Below are positions 1 through 47,835 of a stretch of 47,835 bases of DNA, piece by piece. Source of the stretch: Rubrobacter sp. (GTDB lineage Bacteria; Chloroflexota; Chloroflexia; Thermobaculales; Thermobaculaceae); the NCBI GenBank assembly GCA_016781735.1, contig JADDPT010000133.1, positions 1-47,835 of the forward strand. The letters are read 5' to 3'. The position numbers and the translations under genes are program-made. The notes beneath the pieces are model-generated. The model had not been told where the DNA came from and searched no databases. It was given only the letters and a program-made list of their open reading frames with translations. Each line of letters begins with the position of its first letter. The stretch's first letter is position 1.

Positions 1-2
1 CC

Positions 3-2474
3 TTCTGGAGCGTCGACGTTGCGGGCAACATTGAGGAGAAGACCGCTCCGGGCCACTCGATCACTCTGAAGATCGATGGCACCGCGCCGACCACAACGAT
101 CTCCCTGCCCCAAGCGTTCGACTCCGGTTGGTTCGCCGATGTCGTGACGGTGGCCTTCGCCGCCGAGGATCTCGAGTCCGGCGTGGCCAGGACGTACTAC
201 AGCGTTGACGGCGATGAGAGCCAGCGCTACGACGGGACGTTCGCGCATACGCTCAACGGCACGCACACAATCACCTTCTGGAGCGAGGACGTCGCGGGTA
301 ACGTCGAGGACAAGACGAAGGAAGCCAACAACGTTGAGATCAAGGTAGATGTCGCTCCACCGACTATCACTGGCAGCCGTAGTCCAGCCGCGAACGCGCA
401 CGGTTGGAACAACGAGACCGTCACCGTCTCCTTCGAGTGCGAGGACGCCGAGTCCGGCGTCGAGGTGGAGAACTGTACCCCGACGACCCCTGTTGAGAAC
501 GAGCGCGCTGGCCAGGCGGTGAGCGGCACCGCCGTGGACAACGTCGGCAAGACCGCCAGCACGACGGTCGAGAACATCAACATCGACAAGACGAAGCCGA
601 GCCTCTCGGGGGCTGCCACCACGCCCGCCAACGCTGTAGGCTGGTACAACAGTGATGTGACGATCAAGTGGACCGGGCAGGACGGGCTGTCGGGCATCGA
701 CCTGGCGACTCAGCCCGACAGCAGCACGATCACGGGCGAGGGCCGCAACCTGGGTGCTGGTCCTGTATCCATCAAGGACAAGGCGGGCAACAGCGAGAGC
801 GCCTCGGTGAGCGGCATCAACATCGACCGCACGGCGCCTTCGATCCAGGGAGCGACTACAACCGCCCCGAACGCAGCCGGTTGGTACACGGGCGCCGTTA
901 CGGTGGGCTTCAAGTGCATCGATCCCGCGCTTGCCGACGGCAGCGACGGCTCCGGCGTGGCTTCCTGCCCGAGTGATAAGGTGGTGAGCGGCAACGGCGC
1001 TGACCAGAGCGTGACCAGCGGTAACGCGACGGACAACGCCGGTAACAGCACCTCCACAGGCAAGACGGTCGGCGGGATCTACATCGACGGCGCGGCGCCT
1101 CAGACGACGGCGGACACCCAGTGCACGAAGGTCAACGAATACTGCACGGGCGACACCGCGACGGTGGTCCTCACGGCTGCGGACCAGGAAGGCCTGTCAG
1201 GAGTCAAGGAGATCCACTACAGCGTCAACAAAGAACTGGAGAAAGTGGCGTCCGGCGCGACGGTGAGCCTGAGCGTCCCACTGAACGGCGCAGGCGAGGC
1301 GACCGTAAGCTTCTACGCCGTGGACAAGGCGGACAACAAGGAGCCAGCTGGTGAGGTAAACCTCCAGTACGACAACATCGCACCGAAGGTCACCCACACC
1401 ACGTCGCCGGCCGCGAACGCTGACGGGTGGAACAACGAGAACGTTACGGTACACTTCGACGCCACCGACACGGGCTCGGGCGTGGACGAGACCAGGACAA
1501 CCGCGGATTCAGTAGTGGACACCGAGACGCCGTTCGCCGGGGTCGAGGTCTTCGGCGAGGCGTACGACATCGCGGGCAACAAGGGAACCGATAAGGTGAC
1601 TGTCAAGCTCGACAGGACCGCTCCTCAGATCACTGCCAGCGCCAAGACGGCCGATGGCAAGGAGTACACACAGGGCACGTGGACGAGGCAGGCGGTGACG
1701 GTGAGCTTCAATTGCTCCGACGCGCTATCGGGGATCGCGGTCTGCCCCGACCCGGTAACGGTGACAGCGAACGGCGCTGGTGCCGACGGCACGGGCCAAT
1801 CCGTCACACGCGAGGTCTCCGACAAGGCCAGCAACAAGGCCAGCGCGACGTTCGGCGGTATCAAGATCGACAACGAGAATCCGGTGATCACTGTGGAGGG
1901 CGTCAAGGATGGCGGCATCCACACCTTGGGCGCGGTACCCTCGGCCTCCTGCACGGCGAAGGATGATCTCTCCGGCGTCAATGCGGATGGCTGCAAGGTG
2001 GCTGTGACGGGCGGCACGGCGAACGGCGTGGGCACCTTCACCTACACGGCGACGGCTACGGATAACGCGGGCAACACCGCAACCGTGACCGGCAGCTACA
2101 AAGTGACCTACAAGTGGGACGGGTTCCTGCAGCCGATCAACGACACGGCGCACCAGGTGGGCACGAGCACGAGCATCTTCAAGGCGGGCAGCACTATCCC
2201 CGCGAAGTTCCAGCTCAAGCGCGCGGACGGCACGGTCATCCAGGCCAACAAGGCACCCGAGTGGCTCACGCCTGCCAAGGGCAGCGCTACCAGCGCCTCC
2301 GTTGACGAGACGGCGTACAGCGACCCGGCGACCAGTGGTAGCACCTACACCTGGAACGGCAGCCAGTACCAGTACAACTGGAGCACGAAGGGCGTCACAG
2401 CAGGCTTCTACTACCGCATAGGAGTCCAGCTGGACGACGGTCAGATCTACTACGTCAACATTGGCCTGCGGTAG
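3..2474 (+). CDS. Large Ig/OmpL47-like repeat surface protein with C-terminal PxKF domain (5' end outside window)
   Basis: The reading frame is open from base 3, so the gene begins upstream and 823 residues are visible; the internal GTG at 144 is not its start. The protein is a chain of about 85-105-residue beta-rich repeats. Each has a proline-rich entry (TAPSIQG, APPTITG), an N-A-x-GW(Y/N) motif, a central SGV/SGI and a closing D-x-A-G-N. This is the pattern of OmpL47/Ig-like extracellular repeats. Pairs of cysteines recur inside several repeats and could form disulfides. The last 130 residues hold a GFLQPIND segment and IPAKFQLKRADG, the signature of the PxKF domain found at the ends of secreted proteins, finishing in a YYVNIGLR strand. 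No membrane anchor is visible at the C-terminus. It is probably a secreted or surface adhesin-like protein; the ligand is unknown. A strong hairpin follows the stop. Confidence 0.82.
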   Translation, partial: FWSVDVAGNIEEKTAPGHSITLKIDGTAPTTTISLPQAFDSGWFADVVTVAFAAEDLESGVARTYYSVDGDESQRYDGTFAHTLNGTHTITFWSEDVAGNVEDKTKEANNVEIKVDVAPPTITGSRSPAANAHGWNNETVTVSFECEDAESGVEVENCTPTTPVENERAGQAVSGTAVDNVGKTASTTVENINIDKTKPSLSGAATTPANAVGWYNSDVTIKWTGQDGLSGIDLATQPDSSTITGEGRNLGAGPVSIKDKAGNSESASVSGINIDRTAPSIQGATTTAPNAAGWYTGAVTVGFKCIDPALADGSDGSGVASCPSDKVVSGNGADQSVTSGNATDNAGNSTSTGKTVGGIYIDGAAPQTTADTQCTKVNEYCTGDTATVVLTAADQEGLSGVKEIHYSVNKELEKVASGATVSLSVPLNGAGEATVSFYAVDKADNKEPAGEVNLQYDNIAPKVTHTTSPAANADGWNNENVTVHFDATDTGSGVDETRTTADSVVDTETPFAGVEVFGEAYDIAGNKGTDKVTVKLDRTAPQITASAKTADGKEYTQGTWTRQAVTVSFNCSDALSGIAVCPDPVTVTANGAGADGTGQSVTREVSDKASNKASATFGGIKIDNENPVITVEGVKDGGIHTLGAVPSASCTAKDDLSGVNADGCKVAVTGGTANGVGTFTYTATATDNAGNTATVTGSYKVTYKWDGFLQPINDTAHQVGTSTSIFKAGSTIPAKFQLKRADGTVIQANKAPEWLTPAKGSATSASVDETAYSDPATSGSTYTWNGSQYQYNWSTKGVTAGFYYRIGVQLDDGQIYYVNIGLR

Positions 2475-2485
2475 GCACAGGACTA

Positions 2486-2511
2486 GGGCGGGGGAGAAAT
2501 CTTCCCCGCCC
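2486..2511 (+). terminator. Hairpin terminator after the PxKF protein gene
   Basis: A 10-bp stem (2486-2495 with 2502-2511, one G-T pair) closes a 6-base loop, starting 11 bases after the stop. The stem is nearly all G-C, but there is no clear T-tract after it. Confidence 0.6.
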
Positions 2512-2609
2512 CATCCCGGAAACGCGAGGGTTGCCCGGCTCATAGCCTGGACAGCCCTCATCCCTTGTCTCAAGTTCGACGGATTGTATAACGAGAGGAG
2601 ACGGCCCGA

Positions 2610-3952
2610 ATGTCGGAAAGGCTGGTAGTCAGAGGCACTTGGCAGGGACGACGCGCGGCACGCGTAGCGAGCGTGATGATGAGCCTGCTCCTGGCGCTTA
2701 TCACGGCTCAACCGACGCTGGCGTCCTACCAAGGCGACACGTTTCAGCAGGAGGCCGAGCGGAGATACCGCCTGGAACCAGGCGTCTTCGTCTACGGCAC
2801 CGGCTTCGTCGCCCCCCTCGCAGAGCTGTTTGGCGAGATCTATGTTGGGGACGACGTGTTCGTGGCGGCTAACTCGATACTACGTGCCGCTCCACCCGCC
2901 AGATCGTGGTCGGCACCGGGAGCAGCGTCCAGGACAACGTCATTATACGCGCCCTGGAGGACAGTATTGAGATCGGGGAGAACGCCACGATCACTCACCA
3001 CGCCATCGTCCGTAACTCCCAGATCGGCTCCCGAGCCTACATAGGCTATCGCGCGACTATAACGGACGCTCGCATCGGCGATGGAGCCGTGATCTGGCAC
3101 GGCGCCAAGGTGGAGGGAGTGAACATTCCCAGCAACGCCTTTGTTGGTGCTGGAAGGGTTATCACCTCCCAGTCACAGGCCGATGCCCTTCCCAAGGTGC
3201 CGGCTGAAGACAAGGAGTACACAAACCGCCGGCTACAGAGCAACCAGGCGTTTGCCCGTGGCTACATCAACCTGTACCAGACGGAAGGGTACGAGGCTGT
3301 TATCGAGCTGTCGCGAAACCCCAGGACCTCTATACTGCCCCAGACGACCGAGCCGAGTATCGCCCCCGACGTGGAGCTGCAGGAATTCGTGCGGATCGTC
3401 GGCGACGTCCGTGTGGGCCGCAACTCGTCGATCGGCCAGCGGACAACCATCCGTGCCGACGAGGGCTCGCCGATCATCATAGGCGCCGGCGCGAATATAG
3501 ACGACCGCGTCACCTTCCACGGTTTGGAGGACACGGACGTGCGCATCGGTGACAACCTGACTGTGGACGACGACGCCGTGATCCACGGCCCCCTGTCTGT
3601 CGGGAACAACGTCACGGTGGGCGAAGGGACAGTCGTGTTCAATGCAACGGTGGGGGACAACGTCGAGATTGGCAACCACGTCATCGTTTCTACCCCTCCT
3701 GGGGAAGACGAGAGGATAGTGATCCCTGCCAACTCAGTGGTTCCCGATGGGGCCATCATCTCGGGTCCGGACGACCTGAAGAAGCTCGGACAGCGCGGTA
3801 GTGACGATGAAGATGACGTCCCTGGCCAGCTCCCCGATACAGGCTATGGTGGGGGTGCCATTGGTCACGCAGCCGCGTTTGGCGCCGCCGGAGCTATGCC
3901 TACGGGGCTTGAGCGCGCAACGGGAATTGCGCATCAACCGAGTCACCGCTAG
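2610..3952 (+). pseudogene. Secreted tandem Cam-type gamma-carbonic anhydrase-like protein, single-base frameshift near 2889
   Basis: The first 93 codons run in one frame: a signal peptide (residues 1-38, cut after TLA) and the start of a left-handed beta-helix. The family continues in another frame from 2891. Adding one A after 2889 turns GCC-GCT-CCA into GCC-GAC-TCC and restores the conserved RAD turn, as in TTIRADEGSP of the second repeat. The repaired protein has 447 residues. Repeat 1 is followed by a Cam-like linker (ITSQSQADALP, then YINLYQTEGYEA), and repeat 2 starts near NPRTSILP. Neither repeat keeps all three zinc histidines. By alignment with Cam, repeat 1 has Arg/His/Arg (IIRALED; ITHHAIVRN) and repeat 2 has His/Asp/His (TFHGLED; VDDDAVIHG), so catalysis is doubtful. 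The C-terminus has a DE-rich spacer, LPDTG, and a Gly/Ala stretch too weak for a typical anchor. The break may be a real mutation or an assembly error. Confidence 0.8.
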
Positions 3953-3972
3953 AAACGGTCCGAAGATGGGCT

Positions 3973-3993
3973 GGGGGAGCATCGGGCTTCCCC
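3973..3993 (+). terminator. Imperfect hairpin after the gamma-CA-like gene
   Basis: An 8-bp stem with one mismatch (3973-3980 with 3986-3993) and a 5-base loop lies 20 bases after the stop. No T-tract follows; modest support as a terminator. Confidence 0.35.
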
Positions 3994-4051
3994 TCGCTCC
4001 AGTCCGACGATTGGCAGATAAATCTTCTCCGAACACTGACTGGAGTTAGAC

Positions 4052-4426
4052 GTGAGTACGGCCAGAAGGTTGCTCATACTGATCAGGGGGCAGGCGCAAG
4101 TGGAGTACGCGCTTCTCCTCACTCTTATAGCCGTCGTGGCGTCTCTTGCGCTGCTTGGGCTCGGCGGGCAAATCCCAGGGGTGTTCGCCCAGGTCGACTC
4201 TGCCCTAGGAGGCCAGCAGTGCAAGGGCCAGAACTGTGGCGGTAAGCCCGGCAATCCTGATCCTGGACCCCCGGATGCTCCCAAACCGGGCAACCCCAAT
4301 CCCGGGCAGCCGAAGCCGAAGGGACTTGACCCTGGCCACCTACTCCAGGCCGGCGTCGCCAGCAATCAGAGCGCCCATGATCATCACGTCGGGTCCCACG
4401 CGCTGAAGCTTTCCGGAAGCGTCTAA
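4052..4426 (+). CDS. Flp/Fap-type IVb pilin-like protein with Pro/Gly-rich tail
   Basis: A 124-residue protein with a GTG start. A short basic leader (STARRLLILIRGQ) is followed by AQVEYALLLTLIAVVASL, a class III prepilin pattern: Gly at the likely cleavage point, Glu at position +5 and a Tyr beside it, then a single hydrophobic helix (residues 17-41). This is the hallmark of Flp pilins built by Tad systems. After the helix there are two cysteines (QQCKGQNCGG) and a run of P-G-N-P repeats to about residue 95, then a His-rich end. No prepilin peptidase or Tad ATPase gene lies nearby, so the assembly genes must be elsewhere. It follows two other surface-protein genes on the same strand. Confidence 0.72.
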   Translation: MSTARRLLILIRGQAQVEYALLLTLIAVVASLALLGLGGQIPGVFAQVDSALGGQQCKGQNCGGKPGNPDPGPPDAPKPGNPNPGQPKPKGLDPGHLLQAGVASNQSAHDHHVGSHALKLSGSV

Positions 4427-4449
4427 GTGGCCCTCACTTAATCTTGCCC

Positions 4450-4472
4450 GCGTGCCCGCTATGCCGGCACGC
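4450..4472. terminator. Hairpin between converging pilin and permease genes
   Basis: A perfect 7-bp G-C-rich stem (4450-4456 with 4466-4472) with a 9-base loop lies in the 52-base gap between two converging genes and could serve both. There is no T-tract. Confidence 0.4.
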
Positions 4473-4478
4473 ATGAGC

Positions 4479-6095
4479 CTATTCCGCCGGTATCTCGTCG
4501 TATACCATGCCCAGGTCCATCCCCTGCGCCCTGCGAAGGAGCCTGGAGCCAAGATACACCGCTGTCGCCACACCGTAGAGAACCGCCATGTAGATGAGTG
4601 ATTCCCGGTTGTTGACACCATAAGTGTCCCGTGCGATCCACTGGTACAGGCAGAAGACGAGGAACGCTCCGAACATTACCGCCGACAACGTGATCAGCGG
4701 TATACCAAGAACGTTGTACCTGGCAATGGGCGACGCGTTGTAGATCTCGGGCCTGCGCCACGGCAACACCGCAGCGGCGACCGTCGAACCGAGGAACGTT
4801 ATAGCAATGACGAGCGTGGCATCCAGCACCCACGTGGCGAAGTTCGGGCTGAACGCGTACATCCAGCTAATAGGTATGGAGGGGATGAGCATCAGCAGCA
4901 GCGCGGCGTAGGGAACGCCGGTCGAGGTCGTCTTCGAGGCCCACTCAGGGAGCACCCTGTCGAACGCTGTTGCGAACACTACGCGAGTGGACGACAGGAA
5001 GACGGTTCCCACCCACCCGAAGAACCACAGCGACAACAGGGTTATCAGGATGAACTGCAGCACCGGGTTCCCTAGTAAGAATGACGCGAGCAGGCCCGGA
5101 TACGGCCAGACAGGAAACGGGTTGTTCTCCGCGCCCGACCAGTATGCGTTATTGGCTGCGTAGTAGAAGTCCCAGCCGAAGGTCTTGGAGAAGAGCCAGA
5201 GCATCACTGCTGCGACTGCCGTGGTCGCCAGCAGGGCCCCGCCCATCGCGTAAATGTTTTTCCGGAAATCCGAGGCGCCCCTGACCTCGCCGTACAGAGT
5301 CGCGCCCCAGTTCGACCAGAGGTTGAAGAATACGATCATTGGAATCAGCAGCAGCGTCGGGTAGAACGTGAACTGCCCTGGAGCGGCTGCCTGAACGCGG
5401 CCGGCCTCCAGCGTCTGCTGATACGCATTGCCCTGCGCACCGAAGAGACTGCTCGACTGTGCATTGAAGGCCGACGTGAAATCGGCCCTGGAGTTGACTG
5501 CGAGCAGGACCAGCATGACCGCAAGGCCCAGCAAACCGCCGTAAAAACACAGCTTCTGAACTCGTGCGTAGGTGCGCATGCCGAGGGCGATGAAGAGCGA
5601 GGCGAGCACCGCCACGACCATCGAGGAGGTGAACACTCCGGTGGGAGTGCCGAAGAAAGCGGCGACGGAATCCAGGTTGGCTATGGTAGCCAGGGGAGTG
5701 AACACCTCGATGTTGAGGATGTTCGCGTAGATCGGCACCCAGTGCCAGAGGATGAACCACCAGCCTGTTATCGCCAGTACGAAGCCCAGCCCGCCCCCGA
5801 GGACGCGGCTGATCCACACGTAATCACCGCCGGCCCGTGGCATCACCGCAATCAGAGATGCGTAGGTTACTGCCTGGAAGATGAGATAGAGACCCGAGAG
5901 TATTGTCGCCCATACGAGCGAACCGTCCGGTATGAAGGGCGCGAAGGAGAAGATGAAGAGTCCGAGCGTGATCAGATTGATCGAGAAGGTCGCGTAGATG
6001 AAAGCATCCCAAACCGACCACCCACGTAGGAGGCCCGTTGCGTTGCGTTTGAACAGGTCGTCGCCCGCAGGCATAGTTCTTCTGCTGGTTCTCAT
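4479..6095 (-). CDS. APC-superfamily amino acid permease
   Basis: A 538-residue membrane protein with about 12 hydrophobic segments, the normal size for the amino acid-polyamine-organocation family. The first helix follows LLRGWSVWDAF. The next region has MPRAGGDYVWISR, the typical APC consensus between helices 2 and 3 that lines the substrate site. The substrate cannot be read from the sequence. The short C-terminal tail (RRAQGMDLGMVYDEIPAE) would be cytoplasmic. It is the last gene of a minus-strand operon, 15 bases after the metallophosphoesterase gene. An AAGGAG lies about 12 bases before the ATG, slightly far for a ribosome site. Confidence 0.85.
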   Translation of the reverse strand: MRTSRRTMPAGDDLFKRNATGLLRGWSVWDAFIYATFSINLITLGLFIFSFAPFIPDGSLVWATILSGLYLIFQAVTYASLIAVMPRAGGDYVWISRVLGGGLGFVLAITGWWFILWHWVPIYANILNIEVFTPLATIANLDSVAAFFGTPTGVFTSSMVVAVLASLFIALGMRTYARVQKLCFYGGLLGLAVMLVLLAVNSRADFTSAFNAQSSSLFGAQGNAYQQTLEAGRVQAAAPGQFTFYPTLLLIPMIVFFNLWSNWGATLYGEVRGASDFRKNIYAMGGALLATTAVAAVMLWLFSKTFGWDFYYAANNAYWSGAENNPFPVWPYPGLLASFLLGNPVLQFILITLLSLWFFGWVGTVFLSSTRVVFATAFDRVLPEWASKTTSTGVPYAALLLMLIPSIPISWMYAFSPNFATWVLDATLVIAITFLGSTVAAAVLPWRRPEIYNASPIARYNVLGIPLITLSAVMFGAFLVFCLYQWIARDTYGVNNRESLIYMAVLYGVATAVYLGSRLLRRAQGMDLGMVYDEIPAE

Positions 6096-6110
6096 TCGGC
6101 TACTCGCTCC

Positions 6111-7076
6111 TTATCCGCTCGTGAGTACGAACCGCTTCACCTTATCCTTGCCGTCGAGGTCTACGACAGCACCCAGCAGTTGACCTTGTTCGTAGGAGCT
6201 ACCGGGGTTGATGCAAAGGGTGCGGCCGATCCGGGCATTACCGCGCGCCTCGTGTATGTGTCCGTGCAGCGATACTGCCGGCTGGCCAGTCTCGATAGCA
6301 GCCCTCACGGCCGTCGAGCCGACGGGAACTGTCGAGCGCCCCGCATTCCTGGGTCGCATGTCCTCGGTGAGCTCGGGGGCATCGTCGAGGCCCGAGCGGT
6401 AGGGAGGACAATGGAAGTTATAGACGGTCCTCTCGGGAGGGGCGGTAACCTGTGATGTCATCTTGCGCACGCGCTCAGCCAACTGCTCCTCGTCCTCTTC
6501 ACGGTAGGTGTGCCAGGGCGTACGGTTTGCCCACCCTGTGGAGACCATCTGGTATCCGTTGAACTCGACGACCTGTCCCTCCGCGAGTCGCACGTGCATG
6601 GCCCTCTGCATGATCTGGTCCACCTCGAACTGGTCGTCGTTACCAGGGCAAACGAAGCACTCGATCCCGCTGCCCGCTAGACGCTCGTCCGCCAGCCGCA
6701 TCCACCGTTCGACCGTCTGCAGCATGTGCTTGCTGAAGAGCTCGTCACGGAGCTGCTCGTTCGCCTCGAACTCCATAAGCTCTTCCGGCGTTGTTCGAAA
6801 CGGATAATAGCCGCGCCGCCTTACGGCGTCCTCGAACTGTGACACCTCCTCTTCGCCCTCGAAACTATGGTGTACTTCCAGTAGCGAGGCGACCCAGCGC
6901 CCGGCGCCTTGCTTGATTATGGGCACGAGTGCCTTGCCCGTCATGTCCCCGCCGAGCACCAGCACCTGCGCTCCATAGTGCTTGCCGCTGTTCAGGAACT
7001 TCCGCCAGCACGTTTCCGATCCGTGGATGTCGGTAGCGAAGAAGAGGCGCGTGGCTGGTTTTCGCGAGAACAACAT
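6111..7076 (-). CDS. Calcineurin-like metallophosphoesterase
   Basis: The 321-residue protein carries the ordered metal-binding motifs of the family: ATDIHG near residue 17, LGGDMTG near 43, a GNDD in place of the usual GNH(E/D), a mid-protein His (YNFHCPPY), and GHIHEARG near 275. The two-metal site is therefore complete and it should hydrolyse a phosphodiester or phosphomonoester. Members with GNDD in this place are common among small cytoplasmic phosphoesterases of unknown substrate. The ATG at 7076 overlaps the stop of the upstream gene (TGATG), indicating translational coupling; a TTG one codon earlier is possible but less likely. The C-terminus (LGAVVDLDGKDKVKRF) is typical of the fold's last strands. 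Confidence 0.82.
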   Translation of the reverse strand: MLFSRKPATRLFFATDIHGSETCWRKFLNSGKHYGAQVLVLGGDMTGKALVPIIKQGAGRWVASLLEVHHSFEGEEEVSQFEDAVRRRGYYPFRTTPEELMEFEANEQLRDELFSKHMLQTVERWMRLADERLAGSGIECFVCPGNDDQFEVDQIMQRAMHVRLAEGQVVEFNGYQMVSTGWANRTPWHTYREEDEEQLAERVRKMTSQVTAPPERTVYNFHCPPYRSGLDDAPELTEDMRPRNAGRSTVPVGSTAVRAAIETGQPAVSLHGHIHEARGNARIGRTLCINPGSSYEQGQLLGAVVDLDGKDKVKRFVLTSG

Positions 7077-7885
7077 CAAGGGCCTCCAGCGACCTCTTCA
7101 GGCAGGTCGTACCATCGCTTGCGGTCGCCTAACTTCGCGCGTACCTTCCAGTTGAGCGACTTCGGTTCCTGCTCGATGCGTGCCTGTAGTTGTTCGATCC
7201 TGTCGGCGATGCACCGTCTGGTCGCCTCCGGCGCGCCGGTTCCCGCCAGGTATCCGCCCACAGTTTCGAGACTGGCGGTTACCGTCCGCCACAACCCCCA
7301 GTCCGCTGAGCACAACTTAGCGATGCGATCAACGTTGATGCGGTCCGAGTCAGTGTCACCCACGGGATGATCATGTAGTAAGGCCAGGACGTCCCGGACG
7401 TCCTTCTCGTTGAGCTGGACAATCTGTAGCTTCGTGAGCAGCAGTTCCGCCAGGGGGATGGTCAGTGGCTCCATTGCGAGGCGATTGCCGAAGCTTATCT
7501 CGTGACACATCCGGAAGGCGCCAACGAAGACATCTACCTGACGTCCATGCTGCTCATCGAAGAACAGTAGCCGATCCTGACCGTGGATCGCGTTGAAGCG
7601 CACCTGCTGGGCGTAGCCTAGCGATTCGAAGAGTCGCTGAGTCTGGGCCGACGCGCCCTTTGGCGTGATCCAGTCCAGGTCCGCGTGCTCGTCCCGTTGG
7701 AATTCTGATGGCGGGCCATCTTGCGCTCGTAGCCGGATTGCTAGCCCACCAAGCAGCCGGAGGGACAGCCCGTCCGCCTCGGCCCTCGCTGCGACGCGTA
7801 AAGCCTCCTCCGCAAGATCGGAGCGAATATCGCTCAAACCTTCTACACCCAACGCTGTTCCTTCCTGGTGGCTCCCACGAGCCAT
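7076..7885 (-). CDS. Nucleotidyltransferase-like protein (AbiEii/MNT fold)
   Basis: A 269-residue protein from the ATG at 7885. It has the signature of the minimal nucleotidyltransferase fold: LLGGLAIRLR near residue 38, an Asp pair in HADLDWIT, and a third acidic strand QVDVFVG near 125. A helix with the usual KLQIVQLNEKDVRDVLALL follows; in AbiEii-like proteins this K-x-x-D/E helix lies behind the active site. The C-terminal third is helical and basic. An upstream in-frame start at 7993 would overlap the preceding gene, so the later ATG is preferred, although no strong ribosome site precedes it. It is coupled to the metallophosphoesterase gene. The role could be nucleotide transfer to a protein or small molecule; nothing nearby looks like an AbiEi antitoxin. 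Confidence 0.68.
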   Translation of the reverse strand: MARGSHQEGTALGVEGLSDIRSDLAEEALRVAARAEADGLSLRLLGGLAIRLRAQDGPPSEFQRDEHADLDWITPKGASAQTQRLFESLGYAQQVRFNAIHGQDRLLFFDEQHGRQVDVFVGAFRMCHEISFGNRLAMEPLTIPLAELLLTKLQIVQLNEKDVRDVLALLHDHPVGDTDSDRINVDRIAKLCSADWGLWRTVTASLETVGGYLAGTGAPEATRRCIADRIEQLQARIEQEPKSLNWKVRAKLGDRKRWYDLPEEVAGGP

Positions 7886-7952
7886 CGTGGAAGTGCCGGT
7901 AAAAGGTATTGCGGGCTTGCGCTTATCATGAACCCGTGCTCTTCCCAGGTTG

Positions 7953-8678
7953 TCACGAGGCGGGTGAGGACGGCTGCAGCCGAGCCCTCGCACGGGCGCG
8001 TCGGTCGAGCAGGAGCGAGCTTACCGTGTAGTAGGTCGGGAAGAATAAAGACAGAGTCAGCAGCCACGGGCGGAGCTCCTTGGAGACCCACAAAGCCGTG
8101 CCGAGCAATCCTGCCCATATCAGCGCCAGGCCGAAGTTGAGCCGTCTGCGGCTGATCAGGCGCGAGATGTACAGGTAGCGCACCGGTACGAAGACGAGAG
8201 CAGCAAGGACTGCGACAATGACAGTGTTCGTCCACGCCGGCAGGGAGAACATGTAGCAGTAGAAGACCACTACGTTCCAGTAGGACGGAAAGCCGAGGAA
8301 GAACCCCTCCTCATCGAGCTTGGCATCCACCCGCCCAAAGCCAAAGACGCTTGCTACGAGCGGCACGGTTGCCCACAGAACCACCGGCTGCATAAGCATG
8401 TCGGCCTGGAGCATGAACAGCACCGGCAGGAACACGTACGAAACGTAGTCTATAACGTCGTCCATACGCCGACCGTCGTACTCGGGTAGGACGGTCTTGA
8501 TGTTGACTCGGCGGGCGAGCATCCCGTCGGTTGAGTCAACCGCCATCGCCAGCAGCATTGCGGCCAGCGAGGCCTCGAATCGGCCCTGGAGCAGCAGGTG
8601 TGCTGACAGCGCCACGAGCGCCATGCCGGACGCGGTGTACAGGTGAACTAGATAGGCCCTCTGCCTTCGAGCATGCAC
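7953..8678 (-). CDS. CDP-alcohol phosphatidyltransferase, phosphatidylcholine synthase-like
   Basis: A 241-residue integral membrane enzyme with about 7-8 hydrophobic segments. The CDP-alcohol phosphotransferase active-site motif is present near residue 47: DSTDGMLAR, then G-RRM-D-DVI-D about 12 residues later. The wider spacing and the later GFPSYWN motif (near residue 128) are features of bacterial phosphatidylcholine synthases (Pcs), which condense CDP-diacylglycerol with choline, rather than of PgsA or PssA. The start is GTG with AAGGAG 8-9 bases upstream. It heads a minus-strand operon with a nucleotidyltransferase-like gene, a metallophosphoesterase gene and a permease gene. The headgroup substrate cannot be proved from sequence. 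Confidence 0.78.
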   Translation of the reverse strand: MHARRQRAYLVHLYTASGMALVALSAHLLLQGRFEASLAAMLLAMAVDSTDGMLARRVNIKTVLPEYDGRRMDDVIDYVSYVFLPVLFMLQADMLMQPVVLWATVPLVASVFGFGRVDAKLDEEGFFLGFPSYWNVVVFYCYMFSLPAWTNTVIVAVLAALVFVPVRYLYISRLISRRRLNFGLALIWAGLLGTALWVSKELRPWLLTLSLFFPTYYTVSSLLLDRRARARARLQPSSPAS

Positions 8679-8943
8679 TCCCGTGCTCCTTCCGTAGAGT
8701 TAGGACGTCTGCAGCAGCAGACTTTCAGGTTTCAGGACATCCGCCAAAGTTATCTAGGCGATTTGCGTGCCACCGCGTACGGTCCCCGAAGAGATCGGCC
8801 TATGTGCCGTGCTTTCTCGGCTGAAGCGTGGCCTGCCTGGGGGTGACGCTCCTCCTCACGACGCGACAGCCTGTTCTTTGCAAGGCGGCGTTACTCCGTC
8901 TTCCCGCTGCAGCCTCGTCACCGCACTCCTTGGTGTTCTGTGG

Positions 8944-11112
8944 TCAGTCCGACTGCTGCGGTGGAAGGGCAGGGAGGGAGAAGTGGAACGTGCTGCCTTT
9001 GCCTTCCGCCGACTCCACCCATATCGCACCTCCGTGCCGCTCCACGATCGTCTTGCTGATGTATAACCCGAGCCCGAGACCTGAATAGTTCTTCGTCGGC
9101 GCGTTGCTGGCTCGGAAGTACAGTTCGAAGATGTGCGGCTGCTGCTCCCTGGGGATCCCTATGCCGTAGTCTGTCACATCCACCAGCACCTGGTCACCCT
9201 CATGCCTGGCGCGCACGCCCACCTCCCTCCGATCACGGGAATACTTGACCGCGTTCATCAGGAGGTTCGTCACTACCTGCTGGACGCGCGCCCGGTCGCC
9301 CATCACTCGCAGGTCGCCTGCTAACCTTTCGACCCGTATCGTGATGTCCGGCGCCCCGGCCGATATCTCGCTTACTACCTCGTCGACCATGGCGCCGAGG
9401 TCGAACGGCGCTAGGTTGAGTTCCACCCTGCCGCTCTCGATGCGCGACACGGCCAGGAGGTCGTCTATCAAGCTGATCATCCGATCTACCTGCCGCCCTA
9501 CCACCTCAAGCGGCCTGAGAAGGCTTTGCGCGCCCATCTTCTTAGCCTGGCTCTGGAGCAGCTGCGCGTATCCCTTCAGCAGCGTTACGGGTGTCTTCAG
9601 CTCATGCGACGCTATCGAGAGGAATTGGTTGCGCAGCTCCAGGGCACGCCGAGACTCTCGATACAGCCGGGCGTTGTCAATCGCGAGGGCTGCCCGGCGC
9701 GCCAACTCCTCGGCCAACGACAGATCCTGCTCGCTGAAGCGGCGTCCCGACTCAGCGGCGACGAGCGTGATCGCGCCCAGCGTCCGTCCCCTTGCCAACA
9801 ACGGCACGATCATGGCCGAGCGCATGCCGACCTGCTGAATGATTCTGAAGTGCGCTGCGTCGCGCGCCGCAGCCTCCAAGAGCGCATCCGATATTTCCGG
9901 GTAGAACTCGGGTCGGCCACTACGGAGCACGCCGCTTACACCGTGAGGTGAGTCGGGGTCCGTAGGAAAGCGAGCCTGCAGCTCGCGTGCCAGTTCCAGC
10001 CTGCGTGGGTCAATGTGCTCTACGGCAAGCCTGTGTACCTGCCCTTCCTCGTCGAGGATATCTATGCCGCACCAGTCGGCGATGCGGGGTACGGCGAGGC
10101 GCGCAACGCTCCTGAGCGTCGTCTCGTACTCGAGCGAGGAAGATAGCAGCTCGCCGGCGTCCGCAAGAAACTTCTGCGCAACATCGGCGCGCCTCTGATC
10201 GGTGATATCGCGGAAGACGTTGACCGCGAACTGGATCCGGCCGTCGCCGTCCGAGACCGGTGTCGCCCGAACTGCGGCCCAGCGTACCTCAGCCGTAGCC
10301 AGTATCTGAAAGCCGAGAACGGTCTCCGCTGACTCAACTCCCTGGAGCGCGAGTCTCCCCGGCAACCGCTCAGGAGGGAATGGATTCCCGTGCTCGTCCG
10401 TGATCTCAAACTTTCGTATCACCTCCGAGGTGGATGCCTCGAGCAGCGCCTCCGCGGAGGAAAAACCTGTGAGGCGGGCGGCGGTGTCGTTAGCGTAGAT
10501 CAGCCGTCCGTGGGGATCCTGTACCGTGACGCCATCCGCTATGCCGGCGAGTATCGCGCGGAGCCTCTCTTCTGCCAGCCTACGCTCCAAAAGCTCCGTT
10601 CGAGCCAGGGCATGAATCCTGGCGTTATGCAGCGTGATAGAGGCCAACTCCGCAAAGCGTGAGAGCGCGTCGACCTCCGCCACACCGAACCGGCGTCCCT
10701 TCTGGGTTTGGGCAAGCGCGATCACGCCCACGGTTTCACCGCGTGCGGTGAGCGGCACTGCTACTACCGCTTGCACTCTGCCCCGGTTGTCAAACGCCTT
10801 CGACCGGCCGACCCAGGAGTGGTAGTCATCCACGGCTAGCGGCGTGCCGGACTGGAACACCTTGCCCGCGAGACCCTCGCCCGGCATCATCTGGTGCCCG
10901 ACGAGCTTCTTGAAGATGCCGATGCCTACCCTTACCACGAGAATGCCCGTGTGCGGATCCTTCAAGTAGACATAGCCGTGCTCGGTGCCCACGAGCGCGG
11001 CTGCCCTTGAGACTATGTCTTCCAGCAGGTCCGTCGGCTCGGCATCAACGGTTGCTATAACATCTGCCCGCTCTTGCTTGTCGGTAAGTTGTTCCACGAC
11101 GGAATCGGCCAT
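8944..11112 (-). CDS. GAF-PAS-GAF hybrid-input sensor histidine kinase
   Basis: A 722-residue cytoplasmic kinase with no membrane segment. In order: GAF domain (about 25-175), PAS domain (about 185-305, with DGVTVQDPHGRLIYAN), second GAF domain (about 320-475), HisKA with SHELKTP (phospho-acceptor His), then the HATPase domain with the N box (NLLMNAVKYS), G1 (DYGIGIP) and G2 (GLGLGLYIS). All catalytic motifs are intact. The ATG at 11112 is chosen because an AGAGGGAG lies 6-8 bases upstream; the frame stays open further up but without family similarity. No response regulator is adjacent, so it is an orphan. A regulator with only a receiver domain occurs at 37.1-37.5 kb, but nothing links them. 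Confidence 0.9.
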   Translation of the reverse strand: MADSVVEQLTDKQERADVIATVDAEPTDLLEDIVSRAAALVGTEHGYVYLKDPHTGILVVRVGIGIFKKLVGHQMMPGEGLAGKVFQSGTPLAVDDYHSWVGRSKAFDNRGRVQAVVAVPLTARGETVGVIALAQTQKGRRFGVAEVDALSRFAELASITLHNARIHALARTELLERRLAEERLRAILAGIADGVTVQDPHGRLIYANDTAARLTGFSSAEALLEASTSEVIRKFEITDEHGNPFPPERLPGRLALQGVESAETVLGFQILATAEVRWAAVRATPVSDGDGRIQFAVNVFRDITDQRRADVAQKFLADAGELLSSSLEYETTLRSVARLAVPRIADWCGIDILDEEGQVHRLAVEHIDPRRLELARELQARFPTDPDSPHGVSGVLRSGRPEFYPEISDALLEAAARDAAHFRIIQQVGMRSAMIVPLLARGRTLGAITLVAAESGRRFSEQDLSLAEELARRAALAIDNARLYRESRRALELRNQFLSIASHELKTPVTLLKGYAQLLQSQAKKMGAQSLLRPLEVVGRQVDRMISLIDDLLAVSRIESGRVELNLAPFDLGAMVDEVVSEISAGAPDITIRVERLAGDLRVMGDRARVQQVVTNLLMNAVKYSRDRREVGVRARHEGDQVLVDVTDYGIGIPREQQPHIFELYFRASNAPTKNYSGLGLGLYISKTIVERHGGAIWVESAEGKGSTFHFSLPALPPQQSD

Positions 11113-11421
11113 CCGTACTCCCTCTGCTCCCCATAGCTTACCAGTATGAGGAAGGTTTGCTCGACCTGGAAGGGGTTTCGCCGACAGGGGACGGTAGCTC
11201 TGTGCCGATCCTGTGTTCCATGTTCCGGCCATCCTGCACCGAAGGTGGCACATCCGCCTCTGGAAGCACAGTCGTGACGTTCGACACGCTTACCACTGTG
11301 CTCCTCGCTCGACATGGAGTATAGTACGCCATCCTGAAGAATAGACCGGCCCAGTCGAACTGCGCTTAAGATCTAGCAGCGAGAGATGTGGTGTGCGCTC
11401 GCTGTCACAAGAGGAGAACCA
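11113..11421. other. 309-base divergent intergenic region
   Basis: It separates the histidine kinase gene (minus) from the M20 peptidase gene (plus). I see no convincing small gene or RNA. A TATAGT at about 11313 could be a -10 box for the plus strand, but no matching -35 is visible. Confidence 0.4.
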
Positions 11422-12582
11422 ATGACTCTCACGCCTGCTTTGCTCGATCGCTTAAGGTCCGCGGCCTCCGCCCATACAGAGGCAGTAGCCACGCTTGCTA
11501 AGCGCATCTGCGAGGTGCCCGCACCGACCGGGGAGGAGCGTCAGCGCGCCGAGCTTGTATCATCGCTCCTGTCCGAGAGAGGCTACGCACCGGAAATGGA
11601 CACCGTCGGCAACGTGTATGCCCGGCGAGGTAACCGTCGGGACAGGCCCGTGCTGATGTTGCTGGCCCATACCGACACGGTGTTTCCCAAGGGGACGGCC
11701 ATCTCCGTTGTTCGTGACGGGAGCGTCCTGCGGGGACCGGGCATTGGTGACAACAGCGCGAGCGTCGCTGCCATGATCGGCACGCTCGACCTTCTGGATG
11801 AGCTGGGCGAGGACACGGGGGCGGATGTTGTCGCAGTCGCAGATGTTGGAGAGGAAGGGCTGGGCAACCTCCGGGGAGCGTGGGCGGCTGTCGAGCGGTA
11901 TCGTGATCAGCTTGGGGCGGTGATCGCCCTCGACGGACAACTGGGCCGAATCATCAATGAGGCGGTAGGGAGCGTGCGCTGGCGCGTGACGATATCCGGG
12001 CCGGGCGGACACTCATACCGGGATTTCGGCGCCCCCAGCGCGGTGCACGGTCTGGGCAGGGTGGTTGCCGCTATTGCCGATCTCCAGGTGCCGGAGAACC
12101 CGAAGGTGACCTACAACGTCGGGCTGATCGGTGGCGGCACATCCGTGAACACTATCGCGCCAAGCGCTGAGGCGGTAGTGGACATGCGCTCTACCGATGC
12201 CGAGGAGCTCGGCAGGCTGGCGGGGCAGGTGCGAGATATTATCGAGCAGTGCCCAAGACCGGGACTGTCTGCTGAGATCGAAGTGCTGGGGGAGCGACCT
12301 GCGGGTGTTCTGGATCGATCCGCGCCACTGATCGGGCTTGCGGCGGATGCCATAACGTGGCTTGGGCTGGAGCCGGAGTACGAGCCGGCGAGCACGGATG
12401 CCAACGTGCCGCTGAGCTTGGGAATCCCCGCAGTGTGCGTGGGCGTTACGCGCGGTGACCGGGTGCATACGACAGAGGAGTTTATCGAGGTTCCCCCGCT
12501 CGGTGACGGCCTGGCGCAGGTTGCGCGCCTCTGCCTCGAAGCCAGTGCTCTGGTAGCCGGCGAACAGGCGCGGCCCGAGTAG
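11422..12582 (+). CDS. M20-family metallopeptidase (ArgE/DapE/CPG2-like)
   Basis: A 386-residue cytoplasmic zinc hydrolase of normal family length. Metal and catalytic motifs appear in order: AHTDTV (His83, Asp85), GIGDNSA (Asp110), EEGLGN (catalytic Glu144, ligand Glu145), a STDAN with Asp in the late region, and a final HTTEE histidine. GPGGHSYRDFG marks the start of the dimerisation domain. The ATG at 11422 has AGAGGAGAACCA directly before it; an earlier in-frame ATG at 11386 lacks this. The family removes an N-acyl or peptide group from amino acids. Substrate is not readable; the EEGLGN version and overall length resemble tripeptidase/carboxypeptidase-type members. It is followed on the same strand by a carbohydrate kinase gene 124 bases downstream. 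Confidence 0.85.
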   Translation: MTLTPALLDRLRSAASAHTEAVATLAKRICEVPAPTGEERQRAELVSSLLSERGYAPEMDTVGNVYARRGNRRDRPVLMLLAHTDTVFPKGTAISVVRDGSVLRGPGIGDNSASVAAMIGTLDLLDELGEDTGADVVAVADVGEEGLGNLRGAWAAVERYRDQLGAVIALDGQLGRIINEAVGSVRWRVTISGPGGHSYRDFGAPSAVHGLGRVVAAIADLQVPENPKVTYNVGLIGGGTSVNTIAPSAEAVVDMRSTDAEELGRLAGQVRDIIEQCPRPGLSAEIEVLGERPAGVLDRSAPLIGLAADAITWLGLEPEYEPASTDANVPLSLGIPAVCVGVTRGDRVHTTEEFIEVPPLGDGLAQVARLCLEASALVAGEQARPE

Positions 12583-12706
12583 GAGTGTTCGTTTGGTGAT
12601 CGGCTTCGGTCCTGGCGTCACCACGCATGGCGGCGTATGAGGTCGGCTTTCCCGGCCTCTGGTTGGCGGACCGCGGTCCTATCGCGGAAATGGCGCGGCG
12701 CCTCTC

Positions 12707-14236
12707 GTGAGTAGCGGCGCCATACTCGCACTTGACCTCGGGACCACCTCCTGCCGTGCGATACTCTTCAGCTCGGACGGGCGGGTGCTTGGGCGCTGTA
12801 GGGAGGAGTACCCCCTGCTCCATCCTCATCCCGGCTGGGCGGAGCACGATCCCGCGCAACTCCTATCCGCAAGCGTGGCGGTGATCCGAGGCGTAATGGC
12901 CTCTACAGGGCAGGATGCGTCACACATCGCGGCTCTCACCCTGAGCACGTACCTGCACAGCCTGCTCGCGCTCGATGGCAGCTTGCAACCGCTGTCCCCT
13001 GTTACCACATGGGCCGACACTCGTAGCGCCGCGGCGGCGGAGCAACTTCGGGCGTCGTCGCCTGACCTGTACCCGCGAACCGGCTGCCCGCCGCACCCCA
13101 TGTATCCGCTGACCAAGCTGATGTGGCTGAGGGCCCACTCCCAGGACCTTTGGGCGAGCACACCACGCTGGGGCAGCATCAAGGACTTGCTCGTGTACCG
13201 ACTCACCGGTCGTTGGGCGGTAGATCATTCAATAGCGTCCGGCTCGGGCCTGTTCCAGCTGAACGGGCTAGGTTGGGACGCCGACGCCCTCAGCCTTGTT
13301 GGTGTCGAGAAACACCAGTTGCCGGAGCTAATGCCAACGACGGCTGTGCTCGGCCTGGGACGCGAGGGTGCCGGGCTGACGGGTCTGCGGGAGGGCACGC
13401 CTGTGGTGATCGGGGCCGGAGACGGTATGCTGTCCAACCTCGGGGCGGGCGCTGTGGGGCCAGGGATGATCGCGGTGATGGTGGGCACTTCCGGTGCGGT
13501 CCGGGCGACCTCCACCACTCCTCGGGTAGACCCAAAGGGACGCACCTGGTGCTACAATCTGAGTCCGGACCACTGGGTTGTGGGCGGGGCTATCAGCAAT
13601 GGCGGCTCGGTGCTGCGATGGCTGCGCGATCGCTGGAGCAAGCCGGGAGAATCGTATGAGGAACTGACTCGGGCTGCGGCTCGAATCCCAGCGGGCTCAG
13701 ACGCGCTTATCTTCCTGCCCTTGCTCGGCGGCGAGCGAAGCCCGTACTGGGACAGCCGCGCGCGGGGGGCTCTTGTGGGGCTAGGGCTCGCGCACGGTCC
13801 CGACCACATGCTTCGCGCTGCCCTGGAGGGTGTTGCTTTTCAGCTCAAGAGCGTATTGGTGGCGCTTGAGGAGCTTGTCGGGGTTGCCTCCGAGGTGCGC
13901 CTCACCGGCGGGCTGAGCCGCTCGCCCTTCTGGCGGCAGTTGTGCGCCGACGTATTCGGGCGGAACGTCCACGTCCTCGGCGAGGCTGAAGGCTCGGCCA
14001 TCGGCGCTTTCCTGCTGGCCCGGCACGCGCTGGGAGCCGAGCCGGACCTGCTAGGCGCTGCCAGGCGGATGACGGAAGCAACGGATGCCTATGCCCCAGA
14101 CCCTGCGTCCAGCGCTTTGTACGAGCGACTGTACGAGGTCTACGAGCACACGTACTGGCGACTGCAGGACACTTACGCCGCGCTTGCGGATATGCGCGTC
14201 GAGCGTGTCCCGATTGAACGGGAACAGTCGCCGTGA
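12707..14236 (+). CDS. FGGY-family carbohydrate kinase, gluconokinase-like
   Basis: A 509-residue sugar kinase of normal FGGY length, GTG start. The N-terminal ATP-site loop ALDLGTTSCRA (about residues 8-18) and the second phosphate motif GTSGAVR (about 263) are intact, with the C-terminal adenosine motif LTGGLSRSPFWRQL near 400. TTWADTRS near 100, the TGCPPHPMYPL segment and VVGGAISNGG are features I associate with the gluconate-kinase branch rather than xylulokinase or glycerol kinase. Activity would give 6-phosphogluconate for the pentose phosphate or Entner-Doudoroff routes. No gluconate transporter or GntR-type regulator is adjacent, but a Crp/Fnr gene lies directly downstream on the other strand. 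Substrate assignment is moderate. Confidence 0.82.
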   Translation: MSSGAILALDLGTTSCRAILFSSDGRVLGRCREEYPLLHPHPGWAEHDPAQLLSASVAVIRGVMASTGQDASHIAALTLSTYLHSLLALDGSLQPLSPVTTWADTRSAAAAEQLRASSPDLYPRTGCPPHPMYPLTKLMWLRAHSQDLWASTPRWGSIKDLLVYRLTGRWAVDHSIASGSGLFQLNGLGWDADALSLVGVEKHQLPELMPTTAVLGLGREGAGLTGLREGTPVVIGAGDGMLSNLGAGAVGPGMIAVMVGTSGAVRATSTTPRVDPKGRTWCYNLSPDHWVVGGAISNGGSVLRWLRDRWSKPGESYEELTRAAARIPAGSDALIFLPLLGGERSPYWDSRARGALVGLGLAHGPDHMLRAALEGVAFQLKSVLVALEELVGVASEVRLTGGLSRSPFWRQLCADVFGRNVHVLGEAEGSAIGAFLLARHALGAEPDLLGAARRMTEATDAYAPDPASSALYERLYEVYEHTYWRLQDTYAALADMRVERVPIEREQSP

Positions 14237-14248
14237 CGGCATCACAGG

Positions 14249-14974
14249 TTACTGACAGCGGTCCAGGAGCGCCTTCTGGTCGAGGACAGTGATGTGGTGG
14301 TTGGGGCTGACGGAGATGTATCCCCGTTCTTTGTAGTCAACCAGCACCTGGTTGACTCGTACCCTAGAAGCGCCCACCAGGTCCGCAAGGTCGCTCTGAG
14401 TGAGCCGGACCGGGATATACGCGGGAGCACCCGCCTCGGTGTCCGCGTACTCTTCAGCAAAGGCCAATATCTGCCGGGCGATTCTGCCGTACACATCCAG
14501 GGTAGAGAGCGACTGTATTCGAATGTTCGCGAGCCTGAGTCGATGCGAGAGGATAAGCGCCAGATTGTAGCTCAGTTGCGGGATGCGATGCAGGTACTGC
14601 CGGAAGGTGGCCCGATTCATCCAGAGGAGGCTGGTGTCCTCCAGGCTGAGTACGGTAGCAGAACGGCTCAGCCTGTCCACGAGACTCATCTCGCCAACAA
14701 CCTCGCCGACGCCGAGTATGGCCAATATTACGTCCCTGCCGCTCGACTGCTCAAGGTGTATCTTGACCGTGCCCTCCTGGATGATATACACGATCTCACC
14801 CGGCTGTTCTGCTGTCATCACATTGCTGCCGGCTAGTACGGTCCGACGGCGCAGCAGGGCGCCGAGTTCGGCCAACTCTTGTGAGGTCAGGTCCTGGAAG
14901 AGCGTCATCTTGCGCAGGACGTTCAGGTCGGCCCCTTCCGGCATGTTCGTTTGTCTCATCATAGCTCGGTGCAT
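14249..14974 (-). CDS. Crp/Fnr-family transcriptional regulator
   Basis: A 241-residue protein with an N-terminal cyclic-nucleotide-binding-type beta-roll (about residues 20-135, containing IQEGTVKIHLE and GEVVGEMSLVDRLSRSATV), a long dimer helix (about 140-165), and a C-terminal winged helix (about 170-235). The recognition region is LTQSDLADLVGASRVRVNQVL. The GEMSLVDRLSRSATV segment resembles the phosphate-binding cassette of CRP, so a cyclic nucleotide effector is plausible. No cysteine cluster for an Fnr iron-sulfur centre is present. Several ATGs (14974, 14962, 14959) are possible starts and no good ribosome site distinguishes them. It is followed by a 520-base gap upstream that must hold its promoter. 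Confidence 0.86.
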   Translation of the reverse strand: MHRAMMRQTNMPEGADLNVLRKMTLFQDLTSQELAELGALLRRRTVLAGSNVMTAEQPGEIVYIIQEGTVKIHLEQSSGRDVILAILGVGEVVGEMSLVDRLSRSATVLSLEDTSLLWMNRATFRQYLHRIPQLSYNLALILSHRLRLANIRIQSLSTLDVYGRIARQILAFAEEYADTEAGAPAYIPVRLTQSDLADLVGASRVRVNQVLVDYKERGYISVSPNHHITVLDQKALLDRCQ

Positions 14975-15494
14975 TCCCCAAAGAGCTGGTACGCCTACTT
15001 ACCCCGTATTGCCGTTGTCACCGACGAGGTCCGTTGAGAAGGATAATCCTACCGCGCGAATGAGTGGCTAACGAGAGCCTCGATGCAGACACGCTACATC
15101 ATACGATGTCGGGAAGCGTCGGCGCGATAATACCTGGATTATACTGCTGCGGACTATGCGATTCCTATGATGCCCCAGCTCTCGTGCTTCTTCACCTGTG
15201 ACCCTTTACACGACCGTAATAAGTGGTGCAGCCGCCCCCCACACGACGGCTGTTTGCCCGGTTCGGATGGAGGCTGCCTCTGTACATAACATACAGCATA
15301 TGCAGGCCTGTTCGCAGACTCGCACTGACCACCGTTCGTCGAGGAGATGGTTATCGGTCTGGACCGGATCCAGGCGGGCGATTAGGTAGCGTCGCAAGGA
15401 TGCTTAGTTGGCTGTTCGTCGAGAGCAGAGTGTTGCCGATGAGACGGCCGACCGGCTCTCTCAAGGGAGCCAAAGAGTCCAGACCACGCAAACT
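14975..15494. other. 520-base intergenic region between crp-like gene and thyX
   Basis: No open frame here has family similarity or codon bias like the neighbours. The only clear structure is a hairpin at 15454-15471 (7-bp stem with one G-T pair, TCAA loop), 23 bases beyond the thyX stop, which may end thyX transcription. The rest must contain the promoter of the Crp/Fnr gene. An AT-richer patch around 15125-15150 (both TATTAT and TATACT occur) is the likeliest place, but no -35 is convincing. Confidence 0.4.
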
Positions 15495-16454
15495 CTACGG
15501 TGAGGAATTACCGGCAGCTAGCTGGGCCGGAGCCACTCCAGGATCAGCCGGGGCGGAGGTCGGACCTTGTGGACGTGCTGTGCGCTGCGTCTTGCGGTGC
15601 GCGTCGAAGACAGCAAACACAGTGTTCTTGTGCGGCCGCACCTTGCAGTGCTCGTCCTCGTTTCTGGTCTCGTCGCAGTAGCCCAGGCTCACGCACTTTA
15701 TCACCAGGAAGCTCGAGAGGAAGGGCGATACTCGCCGCACCTCCGCCTTGATGAGCGCGAACAGCTTGCGAATCTCCCACTGCGCCATGGTGCAAAGCCG
15801 CAGACCACTCATGTGAATTAGCTGGCGCAGATTCACGGTCATGACAAGGTTCGTTTGCAGGCCGTTCGGGAAGAGAAAGCGCGCGTCCTCGGCAGGCACA
15901 CCCTCCTGCAGCAGGTCGGAGTACAGCTCAAGGTTATCCTCCATAGCGTCCGAGAACCTCGAGAGGAGTTCCTCGTCGTCACCCACGGAGGCCGGAACCG
16001 TGTACTGCGGCTCCCTGTACTTGACGTACCTCTGCGACTGCTGGTCGAAGCTCACACCCATTCGGTGGCGCACTAGCTGGTGAGTGAGGGACCGTGAGAC
16101 TCCGGATATGGCGAACGTGAAGGATATATGCTCGATCACCGTGCCATGGCCGCTCTCGATCACGCTGCCAAGCAGCTTCCGCATCTTCTCCTCGGCTACC
16201 TTGCCGGCCATTACGTCGTCCCAAATGGCCTGCGGCAGCTTCTCGGAGTAACAGGTGCGCGCGGCCGTGTAGGCAAGCGGGACGTAATACTGCTGCACGA
16301 TCTCGGGAGTGGGAAAGAGCATCTGCACCTGGATACTGGAGGTCTCGGGCCTGGCCTTAAAGCCGCTGACCTGCTGGTTGCCTCGGTCCTGGACCGGTAG
16401 GCCCGGTTCACCGAGCGTCCCTGTGCGACTCACCTTTTCTACTTGCTGTGCCAT
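15495..16454 (-). CDS. thyX: FAD-dependent thymidylate synthase ThyX
   Basis: A 319-residue flavoenzyme that makes dTMP from dUMP using methylene-tetrahydrofolate and NAD(P)H. The ThyX motif RHRMGVSFDQQSQRY (from residue 129) fits the family signature RHR-x(7-8)-S-x-RY that binds FAD and dUMP. The upstream ESGHGTVIEHISFTF and downstream NLRQLIHMSGLRLC-x-AQWEIR are also typical. The ATG at 16454 has GGGAGGG 8-10 bases upstream; the frame extends 90 codons further without similarity. The C-terminal tail after residue 260 is unusual: GYCDETRNEDEHC and then about 40 Pro/Ala/Thr-rich residues. No thyA is in the window. Confidence 0.93.
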   Translation of the reverse strand: MAQQVEKVSRTGTLGEPGLPVQDRGNQQVSGFKARPETSSIQVQMLFPTPEIVQQYYVPLAYTAARTCYSEKLPQAIWDDVMAGKVAEEKMRKLLGSVIESGHGTVIEHISFTFAISGVSRSLTHQLVRHRMGVSFDQQSQRYVKYREPQYTVPASVGDDEELLSRFSDAMEDNLELYSDLLQEGVPAEDARFLFPNGLQTNLVMTVNLRQLIHMSGLRLCTMAQWEIRKLFALIKAEVRRVSPFLSSFLVIKCVSLGYCDETRNEDEHCKVRPHKNTVFAVFDAHRKTQRTARPQGPTSAPADPGVAPAQLAAGNSSP

Positions 16455-16693
16455 AACCTGACCCTCCCCCGCTGTTGGTAATCCTCCGAACCACCGTAAC
16501 ACCTGGTCGGTAGCTTTGCAACGGCGCGGACAGCAGGCGGGGGAAGCGCGCTCTGGTCGCGGTGCTGTCCAGGACTTCTCGACGGGTGCAGGGCTACAAC
16601 CGGCAGGTGAGGAGGGGATCGCGAAGAGTGCAGTAAGCGGCAGTGGCACACTTCTTGTACACCTCCCCCGGCACATGCCTAGAAAGGTGTGCG

Positions 16694-17086
16694 ATGCAGA
16701 AAATATGGTCCGTCGAGGAAGCAAACCAGGTATTGCCTCACCTCCGCGAGATCCTGTCCGTCCTAATAGAACAGAAGAAGCGAGCGGAGCTCGCCGAGGA
16801 AGCGCTGTCCGAGCTGGAGGCCAGAGCCAGGGGTAACGGCCATGGCCTGGGCGCCGAGATGGCGCACCGCAGGGCGCGGGTCCGCGCGGCTACCGACCAA
16901 ATCAGGCAGGCACTCGAGCAGGTCCGCGGGCTGGGCTGCGAGGTGAAGGACCTCGATAGCGGGCTCGTCGACTTCCCGAGCGAGCGGGAGGGTAGACCTG
17001 TGCTCCTTTGCTGGAGCATCAACGAGCCCGCTGTGCTCTACTACCATGATCGGGATCATGGCTACTCAGGTCGCCAACCCTTGTAG
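16694..17086 (+). CDS. DUF2203 family protein
   Basis: A 130-residue protein. The N-terminal WSVEEANQVLPHLREIL and the C-terminal GCEVKDLDSGLVDFPSEREG, then VLLCWSINE and a YYHD end, are the diagnostic pieces of DUF2203, a small family of unknown function; a helical, charged middle separates them (about residues 20-80). The conserved D-x-G-L-V-D-F-P and W motifs suggest a binding site, but no reaction is known to me. The ATG at 16694 is chosen because AGAAAGGTG lies 5-8 bases upstream; an earlier start at 16643 adds residues unlike the family. It is divergent from thyX with 239 bases between them. Confidence 0.82.
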   Translation: MQKIWSVEEANQVLPHLREILSVLIEQKKRAELAEEALSELEARARGNGHGLGAEMAHRRARVRAATDQIRQALEQVRGLGCEVKDLDSGLVDFPSEREGRPVLLCWSINEPAVLYYHDRDHGYSGRQPL

Positions 17087-17235
17087 CGGTTCCGCTGCGC
17101 TCTGCGTCACCAGTTCGAGGCTGTGCCCGATCTGACGGAGCTCGCCTTGCTCGTGTCCAAGTTGGACGACGCTCTTTCTCGCGACGTGACCTCGCGAGCT
17201 CACCTGGCGGGGACGCACTTCCAGAGGAACCGCTA
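17084..17235. repeat. 10-bp inverted repeat spanning two converging stop codons, with an inner hairpin
   Basis: TAGCGGTTCC at 17084-17093 contains the DUF2203 stop; its exact reverse complement at 17226-17235 contains the recF stop. Between them a perfect 7-bp stem (17178-17184 with 17192-17198, 7-base loop) could act as a two-way terminator. Confidence 0.45.
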
Positions 17236-18432
17236 TCCCTTGCGCTCAAGCAGGACGCCGGAGCTTGTGGTCTCGAAGAGGGAAGCCCGTGAGAGGAACT
17301 CGCGGCCGACGGGGACGAGATCGGTCGCTGTCACCAGCACCTGCTGGCGGTGCTCCAGGACGGCCTGCAGCAGGTAGCGCCTGCGCTCCGGGTCCAGCTC
17401 GGAAACCACGTCGTCGAGCAGGAGTAGCGGCATCTCACCCGTCGATTCATGCATCAGCTCGACCTCTGCCAGCTTGAGTGCGAGGATCACGCTACGCTGC
17501 TGCCCGCGCGAGCCGTACCTGCCCATGTCAACTCCGCCCACCGTGAAGACCAAGTCGTCGCGGTGAGGGCCGGCCAGCGTCTGTCCACGACGGAACTCGT
17601 CCTGCCGGGCAGTCCGTAGACGGGCGCGATATGCCTCGGCTATAGCCTGCTGACCTGGAGCTTCCAGCGCTGTCACACTCTCATCCGCGACAGAAGAGTT
17701 GTAGATCATCTCAAGGGTCTCGTTCGTCCCCGCGAGCCGCGCGTGGATTCCGTCCGCCAGCCGGTTAAGGTGGCCGCGTACTTCGAGCCTCCTATGCAGC
17801 AGGTACGACCCGTGACGAACCAGTTCATCATCCCAGAAGGAAAGCTGTTCCTCGGAGCCTGACATCCCGTACGGGCGGAGGCCGCGCTCGGATATGCTCT
17901 TGAGCAAGCTATTGCGCTGCAGGACCACCTTTTTGTAAGTCTGCAGCGTCCGCACATAATGTGGGTCTATCTGCGAGATGGCGATGTCGAGGTAGCGGCG
18001 CCGCAGGTCGGGCGAGCCGATGACGAGGTCGAGGTCCTGAGGGGTGAACATAACAGCGTTCACCTGCCCAATAAGGTCTATGGCGCGCTTCGGCAGGTCG
18101 TTGACGCGAATGCGTTTACGAGCGACACCGGTATCCTCCTGCCCGTCGCGCACTATGATGATTTCGACCTCGAGGTCCGCTCGCCTCCTCACCTGGGCGG
18201 AAACGCGGGCGAAAGCCGGCACGCCGAGCTCCGGCCGTGCACTCCAGTTAACCAGCTCCCTGTCCACGTTCGTGCGATGCGACTTCGTCGTCGCGAGCAG
18301 GTACAGCGCCTCGAGCAGCGTCGTCTTGCCGCTCGCGTTCGCGCCCAGCACCAGTATGGGCCCGTTAGGTAGCGCAATGTCGAGCTGCCGGTAGTTCCGG
18401 AAGTTTGTGAGGGAGACGGAGGAGCAGTACAT
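17233..18432 (-). CDS. recF: DNA replication/repair protein RecF
   Basis: A 399-residue SMC-type ATPase that helps load RecA at single-strand gaps with RecO and RecR. The N-terminus (LTNFRNYRQLDIALP) and Walker A (GANASGKTTLLEALYLLA, about residues 31-48) are typical. The C-terminal half has the ABC-type signature RGQQRSVILALKLAE and Walker B with D-loop LLLDDVVSELD. Length is slightly above the usual 360-380. The ATG at 18432 is preferred over a GTG/ATG further upstream because the protein then begins in the conserved first strand. It is not beside dnaA, dnaN or gyrB, its common neighbours. Confidence 0.93.
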   Translation of the reverse strand: MYCSSVSLTNFRNYRQLDIALPNGPILVLGANASGKTTLLEALYLLATTKSHRTNVDRELVNWSARPELGVPAFARVSAQVRRRADLEVEIIIVRDGQEDTGVARKRIRVNDLPKRAIDLIGQVNAVMFTPQDLDLVIGSPDLRRRYLDIAISQIDPHYVRTLQTYKKVVLQRNSLLKSISERGLRPYGMSGSEEQLSFWDDELVRHGSYLLHRRLEVRGHLNRLADGIHARLAGTNETLEMIYNSSVADESVTALEAPGQQAIAEAYRARLRTARQDEFRRGQTLAGPHRDDLVFTVGGVDMGRYGSRGQQRSVILALKLAEVELMHESTGEMPLLLLDDVVSELDPERRRYLLQAVLEHRQQVLVTATDLVPVGREFLSRASLFETTSSGVLLERKG

Positions 18433-18633
18433 GGTTGCACCCGAGTATATCACCCGAGCGGCCATGTCCCCGCGGTTCAACAGCCTAGGTGCTGTGCCGT
18501 GAAGCCGCTCGTCAAGGAGCGTTCGGCGTGCCGAAGTGACGGCACGTGGCTCCTAGGGCGTCTCGGTGGCGTGGTCTGTGCGCTTCCCCGGAGGCGGTGT
18601 GGAGGACGCCCCACCGTGAACAGGGGGTGAGTG

Positions 18634-19362
18634 ATGGATTTCTTCAAAGACATACGCTCTAGCGCGACGGAAGCCGCGTTCGAAGCCCAACGGCTTGTGC
18701 GGGTCCAGCGCCAGCAACTCGCGATCGCACGGCTTCGCAAAGCACGTGACGACGCGGCGCTCACACTCGGAATCCGGGCCGCCGAGAAGGCGCGCCAAAA
18801 CCCACTGAACGACCAGGAGCTCATGGACCTCGCGCTTGGCGTGCATGATTCCGAGGCACAGATACAGGACGCGGAGCTTGAGCTGGAGCGCATCAGGGCG
18901 GAGCAGCCGCCCGGTCGGACAGAGCACAACGTGCCGACTACCGACGAGACGGGATCCAACCTGCTCTGCTTCAAGTGCGGGGCAGCGGTTCCGGAAGGCG
19001 CGTCGTACTGCACCAAGTGTGGGACGCAGGTGCGGGACGTCGCTTGGCAGGGTGGAACCGACCGGGGCACTGAAGCCGGCTCAGGAACCCCACAGGGCGA
19101 GGCATCCACCGCTGCTGCAGGCGGAGTGCCGGACAGTCGCTCGCAACCTCCTACGGCCCAGCCCGGACCCTTCGAAAATCAACATCTCCAGGATCTCGAT
19201 GCGGCTCCACAGACTCCGGAGTACACGCCGAACACCGAGGGGAACACCGGCGACGCGCAGGCTGCGCCCGGGAGCAAGCCGCGACTGTGTCCGAACTGTG
19301 GAACGGCCGCCAATCTGGACGCCCGCTTCTGTATCGAGTGTGGCGCCGGCTTGCCTGCGTAG
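18634..19362 (+). CDS. Coiled-coil protein with two zinc ribbons
   Basis: A 242-residue protein not assigned to a named family. Residues 1-95 are charged and helical (many Arg, Gln, Glu and Ala; likely coiled coil). Two short zinc ribbons follow: CFKCG...YCTKCG near residue 110 and CPNCG...FCIECG at the extreme C-terminus, joined by about 90 residues rich in Pro, Thr, Gln and Gly that look disordered. Each ribbon has the C-x2-C...C-x2-C ligands for one zinc. The ATG at 18634 sits after GGGGGTGA; a GTG one codon earlier is possible. Proteins of this design often act as adaptors, but nothing here shows a partner. Divergent from recF. Confidence 0.72.
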   Translation: MDFFKDIRSSATEAAFEAQRLVRVQRQQLAIARLRKARDDAALTLGIRAAEKARQNPLNDQELMDLALGVHDSEAQIQDAELELERIRAEQPPGRTEHNVPTTDETGSNLLCFKCGAAVPEGASYCTKCGTQVRDVAWQGGTDRGTEAGSGTPQGEASTAAAGGVPDSRSQPPTAQPGPFENQHLQDLDAAPQTPEYTPNTEGNTGDAQAAPGSKPRLCPNCGTAANLDARFCIECGAGLPA

Positions 19363-19486
19363 CTCCGGGCCCGTAAGCAGACATACGCGGTCCGAGCACT
19401 GAGCAGAGCGCCCCTATGAGCTTGCCGAGATATCCTAGGGCAGCGGAGTGCGGTCCGGGTTCCGGCATGTCTTTGGCAGGATTACG

Positions 19487-19915
19487 CTACACGTTGGCAA
19501 TGAGCGATACCAGGTCGTTGCCGAGGATCACATTGAACAGCGTGCAACCGAGGAGGAGGACTACGCCGCTCACGACGCTGACCATCGCGAGTGAGCGGCC
19601 GCTCTGTACGTGGTCGCGCACCTCCTGTCGGGAATAGGCGAGCAGGCCAAGCACATGGCCGGTCAGTGCGCCGAGGATGACGGCTGCCATCAGCAGGAGG
19701 GTTACCGCTGCTTTCAGGGCGTCCGGATGGTCAGGACGAACCCTCGGAGCTTGGCTCATCACCCAGGGAATCAGCAGCGCGAAGGCTGCGAGGGAGAGCC
19801 CAACGGCGCTTATCGCACCGGTGGCGAGCCTGCTGCGTGGCCTGCCTCTCCGGCCGCGACGCTCTGTAGGAAGGTCGCCGGTGGCTGTGATGTCTCCCTG
19901 GACTGGCTGTGACAT
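19487..19915 (-). CDS. Small membrane protein (three helices), unknown function
   Basis: The 142-residue protein starts with about 30 polar, arginine-rich residues (ERRGRRGRPRSR), then has three hydrophobic segments (about residues 34-54, 68-90 and 108-130). The layout resembles DUF4190-like membrane proteins, where a basic cytoplasmic head precedes the helices, but the match is weak. The ATG at 19915 lies 38 bases after the ispG stop on the same strand, so the two genes could share a transcript. No catalytic motif is visible. Confidence 0.6.
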   Translation of the reverse strand: MSQPVQGDITATGDLPTERRGRRGRPRSRLATGAISAVGLSLAAFALLIPWVMSQAPRVRPDHPDALKAAVTLLLMAAVILGALTGHVLGLLAYSRQEVRDHVQSGRSLAMVSVVSGVVLLLGCTLFNVILGNDLVSLIANV

Positions 19916-19953
19916 TCAACCCCTTTCCACTTGCTGCGACGTCGAGGTGAGAT

Positions 19954-21999
19954 CTACTCCGCCTGGGTCGGCGGCTCCACCCAGCGGTCGTGCTGCTTTA
20001 TAAGGTCGACCAGGCGCTGGTCCGCTACGGCCTCGGGAAGGTTCTTCTCCACGCACGTCTTCCCGACGAAGAGGTTGATCTTTCCCTCGCCGCTGCCCAT
20101 GTAGCCGAAGTCGGCGTCCGCAAGCTCTCCCAGCCCGTTCACGATGCAGCCCATGACCGCTATCTTCACGCCCTTCAGGTGCCCAGTGCGCTGTTTAATA
20201 CGCTCCGTCGTGGTCTGCAGGTCGAAGAGGGTGCGGCCGCACGAGGGGCACGCTATGAACTCCGTCTTCGTGAGGCGCGCGCCGGAAGCTTGAAGGATAT
20301 TGAATGCGATCCGCAGCCGCTCGGCGTGAGCGCTGTCCCCTTCGATGCTAACGCTGGAGCCGATGCCATCGGTCAGCAGCGAGCCGAGACTCACGGAGGC
20401 CTCGAGCAGATCGTCACCTCCGGGCGGCACGACGAGATGAACGTTCCAAGACACACCTCGCTCTCGCAGCCGCGAGTCGAGCAGGCGGTACGCGTGGATT
20501 CGGTAAGAGGGGTCTGCTGTGCGCAGCGCGAGGATCAGCCTTCGCGCACCCAGATCGTGCGCCTTCTTGGCGGCAAGCAGCAGCGCTTCTACCGCCGGAA
20601 ACGCTTGCCCCTCCACCTCTGTACGCCCGTACGCGCCCGACGAGGGCGCGTCCATCTCAATCAGGAGTGGGACACCCGCGGCGGCCGCGAGTCCGGCCAC
20701 CTCTTCGAGCCGTCCGTCCTCACCAAGGGACAGGCGGATAGCGTACGCATCTGCCTCGGGGGCAACAGCCCCTGCAGGCTCGGCAATGAGCGCGGGCTGC
20801 ACGGTCATCAGGCCGGCGTTCAGGCGCACGTTCCTCCATACCCCTTCGTCCTGGGGAGAGCGGACTGGCAGCAGCAACGCGTCAGGTCGTAGAGCATCCC
20901 GGCCCACGGGTCGGTTGAGACCCAGCGCGCCAGTGAGGCTGAGCCTTCCGTCGAGCCGCGCGAGTACGAGCGCGGGCTTGCCACCCCCGAGCGCGTGCGT
21001 GCCGAGGGACTCTTCCGTCGTCGGCCTGGGGTCGTACTCAAATGGGTTGCGCCCGTCGGGAAGGTGGCAGGCAGGGCTGGTCTCGCTCGAGACTCGACCG
21101 TTATATCGGCGCACCAGCTGTTGCGCGACGGGGATCTCGTACTCCGGGTCCTCCGTGAGCGAGACGCGCATCGTGTCGCCGATGCCGTCCTCCAGAAGGG
21201 AGCCGATGCCGATAGCGGATTTGATGCGGCCGTCCTCGCCGTTGCCTGCCTCTGTGACTCCCAGATGGAAGGGGTATGTCATGCCCAGCTCGTTCATACG
21301 GGCAGCCAGGAGGCGGTAGGCAGCGATCATCACCTTCGGGTTCGAAGCCTTCATCGACAGAATGATGTCGTGGTAGTTCCACGCCTCGCACATTCGCACG
21401 AACTCGAGTGCCGACTCCACCATGCCCAGGGGCGTATCGCCGTAGCGGGTCATGATGCGGTCGGAAAGCGAGCCGTGGTTTGTGCCGATACGGATGGAGA
21501 CACCACGCTCCTTGCAGCGCAGGACGAGCGGCCGGAACTTCTCCGCTATGCGACCAAGCTCGCGCTCGTACTCTTCCTCCGAGCGGTCCTCGACCGCGAA
21601 CTTCTTCGTGTCCGCGAAGTTGCCGGGATTGATGCGCACCTTGTCCGCCCACAGCGCCGCCTCCATTGCCGCGCTGGGGTTGAAGTGAACGTCCGCTACG
21701 AGCGGTACTATGATTCCCCTCGCCTGGAGTCCTTTCTTGATGTCTCCGAGCGCACGCGCGTCAGAGGCAGAGGGTGTAGTGACGCGCACGATCTCGCAGC
21801 CCGCCTCTACCAATCTCGCTGCCTGCGCCACCGTACCCTCTATGTCGCGAGTACGTGTGGTGGTCATGCTCTGCACGCGTATCGGATTGTCCCCGCCGAC
21901 CGCCACGTCACCGACCATCACGACGTGCGTACGACGGCGGTTGTAAGAATAGGGGTCGCGGCAGTATGTGGTTGGGGTCAGGGAACTCTCAAGTATCAT
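19954..21999 (-). CDS. ispG: 4-hydroxy-3-methylbut-2-enyl diphosphate synthase IspG (GcpE), long three-domain form
   Basis: A 681-residue iron-sulfur enzyme of the MEP isoprenoid pathway, turning MEcPP into HMBPP. The N-terminal TIM barrel (about 1-290) has the family's IRVQSMT, VRINPGNF and GTNHGSLSDR segments. The C-terminal iron-sulfur domain (about 585-675) has ACPSCGRTLFDLQ, MGCIVNGLGE and DFGYMGSG, with the three cluster cysteines and the Glu present. Ordinary bacterial IspG has about 360-410 residues. Here about 290 extra residues lie between these domains, as in the three-domain enzymes of plants, chlamydiae and Bacteroidetes. The insert begins after QQLVRRYNG and contains a second barrel-like region with IEMDAPSSG and LGARRLILALRT. 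The ATG has GAGAGTGA upstream. Confidence 0.93.
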   Translation of the reverse strand: MILESSLTPTTYCRDPYSYNRRRTHVVMVGDVAVGGDNPIRVQSMTTTRTRDIEGTVAQAARLVEAGCEIVRVTTPSASDARALGDIKKGLQARGIIVPLVADVHFNPSAAMEAALWADKVRINPGNFADTKKFAVEDRSEEEYERELGRIAEKFRPLVLRCKERGVSIRIGTNHGSLSDRIMTRYGDTPLGMVESALEFVRMCEAWNYHDIILSMKASNPKVMIAAYRLLAARMNELGMTYPFHLGVTEAGNGEDGRIKSAIGIGSLLEDGIGDTMRVSLTEDPEYEIPVAQQLVRRYNGRVSSETSPACHLPDGRNPFEYDPRPTTEESLGTHALGGGKPALVLARLDGRLSLTGALGLNRPVGRDALRPDALLLPVRSPQDEGVWRNVRLNAGLMTVQPALIAEPAGAVAPEADAYAIRLSLGEDGRLEEVAGLAAAAGVPLLIEMDAPSSGAYGRTEVEGQAFPAVEALLLAAKKAHDLGARRLILALRTADPSYRIHAYRLLDSRLRERGVSWNVHLVVPPGGDDLLEASVSLGSLLTDGIGSSVSIEGDSAHAERLRIAFNILQASGARLTKTEFIACPSCGRTLFDLQTTTERIKQRTGHLKGVKIAVMGCIVNGLGELADADFGYMGSGEGKINLFVGKTCVEKNLPEAVADQRLVDLIKQHDRWVEPPTQAE

Positions 22000-22222
22000 C
22001 GGTCACTCTCGCGGTAAGCTGCTCTCTTTACATTCTACCGGATGGCGCCGACCGCCTCGGCACGGTGACCGTGTGGGTAGAGGATCGGCCTGCTACGATA
22101 GGAAGGCTTTGGGCTTGGAGTTGTTGTGCACGCTCGGAGCATCTACGTGGACTTGCGATAGGATTGATTGCGGCGAGAATCCTGCAGGCAGAAGCTTTCG
22201 CGGGCGGGCTTGAGGAGGACGG

Positions 22223-23044
22223 ATGAAACTGTATATATCGACGGACTTTGAGGGTGCGAGCGGGGTCGTCGCGTGGGAGCAGGCGCTGGAGGGCCAACCG
22301 GACTACGGACTGGGTCGCGAGTTACTGCTCGGCGAGACGAACGCGGCGATAGAGGGAGCGCTTGCGGCGGGCGTGACGGAGGTTGTCGTCAACGATGCCC
22401 ATAACGTGATGCGAAACCTCGACCCTTCGCGCCTCGCTGGCAGGGCTGCGTACATCTCGGGCCGCTTCAAGCCGCTCTACATGATGGAGGGGTTGGACGA
22501 TTCCTTCGACGCCGTCATTCTCCTCGGCTATCACGGCTCCGCTGGCACGGCGTCCGTGCTATCCCATACGTATAATCCACGAGTGATCTCCGAGGTGAGC
22601 CTCAACGGTGAAGTGACCGGCGAGGCGGGCGTGAATGTCCTCGTAGCTCAGGCCTTCGGTGTGCCGGTCGTGCTGATCACGGGAGACCGGCTCACGGGCG
22701 AGGAGGCACGGCGTTTTGTGCCCGGCATACGGGTGGCGATAGTAAAGGACTCTGTGAGCCGGTTTGGCGCTGTCAACCTTCACCCAGACACCGCTCGTGA
22801 CATAATACGCGATGCTGCGAGTGAGGCTATTGAGGCGGCGGCAGACGCTGATGCCCACCCCATACCGATGCCAGCCCGCCTGGACATCCGTTTCCTGACT
22901 GAGGATATGGCGGAGATGGCCACCTGGATCGATGGTGTGGAACGCACCGCCCCTCGCGCGGTTGCTCTGGAGGACTCCGATACCCTGTCGCTATACCGCT
23001 GCTTTGTCGCCGTCGTTTACCTCACCAGGGCGCTCGCCGAGTAG
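22223..23044 (+). CDS. M55-family D-aminopeptidase (DppA-like)
   Basis: A 273-residue zinc peptidase. The opening strand MKLYISTDFEGASGVV has the Asp and Glu ligands of the family; NDAHNVMRN near residue 56 and GYHGSAGT near residue 97 supply His ligands, and GEVTGEAGVN is the usual loop after them. DppA of Bacillus cleaves D-Ala-containing dipeptides and assembles as a decamer. The ATG lies 4 bases after GAGGAGGACGG. It has no dipeptide permease beside it, unlike the Bacillus dpp operon. It is followed after 111 bases by the methyltransferase gene on the same strand, with no clear terminator between, so it may or may not belong to that transcript. Confidence 0.87.
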   Translation: MKLYISTDFEGASGVVAWEQALEGQPDYGLGRELLLGETNAAIEGALAAGVTEVVVNDAHNVMRNLDPSRLAGRAAYISGRFKPLYMMEGLDDSFDAVILLGYHGSAGTASVLSHTYNPRVISEVSLNGEVTGEAGVNVLVAQAFGVPVVLITGDRLTGEEARRFVPGIRVAIVKDSVSRFGAVNLHPDTARDIIRDAASEAIEAAADADAHPIPMPARLDIRFLTEDMAEMATWIDGVERTAPRAVALEDSDTLSLYRCFVAVVYLTRALAE

Positions 23045-23155
23045 TCGCGGACGAAGGTCATTCCGGTGCCGGCCGCGCATTCTGGTATAAGTAAGCGTAG
23101 GGCAGAGAGGTAGGCTACCATTGTCGAACACCTCAACAGCGCCGGGGAGGTGAGC

Positions 23156-23887
23156 GTGTCCTTGTTCCCGCCTCCCGCGCATAGCCACCGGCTTGAAAGG
23201 CTGGACCGTCCCTCCGAGTATCCGGACGCTCTTGGGAGCAGCCTCGGGGAGGTGCGCCGGGTAAACCGCTGGCTGGGAGGCACACAGGTCGCGCTGGGAT
23301 TTCTGCGATCCCGACCGGAGTTGGTCCCCGGGAGCCATGCTTCGATTCTCGATGTCGCTACGGGCACGGCGGACATACCACTCGCGATGCTTCGCTGGGG
23401 AGAACGGCGGTGTATACACCTCGACGTCACCGCGACCGATGTAAGCCATGAGGTCCTGGCACATGCGAAGGCGCACGTAGGAGCCCAGGATGGAATCACT
23501 CTGGAGACAGCCGACGCCACATCCCTCCCTTACTCCGCGGACAGCTTCGACTACGTGACCTGTAATCTCGCTCTTCACCATTTTCCACCGCACGTGGCCG
23601 TGCAGGTACTTCGGGAGATGTACCGCGTGGCTCGCAGGGCGATCCTTGTCAATGATCTGGTGCGCAGCCGTCCCGCGTACTGGGGCGCGCGGCTGATGTT
23701 CCTGCTCACTACCCGTAACCCACTCACAAGCCACGACGGACCTCTCTCCGTGCTGCGGTCGTACACCGTGGAGGAGCTGAGACAACTGGGCGAGGAGGCA
23801 GGACTGGAACGGTTCACTGTGCGCCCCCGTCCCGTCTACAGGCTGGAGCTCGTAGCCGAGAAGTCGGGCGCGAGGAGCAAGCCCTAA
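23156..23887 (+). CDS. Class I SAM-dependent methyltransferase (UbiE-like)
   Basis: A 243-residue enzyme with the Rossmann SAM-binding motif I ILDVATGTADIPLAM near residue 62, an acidic end of strand 2 in VTATDVS, the motif II DATSLPYSADSFDYVTCNLALHHF near residue 123, and RVARRAILVNDLVRS near 160. The order and spacing resemble UbiE/COQ5-type C- or O-methyltransferases of quinones and polyketides. The GTG at 23156 is chosen because GGGGAGG sits 5 bases before it; a GTG two codons earlier would overlap that site. The TAA stop overlaps the next gene's ATG (TAATG), so translation is coupled. It is the first gene of a four-gene set ending with a ketoacyl synthase. Confidence 0.83.
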   Translation: MSLFPPPAHSHRLERLDRPSEYPDALGSSLGEVRRVNRWLGGTQVALGFLRSRPELVPGSHASILDVATGTADIPLAMLRWGERRCIHLDVTATDVSHEVLAHAKAHVGAQDGITLETADATSLPYSADSFDYVTCNLALHHFPPHVAVQVLREMYRVARRAILVNDLVRSRPAYWGARLMFLLTTRNPLTSHDGPLSVLRSYTVEELRQLGEEAGLERFTVRPRPVYRLELVAEKSGARSKP

Positions 23888-25092
23888 TGGAGCATCGTGA
23901 GGTGCTGGTGTTGGGCGGGGGGCCAGCAGGCTCGACGACCGCGGCGTTCCTCGCTGCCTGCGGCCACGACGTGCTGCTTCTCGACAAGGCACGCTTCCCC
24001 CGCGACAAAGCCTGTTCGGAGTACGCTAGTCCCTCGTCGATACACGTACTCGATGCGCTCGGCGTTCGCAGGGCGTATGATGCTGCGGGTCCGATGCGTC
24101 TGCTCGGTATGGACATCATCTCACCCGGAGGGTCAAGCTTCCGAGTAGAGTACAATGAGGGAGGCGAGCGGCGGCATGCGCTTGCCCTGAGTCGTGACCG
24201 GCTCGACCCTCTGCTGCTCGACAACGCGCGCAGGCTGGGCGTGGAGGTGCGCGAGGGCGTGAGGGCGCGCCGTCTGCTCCTGGAAGGTGGCAGGGCCTGC
24301 GGCGCGGTCGTTACAGGACCGGATGGCAGGGAGGAACGAATCCGGGCGAAGCTGGTCGTGGGCGCGGACGGGTTGTTCTCGGTCGTAGCTCGTGATCTGG
24401 GGGTGCGCTCGGAGATGCGGTGGCCCCGCCGCCTGGGGCTGGTGGGGCACTATGAGGGCGCGGCGCCTCTCGCTGCCCATGGCGAGATGCACGTGCAGCC
24501 GCACGGGTACTGCGGGATCGCCCCTCTGGACGGCGGGCTGTTCAGTGTCGGGATGGCCCTCGACATGCGCCGATACCGCTCGTCCACGCGCTCGCGTGAG
24601 GCTTTGTTCGATGAGGCTCTGAGGATGTTCCCACTCCTCTCGGAGCGGCTCCGAGGTGGGCGGCGCATCAAGCCAGTGAGTGGCGTGGGGCCGATAGCAC
24701 GCAAGGTCAGCCGCACGCAGGGTGATGGTTGGGCGCTGGTCGGTGACGCCGCGGGGTTCACCGACCCGTTTACCGGGGAGGGAATATACCGTGCCCTAAG
24801 GGGCGGGGAACTGCTGGCAGACACGGCATCCGCCGCCCTCAGGGCTGGAGACGCGTCGGCGTCCAGGCTCGCTCCGTACGTGGTGGCGAGGCGTGATGCG
24901 TTTCGGTACAAGGCGCTGGTCGTGCTCGCCGTGCAGGCGTTTGTGAGCTATCCCTGTCTCCTCGAGTACGTGTCGCCTCGGATGCTGGAGCGACCCGCCG
25001 TGCGAGCGACCCTCTCCTCCGTGCTTGGCGACCTCACCGATGCCCGCCGGGCACTACATCCGCGCTTCCTCTTGGGGGTTCTACGACCATAG
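23887..25092 (+). CDS. FAD-dependent oxidoreductase, geranylgeranyl reductase family
   Basis: A 401-residue flavoprotein. Residues 6-20 hold the dinucleotide fold VLVLGGGPAGSTTAAFLA, then LLLDKARFPRDKACSEYASP, the signature of geranylgeranyl reductase-like and halogenase-like enzymes. Mid-protein VVGADGLFSVVAR and the late GDGWALVGDAAGFTDPFTGEG bind the FAD ribityl and pyrophosphate. There is no lysine in the position used by flavin-dependent halogenases that I can identify with certainty. In other bacteria similar genes sit beside polyketide or quinone methyltransferases. Here it follows a UbiE-like gene with overlapping codons and precedes a cyclase-like gene by 40 bases, which points to oxidation or reduction of a shared lipid- or polyketide-like intermediate. 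Confidence 0.83.
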   Translation: MEHREVLVLGGGPAGSTTAAFLAACGHDVLLLDKARFPRDKACSEYASPSSIHVLDALGVRRAYDAAGPMRLLGMDIISPGGSSFRVEYNEGGERRHALALSRDRLDPLLLDNARRLGVEVREGVRARRLLLEGGRACGAVVTGPDGREERIRAKLVVGADGLFSVVARDLGVRSEMRWPRRLGLVGHYEGAAPLAAHGEMHVQPHGYCGIAPLDGGLFSVGMALDMRRYRSSTRSREALFDEALRMFPLLSERLRGGRRIKPVSGVGPIARKVSRTQGDGWALVGDAAGFTDPFTGEGIYRALRGGELLADTASAALRAGDASASRLAPYVVARRDAFRYKALVVLAVQAFVSYPCLLEYVSPRMLERPAVRATLSSVLGDLTDARRALHPRFLLGVLRP

Positions 25093-25132
25093 GGTATAAC
25101 GTAAAGAGGTCGGCAGAAAGGTAGGGCCAACT

Positions 25133-25579
25133 ATGAACACTGCCAACGAGATCTGGATAGCGGCAAGGCCAAAGAAGGTGTTCAAGCTCGCCGAAGCGGT
25201 GGAGCGCTGGCCCGAGCTGCTGCCGCATTATCGCTACGTAAAGCTCCTAGCACGCACCGGCAACGTGTGTACAGTGCAGATGACTGCCTCGCGCGACGGC
25301 ATACCCGTCCGCTGGACGTCGCTCCTGCTGCCCCTACCCCGGGAAAACAGGATCCGCTTCCGTCATATCCGGGGTGTGACGAAGGGGATGGAGGTGGAGT
25401 GGCGCCTGGAGAAGGCTGATGGGGGCACACGCGTGGTGATAGAGCATGAGCTGCGATTGGGTTGGCCGCCGGTGATCCGCTCGGTGGGTGAGCTCGTCAT
25501 CGGTCGCTTCTTTATCCACAACATAGCGGGCAAGACCCTCCGCCGCATCAAGCAGCTCGCCGAGGATAAGGCGGGGTAG
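25133..25579 (+). CDS. SRPBCC (START-like) protein, polyketide cyclase/aromatase-like
   Basis: A 148-residue single-domain protein. The first strand NEIWIAARPKKVFKLAEAVERWPELLPHYRYVKLL has the classic SRPBCC start (polar strand, then helix with W-P-x-x-L-P). The body has antiparallel strands with alternating hydrophobic residues, and a long C-terminal helix (about 120-145, VIGRFFIHNIAGKTLRRIKQLAED) that covers the cavity. Family members include coenzyme Q-binding proteins and polyketide aromatase/cyclases; both fit. AAAGGTAGGG lies before the ATG. The gene is 19 bases from the ketoacyl synthase gene, which favours a role in handling its product. No catalytic residue can be named with confidence. 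Confidence 0.78.
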   Translation: MNTANEIWIAARPKKVFKLAEAVERWPELLPHYRYVKLLARTGNVCTVQMTASRDGIPVRWTSLLLPLPRENRIRFRHIRGVTKGMEVEWRLEKADGGTRVVIEHELRLGWPPVIRSVGELVIGRFFIHNIAGKTLRRIKQLAEDKAG

Positions 25580-25598
25580 AAAGGCGAACGGCACGAGC

Positions 25599-26846
25599 AT
25601 GCACAACCGCAGAGTAGTGATCACCGGGCTTGGGGCTGTGACTCCACTCGGACAGACGCGGGTGGGGCTGTGGGAAGGCGTCCGCGAGGAGCGGTCGACA
25701 GTGCGGTGCATCACCCGCTTCGATCCCTCACAGTTCCGCTCCCAAATGGCGGCGGAGGTGGATGACTTCCAGCCGGGTGACTACCTGCCGGAGCGAAAGG
25801 CGAGCAGGCTTGACCTGTACTCGCAGTTCGCGCTCGTCTGCGCGCTGCAGGCTGTAGAGGATTCGGGAATCTGCCTGGAGCGCGAGGATAGGGATCGCGT
25901 AGGCATCTACATGGGCAGCGCGCTCGGCGGAGTAGGTTACGGTGAGGACCAGCACCGACGGTACATCGAGGGCGGCATCCGAAACGTGAGCATGACGCTC
26001 GCACTCTCCGTCTTCGGAGCGGCCAGCTCATCAAACATCGCGATGGAGCTAGGGCTGAACGGCCCGCAGCTCGCCAACACGAACAGTTGCGCGAGTGGCA
26101 CGATAGCCATTGGCGAGGCGTACAGGGCGATCCGCTCGGGCGCGGCCGACGTGATGCTCGCGGGCGGTGCAGAGGCGCCTCTAGCTCCGCTGACCTTCGG
26201 CGCGTTCTCGCTCATCCGGGCGATGAGCACGCGGAACGACGACCCCCGGACCGCGTGCCGGCCGTTCGACCGTGACCGGGACGGATTCGTGATGGGGGAA
26301 GGCGCCGCTGTGGTTGTCCTCGAGGACCTCGAGCACGCGCTGCGGCGTGACGCGCCGGTGCTCGGCGAGGTGCTCGGTTATGGCACCTCCGGCGACGCGC
26401 ACCATATGACCGCCCCGCTACCTTCGGGCGCCCAGGCCGCGCGTGCGATGACGCTTGCGCTCAAGGATTCAGGTTGCGCGCCGGAGGAGATGGATTACGT
26501 CAGCGCACACGGCAGCTCAACGCCGCTGGGTGACACCGCCGAGACGCTCGCAATCAAGCAGTCGCTTGGCGATCACGCCTATAAAGTACCGATAAGCTCA
26601 ACGAAGGCCATGCACGCGCACCCGCTTGGCGCCAGCGGAGCGATCGAGCTTGCAATCTGCCTGCTGTCGCTCGAGGAGGGCTACCTGCCGCCTACTGTGA
26701 GCCTGGCGCAGGCGGACGAGACGTGCGACCTCGATTACATCCCCCACCAGGGCCGCACCGGGCAGAATGTAAACCGCATCATCAGCAACTCCTTCGGCTT
26801 CGGCGGCATAAACGCCGCCATCATCATAGGCAAGGCTGCTTTCTAA
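25599..26846 (+). CDS. Beta-ketoacyl synthase, FabF/KAS II family
   Basis: A 415-residue thiolase-fold condensing enzyme. The catalytic triad is intact: Cys in NSCASGTIAIG (about residue 165), His in SAHGSSTPLGDTAE (about 305) and His in STKAMHAHPLGASGAIE (about 340). The N-terminus RRVVITGLGAVTPLG and the C-terminus NRIISNSFGFGGINAAIII are typical of FabF. The context is not fatty-acid synthesis: no acyl carrier protein, fabD, fabH or fabG is adjacent, and it closes a set with a methyltransferase, an FAD enzyme and a cyclase-like protein. The two-residue swap around the second His (MHAHPLG rather than MTGHLLG) also departs from housekeeping FabF. It could extend a specialised acyl or polyketide chain. 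No chain-length-factor partner is present. Confidence 0.85.
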   Translation: MHNRRVVITGLGAVTPLGQTRVGLWEGVREERSTVRCITRFDPSQFRSQMAAEVDDFQPGDYLPERKASRLDLYSQFALVCALQAVEDSGICLEREDRDRVGIYMGSALGGVGYGEDQHRRYIEGGIRNVSMTLALSVFGAASSSNIAMELGLNGPQLANTNSCASGTIAIGEAYRAIRSGAADVMLAGGAEAPLAPLTFGAFSLIRAMSTRNDDPRTACRPFDRDRDGFVMGEGAAVVVLEDLEHALRRDAPVLGEVLGYGTSGDAHHMTAPLPSGAQAARAMTLALKDSGCAPEEMDYVSAHGSSTPLGDTAETLAIKQSLGDHAYKVPISSTKAMHAHPLGASGAIELAICLLSLEEGYLPPTVSLAQADETCDLDYIPHQGRTGQNVNRIISNSFGFGGINAAIIIGKAAF

Positions 26847-26871
26847 AAGCGCGACGCTATGGCGGCCGCGT

Positions 26872-26898
26872 CGCCGCGTCAGGCTGGCTGACGCGGCG
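26872..26898. terminator. Perfect 11-bp hairpin between converging FabF-like and GNAT genes
   Basis: The arms 26872-26882 and 26888-26898 are exact complements around a 5-base loop. It lies 25 bases after the ketoacyl synthase stop and also covers the end of the GNAT gene. The stem is G-C-rich; it lacks a T-tract on either side. Confidence 0.6.
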
Positions 26899-27433
26899 GT
26901 CCTGAGTCGTGACTATCGGCGAGCGCAGTAGCGGGCGCCGGAATGTATGGCCCGCGGCTCAGCTGCACGAACTCCTGGTCGCCGCTTGGGTCACGACGTA
27001 CGAACGTACGGTCCCGCCTGAATCCTGCCTTCTCGCACACGCGGAGTGACCGCTCGTTGAACGCCGCCACAGTCGCGCGGAATTCTGTGGGAGCGTACCT
27101 CTCCTGCGCGAAGGCCAGGATCGCCTCCAGCACACGGGTGCCCGTACCTTTGCCGGTGAGATCGGGCCTCAGACCGATGCCGACGTCAAGTGCGCTCGGA
27201 TCCTCGTACACACCCCCACGCACTTGGCCCCCTTGCCCCAGGCAGCAACTGCCTAGCAGCTCGCCGCGCTCGTCGAGGATAGAGAAATAACCGTTGGCTG
27301 GATCGAGATACTCCTCGAGATCCTCTTCAAAACTGCCAGGGTCAGAGTTGTATAGGGCGTACGGCTCCTCGTAGCGCCAGCTCAAGAAGGCGCGAGCATG
27401 CTCATCCGTAATGGGGCTAATTACCAGGCGCAC
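26879..27433 (-). CDS. GNAT-family N-acetyltransferase
   Basis: A 184-residue protein with the acetyl-CoA-binding fold. DVGIGLRPDLTGKGTGTRVLEAIL (residues 80-105) is motif A with the Q/R-x-x-G-x-G/A pyrophosphate loop written here as L-T-G-K-G-T-G. A late NERSLRVCEKAGF is the typical motif B helix. The N-terminal strand contains the usual RYEEPYALYN acceptor-side segment. The acceptor cannot be assigned; such proteins often modify ribosomal protein N-termini or small amines. GTG start with GGAG about 9 bases upstream. The last codons lie inside the 11-bp hairpin. Confidence 0.82.
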   Translation of the reverse strand: MRLVISPITDEHARAFLSWRYEEPYALYNSDPGSFEEDLEEYLDPANGYFSILDERGELLGSCCLGQGGQVRGGVYEDPSALDVGIGLRPDLTGKGTGTRVLEAILAFAQERYAPTEFRATVAAFNERSLRVCEKAGFRRDRTFVRRDPSGDQEFVQLSRGPYIPAPATALADSHDSGPPRQPA

Positions 27434-27526
27434 GGGGCATGCTCCAATGCGACGCCGACGCCGGTGGCGCCGTCCTCTACGTGTAACTGCATACCTTCCG
27501 ACTCTCTAATCATGCCAAGCCCTACC

Positions 27527-27913
27527 TCACCGGCGAGCGGCTATGGCGAGCGCGGTTGTGGTTGTGACGGCGAGGAGCGCCGCACCGATTGCCCACCACC
27601 GGAAGAACGAGGAGAAGGAGGATGCGAGCAGGAGGCCGAGTCCTGCCCCGGCGCCGAATACTGTGAGCGCGCCGATTCCCGGCCTGTTCCCAGCCGACTG
27701 GAGGAGGCGCTCCCGCCTCGTCCAAATACCTCCGTACATCACCGCTACCCCGGACAGTAGTGGTAACAGGGCAACTGCGTCCACTCTCGTAAGGGCGTGT
27801 CCGGGGCTTATAGGAACGAGGACCGGACCTTCCAGGTGCGCGGGCAGTGCGAGCAGCGAGAGCGCAAGCAACACGGCGACTATGCTGAAGGCAATCCAGG
27901 CACGGCTTCTCAT
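27527..27913 (-). CDS. Small four-helix membrane protein, unknown
   Basis: A 128-residue protein that is mostly hydrophobic. Segments lie at about residues 5-24, 45-62, 80-102 and 104-124, with a basic loop (WTRRERLLQ) at 65-75 that should be cytoplasmic. I recognise no family. The ATG at 27913 overlaps the stop of the thioesterase gene by four bases (ATGA), so it is translated with that gene. The pairing suggests a membrane partner or simply a shared operon. Confidence 0.6.
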   Translation of the reverse strand: MRSRAWIAFSIVAVLLALSLLALPAHLEGPVLVPISPGHALTRVDAVALLPLLSGVAVMYGGIWTRRERLLQSAGNRPGIGALTVFGAGAGLGLLLASSFSSFFRWWAIGAALLAVTTTTALAIAARR

Positions 27914-28377
27914 GGCGCGGGCGCCGAGCTACTCTCAGGTCTGCCGAGATCGTCCAGTCCCCGAAGGTGTAGCTGGAACGACGGCTTGCCGAGGAGCACG
28001 CGCAGCTTCGCCGGCACCGGCACCGGTCTTCCAGTCTCGCCGTCAACAAACACGGCGGTGTGACGTGCCTGCGCGATGAGCTTCTCGTCGGGCACTCTTC
28101 GCAGTTCCGTCTCGAACACGAACGAGCTCCTGCCAATCCTCGTGATCCCCTGGCGCCCCCGAGCCTTCTCCCCGAGTCTGAGCGGGGCGCGAAAGTCCAT
28201 CAAGGTTTGCACGAGGGTGGGAACATACCCGGCGTCCGCCAACTCGTGCACCGGCGTGACTTGCGCCAGCACCGCTAGCCGGAGGTCCTCCATCCAGCGG
28301 TGATACACGATGTTACTCACGATACCCGCGAAGTCCACGTCATACGTGCGGGCTTCGAACTCTAGCTCGACCTCCAA
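27910..28377 (-). CDS. Hot-dog acyl-CoA thioesterase (4HBT, YbgC/FadM-like)
   Basis: A 155-residue single hot-dog domain. RTYDVDFAGIVSNIVYHRWMED (residues 10-31) is the YbgC-type active-site region, with the Asp in YDVDFAG acting as the catalytic base. The following strands (PLRLGEKARGR, RIGRSSFVFETEL) and A-x-A-R-H-T-A-V-F-V-D fit the family. It would hydrolyse acyl-CoA or acyl-ACP thioesters. The start is a TTG with GGCGGGGG about 7-10 bases upstream. The last coding bases overlap the next gene, a membrane protein. Confidence 0.82.
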   Translation of the reverse strand: MEVELEFEARTYDVDFAGIVSNIVYHRWMEDLRLAVLAQVTPVHELADAGYVPTLVQTLMDFRAPLRLGEKARGRQGITRIGRSSFVFETELRRVPDEKLIAQARHTAVFVDGETGRPVPVPAKLRVLLGKPSFQLHLRGLDDLGRPESSSAPAP

Positions 28378-28502
28378 GTCAACCCCCGCCTATAGACCTA
28401 TTACACGCCTCTTGCTGCCCGCCGAATGTGTCAGGAGTCCTATGCCTGCCCGAGGAGTGGGCCGGTGAGTTGAGGATCGGCTCCGTTGCCGGCAGAGCCC
28501 GT

Positions 28503-29795
28503 CTACTCCTCCGGCGGATGTTCTTCCCCAGAGTTGTCCACGCGCTTGATTGCCACTCGTCCGATGCGCCTGCGTTCGGTGTCGAGCACGCGCATACGAA
28601 CGCCTTCTACTTCCACCTCGTCACCGGTACTCGGGATCCGCTCGAGCTGCGCCGTGATGTAGCCACCTAGCGTGTCATAGTCCTCGCTGTTGAGGTGCAG
28701 CCCAAGCTGCACGTTCAGGTCGTCGAGGTCGATGCGAGCCAGTACTACCCACTCGTCGGGACCTGTTTGTTCCACCTCCGGCAACTCGACATCGTACTCG
28801 TCCTGTATCTCGCCGACTATCTCCTCAAGGAGGTCCTCGATGGTGACCACGCCCGCGGTCCCGCCGTACTCGTCCACCACGATGGCCATGTGTACCTTGC
28901 TGGTTTGCAGTTCCTGCAACAGCTCCGCCAGGTTCTTCGTTTCCGGCACGAAGAGTGCCGGGCGGGCTATGTCGGCGAGTGGGTGCTCCTCCTCAGCCAT
29001 CACCGTCTCGATCAGGTCCTTGGTGTACACGACGCCCCGGACAGAGTCTATCGTCTCGGAGTAAACGGGCATCCGCGAGTGGCCGGCGGCGAGGGCGACA
29101 TCGAGTGCCTTTCGTGGTGGGATATCCGACGCCACCGCTATGACGTCAGGTCTCGGCACCATCACCTCGTGGACCGCTGTGTCACCGAAGCGCAGGATAC
29201 CCGTAATCATATCTCGCTCCTCCTCCTCGATGACTCCCTCCTCCTCGCCCGCGTGGACGAGCAGCTTGAGGTCATCTTCCGTGATGAAGGGACTGCGAGG
29301 AGGGTTGGTAACGCCGAAGAGGCGCACGATCGCATTAGCGAGCCGTTGCGCCATCCATGCGACGGGGCTTGCGACGACGAACAGCAGGTTGAGCCAACCG
29401 CTGATCCGGAGTGCAGTTGCCTCCGGATTGTGCTGGGCGAGCGTGCGGGGTATCAACTGGAAGAAGACGATCACGACCAGCCCGAGCACCAGGATCGCGA
29501 CGCTCACCGCAACCCCCGGGGCACCACGAAACGGTTCCCATGAGAAGGCTAGGACCGCCGTGATGCCTGCGAGCGAGGCCAGGGCGAAGGTGTTTACGAT
29601 TAGTGTGGTCGATGCGATGCGGTGCGGGTGGTCCAGCAGGCGGTTGACTGCCTCAGCCCTGCCAATGCCCTGGTCCAGCATTGCGCGTAGCCGCACCTGG
29701 TTGAGGCTCCGGACCGCTCCGTCGGCAAGTGCGGCAAAGAAGAGCAGCCCGAGAAGTCCGAGCGCCACGAGGCCGATCAGCAGCCCACCGGTCAT
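28503..29795 (-). CDS. CorC/HlyC-family membrane protein (CNNM + CBS pair + transporter-associated domain)
   Basis: A 430-residue protein. An N-terminal CNNM/DUF21 membrane domain (about 1-185, three to four helices, with LNQVRLRAMLDQG and IARSL-like turn replaced by NPEATALRISG) is followed by two CBS motifs (MVPRPDVIAV near 210 and a second near 275 with VVDEYGGTAGVVTIEDLLEEIVGEI). The C-terminal CorC_HlyC domain (about 345-420) ends with IGRVAIKRVD. The GGTAGVVTxEDLLEEIVG run is diagnostic. Homologues affect Mg2+ or Co2+ export, and are often called hemolysins without evidence. It lies between prs and the thioesterase gene on the same strand with 130-base gaps. Confidence 0.88.
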   Translation of the reverse strand: MTGGLLIGLVALGLLGLLFFAALADGAVRSLNQVRLRAMLDQGIGRAEAVNRLLDHPHRIASTTLIVNTFALASLAGITAVLAFSWEPFRGAPGVAVSVAILVLGLVVIVFFQLIPRTLAQHNPEATALRISGWLNLLFVVASPVAWMAQRLANAIVRLFGVTNPPRSPFITEDDLKLLVHAGEEEGVIEEEERDMITGILRFGDTAVHEVMVPRPDVIAVASDIPPRKALDVALAAGHSRMPVYSETIDSVRGVVYTKDLIETVMAEEEHPLADIARPALFVPETKNLAELLQELQTSKVHMAIVVDEYGGTAGVVTIEDLLEEIVGEIQDEYDVELPEVEQTGPDEWVVLARIDLDDLNVQLGLHLNSEDYDTLGGYITAQLERIPSTGDEVEVEGVRMRVLDTERRRIGRVAIKRVDNSGEEHPPEE

Positions 29796-29927
29796 CGTAG
29801 TGCCATCTCCGGCCCCGTGTCAGCGGGGGTGTCGCTGCGTTCAGGAGGTTCAGATTCGGTCAGTGTGGAGGCTCCTTCCAAGCCGGTCCCTCCCACGGCT
29901 GCGTCGCACCTGAGTCTGCATCCCTGT

Positions 29928-30866
29928 CTAGTGGAACAGTGCGCTTACGGAGAGGTCCTTGTGTATCCTCATTATCGCTTCTCCGACGAGCGATGCAACC
30001 GACACGCACTCGATCTTTCGGTCCTCACCGTTAAGCGGCACCTGGATGGTGTCAGTCACGATTATCTTCTCGATGCGCGAGTCCGCGAGCGTGCGCTTCG
30101 CGCTCTCGGCGAATGCTGCGTGGGTAGCGACAGCATACACCCTCTCCGCGCCTCTCTTCAGGAGCATCTCAGCAGCGTGAGCGAGCGTTCCTCCGGTGCT
30201 GATTAGGTCGTCCACTATGATCGCGGTCTTGCCCTCGACATCACCGACCATGTCCATGACCTCCGACTCGTCAGGCCGGGGTCTCTGCTTGGCGATGATG
30301 GCGAGTGATGCGCGGATGCGCTGGCGGAAGTCGTTCGCGCGTGCCACCCCACCGGCGTCGGGTGACACGACCACTACGTCGGAATACCGCTGGTGCTTGA
30401 AGTGCTCAACTAGCAGGGGCGCGGCGCGCAGGTGGTCCACCGGGATGTCAAAGAAGCCCTCTATTGCCGGAGCGTGGAGGTCCACGGTGACGACGCGGTC
30501 GGCCCCGGCCGTCCGAATGATGTTCGCGACAAGCTTGGCGGAGATCGGTTCCCTGCCGGAAGTCTTCTTCTCCTGTTTCGCATAGCCGTAGTACGGGATG
30601 ACCGCCGTCACCTTCTTGGCGGAGGCTCTCCTAGCGGCATCAACCATAAAGAGGAGCTCCATGATCGAATGGTCTACAGGCATGCACGTGCTCTGGATGA
30701 TGAACACGTCGCAGCCACGCACGTTGTCCTCAAGCCGGACGCGTGTCTCGCCGTTCTTGAACGTGCCGACAATGGCCGGGCTGACGGCCATGTCGAGCCG
30801 CTCGGCGATGTCGTGGGCTAGCTTGGGGTTCGAGTTGCCGGTAAACAGCCGAAGGCGACTTTCCAC
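29928..30866 (-). CDS. prs: Ribose-phosphate diphosphokinase Prs
   Basis: A 312-residue enzyme that makes PRPP from ribose 5-phosphate and ATP, for nucleotide, His and Trp synthesis. It has the family's opening LFTGNSNPKLA, the flexible-loop and ATP-site region YGYAKQEKKTSGREPISAKL (about 95-115; many Prs read RQDRK here), the metal-binding VTVDLHAPAIEGFFDIPVDHL and the PRPP loop IVDDLISTGGTL. All catalytic pieces are present. The GTG start follows AAGGAG and lies just after the glmU stop, so the two are co-transcribed. The glmU-prs order is common among Gram-positive bacteria and their relatives. Confidence 0.93.
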   Translation of the reverse strand: MESRLRLFTGNSNPKLAHDIAERLDMAVSPAIVGTFKNGETRVRLEDNVRGCDVFIIQSTCMPVDHSIMELLFMVDAARRASAKKVTAVIPYYGYAKQEKKTSGREPISAKLVANIIRTAGADRVVTVDLHAPAIEGFFDIPVDHLRAAPLLVEHFKHQRYSDVVVVSPDAGGVARANDFRQRIRASLAIIAKQRPRPDESEVMDMVGDVEGKTAIIVDDLISTGGTLAHAAEMLLKRGAERVYAVATHAAFAESAKRTLADSRIEKIIVTDTIQVPLNGEDRKIECVSVASLVGEAIMRIHKDLSVSALFH

Positions 30867-30870
30867 TTTG

Positions 30871-32274
30871 CTACTCCTTTTCGCCCAGCCGGGCCCTCTG
30901 CGCTCGAGCCTGCTGGGTCGCCTTGGGCGGTACCAGGCGGGCGGGCACGCCTACGGCCGTTCGTCCGGCGGGCACGTCCCGCGTAACTACCGATCCGGCA
31001 CCCGTGCGCGCTTCCTCGCCAACTTCCACGGGCGCAACGAGCGCCGTGTCTACACCGATGAACGCACCGGACCTTATCGTCGTCGGCTGTTTCTGCGGGG
31101 TACCGTTGTAGTTTGCGGTGATCGTGCCGGCGCCGATGTTCACATTCTCGCCGACATCGGTATCTCCGAGATACGAGAAGTGACCGCATGCGCTTCCCGC
31201 GCCAATGCGAGTGTTCTTCGTCTCGACGAAGTTGCCGAGGTGGGCGCCGCTCTCCACTCGCGTGCCGTCCCGCAGGTGGGAGTACGGACCCACGTCGGAG
31301 CCGCTTTCCATCCGAGTGCCCTCCAGCATGGAGTAGCGCACAGTGCAGCCGTCGCCTACCTCGGAGTCTATGATGTAGCTACCGGGACCCACCGTGCAGC
31401 CCGAGCCTATGGTCGTCCTGCCAAGCAGGTGCGTGCCGGGTAGGAGCGTCGTGTCGAGGCCGACCTGCACGCCCATATGGACGTACGTCGTGCCTGGATC
31501 GACAACGGTGACGCCTGAGAGCATGAGCTGTGAGAGCAGCCTCCGGCGGAGCACTTCCTCTGCCTCTGCGAGCTGCAGCCTGTTGTTTATTCCCATCGCC
31601 TCCAGCGGGTCGGCTACCTCGACAGCCGATATCGGCCACCCTCCATGCGCGTTCCCTGCATCAACTGCTCTAGCGAAGAGATCGGTGAGAAGGTACTCAC
31701 CTGTGCCGGACACCTCCAGCTTCTTCAGCTCTTGCCACAGCCAGTCTCCCTGGAATACGCACACGCCGCTGTTGCGCTCTGGGATGTCAAGCTGCTCGGG
31801 ACTGGCAAGCTTCTCCTCGACCACGCCGGCAACTCTGCCCGCTGCATCGCGGAGCACCCTGCCGGGGTCGTGCGTCCTGCCAGTGAGTATGGTTACGAGT
31901 GGACGCTCCGAGCGGTGGACCTCGAGTAGCCGCTGAAGCGTCTCGGAGCTCACCAACGGGGTATCGCCGTAGAGGACGAGCACAGTGTCCGTGATGCCCT
32001 CCAGATGCTCTCGTGCGGTGCGGACGGCGTCGCCGGTCCCACGTGGCGGATCCTGGAGGCTGTAGAGCACGGAGTCGCCCAGGTGCGAGCGTACCTGCTC
32101 AGCACCATGTCCTATGACCAGCACGCAGCGCTCGGGGGCGAGTGGGCGGGCTGACGCCAGCACGTGGTCTATCAGCGGTACGCCTGCCAGAGGGTGCAGG
32201 ACCTTGTGCAGGCGGCTCTTCATGCGCGTGCCCTGGCCGGCTGCGAGGATCACCACGCCAAGTGAGTCGGGCAA
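30871..32274 (-). CDS. glmU: Bifunctional GlmU (UDP-GlcNAc pyrophosphorylase / GlcN-1-P acetyltransferase)
   Basis: A 467-residue enzyme making UDP-GlcNAc for peptidoglycan. The N-terminal half has LAAGQGTRMKSRLHKVLHPL (nucleotide-binding) and, further on, LYGDTPLV. The C-terminal half (about 235-450) is a left-handed beta-helix with the acetyl-CoA-site segments ANYNGTPQKQ and VVTRDVPAG. The start is called at a TTG at 32274: GGGGAGG sits exactly 6 bases before it, and a TTGACA-18-TACCAT promoter places the RNA start near 32305. The ATG at 32313 overlaps the promoter's -10 box and so would not be transcribed from it. prs follows 4 bases after the stop. Confidence 0.9.
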   Translation of the reverse strand: MPDSLGVVILAAGQGTRMKSRLHKVLHPLAGVPLIDHVLASARPLAPERCVLVIGHGAEQVRSHLGDSVLYSLQDPPRGTGDAVRTAREHLEGITDTVLVLYGDTPLVSSETLQRLLEVHRSERPLVTILTGRTHDPGRVLRDAAGRVAGVVEEKLASPEQLDIPERNSGVCVFQGDWLWQELKKLEVSGTGEYLLTDLFARAVDAGNAHGGWPISAVEVADPLEAMGINNRLQLAEAEEVLRRRLLSQLMLSGVTVVDPGTTYVHMGVQVGLDTTLLPGTHLLGRTTIGSGCTVGPGSYIIDSEVGDGCTVRYSMLEGTRMESGSDVGPYSHLRDGTRVESGAHLGNFVETKNTRIGAGSACGHFSYLGDTDVGENVNIGAGTITANYNGTPQKQPTTIRSGAFIGVDTALVAPVEVGEEARTGAGSVVTRDVPAGRTAVGVPARLVPPKATQQARAQRARLGEKE

Positions 32275-32311
32275 AAACGACCTCCCCTTCAAGCCCCTGC
32301 TGCCGGAAGTC

Positions 32312-32341
32312 ATGGTAACGGTCGCTTTGCGCGGGTGTCAA
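32312..32341 (-). promoter_or_regulatory. Sigma-70 promoter of glmU-prs
   Basis: On the minus strand, TTGACA (32341-32336), 18-base spacer, TACCAT (32317-32312). Transcription should begin near 32305, leaving a leader of about 30 bases with a GGGGAGG ribosome site before the TTG start. Confidence 0.6.
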
Positions 32342-32592
32342 CGTCGGCTCGTCGCTGTCTGCACGAGTCGACGTTCTCGCAGCAACTCGTACGAATGCAG
32401 TCTGTTCATCCGGGGGTGGTAGTACAAGAGGCTCGATCACCCTCACCCTGCCTAGCCATGTGTCTCGACCGTGTAACCCGCCAAGTTCAAGATGTGCCGT
32501 TGTCCTGCCGAGTGCGCCGCTGCTCATCCCCTCCTGATGAGGCCGTCTATCAGGTCGGCGCACTGTAGTGCGGGCTTCCAGGCGCGCCCGGT

Positions 32593-33651
32593 CTAGTTGC
32601 GGCGGGCGGCGAAGATCACTGCAAGCTTTCCGAGGACCCGAAGCTGGTGGCGGCCGGTGATCGTCCACATCGGCTGTGACAGCCCCTGTCGCAGGAGTTT
32701 GTACTCCGACGAGAGCACTACGAGCCTGCCGCTGGGGGGTAGCAGCCGGTGAGCCTCGGCCAGGAATCGGGGATACAGCCGCTCGTTCTCTTCGTGCGTG
32801 CCCACCTGCTCGCCAAACGGCAGGTTTGAGACGATTGCCGCAACCGATGCGTCCTCGAGCGGGATGTCGGTCGCATTCCAGTTGTGCAGCTCGAGCGGCT
32901 TGTGGCGCTCACCAATGTTTTCCCTTGCCGCCAGGAGCGCCTCTTCCGAGCTGTCGCTGCCGATGAGGAGTTGGTGTCTTCCCGCCCTGGCCCTCTCCAG
33001 TAGGATCGTGCCAGCGCCACAGAATGGGTCGAGAAAGACGTCGTCGTCGCGGGGCACGGACAGATGGACCAGCGCGGCGGCTACGGAGGGACGCAGGGAC
33101 GCCGGAATGTGGGCAGACTTCTCGCGGTGACGCTGGGTGCTGGTCGTCAGCCGCACCCCGATGATCGCCTCGGCGTCAATGAGAGTCAGCCACACCTCCA
33201 CCTGTGCGTCGTCAGCAACCGATTTCCAGTTCTTGCCCAGGCGTGCCGCAAGACCCGCCGACACAGCCTCGCCTGCCTCGCTCCGTTTATAGGCACGCTC
33301 TCCCTGGGCCCGCGATATAACGCGGTAGGTGCTTGTCCGGCGGCGACCACGGCCCCCGGTGATCCTGGCGTGCGTCCGAAGCGCCTCATCCCAGCCGGGT
33401 GCCTTCCGGCCAAGCATCGCCAGGTCGTCGAGGCCGCGCCTGCTCAGGCCGATCTCGCGGCTGTGGGCTATGAGGACGTAGATGTCCTCTGCGATGCGTG
33501 AGCGGAGGAGGGCCTCGGGGTCGTCACTGTCAACAAGTAGTAGGCTGTTCCTGCCGCCGACGAGACGCGAGCCTTGATTCGATGCCCGAGGATCGAGCGA
33601 TCGCACCTCGCGCCACAAGACGGCGTCGAGACCTGGTGCACTGTGGAGCAT
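32593..33651 (-). CDS. THUMP-type SAM-dependent RNA methyltransferase (Trm14/RlmL-like)
   Basis: About 352 residues from the ATG at 33651. The N-terminal part (about 1-150) matches the ferredoxin/THUMP layout and starts MLHSAPGLDAVLWREV, the usual beginning of this family; an in-frame ATG at 33735 would add 28 residues and cannot be excluded. The catalytic part has DPFCGAGTILLERA (motif I) and IGSDSSEEAL (motif II), with SNLPFGEQV as the NPPFG-type catalytic motif (N-L-P-F here). These enzymes make N2-methylguanosine in tRNA or rRNA. The C-terminus PMWTITGRHQLRVLGKLAVIF is typical. The first codons of the long form overlap TATGAT-like sequence, another reason for the shorter start. Confidence 0.82.
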   Translation of the reverse strand: MLHSAPGLDAVLWREVRSLDPRASNQGSRLVGGRNSLLLVDSDDPEALLRSRIAEDIYVLIAHSREIGLSRRGLDDLAMLGRKAPGWDEALRTHARITGGRGRRRTSTYRVISRAQGERAYKRSEAGEAVSAGLAARLGKNWKSVADDAQVEVWLTLIDAEAIIGVRLTTSTQRHREKSAHIPASLRPSVAAALVHLSVPRDDDVFLDPFCGAGTILLERARAGRHQLLIGSDSSEEALLAARENIGERHKPLELHNWNATDIPLEDASVAAIVSNLPFGEQVGTHEENERLYPRFLAEAHRLLPPSGRLVVLSSEYKLLRQGLSQPMWTITGRHQLRVLGKLAVIFAARRN

Positions 33652-33880
33652 CAGCCGCACAGAGAGCCACCAGTTCTTGCAGTTATACTCGTACGGCGGG
33701 ACGCGGCGTTCCAGGGTAGCATAGCGACTTATCATAGCGGAAAGTCGCCGCTACTGTTTTCCGGCGCCAAGGCGTCACGCATCTCCGCCCACGATACATG
33801 CCCAATGGTGGGCAGGCGGCGGAACTGAGTGGTAGTTTGGCGGGCGCGGCGGAAACCAGCCAAGACCTCTGCTTGCTGCT

Positions 33881-34033
33881 CTACTCGTCGATCTGCATCA
33901 TGGCGCGGACCTGCTCGTCGCTCAGGCTCATTTCGTGCGCCTCTGAAGCGTGCTGCTGTACCTCACTGATTAGCTGGGTCTCGTCCTGGTTTCGGATCTC
34001 CATCCCACACGCGCAACGTACCACTTTGCCCAT
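33881..34033 (-). CDS. DUF1059 small protein (50 residues)
   Basis: A 50-residue protein that begins MGKVVRCACGMEIRNQDET and ends SLSDEQVRAMMQIDE. The start MxKVVRCxCG and the later Q-H-A-x-x-x-H-x-M-x-L-S-x-E-Q match DUF1059 well. Two cysteines (residues 7 and 9) and two histidines (28 and 33) could form a metal site; the family's function is unknown. The ATG is preceded by AGAGGAAACG, a good ribosome site. It is divergent from a SARP-like gene that begins 138 bases away, and 229 bases past the RNA methyltransferase start on the same strand. Confidence 0.82.
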   Translation of the reverse strand: MGKVVRCACGMEIRNQDETQLISEVQQHASEAHEMSLSDEQVRAMMQIDE

Positions 34034-34171
34034 CGTTTCCTCTTTCTCGGCCGAGCAACGTCAAACCGGCCTGAGGGCATTATCGCACTCCGGGCTTGCG
34101 CCCTCCTTGCAGCCGGCTTGCAGCTTGCAGATAATGTTCCGTCGGGTCGAACTGAAGGCGAAGTGAACCGG

Positions 34172-34960
34172 ATGGGTCAGGACGGGGAACTGCGGGTATA
34201 CCTGTGCGGACGGCTCGCTGTGGAGTCGGCCACCGACCACGTCCTCGAGACCGGTTTTCCGGCACGGCAGGGTCGTCGCCTGTGGGCTTATATGGTGCTC
34301 AACCGGCAACGGCCAGTCGGGCGTCAGGAGCTTGCCGCCGCCGTATGGACCGAGCATGAACCAGACGTATGGGACGAAGCGCTTAGCGCCCTGGCGAGCC
34401 GGCTCCGCAGCGTGCTACGTCCGGTGAGCGCCAGTCAGCCGGGCCTCTCGCTGCTTGGCGAGCCCGGTCGGTACGTGCTGCGAATGCCTAGTAACGTCTT
34501 CGTCGACTACGAGCGGGCGCTGAAAGCGATCCATGTTACAGAGACGTTGATGCGTCGGGACCTGTACAGTCCGGCTCTCGCGGAGGCTCGCGTCGCAAGG
34601 GAGATCGCGAGCCGCGGTTTCCTGGCAGGCGAGGAGGGGCAGTGGGTCGAGGTCCAGCGACGGAGGCTGGCTGATATCCACATGAGGGCCATTGAGCACA
34701 CCGTTCAGGCTGAGCTGGGTCGTGGAAGGCCCGAGGTGGCTGAGCAGGAGGCACGCGAGATGATTCTCCTGGATCCTCTTCGCGAGTCGGGTTATCGCCT
34801 GCTCATGCGGGCGCTCGCTGACGGAGGCAATAGCGGCCAGGCATCCAGCGTCCTCGAGGAGTGCCGCAAGACGCTGTGGAACCAGGCAGCGGTGTCTCCG
34901 TCCGAGAAGACAGTACGACTCTACAAGCAGCTTGTGGGCCGCAACCCGGACGGTCTCTAG
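34172..34960 (+). CDS. SARP-like regulator with BTAD (winged helix + TPR-like domain)
   Basis: A 262-residue protein. Residues 6-95 form an OmpR/PhoB-type winged helix: LRVYLCGRLAVE, RRLWAYMVLNRQRPVGRQELAAAVW, then a recognition helix ending ALASRLRSVL. The rest (about 110-260) is a bacterial transcriptional activator domain of TPR-like helices, with VFVDYERAL, LADIHMRAIEH and LLDPLRESGYRLLMRAL, the last being the strongest family match. SARP proteins usually activate secondary-metabolite genes. There is no NB-ARC extension, so this is the short form. The ATG at 34172 is preferred to a TTG at 34118. A GTG three codons earlier is possible. The ketoacyl synthase set at 23-27 kb is a candidate target but nothing proves it. 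Confidence 0.83.
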   Translation: MGQDGELRVYLCGRLAVESATDHVLETGFPARQGRRLWAYMVLNRQRPVGRQELAAAVWTEHEPDVWDEALSALASRLRSVLRPVSASQPGLSLLGEPGRYVLRMPSNVFVDYERALKAIHVTETLMRRDLYSPALAEARVAREIASRGFLAGEEGQWVEVQRRRLADIHMRAIEHTVQAELGRGRPEVAEQEAREMILLDPLRESGYRLLMRALADGGNSGQASSVLEECRKTLWNQAAVSPSEKTVRLYKQLVGRNPDGL

Positions 34961-34987
34961 AGACCCCAGCCCACCCTCGACTGTTAG

Positions 34988-35734
34988 TTAGAACGTGACC
35001 ATCCCGCCGTCCACGTTGATTGTCTGGCCGTTGACGTATGAGGCGCGAGGGCTCGCGAGGAAGGCGACCACCTCGGCAACATCCTCCGGTTGACCATAGC
35101 GCTTCGCCGGTATCTGCGCGAGCACGGTCTGTCGAATCTCTTCAGAAAGGCCGGAGGTGATGTCGGTCTCAATGTAGCCCGGCGCGACGGCGTTCGCGGT
35201 GATGCCCTTAGCTCCGAACTCCTTGGCGAGCGACTTTGTGAGGCCGAGGAGCCCTGCCTTGGCCGCGGCGTAGTTTGCCTGACCTGCGTTGCCTATTACG
35301 CCTACGACCGACGATATGTTTATGATCCTGCCCCAGCCACCGCGCAGCATCTGGCGTGAGGCGACCTTCGAACAGACGTACGCGCTCTTCAGGTTCGTAT
35401 CCAGCACGAGGTCCCAGTCCTCCTCTGAGAGGCGCATCAACAGCATGTCCCGGGTGATGCCGGCGTTGTTGACGAGGATATCGAGCCGGCCCCATCGATC
35501 AACCGCTGCCTTCACCGCGGTTTCCCCTCCCTCGCGGGTGCCGACGTCGCCCTTCACCGTGAACGCTTCTGCGCCGAGGGTCGCCGCCTGTGCAGCGACC
35601 TCCTCGGCCGCCTCATGGCTGCGATTATAATTGATGGCTACTCGCACGCCCTCTGACGCGAGCCTCAGGGCGATGGCCCGGCCAATGCCTCGCGATGCGC
35701 CCGTGACGAGCGCCACCTTACCTTCAAGCTCCAA
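34988..35734 (-). CDS. fabG: 3-oxoacyl-[ACP] reductase FabG
   Basis: A 248-residue short-chain dehydrogenase, exactly the usual length when started at the TTG at 35734. GGAGG lies 6 bases before that codon and the protein then reads [23 protein letters not shown]. The NADPH fold TGASRGIG, the NNAG motif (VNNAGITRD), the catalytic Ser (ISSVVG), and Y-x-x-x-K (ANYAAAKAG) are all present, with the [11 protein letters not shown] and C-terminal [14 protein letters not shown] of FabG. The start lies 11 bases inside the upstream HAD gene, so the two are translationally coupled. The longer frame adds 35 residues without homology. Confidence 0.9.
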
Positions 35735-36590
35735 CCGCTTCCTCCTCCGAGTCGTTATGCTTTCCGTCGAAACGCTGGAAGCTTGCAAACGATATGCCAT
35801 AGCCTGCACGGTGTAGCCCCTCCAGCCAGACCGCAACACCGGCCTCGTCGTTCGAGAGCGTTACATCGTCTGCTACGGCCAGGACTTTCGGGTGGGCGTT
35901 GGCGACCGCAACTGAGTAACCCGCCCACTGGAGCAGCGGCAAGTCGTTGGGCATGTCTCCGAACACCACCACTTGGCTGGGCTCAAGACCGTGTGTCCGG
36001 CAGAGGGACTCGACGGCCCAAGCCTTGTCGACAACCGGGGCTGACAGCTCGGCGAACGGAGCGCCTGAATAGTGGACGCGCGCTCGCTCACGGACGATCT
36101 CCTGAACAACGGTCGCTAGCTCTTCCGACTCCGTGTGTGGGCACCTCACGATGAGCTTGCCGACGGGTTGAGAGGATTGGGAGCAGGCATCGAGGTACTC
36201 CGGCTCGTTGAGTTGGCCGCTCTCCAGCTCGAATGAGAAGCTGACCTCCTGCAGTTCTGCGCGCAGCTCTTTGAGAAGACCGGAGATGACTGATCTCTCC
36301 ATGCCGGTGCAGGAGATCACCCTGTCGTGGTCCAGGTCGTAGACGACAGCGCCGTTCAGACAGACCGCAAGCCCGCTGACGCCCGCTTCCCTCGCCATCC
36401 GGCGAACGACGCGTGGCGGCCTGCCAGTTACTAGCACCACCAGGATGCCGTTCTCCTGCGCTCGCGCCAGTGCGCGCCTGTTGCGCTCCGAGACGGACTT
36501 GTCGTGCCGAAGCAGGGTCCCGTCGAGGTCCGTGGCGACAAGGCGGATAGGAGCGGCAGGACCGTATTCTGACGGTTGTTGCGCGGGCAT
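35724..36590 (-). CDS. Cof-type HAD-superfamily phosphatase
   Basis: A 288-residue hydrolase. Motif I DLDGTLL with nucleophile Asp (about residue 20), motif [10 protein letters not shown] (Thr/Ser), the later lysine, and motif [19 protein letters not shown] (two Asp metal ligands) are intact. LNGAVVYD and [10 protein letters not shown] are typical of the Cof/YidA group, which dephosphorylates sugar phosphates, flavin or pyridoxal phosphates. Cof proteins normally begin just before the first Asp; this one has about 14 extra residues ([14 protein letters not shown]). There is no ribosome site before the ATG at 36590, and a promoter (36600-36629) would start the RNA only about 3 bases upstream, so the message may be near-leaderless. 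fabG follows with an 11-base overlap. Confidence 0.86.
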
Positions 36591-36599
36591 TCTGTGCTC

Positions 36600-36629
36600 A
36601 GTATAGGCGACCGCTCAGGGCGGTTTCAA
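36600..36629 (-). promoter_or_regulatory. Hybrid promoter of the HAD-fabG genes, -35 box inside the MITE-like element
   Basis: On the minus strand TTGAAA (36629-36624) lies in the terminal repeat of the inserted element, then an 18-base spacer, then TATACT (36605-36600) in the flanking DNA. The start site would be near 36593, three bases before the HAD ATG. Inferred from sequence only. Confidence 0.5.
36607..36615 (+). repeat. Left 9-bp target-site duplication
   Basis: GCGACCGCT here is repeated exactly at 36780-36788, immediately outside the two terminal inverted repeats of the inserted element. An exact 9-base duplication is what transposition leaves. Confidence 0.75.
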
Positions 36630-36779
36630 AGTCGGTGTCGGTGGGAAGTGGACCTCCTGCACAGGTCATTTCAGGTGCCTTTGGAGGCTCATTTGCCAGC
36701 AAGACAGCCTCTCCAAGGCTTGTTTCGGCATCCAAAGTGGAGCGGTGACGGCACGAATACGGACTTTGAAACCGCCCTG
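36616..36779. mobile_element. MITE-like element, 164 bp, perfect 18-bp terminal inverted repeats
   Basis: The ends CAGGGCGGTTTCAAAGTC (36616-36633) and its exact reverse complement (36762-36779) enclose about 130 bases with no open frame. Identical 9-base direct repeats flank it. Inside, an imperfect stem (about 36680-36690 with 36709-36720: GCCTTTGGAGGCT against AGCCTCTCCAAGGC) could fold. Small size, no transposase and a target duplication define a MITE mobilised in trans by some transposase; the 9-base duplication does not identify a family. It lies between the HAD promoter region and a tRNA-Val promoter and contributes the -35 box to the HAD-fabG promoter. No other copy was noticed in the window. 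Confidence 0.8.
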
Positions 36780-36788
36780 GCGACCGCT
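36780..36788 (+). repeat. Right 9-bp target-site duplication
   Basis: GCGACCGCT, identical to 36607-36615; it directly follows the right terminal inverted repeat of the MITE-like element. Confidence 0.75.
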
Positions 36789-36796
36789 GGCAGAGC

Positions 36797-36825
36797 TTGA
36801 CAGAGTCGGGCGGGTGTCATATATT
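36797..36825 (+). promoter_or_regulatory. Consensus sigma-70 promoter of the tRNA-Val gene
   Basis: TTGACA (36797-36802), 17-base spacer, TATATT (36820-36825). The RNA would start near 36832, about 18 bases before the tRNA. It is the best promoter match in the window. Confidence 0.8.
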
Positions 36826-36849
36826 GAGCGTGCGGCGCGAGCCGCGGAC

Positions 36850-36890
36850 GGGCGGTTAGCTCAGGCGGCTAGAGCGCTACGTTGACATCG
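36850..36890 (+). pseudogene. tRNA-Val (GAC) 5' half, broken in the anticodon stem
   Basis: The 41 bases read as the 5' acceptor strand (GGGCGGT), TA, D-arm (GCTC, 9-base loop, GAGC), G, the 5' anticodon strand CTACG, the loop TTGACAT with anticodon GAC, and then CG of the 3' strand. After 36890 the expected TAG, variable loop, T-arm and acceptor 3' strand are missing, and no CCA-side half is visible anywhere to the right. The promoter and all 5' elements are intact, so the break is recent or the 3' half lies beyond an inserted element. It marks a junction between core genes on the left and accessory genes on the right. Confidence 0.8.
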
Positions 36891-37101
36891 CCGCGAGCAG
36901 CAGCAATTTGCTAGTAAATCCGCCACTTTTTCGCCGTTTGCCCATCCTCATTCCACACCGATACGCATGATACGCAAATCATAAGCAAGCGGCTGGCGTC
37001 TTGTGGCTCTGCACGTGTTGTGTCCGCCCTTGGAGAGTGGTTCGGCGTTCATACGCCCGGCGTCCATCGGCAGCTTGCAGACTGCGTAGCGCAACGCTCC
37101 A
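36891..37101. other. Non-coding start of the accessory region
   Basis: No gene is visible. GATACGCA occurs twice (36960-36967 and 36969-36976), a small direct repeat close to the junction that could bind a recombination protein. The rest shows no tRNA 3' half and no intron core motifs. Confidence 0.4.
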
Positions 37102-37464
37102 TCACACCGGCTGCCGCAGGTTCTCCTCTATCTGCCGCAGCAGTTCGTAGATGTCGAATGGCTTCTGTATGACATCGGCGCAGCCAGCCTCCTGCACCTC
37201 TTCCCTGACGACCCTGTGGGCGGTGAAGAGGAGTATCGGGACATCCCTGCCCGCCGATGCGCACACGCGTCGGAACACCTCCATCGCTCGCTCCGCTGAC
37301 TTCTCATCGGAGTCCGCGAGGAACAGGTCTACAGTGCGGCAAACAGCCTCTCCCTCCTGTAGGCTGTCGGTGCTGATGACAGTGTAACCGTTCTCCTCCA
37401 GCAGGTCGGTCACGAGCAGGCGGATGGTCGGATCGTCCTCATAGAAGAGAATGGTCGTGGGCAT
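37102..37464 (-). CDS. Single-domain response regulator (receiver only)
   Basis: A 120-residue CheY-like receiver. Asp residues at 10-11 (YEDDPTIRLL) form the acidic pocket. The phosphoacceptor lies in VDLFLADSDE, which has an acidic Asp-Ser-Asp pattern instead of the usual hydrophobic-rich D-L-x-M-P loop. Thr is in LLFTAHR and the conserved Lys in IQKPFD. The pocket is complete, so it can probably be phosphorylated. There is no output domain and no kinase beside it. AAGGAG lies 8 bases before the ATG. It is the first gene of the accessory region and faces the broken tRNA. Confidence 0.82.
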   Translation of the reverse strand: MPTTILFYEDDPTIRLLVTDLLEENGYTVISTDSLQEGEAVCRTVDLFLADSDEKSAERAMEVFRRVCASAGRDVPILLFTAHRVVREEVQEAGCADVIQKPFDIYELLRQIEENLRQPV

Positions 37465-37625
37465 CGCTAGACTCCTTCTTCAATGACTTGCCTATGGTTG
37501 CTGACGGACAAGCAGGAGCATTGTAGCAGGAACGCGACAGGCGTTCTGCGGAGACCACACCGTGCTGGCTCCTCCTTCACACCACCTGCACCACGTCGCG
37601 ATGGCGTAGGAGCGCCTACAGCATC

Positions 37626-38054
37626 TCAGCCTGCCTTCATCCTATCTCGTCCACTGAGGAAGGGCAGACGGGACAAGGCTGTGCCAATCCCTCCACACAC
37701 GCCTCCGAAGGCGACCTCAAGCACAAACGAGATGTCGAGGCTGAACCGCCAGAACCCGAAGTCGATGAGCATGCCGCTTGCACCGGGTACCAGCAGATAG
37801 GACAGCGCCTGCCCGAGGATGCGCCCGATGCTGGCAACCGCGACTCCAGCCACCAAGCCAGCGTACGCTTGCCGTTGACCGGCGGCGAAGCCAGCGGCGA
37901 GGTAGACACTGGCGGTCAGAAGCCGCATCGACCACCCGATCCTCGGATTATGGACAGCCATATGGTAGCCGCCGGGATGTGCGAGCGTCTCCGAGATTCC
38001 GTGCAGCACGAGCGATAGTAGTCCGAAGACGAGGATTACGCGCTTGAGATCCAT
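37626..38054 (-). CDS. Four-helix membrane protein, unknown
   Basis: A 142-residue protein with hydrophobic segments at about 5-22, 41-58, 63-86 and 90-125. Between helices 1 and 2 there is a His-rich stretch (LAHPGGYHMAVHN) that could sit outside the membrane. A Gly-rich last segment (FGGVCGGIGTALS) is followed by a short basic tail. The ATG at 38054 has AAGGGAG upstream; the frame extends 31 codons further without support. I recognise no family. It may share a transcript with the receiver gene, 161 bases downstream. Confidence 0.6.
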   Translation of the reverse strand: MDLKRVILVFGLLSLVLHGISETLAHPGGYHMAVHNPRIGWSMRLLTASVYLAAGFAAGQRQAYAGLVAGVAVASIGRILGQALSYLLVPGASGMLIDFGFWRFSLDISFVLEVAFGGVCGGIGTALSRLPFLSGRDRMKAG

Positions 38055-38365
38055 GCTGCGAACTCCCTTCTGCGGCGCGCCCGAGATTATCGCATGCGAG
38101 CGGAGTCGAGTGTGCCGGTGAGAAAGCCGCTGATCCCGGAGCACCACTGCCTCAATTGACGATGCGTGACCTGCCTGCTATATGATAAGTCGGTAGGCAC
38201 CCGGCATGAAGTGCCGCGCCTCGGTGGGATTCTGCTGGTCGGTGCCGTAGCAGACGCCATGGTGATCCGTCTCCTAGAAGGGATAGGACGATCGAATCCA
38301 CGAGGGCACAGTCAGAGCCTCCGCGCACAAGCGAGTTCGATATCACCGATCCGGTCCACAGCTTC
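38055..38365. other. 311-base region between divergent membrane-protein genes
   Basis: The plus-strand frame of the Yip1-like gene stays open from 38210, and about 20 codons before 38366 (TSEFDITDPVHSF) look coding, but there is no ATG, GTG or TTG in that frame. Apart from this I see no RNA or clear promoter. Confidence 0.4.
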
Positions 38366-38914
38366 GTGGACACCACCGCCCGCGTGCTGAGCCGTCCCAA
38401 GGAGTTCTTCAGCCACGTGCCGCTTCGCGATAACTACTTAAATCCTCTGGCGTACTACCTGATCTGCGCTACACTATCGCTCGTTGCAGGCTTGCTGCTG
38501 TATCAATCCGCCGGGCTACTGCCGGGTGGAAGGTACTTCGAACCGACTGAGACGAGGCAGGTCGGTGGACGCCTCCTTGACCTCCTGTGGGAGCTTGGTA
38601 TAGAGATGCTCCTCCTGCCGGTGGTAGCAGTACTTACCCATGTCGCCGTGAGAATCATTGTAAACCGTGAGAGTGCCGGCTTACCGGCTACGTTCCGCGC
38701 AGTCGCCTATCCTGAAGCAGCCTTCTTATTCTCCTGGCTGCCATATGTCGGATGGGTATTCGACCTTTATGCTTTCTACCTGGCGGCTGTGGGCATCCGT
38801 GAGATCCATCGAACCACCATATGGAAGTCGGTTGCGGCTCTGCTGCTACCACTGGTTGTCCTAGCGCCTGTTGCGTGCGTCATCTTTGCCGCAGTGGAGC
38901 TGTCGAGAGGCTAA
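38366..38914 (+). CDS. Yip1-family integral membrane protein (start uncertain)
   Basis: About 182 residues from a GTG. The N-terminal RVLSRPKEFFSHVPLRDNYLNPLAYYLICATLS is the usual Yip1 entry: Arg-rich start, F-F, then N-P-L-x-Y. Five hydrophobic segments follow, at about 29-47, 78-95, 110-120, 122-140 and 153-178; P-E-A-A-F-L-F is near residue 115. The family is named for eukaryotic Golgi proteins; in bacteria its role is not known. The family resemblance seems to start about 20 codons before the GTG, where no normal start codon exists, so the 5' end may carry a frameshift or a non-standard start. Confidence 0.68.
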   Translation: MDTTARVLSRPKEFFSHVPLRDNYLNPLAYYLICATLSLVAGLLLYQSAGLLPGGRYFEPTETRQVGGRLLDLLWELGIEMLLLPVVAVLTHVAVRIIVNRESAGLPATFRAVAYPEAAFLFSWLPYVGWVFDLYAFYLAAVGIREIHRTTIWKSVAALLLPLVVLAPVACVIFAAVELSRG

Positions 38915-39148
38915 CGACTGCCGCCCGTGATGCGATGAGTGCGGCGCTAGCAGTCTCCGAACATTATCTGTCGGCAGCTCCGTATCGGTAAGTAACCCGC
39001 CTCGTAGTGTCGCCGGTCACTACATCCTTCACGGTACGGAAATTCTCCGACTCGCCGCTTCGAGCGATCCTCGTGAAGTGGTGTTCCGCTAGACCGCAGA
39101 CGAGCGCATCATCTCTTCTCCGCAGGGCAAGCAGGACCGCCACGGCTC

Positions 39149-39439
39149 ATGGGCGAGGCGGTCAATAACACCTGGGTATGGGTGGTCGCCTTCGCACCGT
39201 ACGCGGCGGCGCTCCTTCCGTTCCTGCTGGCTGTGCTCCTCAACGGAGGGTTGTGCCTTGCCGACGAACAGCAACTGAAGAAGGCTGGGCACGACACGAA
39301 AGGTATGGGCTTTATGGCGGTCTTGCTGGTGCCGGTCTACCTGTTTGTCCGCGCTTCCCGGCTCCAGCAGAGTCCTTCGTACGCGGTGGTGTGGGTCATA
39401 AATTTCGTCCTGTCCTTCGTTCTTATGCCGGTGGTATAG
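39149..39439 (+). CDS. Small three-helix membrane protein
   Basis: The 96-residue protein has hydrophobic segments at about 7-35, 50-66 and 78-96 (the last at the very C-terminus, ending VLMPVV). A charged loop (ADEQQLKKAGHDTKG) divides the first two, and its L-K-K-A-G looks like the linker found in small bacterial membrane proteins that follow zinc ribbons. It is followed after 58 bases by a zinc-ribbon protein gene on the same strand. Function unknown; start at the only ATG in frame after the stop at 39074. Confidence 0.5.
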   Translation: MGEAVNNTWVWVVAFAPYAAALLPFLLAVLLNGGLCLADEQQLKKAGHDTKGMGFMAVLLVPVYLFVRASRLQQSPSYAVVWVINFVLSFVLMPVV

Positions 39440-39497
39440 ACGAGCGCAGGTGTGACAGCGTTGGAGGGAGCAGGAGACCAATGTGGGAGGTGCCTGA

Positions 39498-40223
39498 GTG
39501 ACAGCGGAGAGCCTGCCATTCTGCCGTGAATGCGGCTACAAGCTAGGCGATGCGAGGTTCTGTCCTCGGTGCGGCACACCTCGCAGGACAGCAACCACAC
39601 AGGCTCCTGTGCCTACTGAGCCTGCAAGCTCCGAGATGCCGCCGGTGCCTGATGAACCGACAGTCACAGCAGTGCCGCATCATCACTCAGGCTCCGACGC
39701 CTACCAACGACCGCAACCTACTCAGCCACACGGCGCGGAGCGAACTGCGCAGATTGCCGCCGATAATCGCAAACTTCTCAGCGTAGCGGTTGGAGCATTC
39801 TTACTCCTGCTGCTGATCGGCGTTGTGGCGAGTCCGTTCATTGATTCCGACGCAGGCTCTGGTGCTTCCGCCCGATGTGACGATGTGCCATCGGAGGTAG
39901 TCGACATTCCCTCCACCGGTCTGGCGGTGACCGGAGGCGGGAGCGTGCGGTCAGTCAAGGCAGTGAGCTCGACGGATTATCAGAAGGTATGGTTTGTCAG
40001 CGCCGAGCTGGAAGGACCGGGACTGGAGGGCAACGGCGACATAGGGACGTGGACGACCAACAGCCTCGATCCAGCTAAGCCCGCCGGATTCCTCGCGGTC
40101 GACTCGATAGCCAATCAGTTCTCCAACTGGACTGATGGGCGCAAGGCGAACCCGCGGTTCGGAATGGGCGATGACGGAGCGGAGGAATCGCGAGGCTGCA
40201 TCGGGTGGCTGTCTGCCGAATAG
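39498..40223 (+). CDS. Zinc-ribbon single-pass membrane protein with extracytoplasmic domain
   Basis: A 241-residue protein. Residues 7-32 form a zinc ribbon (PFCRECGYKLGDARFCPRCG). A Pro/Thr/Ser-rich linker leads to one membrane helix (about 93-113, LLSVAVGAFLLLLLIGVVASPF). The remaining 125 residues would be outside: a cysteine pair (SARCDDVPS and RGCIGW) and a strand-rich part containing YQKVWFVSAELEGPG. The extracellular part resembles small domains found after zinc-ribbon/TM heads in actinobacterial and chloroflexal proteins, but I cannot name the family. The GTG follows GGGAGGTGCC at good distance. Probably translated with the 96-residue gene upstream. Confidence 0.62.
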   Translation: MTAESLPFCRECGYKLGDARFCPRCGTPRRTATTQAPVPTEPASSEMPPVPDEPTVTAVPHHHSGSDAYQRPQPTQPHGAERTAQIAADNRKLLSVAVGAFLLLLLIGVVASPFIDSDAGSGASARCDDVPSEVVDIPSTGLAVTGGGSVRSVKAVSSTDYQKVWFVSAELEGPGLEGNGDIGTWTTNSLDPAKPAGFLAVDSIANQFSNWTDGRKANPRFGMGDDGAEESRGCIGWLSAE

Positions 40224-40279
40224 TCAGGAGCTCCGCCGGTCGTGGCGCGCGGTGCTCCACCGCGCAGTATGATAGGCAC

Positions 40280-40990
40280 ATGGAAGATGACGCGGTTAGC
40301 GAGGGCATAGTTGTAAGCGGACGATTCAGGCTGGAGCGCGAGTTAGGTAGGAGCGACGGCGTGAGGGTATATCGCGCCCACGATATCAAGGAAGACGAAG
40401 TCGTTGGTGTGACGGTGTTCCTCGACCCGCCAATCGTGGCTGAGCCTCCTGAGCCGCGACCATCAGGCTTTCACGGTCTGCCGTTCCGGGACTATCTGGG
40501 TCTGGCGCGTCTATCCGACTTTGGATCGCACAGCCGTATGCGCCTCGGTCAACGCAGAGGTGAGATCGTTCAGACTGGTCACGGCTATGATCGCGGCGTC
40601 GCCTACGTTGCGTGGTTCGTGTTCCCACGCGTGCTCCTTCAGCCGCACCGTCAGGACAACTTCTCGCTATCCACGCGGAGGGCGCTCCTACGAAAGGCAG
40701 GCGGGCGGTGTGAGCTATGTGGATCAGACGATGGTGTGCAAGTTGACCACATCGTCCCGGTCGCACACGATGGCACCGCCGATCCGGACAACGGCATGGT
40801 GCTGTGCTCTACTTGCCATCGCGCCAAGTCGAAGGTGCAGGCGCGCTGCCAAGTGTGCCTGCGACCTGGGCGGCAGCGGGATGCGCCGTACTATGTGACT
40901 TACGCCGCAAGAGAGTACGGTCCGTTCGACTCGCTGAAGGCGGCGTGGTACATGGTAACAGTCCGTGCCAAGGAGTTGATCGGGATGTAG
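40280..40990 (+). CDS. HNH endonuclease with degenerate protein-kinase N-lobe at its N-terminus
   Basis: A 236-residue protein. The C-terminal part has a full HNH site: zinc-binding CELCG, then VDHIVPVAHDG, DPDNGMVLCSTCHRAKS (about residues 148-190), followed by another C-x2-C (CQVCL). This supports nuclease activity on DNA. The first 45 residues read GRFRLERELGRSDGVRVYRAHD...VVGVTVF, which lines up with the start of bacterial Ser/Thr kinases (GRYRLERELG-x-GGMG-x-VYRAHD...VAVKVL). The glycine loop has lost its second and third Gly and the ATP-binding Lys is Thr, so this piece cannot be a kinase. The link between is about 90 residues of low similarity to anything I know. The ATG at 40280 lacks a strong ribosome site. 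Confidence 0.75.
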   Translation: MEDDAVSEGIVVSGRFRLERELGRSDGVRVYRAHDIKEDEVVGVTVFLDPPIVAEPPEPRPSGFHGLPFRDYLGLARLSDFGSHSRMRLGQRRGEIVQTGHGYDRGVAYVAWFVFPRVLLQPHRQDNFSLSTRRALLRKAGGRCELCGSDDGVQVDHIVPVAHDGTADPDNGMVLCSTCHRAKSKVQARCQVCLRPGRQRDAPYYVTYAAREYGPFDSLKAAWYMVTVRAKELIGM

Positions 40991-41052
40991 CAGCCGCGTC
41001 CGTGCTCGCTACGTCGCGCCCGGTGGCGGTGACACCACCGGCAAGGAGCACA

Positions 41053-41850
41053 CTACTGATCCACCTGCCGGACCGGTCCGTCGAGCATGGTGTCTCCGAG
41101 TATGACCTCGCTCGCCCACTCAGCCGGAGAACGATAAGGCATATCCAGCGGCGCGCGTGACGTCCATACGCTGCCGTACACGTCGGTGTACACCGCCTTC
41201 AGTGCGTACTTCTCCGGTCGCTGCACGAGAGCTTGCCAGTAGTGCGCCAGTCGATTGATGCTGTCGCCATCATCCTGATACTTCTGTCGCACGGGCTGCT
41301 GCAGCGCCGGGTCGTTGGAGAAATAATCCGCCGCCTCGTTGTCCTGCAGCGGCGTGTCAGGCTTACGGTCGCGCCAACGGAACACGATCACATGGGAGTC
41401 GCCGACGCCGAGCACGAACGGTGAGAGCGGCACCTCCATGTCAAAGTGCCTCGTGATGCGGTCGCCAGACTGACCCTCCTTGCGCTCGGCGGCGTCCACG
41501 ATGACATTCAGCGCTGGTCCTGAGCCGACGTTGCGCACCTCCAGATCGAACCGAGTGATGGTGGGCTTAGCCGGATCAACGCCCTCTGGTGGCTCCCACT
41601 CTGTCTCGGCGGCATGCAGAGTGAACGTGACCACCGGACGCGCCTGTGCCTCACGCTGCGCTCTGGTCTCTGACACCTGCTCCTGCGTCGCCGCCACCAT
41701 CTTCCGGGTTTCCTCAGCCATGAGCTTGGTTGCATCCGCCGTCACTTGACTCTGCTCGGCTATGTCACTTGTGCGCTTGGCGTAGTAGGCTGTGATCACC
41801 ACCAGCACGACCGTCGCTAAGCCCGTTATCAGCGCTGCCCAGTCGCTCAA
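41053..41850 (-). CDS. Membrane-anchored coiled-coil protein, unknown
   Basis: A 265-residue protein. One helix (residues 4-24, DWAALITGLATVVLVVITAYYA) sits at the N-terminus. A coiled coil follows (about 28-70, rich in Glu, Ala and Gln: TSDIAEQSQVTADATKLM). The rest is beta-rich with RFDLEVRNVGSGPALNVIVDAA, a pattern seen in many bacterial proteins with this anchor plus coil, whose function is unknown. The TTG start has GGGAG about 8 bases upstream. It is antisense to its plus-strand neighbours and begins a set of minus-strand genes that reaches NMAD2. Confidence 0.62.
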   Translation of the reverse strand: MSDWAALITGLATVVLVVITAYYAKRTSDIAEQSQVTADATKLMAEETRKMVAATQEQVSETRAQREAQARPVVTFTLHAAETEWEPPEGVDPAKPTITRFDLEVRNVGSGPALNVIVDAAERKEGQSGDRITRHFDMEVPLSPFVLGVGDSHVIVFRWRDRKPDTPLQDNEAADYFSNDPALQQPVRQKYQDDGDSINRLAHYWQALVQRPEKYALKAVYTDVYGSVWTSRAPLDMPYRSPAEWASEVILGDTMLDGPVRQVDQ

Positions 41851-41935
41851 CGTACGTCTCCCGCTACAGCTACGACTATACCGCCCGCCAGCGGAGAGCC
41901 CGTCAGGACTCAGAACAGCGGCTCGGCAGTACCAT

Positions 41936-42445
41936 TCAACCTATCAGTCCACGAGCGATGTACTGCAGCAGCGCCTCAGCACCGATGCCCACGCCAGCCT
42001 GCCTTAGATCGCCCATCAGCGTGCGCAGCGCCCGAATCTGGTGGTCCTTATCTTCAGGCGAGAGTATCCGACTCTCTCGTATCTGCTCGGCGAGTTCCTC
42101 AAGCGATGCAACGATACCCTCGACCGAGTCGACGGTCGGGAGGACACCAATGAGACGGAGTCCCTTGTCCGTGATGCCCTCGACGTAGATGGCTCTAAGT
42201 CCGCTCTGGTCCGTCTGCAGGTACCGCCGACCACTGTTATTAATATGGGTCCGTAGGTAGCCTTCGTCTGCCAGACTCTTGACGAGGATAACCGACTGAT
42301 GCTCATCTAAGCCTAGCGCTGCGCCTATCTCCCGAACATCAGGACGTTTAAGTAGGAGACTTTCCACTCCGCCTGTCATTAGCCTGCCGTGGATGACTTC
42401 GAGGAATCGGCGACGGCGACCGATTTCGGGATACCGCTGATCCAT
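41936..42445 (-). CDS. Winged-helix-like hypothetical protein
   Basis: A 169-residue soluble protein. Residues 35-70 have a helix-turn-helix pattern (DVREIGAALGLDEHQSVILVKSLADEGYLRT) followed by a beta-wing with RRYLQTDQSGLRAIYVEGIT, then a Ser/Glu-rich helical tail. The first helix (RRRFLEVIHGRLM) also fits winged-helix regulators. I cannot assign a family. It may be a small regulator of the neighbouring modification genes; the strand is the same and the gaps are under 150 bases. Confidence 0.55.
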   Translation of the reverse strand: MDQRYPEIGRRRRFLEVIHGRLMTGGVESLLLKRPDVREIGAALGLDEHQSVILVKSLADEGYLRTHINNSGRRYLQTDQSGLRAIYVEGITDKGLRLIGVLPTVDSVEGIVASLEELAEQIRESRILSPEDKDHQIRALRTLMGDLRQAGVGIGAEALLQYIARGLIG

Positions 42446-42591
42446 GTGCTACTCCGCGCTTTCCGCTGAGTGGTAGCCGATCAGAGTCACCTTGCTCTAA
42501 GCGGCGTATCGGAGCAGCGGCACTCTCAAGCGTATCGCGTCGAGGGTCAGGTCACAATGCTCTCGTCAGAAGAGGCGCCACCACCTCGTTG

Positions 42592-42801
42592 TCAGGCAGA
42601 CGGCTCTGGTTGCTGGCTGATCCACTCCACAGCCTCATCCCGGCTGGATCTCGACGTGTGCCAGCGCAGTTTCCTCTCCTGCCTGCCCTGCACTTGATAC
42701 ACAGCGTAGGTGTCCTCGAAACGCACTATGAGGTACTCGCCCAACCTATAGGCTTCTACTGGCGTCAAACCTGGCACGCCAGCTTCGACATTGTCGCTCA
42801 T
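42592..42801 (-). CDS. Small protein (69 residues), unknown
   Basis: The ATG at 42801 follows AGGAG by 8 bases. The protein is mostly strands with aromatic residues (LGEYLIVRFEDTYAVYQVQG) and a C-terminal helix (SSRDEAVEWISQQ). No family is recognised. The longer frame to 42918 adds 39 residues without features. Confidence 0.5.
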   Translation of the reverse strand: MSDNVEAGVPGLTPVEAYRLGEYLIVRFEDTYAVYQVQGRQERKLRWHTSRSSRDEAVEWISQQPEPSA

Positions 42802-42929
42802 TCCTCGGCTCCTACTCGCTCGGGATGACTCAGATGAACCGGGCGCCGTGCCGCCACCGGTGGCATCGTTCAGACAGGCACGCTGCATCGATTCTTGCGC
42901 CGGGACCTTTAGCAACACGACTATCCAAT

Positions 42930-43118
42930 CTACCCTCTAGGTCCCTGCGGCGTATACTCACCGGCAAGCCAGCGTACGAACGTCTCTGAGCGACTGACGT
43001 AGGTTTCAACCGAGTTGTCGCGTAGTCCCGCTGCTCGCAACTCATCTCGGAACCGAAGCAGCTCCCTCTGCAGGTCTCTTACCGTCCAGCACGGCTCCCT
43101 GCTTCCCGACTGCTTCAG
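42930..43118 (-). CDS. Small core-binding (SAM-like) domain protein, 62 residues
   Basis: The minus-strand frame directly after the NMAD3 stop encodes LQRELLRFRDELRAAGLRDNS, then VETYVSRSETFVRWLAGEY and a PQGPRG end. The pattern FR-x2-L-x2-AGL-x2-(N)S(V)xTYV-x-RS-x-x-F-x-RWL is that of the N-terminal core-binding domain of tyrosine recombinases, found alone as small proteins in many high-GC genomes. No catalytic domain is present. The start is unclear: no ATG/GTG/TTG precedes the conserved part; a CTG at 43118 has GGAGG 8 bases before it and is taken here. It lies 18 bases after the NMAD3 stop, so it is probably co-translated. Confidence 0.6.
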   Translation of the reverse strand: MKQSGSREPCWTVRDLQRELLRFRDELRAAGLRDNSVETYVSRSETFVRWLAGEYTPQGPRG

Positions 43119-43136
43119 TCGATATACCTCCAGCTG

Positions 43137-43856
43137 TTACTCCAGCGACCGAACAAATGCGGCTGCACGGTCGGTGAACTCTGGCGTCACCCAGCGCGGA
43201 GGACTGCGCTGGATACTGTTCTGCCCGCCGAAGCCACCAAACACCTCGCGCATCTCCTGTGACAGGACCTTGAGAGGCTTGCCCGCCTTATCCTGCCCGA
43301 CATCGCTTATGCGCCTTGCCTTCTTCAGTAGGCGGCTCTCATTGGAGCCCTTCACCAGCACCAGCCGGTCTCTCTGGTCGGCGAACACGGAGGGATGCCG
43401 CACGTGGTAGTTGCCTCCAAAGAGAGTCTGCAGCTCCTCGCCTGTGAACTGCGTCGCCTTGCCGGCTACGGCTACCTCGAAGTATCCGACTATATAGAGC
43501 GCCGGCTCACACGGGAAGTCCCAGCCTCTGAGACCTGCATAGAAGACGATCAGGTCGCCCGTTTGGAGGTGTTGCAGTCTTCGCTTCGGCTGTGTCGGGT
43601 CGCCATAGGTGTACGTCTCGAACTCCGGGTCCACGTGCATCGACTGGCTCGCCCTGAGTGCCTGGCGCGACTTCGGGAAGTACTGGACGAGCGGTGTTCC
43701 GTGCCTGCCTACCGTGTTGCCGTATGTCCTCTCATCCAGTCCAAACCCGTCAGGTATAGGGATGAACTCGAAGGAGCCGTCCTCGAACAGCGGTCCGTCG
43801 GTGCCGCCCGACGCTGCTGCCGCATCCACTCCGACTCTGAGCAGTACCACCTTCAT
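43137..43856 (-). CDS. NMAD3-type nucleotide-modification-associated protein
   Basis: A 239-residue protein. It opens with MKVVLLRVGVDAAAASGGTDGPLFEDGSFEFIPIPD, which has the G-x-D...GPLF-x-DG-x-F-x-IPIPD signature of Nucleotide modification associated domain 3. The mid-part LQTGDLIVFYAGLRGW and YIVGYFEVA are also typical, with a late NYHVRHPSVFADQRDRLVLVKGSNESRLLKKA. The domain was predicted from gene neighbourhoods to work with DNA base-modifying systems; its activity is not known. The ATG overlaps the NMAD2 stop by four bases (ATGA), so the two are coupled. It is followed by the small core-binding protein gene. Confidence 0.78.
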   Translation of the reverse strand: MKVVLLRVGVDAAAASGGTDGPLFEDGSFEFIPIPDGFGLDERTYGNTVGRHGTPLVQYFPKSRQALRASQSMHVDPEFETYTYGDPTQPKRRLQHLQTGDLIVFYAGLRGWDFPCEPALYIVGYFEVAVAGKATQFTGEELQTLFGGNYHVRHPSVFADQRDRLVLVKGSNESRLLKKARRISDVGQDKAGKPLKVLSQEMREVFGGFGGQNSIQRSPPRWVTPEFTDRAAAFVRSLE

Positions 43857-44617
43857 AGACCGTCGGCTCCGACGAGGTGCATGAGGAAGTCGTCAAGGCT
43901 GCCATATGTGTAGGGACGAGGCACATTGAAGGACACACTAATAAGTGGATGATCCCATAGGAAGGTCTGCTCTGGATCGCCAACCAGTAGCGACGGCGGG
44001 CGCAGCGACTGCTTGGCGTACACGATGTCGTTGCGCCATGCGTACGAATCTGTGTGTGAGTGCTGCTTGCAAGGAGGTATATACGATGCGGGATCGAGCG
44101 GCTCGCCTGGCGACGGCTTAGGGCGGTAGAGGTCGCCAAGGCGGTGGAGGTCTGCAGCCTTCGCTTCTCTGACGTCCTCGGGCAGCGCGTCCCACATCTC
44201 TGCGTGAGACCCGCATGCCTGCTTCACCTGCATCAGGTAGACGAGATAGTACCTGCCGTCTCCAACGGCAGGTATACCGCTAAATCCCGCCAGCCACCGC
44301 CCTTCCCACGAGCGTGAGTCGACGCTAGTACGCATCCGATGCTTGCACGTACAGAGCGTCACCATGCCGCCCTGGAAGTTGGGTGCAGAACCATCGTGCA
44401 GGAATCGTCCACCCTTGTACTTCACAGTCGCTATGACGTAACGGTGCACTAGCGCCTCGCTCGGAGTGACGTGCTTCCGGAGCGTGTCGACACCAAGATT
44501 CAGGCGGCTAGGCGACCATCCAGGTGGAGGCAGAGGCTGGAAGCGATCAGTATCTACGCACGTTTTCTGTGCGTCCGCTATCTCCTCGGACACAGTGGTA
44601 GAACAGCTAGGACACAT
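43853..44617 (-). CDS. NMAD2-type nucleotide-modification-associated protein
   Basis: A 254-residue protein. MCPSCSTT starts with a C-x2-C, then after about 60 residues HRYVIATVKYKGG, TLCTCKHRMRTS and WLAGFSG appear, followed by PSLLVGDPEQTFLWDHPLISVSF and YGSLDDFLMHLVG near the end. This order fits Nucleotide modification associated domain 2; a C-x-C-K and a PPCKQH motif add possible metal ligands. No other function is apparent. The ATG is preceded by AAGGAGGAGCAG, the strongest ribosome site of the island. It begins the NMAD2-NMAD3-core-binding run on the minus strand, facing a plus-strand gene at 44746. The assignment is from pattern recall and should be checked. Confidence 0.65.
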   Translation of the reverse strand: MCPSCSTTVSEEIADAQKTCVDTDRFQPLPPPGWSPSRLNLGVDTLRKHVTPSEALVHRYVIATVKYKGGRFLHDGSAPNFQGGMVTLCTCKHRMRTSVDSRSWEGRWLAGFSGIPAVGDGRYYLVYLMQVKQACGSHAEMWDALPEDVREAKAADLHRLGDLYRPKPSPGEPLDPASYIPPCKQHSHTDSYAWRNDIVYAKQSLRPPSLLVGDPEQTFLWDHPLISVSFNVPRPYTYGSLDDFLMHLVGADGL

Positions 44618-44745
44618 ATTCTGCTCCTCCTTCTCCGGTCCCGCGCACGTTACGCGCCAGCGCCTGAGCCTTGCTCGAAGCTACCAGACGAGCCAGACCG
44701 AGGTTCTGCGCGGCGGATGCTGCGCTCTCTTCCACGCATGTTGCA

Positions 44746-45456
44746 ATGGAACATCTGTTCTCTCACAATTATGTTGACATACGGAAGGAGTGGGAGCACG
44801 TGGTCAACGGATACCGAGAGCCTGAGCAGGGCGGAACAAGCGCAGCGGTAGATGTCGAGTACGAGTTACGGCGTCTGCAATTGTTCAACCTCAAGGTCGA
44901 GAAGCTAGGTCGGTCGCGGTTGGTGACCTATATGGAGGAGACTGGTGGCACCAAGCTGACGTTCTCAGGGCACCGCGTCGACGATGGTGGCTTCGAAATG
45001 ACTGTCGAACGAGAAGGACCGGACGAGGAGATGGTCGATGCTGTCACTCTCACCCTGCGAATGTTCATCCAGAAGAAGGAGCCTATCTCTCTGAGAAAGA
45101 TGGCGACTGCATACGACCACCTGCCGGTAAGCCCGTCGCTGAAGGAGCAGTTTCGCCAGATCCACGAGGCGATCAATGAAGCGCTCGACAGTCCTACCTA
45201 CGTCGCGTTCAACGAGGTCAAGATAACGAACCGCGAGGTGCAAGACATTTTCCTCTACGGCGAGCTAGCACATGTGGAGGACAGGAAGCGGGAGGTCTTC
45301 GAAACGTGGCGGCAGATGCCCGCCCTTTACTGCATGCTCCTGAACGAGTTCTGCACCGTCATCTATCGATTGATCTCCGCCGTCCACGCCATCCGGACGA
45401 TCAACCTCGCAGCAATTGAGGAACTACAAGGTCTGCAGGCTGGGCGGAAGGCGTAA
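44746..45456 (+). CDS. Hypothetical protein, soluble, unknown family
   Basis: A 236-residue protein beginning MEHLFSHNYVDIRKEWEHVV, with a helical C-terminal half. About residues 30-75 form a beta-sheet part (TGGTKLTFSG, GFEMTVE) and 110-235 are helical, including FETWRQMPALYCMLLNEFCTVIYRLISAVHAIR. A hydrophobic run near 195-215 is too polar to be a certain membrane helix. No ribosome site precedes the ATG; a GTG at 44801 has AAGGAGTGGGAG before it and is a possible alternative. It faces the methyltransferase-nuclease gene with only 5 bases between the two stops. I recognise no family. Confidence 0.55.
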   Translation: MEHLFSHNYVDIRKEWEHVVNGYREPEQGGTSAAVDVEYELRRLQLFNLKVEKLGRSRLVTYMEETGGTKLTFSGHRVDDGGFEMTVEREGPDEEMVDAVTLTLRMFIQKKEPISLRKMATAYDHLPVSPSLKEQFRQIHEAINEALDSPTYVAFNEVKITNREVQDIFLYGELAHVEDRKREVFETWRQMPALYCMLLNEFCTVIYRLISAVHAIRTINLAAIEELQGLQAGRKA

Positions 45457-45461
45457 TCCGC

Positions 45462-47156
45462 CTAGCCCAGATCCAACGCCGCCTGCTCCGCGTCCGAGAC
45501 GCGCACACGCTGCGCCTCCTTGAAGGTGCCGTGTGCCGGCGGCATCTTGATCTCGCCACCATGGAGTAGCTGGTTGATGGTGAGGATTTGAATCTTCGGG
45601 TAGTCTCGGTTCCAGCCGGGCGAGTGATAATAGCCAGCGGTAACGGCTTCAGTGGTCATGTCTCGGCTAGGCTCCTCCAGCGTGATGAACACGCCGATGG
45701 CTGCTCCCTCGCGCTCCACTGTGCCTCTCAGGTCGCGGATGTCGCCGCTCTTCACATGCCCACTCTTTACCTGCACAAGAACTCGCTTCGGCTTGCCGCT
45801 GCCATCGTCTACGAAGTTAATGACTCCGTCAATGCCCTTGTCCGATCCCTTCTTGCCCGTCTTGCCGCCGTCGCCGCCGAGCGGCTTCGCCTTCACGAGC
45901 GATAGTGCCCACCACTGGAACTGGTAGCGGTCATCCTGAGCGAGCTGTCGGGCAGAGCCTACGTCCTCCGGCTCACCGATCACCTGGAACTTGGCGTCCG
46001 GGAACATCGCGCACAGGCGGTAGCGCATCAGCGCAATGGCGAGGTGGGTAATATCAATGCCGATCCATCGGCGACCAAGCTTCTGTGCGGCGGCTACGGC
46101 TGTACCGCAGCCGCAGAACGGATCGAGAACCACGTCACCAGGATTGCTGCTAGCTTGGATGATTCGCTCTAGGAGAGCGAGCGGCTTCTGTGTCGGATAA
46201 CCCAGTCGTTCTCTCGACTGTGCTGCGACAGGCGGTATATCATTCCACACATCTTGAACCTCGACGCCGCCCATATCATCAAGGTACTGCTTGAAGGATG
46301 GCACTCCACCCACTTTCGCCGGCCAGAGCACTCTACCTAATCGGTCTAACTCGTCGAGTGCCGCCTGCACATCGGCAATTGGTTTGTCCTGAAAGAGATG
46401 GCGTACGTAACCTGGAATTGCCCAGTGCCTTCCGCTCTTGTTTGGATCAATGCCGCGCCAGGGCTTGCCTGATGAGCCGGTTCGGGTTCCGGAGCCAGTG
46501 AGAATGGTCGAGCGATACCTCCGTCCATCGGAATCTCTGAACCTGAAGAAGGACTCGATGTATTCCTCTGAATATGGCACGCGCTGCACATTCCAGGTAC
46601 ACGCGTCGCTCTTGGCATAGTGGAGTAGAACGTCGTGAACCGCGCCATATCGGCGCCCTCCGCTGTGCGCGTGCGTTCGCTTCCAAATGACCTCATTCCT
46701 AAAGCTAGTCGGACCGAATATGGCATCAAGCAGAATCTTGAGGTAGTGACTCGCGGTAGGGTCGCAGTGCAGGTAGATGGAGCCCGTCAGCTTGAGGACT
46801 CTATTAAGCTCCACCAGCCGCACAGCCATCATCACTAGGTAAGCCATCATCTCGTTGGTGCCGACGAGTGTACGTAGAGCAGAGATCATCTCCGAGACGC
46901 GTGCAGGTGCGTCGGTCACCAGCTCGTGATACGTCCGCTCGGCTGCCTGCGTCCAGTGCCACGTGTCCTCAAACGCCTCGATCTGGGCATCACTGTACTT
47001 GCCACGCTCATCGCGGAACAGCACGTTGTAGTTGCGTGCCGAGTTGAACGGCGGATCGAGATAGATGAGATCCACGCTAGCGTCTGGAACGTACTGGCGG
47101 AGGATGTCGAGGTTGTCACCGTAGAAGAGGGTATTCTCCGTGATCGGCTGAGGCAC
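45462..47156 (-). CDS. Beta-class DNA methyltransferase fused to an Mrr-like nuclease domain
   Basis: A 564-residue protein. The methyltransferase has DPPF (motif IV, residues 34-37) before DPFCGCGT (motif I, about 345), the order of beta-class N6-adenine or N4-cytosine enzymes; DPPF favours adenine. The long middle holds the target-recognition region. After about residue 430 comes a KGIDGVINFVDD...RVLVQVKSG segment, with the Asp and the Q-x-K of a PD-(D/E)xK nuclease of the Mrr/restriction type. The two activities on one chain resemble single-chain restriction-modification enzymes. The GTG start at 47156 has AGAGGAGC with a 6-base gap; the frame runs 53 codons further up without features. 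NMAD proteins lie about 0.8 kb away on the same strand, separated by a plus-strand gene. Confidence 0.82.
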   Translation of the reverse strand: MPQPITENTLFYGDNLDILRQYVPDASVDLIYLDPPFNSARNYNVLFRDERGKYSDAQIEAFEDTWHWTQAAERTYHELVTDAPARVSEMISALRTLVGTNEMMAYLVMMAVRLVELNRVLKLTGSIYLHCDPTASHYLKILLDAIFGPTSFRNEVIWKRTHAHSGGRRYGAVHDVLLHYAKSDACTWNVQRVPYSEEYIESFFRFRDSDGRRYRSTILTGSGTRTGSSGKPWRGIDPNKSGRHWAIPGYVRHLFQDKPIADVQAALDELDRLGRVLWPAKVGGVPSFKQYLDDMGGVEVQDVWNDIPPVAAQSRERLGYPTQKPLALLERIIQASSNPGDVVLDPFCGCGTAVAAAQKLGRRWIGIDITHLAIALMRYRLCAMFPDAKFQVIGEPEDVGSARQLAQDDRYQFQWWALSLVKAKPLGGDGGKTGKKGSDKGIDGVINFVDDGSGKPKRVLVQVKSGHVKSGDIRDLRGTVEREGAAIGVFITLEEPSRDMTTEAVTAGYYHSPGWNRDYPKIQILTINQLLHGGEIKMPPAHGTFKEAQRVRVSDAEQAALDLG

Positions 47157-47333
47157 GTGTTGCTCCTCTCTCGCTGAGCCTATTCTAGCTCCAGAGACGT
47201 CAATTTGCGTGTCAGCCGCGTGTGCGTGAACGCTCTCTGTGTCAATATCCTCCGAGACATCGGGAAGGCAGCGGCTGCACGCAGAACCGTTCGTTGTGCT
47301 CGCCAACGGCGGCAAGCTCTAGCAGCCTCGGCG

Positions 47334-47474
47334 CTACATCTGGCAGGCGGTGTCACCTGCCTGCTGCTCCGAGCTCGGTGACTCGTCTGCAGCATCGCCC
47401 TCTTGCCGCTCGACTCGTCCAAGCTCTTCCCGTAGCCGGTCCTCGACGATGATCTGACCGACTCGCATCTTCAT
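47334..47474 (-). CDS. ParB-like N-terminal fragment, 46 residues
   Basis: MKMRVGQIIVEDRLREELGRV is the beginning of the ParB/Noc nuclease-like fold (I-x-V-x-x-I-x-V-x-x-R-x-R). It then stops in a Glu/Gln/Ser-rich tail (DAADESPSSEQQAGD). The ATG at 47474 has AGAGGAG with good spacing, so the frame is probably expressed. The conserved core of ParB is missing, so it is either a truncated relic or a small adaptor. It sits just upstream of the methyltransferase-nuclease gene on the same strand. Confidence 0.58.
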   Translation of the reverse strand: MKMRVGQIIVEDRLREELGRVERQEGDAADESPSSEQQAGDTACQM

Positions 47475-47722
47475 CGGCTGCTCCTCTCCGCTTGAAGGGC
47501 AGTTAGCCACATTCATGCCACGGCACAGGCGGCACCGCGCGGTCGTCTTGTGCAGGCGCGAGACAGCTTGGAGACATTCCGAAACATGTGGATAACTCGC
47601 TTCCCATTGTCCGAGATTGCGAGCTAAGCTGGCTATACATAAGGAGCGAGGAGACCTCGACGAGTCTTATGACGGACTTGCGAGATCTGCTCGCTCATCG
47701 TGCTTTAAGGAGGAAGTCGAAC

Positions 47723-47835
47723 ATGGCAATAACGATGAACAAGCTGGCAATGGAGCGTGCTACGAGTCGGTATCTGACCGTGGCTCAGGTGGCGGAACAG
47801 CTCAGCGTGTCGATCTACGTCGTACACAGGCTACT
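47723..47835 (+). CDS. Excisionase/MerR-type HTH protein, N-terminus only (cut by window end)
   Basis: Only 37 residues are visible. TSRYLTVAQVAEQLSVSIYVVHRLL is the helix-turn-helix start of excisionase (HTH_17, BldC-like) proteins: YLTVAQVAEQLSVS followed by a conserved V-x-R-L. AAGGAGG lies 9 bases before the ATG. Such proteins direct excision in mobile elements or regulate genes. It is the only recombination-related regulator in the island and lies close to its presumed inner end. Confidence 0.68.
   Translation, partial: MAITMNKLAMERATSRYLTVAQVAEQLSVSIYVVHRL

Follow-up and report, generated by a model that had tools for sequence, protein, structure and literature searches.

The gene at positions 2610–3952 of the window (the whole stretch of DNA analysed, 47,835 nucleotides) is best regarded as a representative, disrupted by a frameshift, of a γ-carbonic anhydrase (γ-CA) family with two repeats and half-sites partitioned between them. 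This family of exported two-repeat γ-CA-like proteins is little noticed. We consider it probable that its members are exported two-domain γ-CAs whose repeats 2 and 1 supply opposite halves of one putative zinc site; most likely, a single composite zinc site lies at the repeat 2/repeat 1 interface, and its activity is predicted as probable. Active sites of γ-CAs normally lie between identical subunits, and this would, if true, be to our knowledge the first known γ-CA in which a single polypeptide joins two non-equivalent halves to build the active site.

The original prediction described positions 2610–3952 as encoding a single secreted chain; these positions are not one open frame, the gene being split by a one-base shift between 2888 and 2900, so that it encodes, or once encoded, the protein discussed here. 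In frame A (2610–3044), the signal peptide is followed by the initial coils up to approximately 2888, ending in ...NSILRA (2888), and frame B (from approximately 2900 to 3952) continues with ...IVVGTGSSVQDN and covers the remaining repeat 1, the helix, repeat 2, and the tail. Relatives are intact across the corresponding point, and the frameshift is either an assembly error or a mutation. The features of the gene, with residues in Cam numbering, are as follows.

2596–2600, plus strand: Shine–Dalgarno-like AGGAG, 9 bases before the ATG at 2610 (sequence)
2610–2726, plus strand: Sec-type signal peptide with a basic n-region, a hydrophobic core, and ...TLAS (sequence, hydropathy)
2727–2888, plus strand: first coils of repeat 1 (YGTGFVAPLAELFGEIYVGDDVFVAANSILRA) in the first frame, matching the same stretch in the Rubrobacter homologues
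2888–2900, plus strand: one-base frameshift (sequence; homologues intact at the same place)
2900–3190, plus strand: remainder of repeat 1, β-helix (alignment; fold from models)
Repeat 1 codon starts, plus strand: Ser73 at 2924, Gln75 at 2930, Asp76 at 2933, Arg81 at 2948, His117 at 2996, Arg122 at 3011 (alignment)
3203–3286, plus strand: long helix after repeat 1, bearing the Asn202 equivalent at 3242 (alignment, model)
3350–3790, plus strand: repeat 2, β-helix (alignment)
Repeat 2 codon starts, plus strand: Arg59 at 3452, Asp61 at 3458, Glu62 at 3461, His81 at 3518, Asp117 at 3569, His122 at 3584 (alignment)
3791–3952, plus strand: acidic linker, LPDTG (3830–3844), and low-confidence tail, with the stop codon at 3950–3952 (sequence, hydropathy, model)

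HMM and PDB searches placed both repeats among γ-CA/CcmM and hexapeptide proteins, confirming the two Cam-like units proposed originally, and the Pfam matches of the protein are of the hexapeptide type only. In the AlphaFold2 model of the Rubrobacter marinus member (mean pLDDT 77.5, pTM 0.83), pLDDT exceeds 90 for the greater part of repeat 1 and is about 52–59 for most of the repeat 2 core. Structural comparison of repeat 1 with CcmM gave Z 25.3 (rmsd 1.7 over 155 aligned residues), and with Cam, Z 23.6 (rmsd 1.4 over 165 residues); for the window protein, the mean pLDDT is 61.1 and pTM 0.64, with about 50 in repeat 2 and a disordered tail. The left-handed β-helix γ-CA fold is assigned to repeat 1 from the model match and to repeat 2 from sequence alone.

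The metal of Cam is bound by His81 and His122 from one monomer and His117 from the neighbouring one, Asn73, Gln75, and Asn202 form a water network, and Glu62 aids proton transfer (PMC4519908). An Arg–Asp ion pair crosses the γ-CA interface, being numbered Arg45/Asp61 in the respective study (PMC8000050); by our own mapping from the residue spacing, this pair would correspond to Arg59/Asp76 of Cam. By coil arithmetic, Asp76 and His117 likely lie on one side of the β-helix, each being five residues before a zinc-binding histidine (His81 and His122, respectively).

In the two-repeat family, each repeat holds all the residues assigned to one of the two sides of this interface. Of the zinc ligands, His117 alone is kept in repeat 1, whereas repeat 2 has just His81 and His122, in 24 out of 24 aligned members, Deinococcus deserti included; none of the 24 has a histidine at a reverse position, and no member has all three zinc histidines in a single domain, the set being complete only across both repeats. 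The window protein has Arg–His–Arg in repeat 1 and His–Asp–His in repeat 2 at Cam positions 81/117/122, as had been read previously and in agreement with the family alignment, and keeps every composite-site position, save for Ser replacing Asn73. Beyond the ligands, repeat 1 retains Asn73 and Gln75 in 23 members each, Asp76 in all 24, and Asn202, assigned to this side without independent derivation and located in a helix present only after repeat 1, in 23; repeat 2 retains Arg59 and Asp61 in all 24 members and Glu62 in 22, with Asp in the other two. Taking repeat 2 as the His81/His122 side (side A) and repeat 1 as the His117 side (side B), 235 out of 240 alignment cells are identical to Cam (118 out of 120 for side A, 117 out of 120 for side B), compared with 51 out of 213 for the reverse pairing (30 out of 117 and 21 out of 96, respectively). 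As a control, single-domain Cam relatives hold both sides in one chain at the positions covered by the sequence excerpts.

The ligand rule was derived from the first five sequences and then held in relatives found later, including the D. deserti plasmid protein; the search patterns for relatives excluded the ligand positions. The same half-site split was seen by eye in two distant two-repeat γ-CA proteins with twin-Arg-like signals from Chloroflexota genomes G388 and G292: L045 (1456–2739, minus strand) has NIQD, Ile81, His117, and Lys122 in repeat 1 and RADE, His81, Asn117, and His122 in repeat 2, and L047 (1192–2559, plus strand) has Tyr, His, Lys in repeat 1 and His, Glu, His in repeat 2, so that position 117 of repeat 2 is Asn or Glu in these proteins.

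Since His81 and His122, on the one hand, and His117, on the other hand, come from neighbouring subunits in Cam, the family likely carries a composite site at the interface of repeats 2 and 1. The idea of a shared site, raised in the original prediction, is strongly supported by the alignment, as the surviving residues are complementary in 24 out of 24 members, include more than the zinc ligands, and correspond to sides A and B of the known interface. The alignment predicts that three histidines meet at one interface, an arrangement listed in the original prediction as a refuting outcome.

This pattern was probably produced by duplication of a Cam/CcmM-type β-helix domain followed by reciprocal loss, so that repeat 2 retains the interface side with Arg59, Asp61, Glu62, His81, and His122, and repeat 1 retains the opposite side, with Asn73, Gln75, Asp76, His117, and, in the helix following it, Asn202. 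If the repeats are packed like neighbouring Cam subunits, they would form one three-histidine zinc site with the water network, Glu62, and the cross-subunit Arg59–Asp76 ion pair, and the protein would catalyze CO2 hydration outside the cytoplasm. The members are probably single-chain, exported, obligately asymmetric bacterial γ-CAs that arose by tandem duplication and reciprocal decay, with repeats 2 and 1 of one chain, or of two partner chains, completing one zinc site. Points against this reading are the low model confidence of repeat 2, the loss of Glu84 and the acidic loop of Cam, the frameshift in the window copy, and the fact that two domain types cannot alternate around a ring of three.

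Alternatively, the two repeats might form separate homotypic rings, in which repeat 2 binds metal via His–His–Asp and repeat 1 serves as a scaffold. Position 117 of repeat 2 is indeed acidic in 23 out of 24 members (Asp in 21, Glu in two, and Asn in one), and metal sites formed by two histidines and one carboxylate are common. However, such rings would leave unexplained why repeat 1, having lost positions 81, 122, and 62, keeps 117 out of 120 residues at His117, Asn73, Gln75, Asp76, and Asn202; besides, the Asn73/Gln75 water network is gone from repeat 2, and one member has Asn at position 117, and hence we regard this arrangement as unlikely.

It is similarly improbable that the family comprises catalytically dead structural or binding proteins, as proposed for several γ-CA-like proteins and, in the original prediction, for the window protein. 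Neither repeat alone has a full zinc site; Glu84 of Cam is missing (position 84 of repeat 2 is mostly Lys in the family alignment), as is the Cam acidic loop, absent from both repeats except for a non-acidic repeat 1 insert in cyanobacteria and L067. CamH also lacks Glu84 and the acidic loop, and some CamH members are inactive. Moreover, γ-CA-like scaffolds without measured activity exist, e.g., in plant complex I (PMC7447434). On the other hand, the full composite set of ligands and catalytic-network residues is kept across Chloroflexota, Actinomycetota, Deinococcota, and Cyanobacteriota, and neutral or purely structural drift is not expected to preserve it, which argues against a dead protein. 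The wording “rather than an enzyme” is thus unsupported, as the set of metal-binding and catalytic-network residues is full when both repeats are counted.

The insert at the place of the Cam acidic loop in repeat 1 of L055–L062, L064, L065, L067, L071, and L074 (cyanobacteria and L067) has a conserved cysteine (..PxxxC..), and most of these members have a second cysteine (RxCIG-type) in repeat 1, a possible disulphide. Repeat 1 also has an extra invariant histidine outside the Cam zinc ligands (residue 116 of L066, ‘VLHG’/‘MHN’; WHG of GAVIWHGAK in the window protein).

The original prediction of a secreted protein with a sortase-like LPDTG holds in part: a Sec-type signal peptide (hydropathy 1.9) and the motif itself are present, but the sorting tail is unconvincing, with the maximal 17-residue hydropathy of 0.98 after LPDTG and no Lys/Arg cluster. 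No LPXTG motif was found in the aligned homologues. The genome of the window encodes a sortase, and surface anchoring by sortase is a weak prediction for the window protein. The relatives appear to be exported via Tat, via Sec, or as lipoproteins, without LPXTG: judging by their N-termini, the Thermomicrobiales proteins have twin-Arg signals, the cyanobacterial ones, Sec-type signals, and the Rubrobacter ones, a lipoprotein-like start.

A single-sequence scan of genome contigs with the window protein alone yielded no match. A search of 84,980 species genomes with an alignment of five members identified two-repeat relatives in Thermomicrobiales, Rubrobacter, another actinomycetote, and filamentous or terrestrial cyanobacteria (Scytonema, Brasilonema, Myxacorys, Iningainema, and others), and a plasmid search added D. 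deserti WP_012694801.1, annotated as “carbonate dehydratase.” A quick tree combining the family repeats with Cam and CcmM single domains recovered one clade per repeat (support 98 and 100), which places the duplication before the spread of the family; repeat 2 of the window protein groups with Rubrobacter (95), the window rows being long-branched.

The window copy may be a horizontally acquired gene now decaying as a pseudogene, with the composite site holding for the relatives only; we see this as a real possibility, falling somewhat short of even chances. Along with the frameshift and the weak C-terminal anchor, it is suggested by the Rubrobacter affinity of repeat 2 and by the lack of a two-repeat match in the other genomes sampled from its family. 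At the same time, the composite-site positions are kept with the one exception noted above, no second disruption is seen within the gene, and indel errors can occur in draft assemblies of metagenomes.

The far end of the contig matches a same-family genome at 76% identity, and thus the contig probably belongs to the source genome. An amino-acid permease gene adjoining the γ-CA gene (window 4479–6095, minus strand) has no match in six sampled same-family genomes, although the far end matches them at up to 76%; the region at the left end was possibly acquired. Just downstream (4052–4426, plus strand) is a short ORF resembling a Flp-type pilin (GQAQVEYALLLTLIAVVASLALLGLG), with no Pfam match at 1e-4, and upstream (144–2474, plus strand) is a gene for a 776-aa repetitive protein with Ig-like ‘DKAGN...IDxTxP’ repeats, nearly without Pfam matches. 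Comparison of gene neighbourhoods, with Pfam applied to a few neighbours, revealed no shared neighbours beyond close kin, and hence no operon context; CemA-family genes near two cyanobacterial copies are not general and were dropped.

The decay of the two halves in opposite directions constitutes a natural complementation experiment that assigns residues to the two sides of the site, and the fused version, a predicted single-site enzyme, could be used to test the evolution of interface catalysis. If zinc ligands were examined in each domain separately, such proteins would be classed as inactive, though the full set exists across the chain. The presence of members in Rubrobacter, desert Deinococcus, and terrestrial cyanobacteria hints at a role in extracellular CO2/bicarbonate exchange.

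No description of a two-domain γ-CA and no paper on the D. deserti protein were found in the open literature. The D. deserti protein is a two-repeat member with ligands Leu–His–Lys and His–Asp–His; unlike the window gene, its gene is intact and plasmid-borne, the two proteins being approximately 42% identical. Cam from Methanosarcina thermophila (PDB:1THJ, 1QRG) shares with the family the β-helix, the same catalytic positions, and the zinc site at a two-domain interface. However, Cam chains have one domain each and assemble into a homotrimer whose three sites are identical, whereas the family members are predicted to have two fused domains with a half-site each and lack the acidic loop with Glu84 present in Cam. 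The N-terminal γ-CA domain of CcmM (PDB:3KWC, 7D6C) is the closest fold match for repeat 1, but the two-repeat proteins have a second γ-CA unit instead of RuBisCO small-subunit-like domains and, given their signal peptides, are not carboxysomal. β-Helix heterotrimers with unequal subunits have been reported for CcmM/CcmN (PMC13249358); in the two-repeat family, both halves are in one chain. In the γ-CA heterotrimer of plant complex I (CA1/CA2/CAL2), the subunits are degenerate, and one of three interfaces has all three histidines and Zn (PMC7447434); there, three subunits encoded by separate genes form a part of complex I, whereas the family considered here is bacterial, fused, and exported. 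Thus, rings of unequal γ-CA subunits exist (PMC7447434; PMC13249358), and the plant complex I heterotrimer and CcmM/CcmN are the nearest precedents for the architecture of the two-repeat family.

Follow-up and report, generated by a model that had tools for sequence, protein, structure and literature searches.

What do two overlapping genes for Nmad2- and Nmad3-type proteins do, and does a small reading frame directly behind them belong to the same unit? We asked this for a locus in a 47,835-nt stretch of a Rubrobacter sp. assembly (contig JADDPT010000133.1, positions 1 to 47,835; hereafter the window). A sequence-only reading of the locus had proposed that the run of three genes may modify bases of DNA. 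The Nmad names were reportedly introduced by Iyer and co-workers in 2013.

The overlapping Nmad2-Nmad3 gene pair

The first gene of the pair (43853..44617, minus strand) encodes an Nmad2-type protein of 254 aa, and the second (43137..43856, minus strand) encodes an Nmad3 protein of 239 aa. The 3' end of the Nmad2 gene (...TCTATGA) encloses the ATG of Nmad3, giving an ATGA overlap at positions 43856-43853. Promoter and terminator scans found nothing.

Using Pfam, we found the window's Nmad3 to match PF18754 with an E-value of 5.5e-29 and 102 bits (cut-off 27) over profile positions 1-226 of 247. Nmad2 narrowly misses the gathering cut-off of PF18753 (24.3 bits, E-value 2.6e-5; cut-off 26.1). 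The same PF18753 region is matched by six relatives of the window's Nmad2, two of them above the cut-off (36.4 and 39.7 bits), and hhalign comparison of two alignments, A1 with seven proteins of the window's Nmad2 branch and A5 with ten classical Nmad2 proteins, gave a probability of 96.7% and an E-value of 4e-10. Common to both alignments are a PN--G--TL--CK---R core and a later conserved His. Since there are relatives above the cut-off and the profile matches bona fide Nmad2, the Nmad2 label is, on sequence grounds, correct despite the sub-cut-off score, and the window's protein is a divergent, longer branch of the family (about 50 aa longer than classical Nmad2). The sequence-only reading was right about the ATGA coupling, in coordinates and overlap alike; its domain names also stand, that of Nmad3 far above the cut-off and that of Nmad2 through its relatives and hhalign rather than through its own score.

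Within the window's Nmad2 branch, the alignment contains an invariant PNF-GG--TLCTCKH-MR-like core and an HxH motif; C89, C91, H93, H186 and H188 are invariant, and such residues could also belong to an active site or bind a metal. Neither protein of the pair was matched in PADLOC or NCBIfam, or significantly by a sequence search against the PDB, and direct comparison of the Nmad2 profile with the Nmad3 profile gave no relationship.

We note two other genes in the window. At 45462-47315 (minus strand) lies a gene for an N6/N4 DNA methylase with a C-terminal Mrr/NA-iREase1-like domain, possibly a fused restriction-modification protein, and an opposite-strand gene separates it from the pair. The gene at 40205-40990 (plus strand) encodes an HNH protein, the N-terminal part of which reads as a protein kinase fragment.

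Recurrence of the pair and the third reading frame

We were able to identify the ordered Nmad2-Nmad3 pair, intact, in four other genomes from two bacterial groups and one archaeon: a Chloroflexi MAG (L004; 1-nt overlap), a Planctomycetota MAG (L006; ATGA overlap), a genome of the same phylum as the window (L040/G092; ATGA overlap) and a Nitrososphaerota archaeon (L007; 14-nt gap). The pair is broken in one more Planctomycetota locus (L005), where just the start of Nmad3 is left in frame. Another genome (G026) has the two genes on different contigs, Nmad2 at the end of its contig and Nmad3 at the start of its own, and probably carries a split pair. A second Nmad2, 69% identical, is found in the window's own genome at the end of contig C120, with the next gene beyond the contig edge.

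The pair has a narrow distribution. None of the 60 nearest relatives has a window-type Nmad2. Out of 400 genomes from the phylum, only 3 gave strong matches to the Nmad2 branch, one of them being the genome of the window itself. Two other phyla gave 1 out of 392 and 1 out of 250 genomes, each being a genome already known to carry the pair. This rarity, together with the spread over phyla, points to horizontal transfer, and the pair is rare and probably mobile. Viral contigs yielded one Nmad3 relative (L066 4791-5729; the adjacent genes read as portal/terminase-like) and no Nmad2, and phage records yielded no relative of either.

Judging from the ORF lists, the other Nmad2-Nmad3 pairs are often embedded among housekeeping-type genes. 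No evident effector lies beside them, and no effector gene is conserved next to the pair. The Pfam-scanned neighbours of the window's pair include neither ThsB-TIR nor MazG_C, and no such genes could be made out from the ORF lists for the other loci with the pair.

The third reading frame (62 aa; 42930..43118, minus strand) begins 18 nt downstream of the Nmad3 stop with a CTG start codon, 8 nt upstream of which is a GGAGG. According to the codon usage of the window, its frame is the best of the six, with a score about equal to that of Nmad2. Among 158 genomes of the class, we found two clear solo homologues, one 55% identical (E-value 6.6e-14) and the other 47% identical (E-value 2.5e-12), whose open frames are 66 and 70 aa long, and a profile search added weaker, mostly solo relatives. 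Given the best-frame codon usage and the solo homologues, the ORF probably is a genuine gene and belongs to a small family. Its similarity to the core-binding (SAM-like) domains of tyrosine recombinases is weak: PF13495 (Phage_int_SAM_4) matches with an E-value of 0.025 and 15.4 bits (cut-off 27), and likewise weakly on two homologues (16.3 and 13.3 bits), while tblastn gave a match to a tyrosine recombinase with an E-value of 2e-3. Unlike those recombinases, the ORF stands alone, has no catalytic domain and scores below threshold, so the core-binding label is a weak one. A recombinase leftover was considered as well and set aside, because the close homologues are also solo and a search of the genome gave no matching recombinase.

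Could the 62-aa protein steer Nmad2-Nmad3 to DNA, making the three genes one functional triplet? The 18-nt spacing on one strand, the coding-like ORF and the existence of solo homologues all agree with such a unit, and one homologue comes after a GmrSD_N-SLFN_AlbA_2 gene of 833 aa (L106 509-3274, minus strand). However, the remaining homologues occupy unrelated genomic places, the domain call is sub-threshold, and in no other Nmad2-Nmad3 locus that we found does a core-binding-like ORF follow Nmad3. We therefore regard the triplet as very unlikely, and until shown otherwise treat the 62-aa ORF as a passenger or local add-on to the pair. Of what had been claimed for this gene, the position is right and its being a gene is probable; the core-binding name falls short of the threshold, and a role as dedicated DNA-binding helper does not hold up, as the other pairs do without it and its homologues sit elsewhere. 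Shared gene order among relatives had been set beforehand as a test of the run: the pair recurs, whereas the triplet is seen in the window's genome only.

Fold of Nmad3 and genomic company of the two families

A structure of Nmad3 was predicted by AF2 from five sequences (pLDDT 60, pTM 0.61) and searched against the PDB by Foldseek. All 11 of the top 11 matches are EVE, ASCH, THYN1 or McrB N-terminal domains, although with weak E-values (best 0.013) and TM scores of at most 0.44, and no competing fold class appears at the top of the list. The matches include the EVE/UPF0310 proteins 2g2x, 2ar1 and 2p5d, as well as THYN1 and McrB N-terminal structures that were solved with modified DNA. Viral structural matches, where named, include EVE, ASCH and DUF3850 proteins. 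The best sequence-profile match for Nmad3 in the PDB was also an EVE protein, PH1033, at a non-significant E-value of 0.4. When Nmad3 was compared with a UPF0310-type EVE profile, none of 150 column shuffles scored as well, and a GD-hhFY strand was in register with EVE. Classical Nmad2 aligned to the same profile, with 1 out of 150 shuffles scoring equally well. With the branch to which the window's Nmad2 belongs, 80 out of 150 shuffles did so, meaning no direct similarity to EVE at the profile level; the AF2 model of this Nmad2, also from five sequences, had a pLDDT of 39 and returned nothing in the fold search. Based on the structural matches of Nmad3, the EVE profile shuffles and the alignment of classical Nmad2 with EVE, we conclude that Nmad3 is probably PUA-like, with moderate support, and that Nmad2 is possibly so.

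PUA-like domains also bind RNA. The pair may thus act on RNA or free nucleotides, serving an ordinary cell process or forming a small toxin-type unit; ASCH proteins are among the structural matches of Nmad3, and the other pairs often sit amid housekeeping-type genes with no effector. An ASCH protein has reported RNase activity, according to a title cited in PMC7641849. We give this explanation little credence, as against it stand the very patchy distribution (0 out of 60 near relatives) and the location of Nmad2 relatives, which occur on plasmids and in neighbourhoods with restriction or TIR genes.

These neighbourhoods are of several kinds. On plasmids of several genera, a gene for a ThsB-type TIR protein lies directly upstream of classical Nmad2, which is followed by MazG_C and UDG genes or by a 5-hmdU kinase gene (L080 4521-7414; also L081, L082, L084 and L085); the TIR protein scores as ThsB in PADLOC, in which Nmad2 has no match. 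Chromosomal loci of classical Nmad2 also hold genes that, by reading the sequence, are thymidylate synthase-, dTMP kinase- and dCTP deaminase-like, and one Nmad2 comes directly after an Mrr nuclease gene. From the window's branch, a Variovorax Nmad2 that has no Nmad3 (L079 8941-13303) lies upstream of genes for a McrB-like ATPase (PADLOC PDC-M26A, E-value 3e-42) and DUF2357. The Nmad3 gene of pHG1 adjoins an Mrr-Zn-ribbon gene, with other defence genes nearby. On a haloarchaeal plasmid (L033 7182-11272), Nmad3 adjoins an AAA ATPase gene, and genes for QueC and a nucleoside deoxyribosyltransferase-like protein are near.

This company also bears on the proposed base modification of DNA by the run, in which Nmad2, with its invariant Cys and His, and Nmad3 would be the modifying enzymes or their subunits. 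The family name speaks for it, as do the genes of nucleotide chemistry (5-hmdU kinase, MazG_C, thymidylate synthase-like, UDG) beside classical Nmad2 and the invariant Cys/His of the window's branch. On the other side, the Nmad3 model resembles reader domains, the other pairs have no further evident modifying enzyme alongside, and the adenine methylase gene of the window is cut off from the pair by the opposite-strand gene. We find base writing unlikely: no modifying-enzyme fold was recovered, the Nmad3 model is reader-like (EVE/ASCH/YTH), and Nmad2 relatives occur with restriction and TIR genes.

A possible reader module

The two genes overlap, the pair recurs across distant phyla and is absent in close relatives, and Nmad2 relatives keep company with ThsB-TIR, MazG_C, UDG, McrB/DUF2357 and Mrr. 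We propose, with moderate confidence, that Nmad2-Nmad3 is a rare, horizontally moving module of PUA-like modified-base binders, most likely aiding restriction- or TIR-type defence to recognise foreign modified DNA or nucleotides. Nmad2 would share a fold related to that of Nmad3, and the two proteins, made via translational coupling, would act as one complex. The ligand of this recognition unit may be a modified base, and the end effect of recognition would be defence. As no effector is conserved beside the pair, the effector would be encoded elsewhere in the genome or be one of the two proteins themselves; for the same reason, Nmad2, in whose branch C89, C91, H93, H186 and H188 are invariant, may instead have an enzymatic role. 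The absence of a conserved neighbouring effector is the main weakness of the proposed reader role in defence. In a further version, which we consider improbable, the two proteins, produced as one coupled unit, would by themselves suffice to sense modified nucleic acid; their genes, exchanged between bacteria and archaea, would represent an undescribed type of defence that has no nuclease, TIR or methylase gene.

Compared with known systems, the recurring pair looks like a variation on Nmad modules and reader-type modules already described. It resembles the classical Nmad2 operon (ThsB-type TIR, Nmad2, MazG_C, UDG or 5-hmdU DNA kinase) in having an Nmad2 family member with the PN--G--TL--CK---R core and the conserved His, but it carries Nmad3 in place of the TIR, MazG_C, UDG and kinase genes. 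In McrB-type restriction, modified-base readers such as EVE and YTH are known to provide the specificity (PMC7641849). Among known structures, the EVE/ASCH/YTH PUA-like readers (e.g. McrB N-terminal domains) come closest to the Nmad3 model, whose GD-hhFY strand lines up with EVE; in contrast to these, Nmad2 and Nmad3 are separate genes fused to neither McrB nor a nuclease, and Nmad3 has additional N- and C-terminal parts and weak similarity statistics. PIN-GNAT-EVE operons with a second, ASCH-type PUA-like protein (PMC7641849) likewise have two PUA-like proteins per operon, if Nmad2 is PUA-like, whereas the window's pair has no PIN, GNAT or AAA genes. In the DefensePredictor paper, an NMAD domain, which may be Nmad2, Nmad3 or another, appears in the legends of both phage-tested and predicted defence systems (PMC13092281). 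Our literature search, the scope of which did not extend to the 2013 Iyer paper, found no paper naming Nmad2 or Nmad3 as these domains, and an earlier published description of the pair or of the link between the two is possible.

Families called 'nucleotide modification associated' are usually assigned to pathways that write modified bases. Should Nmad3, and perhaps Nmad2 as well, prove to be reader domains, many genes that carry this label and lack an explanation would become candidate defence sensors, and the recurring Nmad2-Nmad3 pair would be a compact case that is open to simple binding and phage assays.
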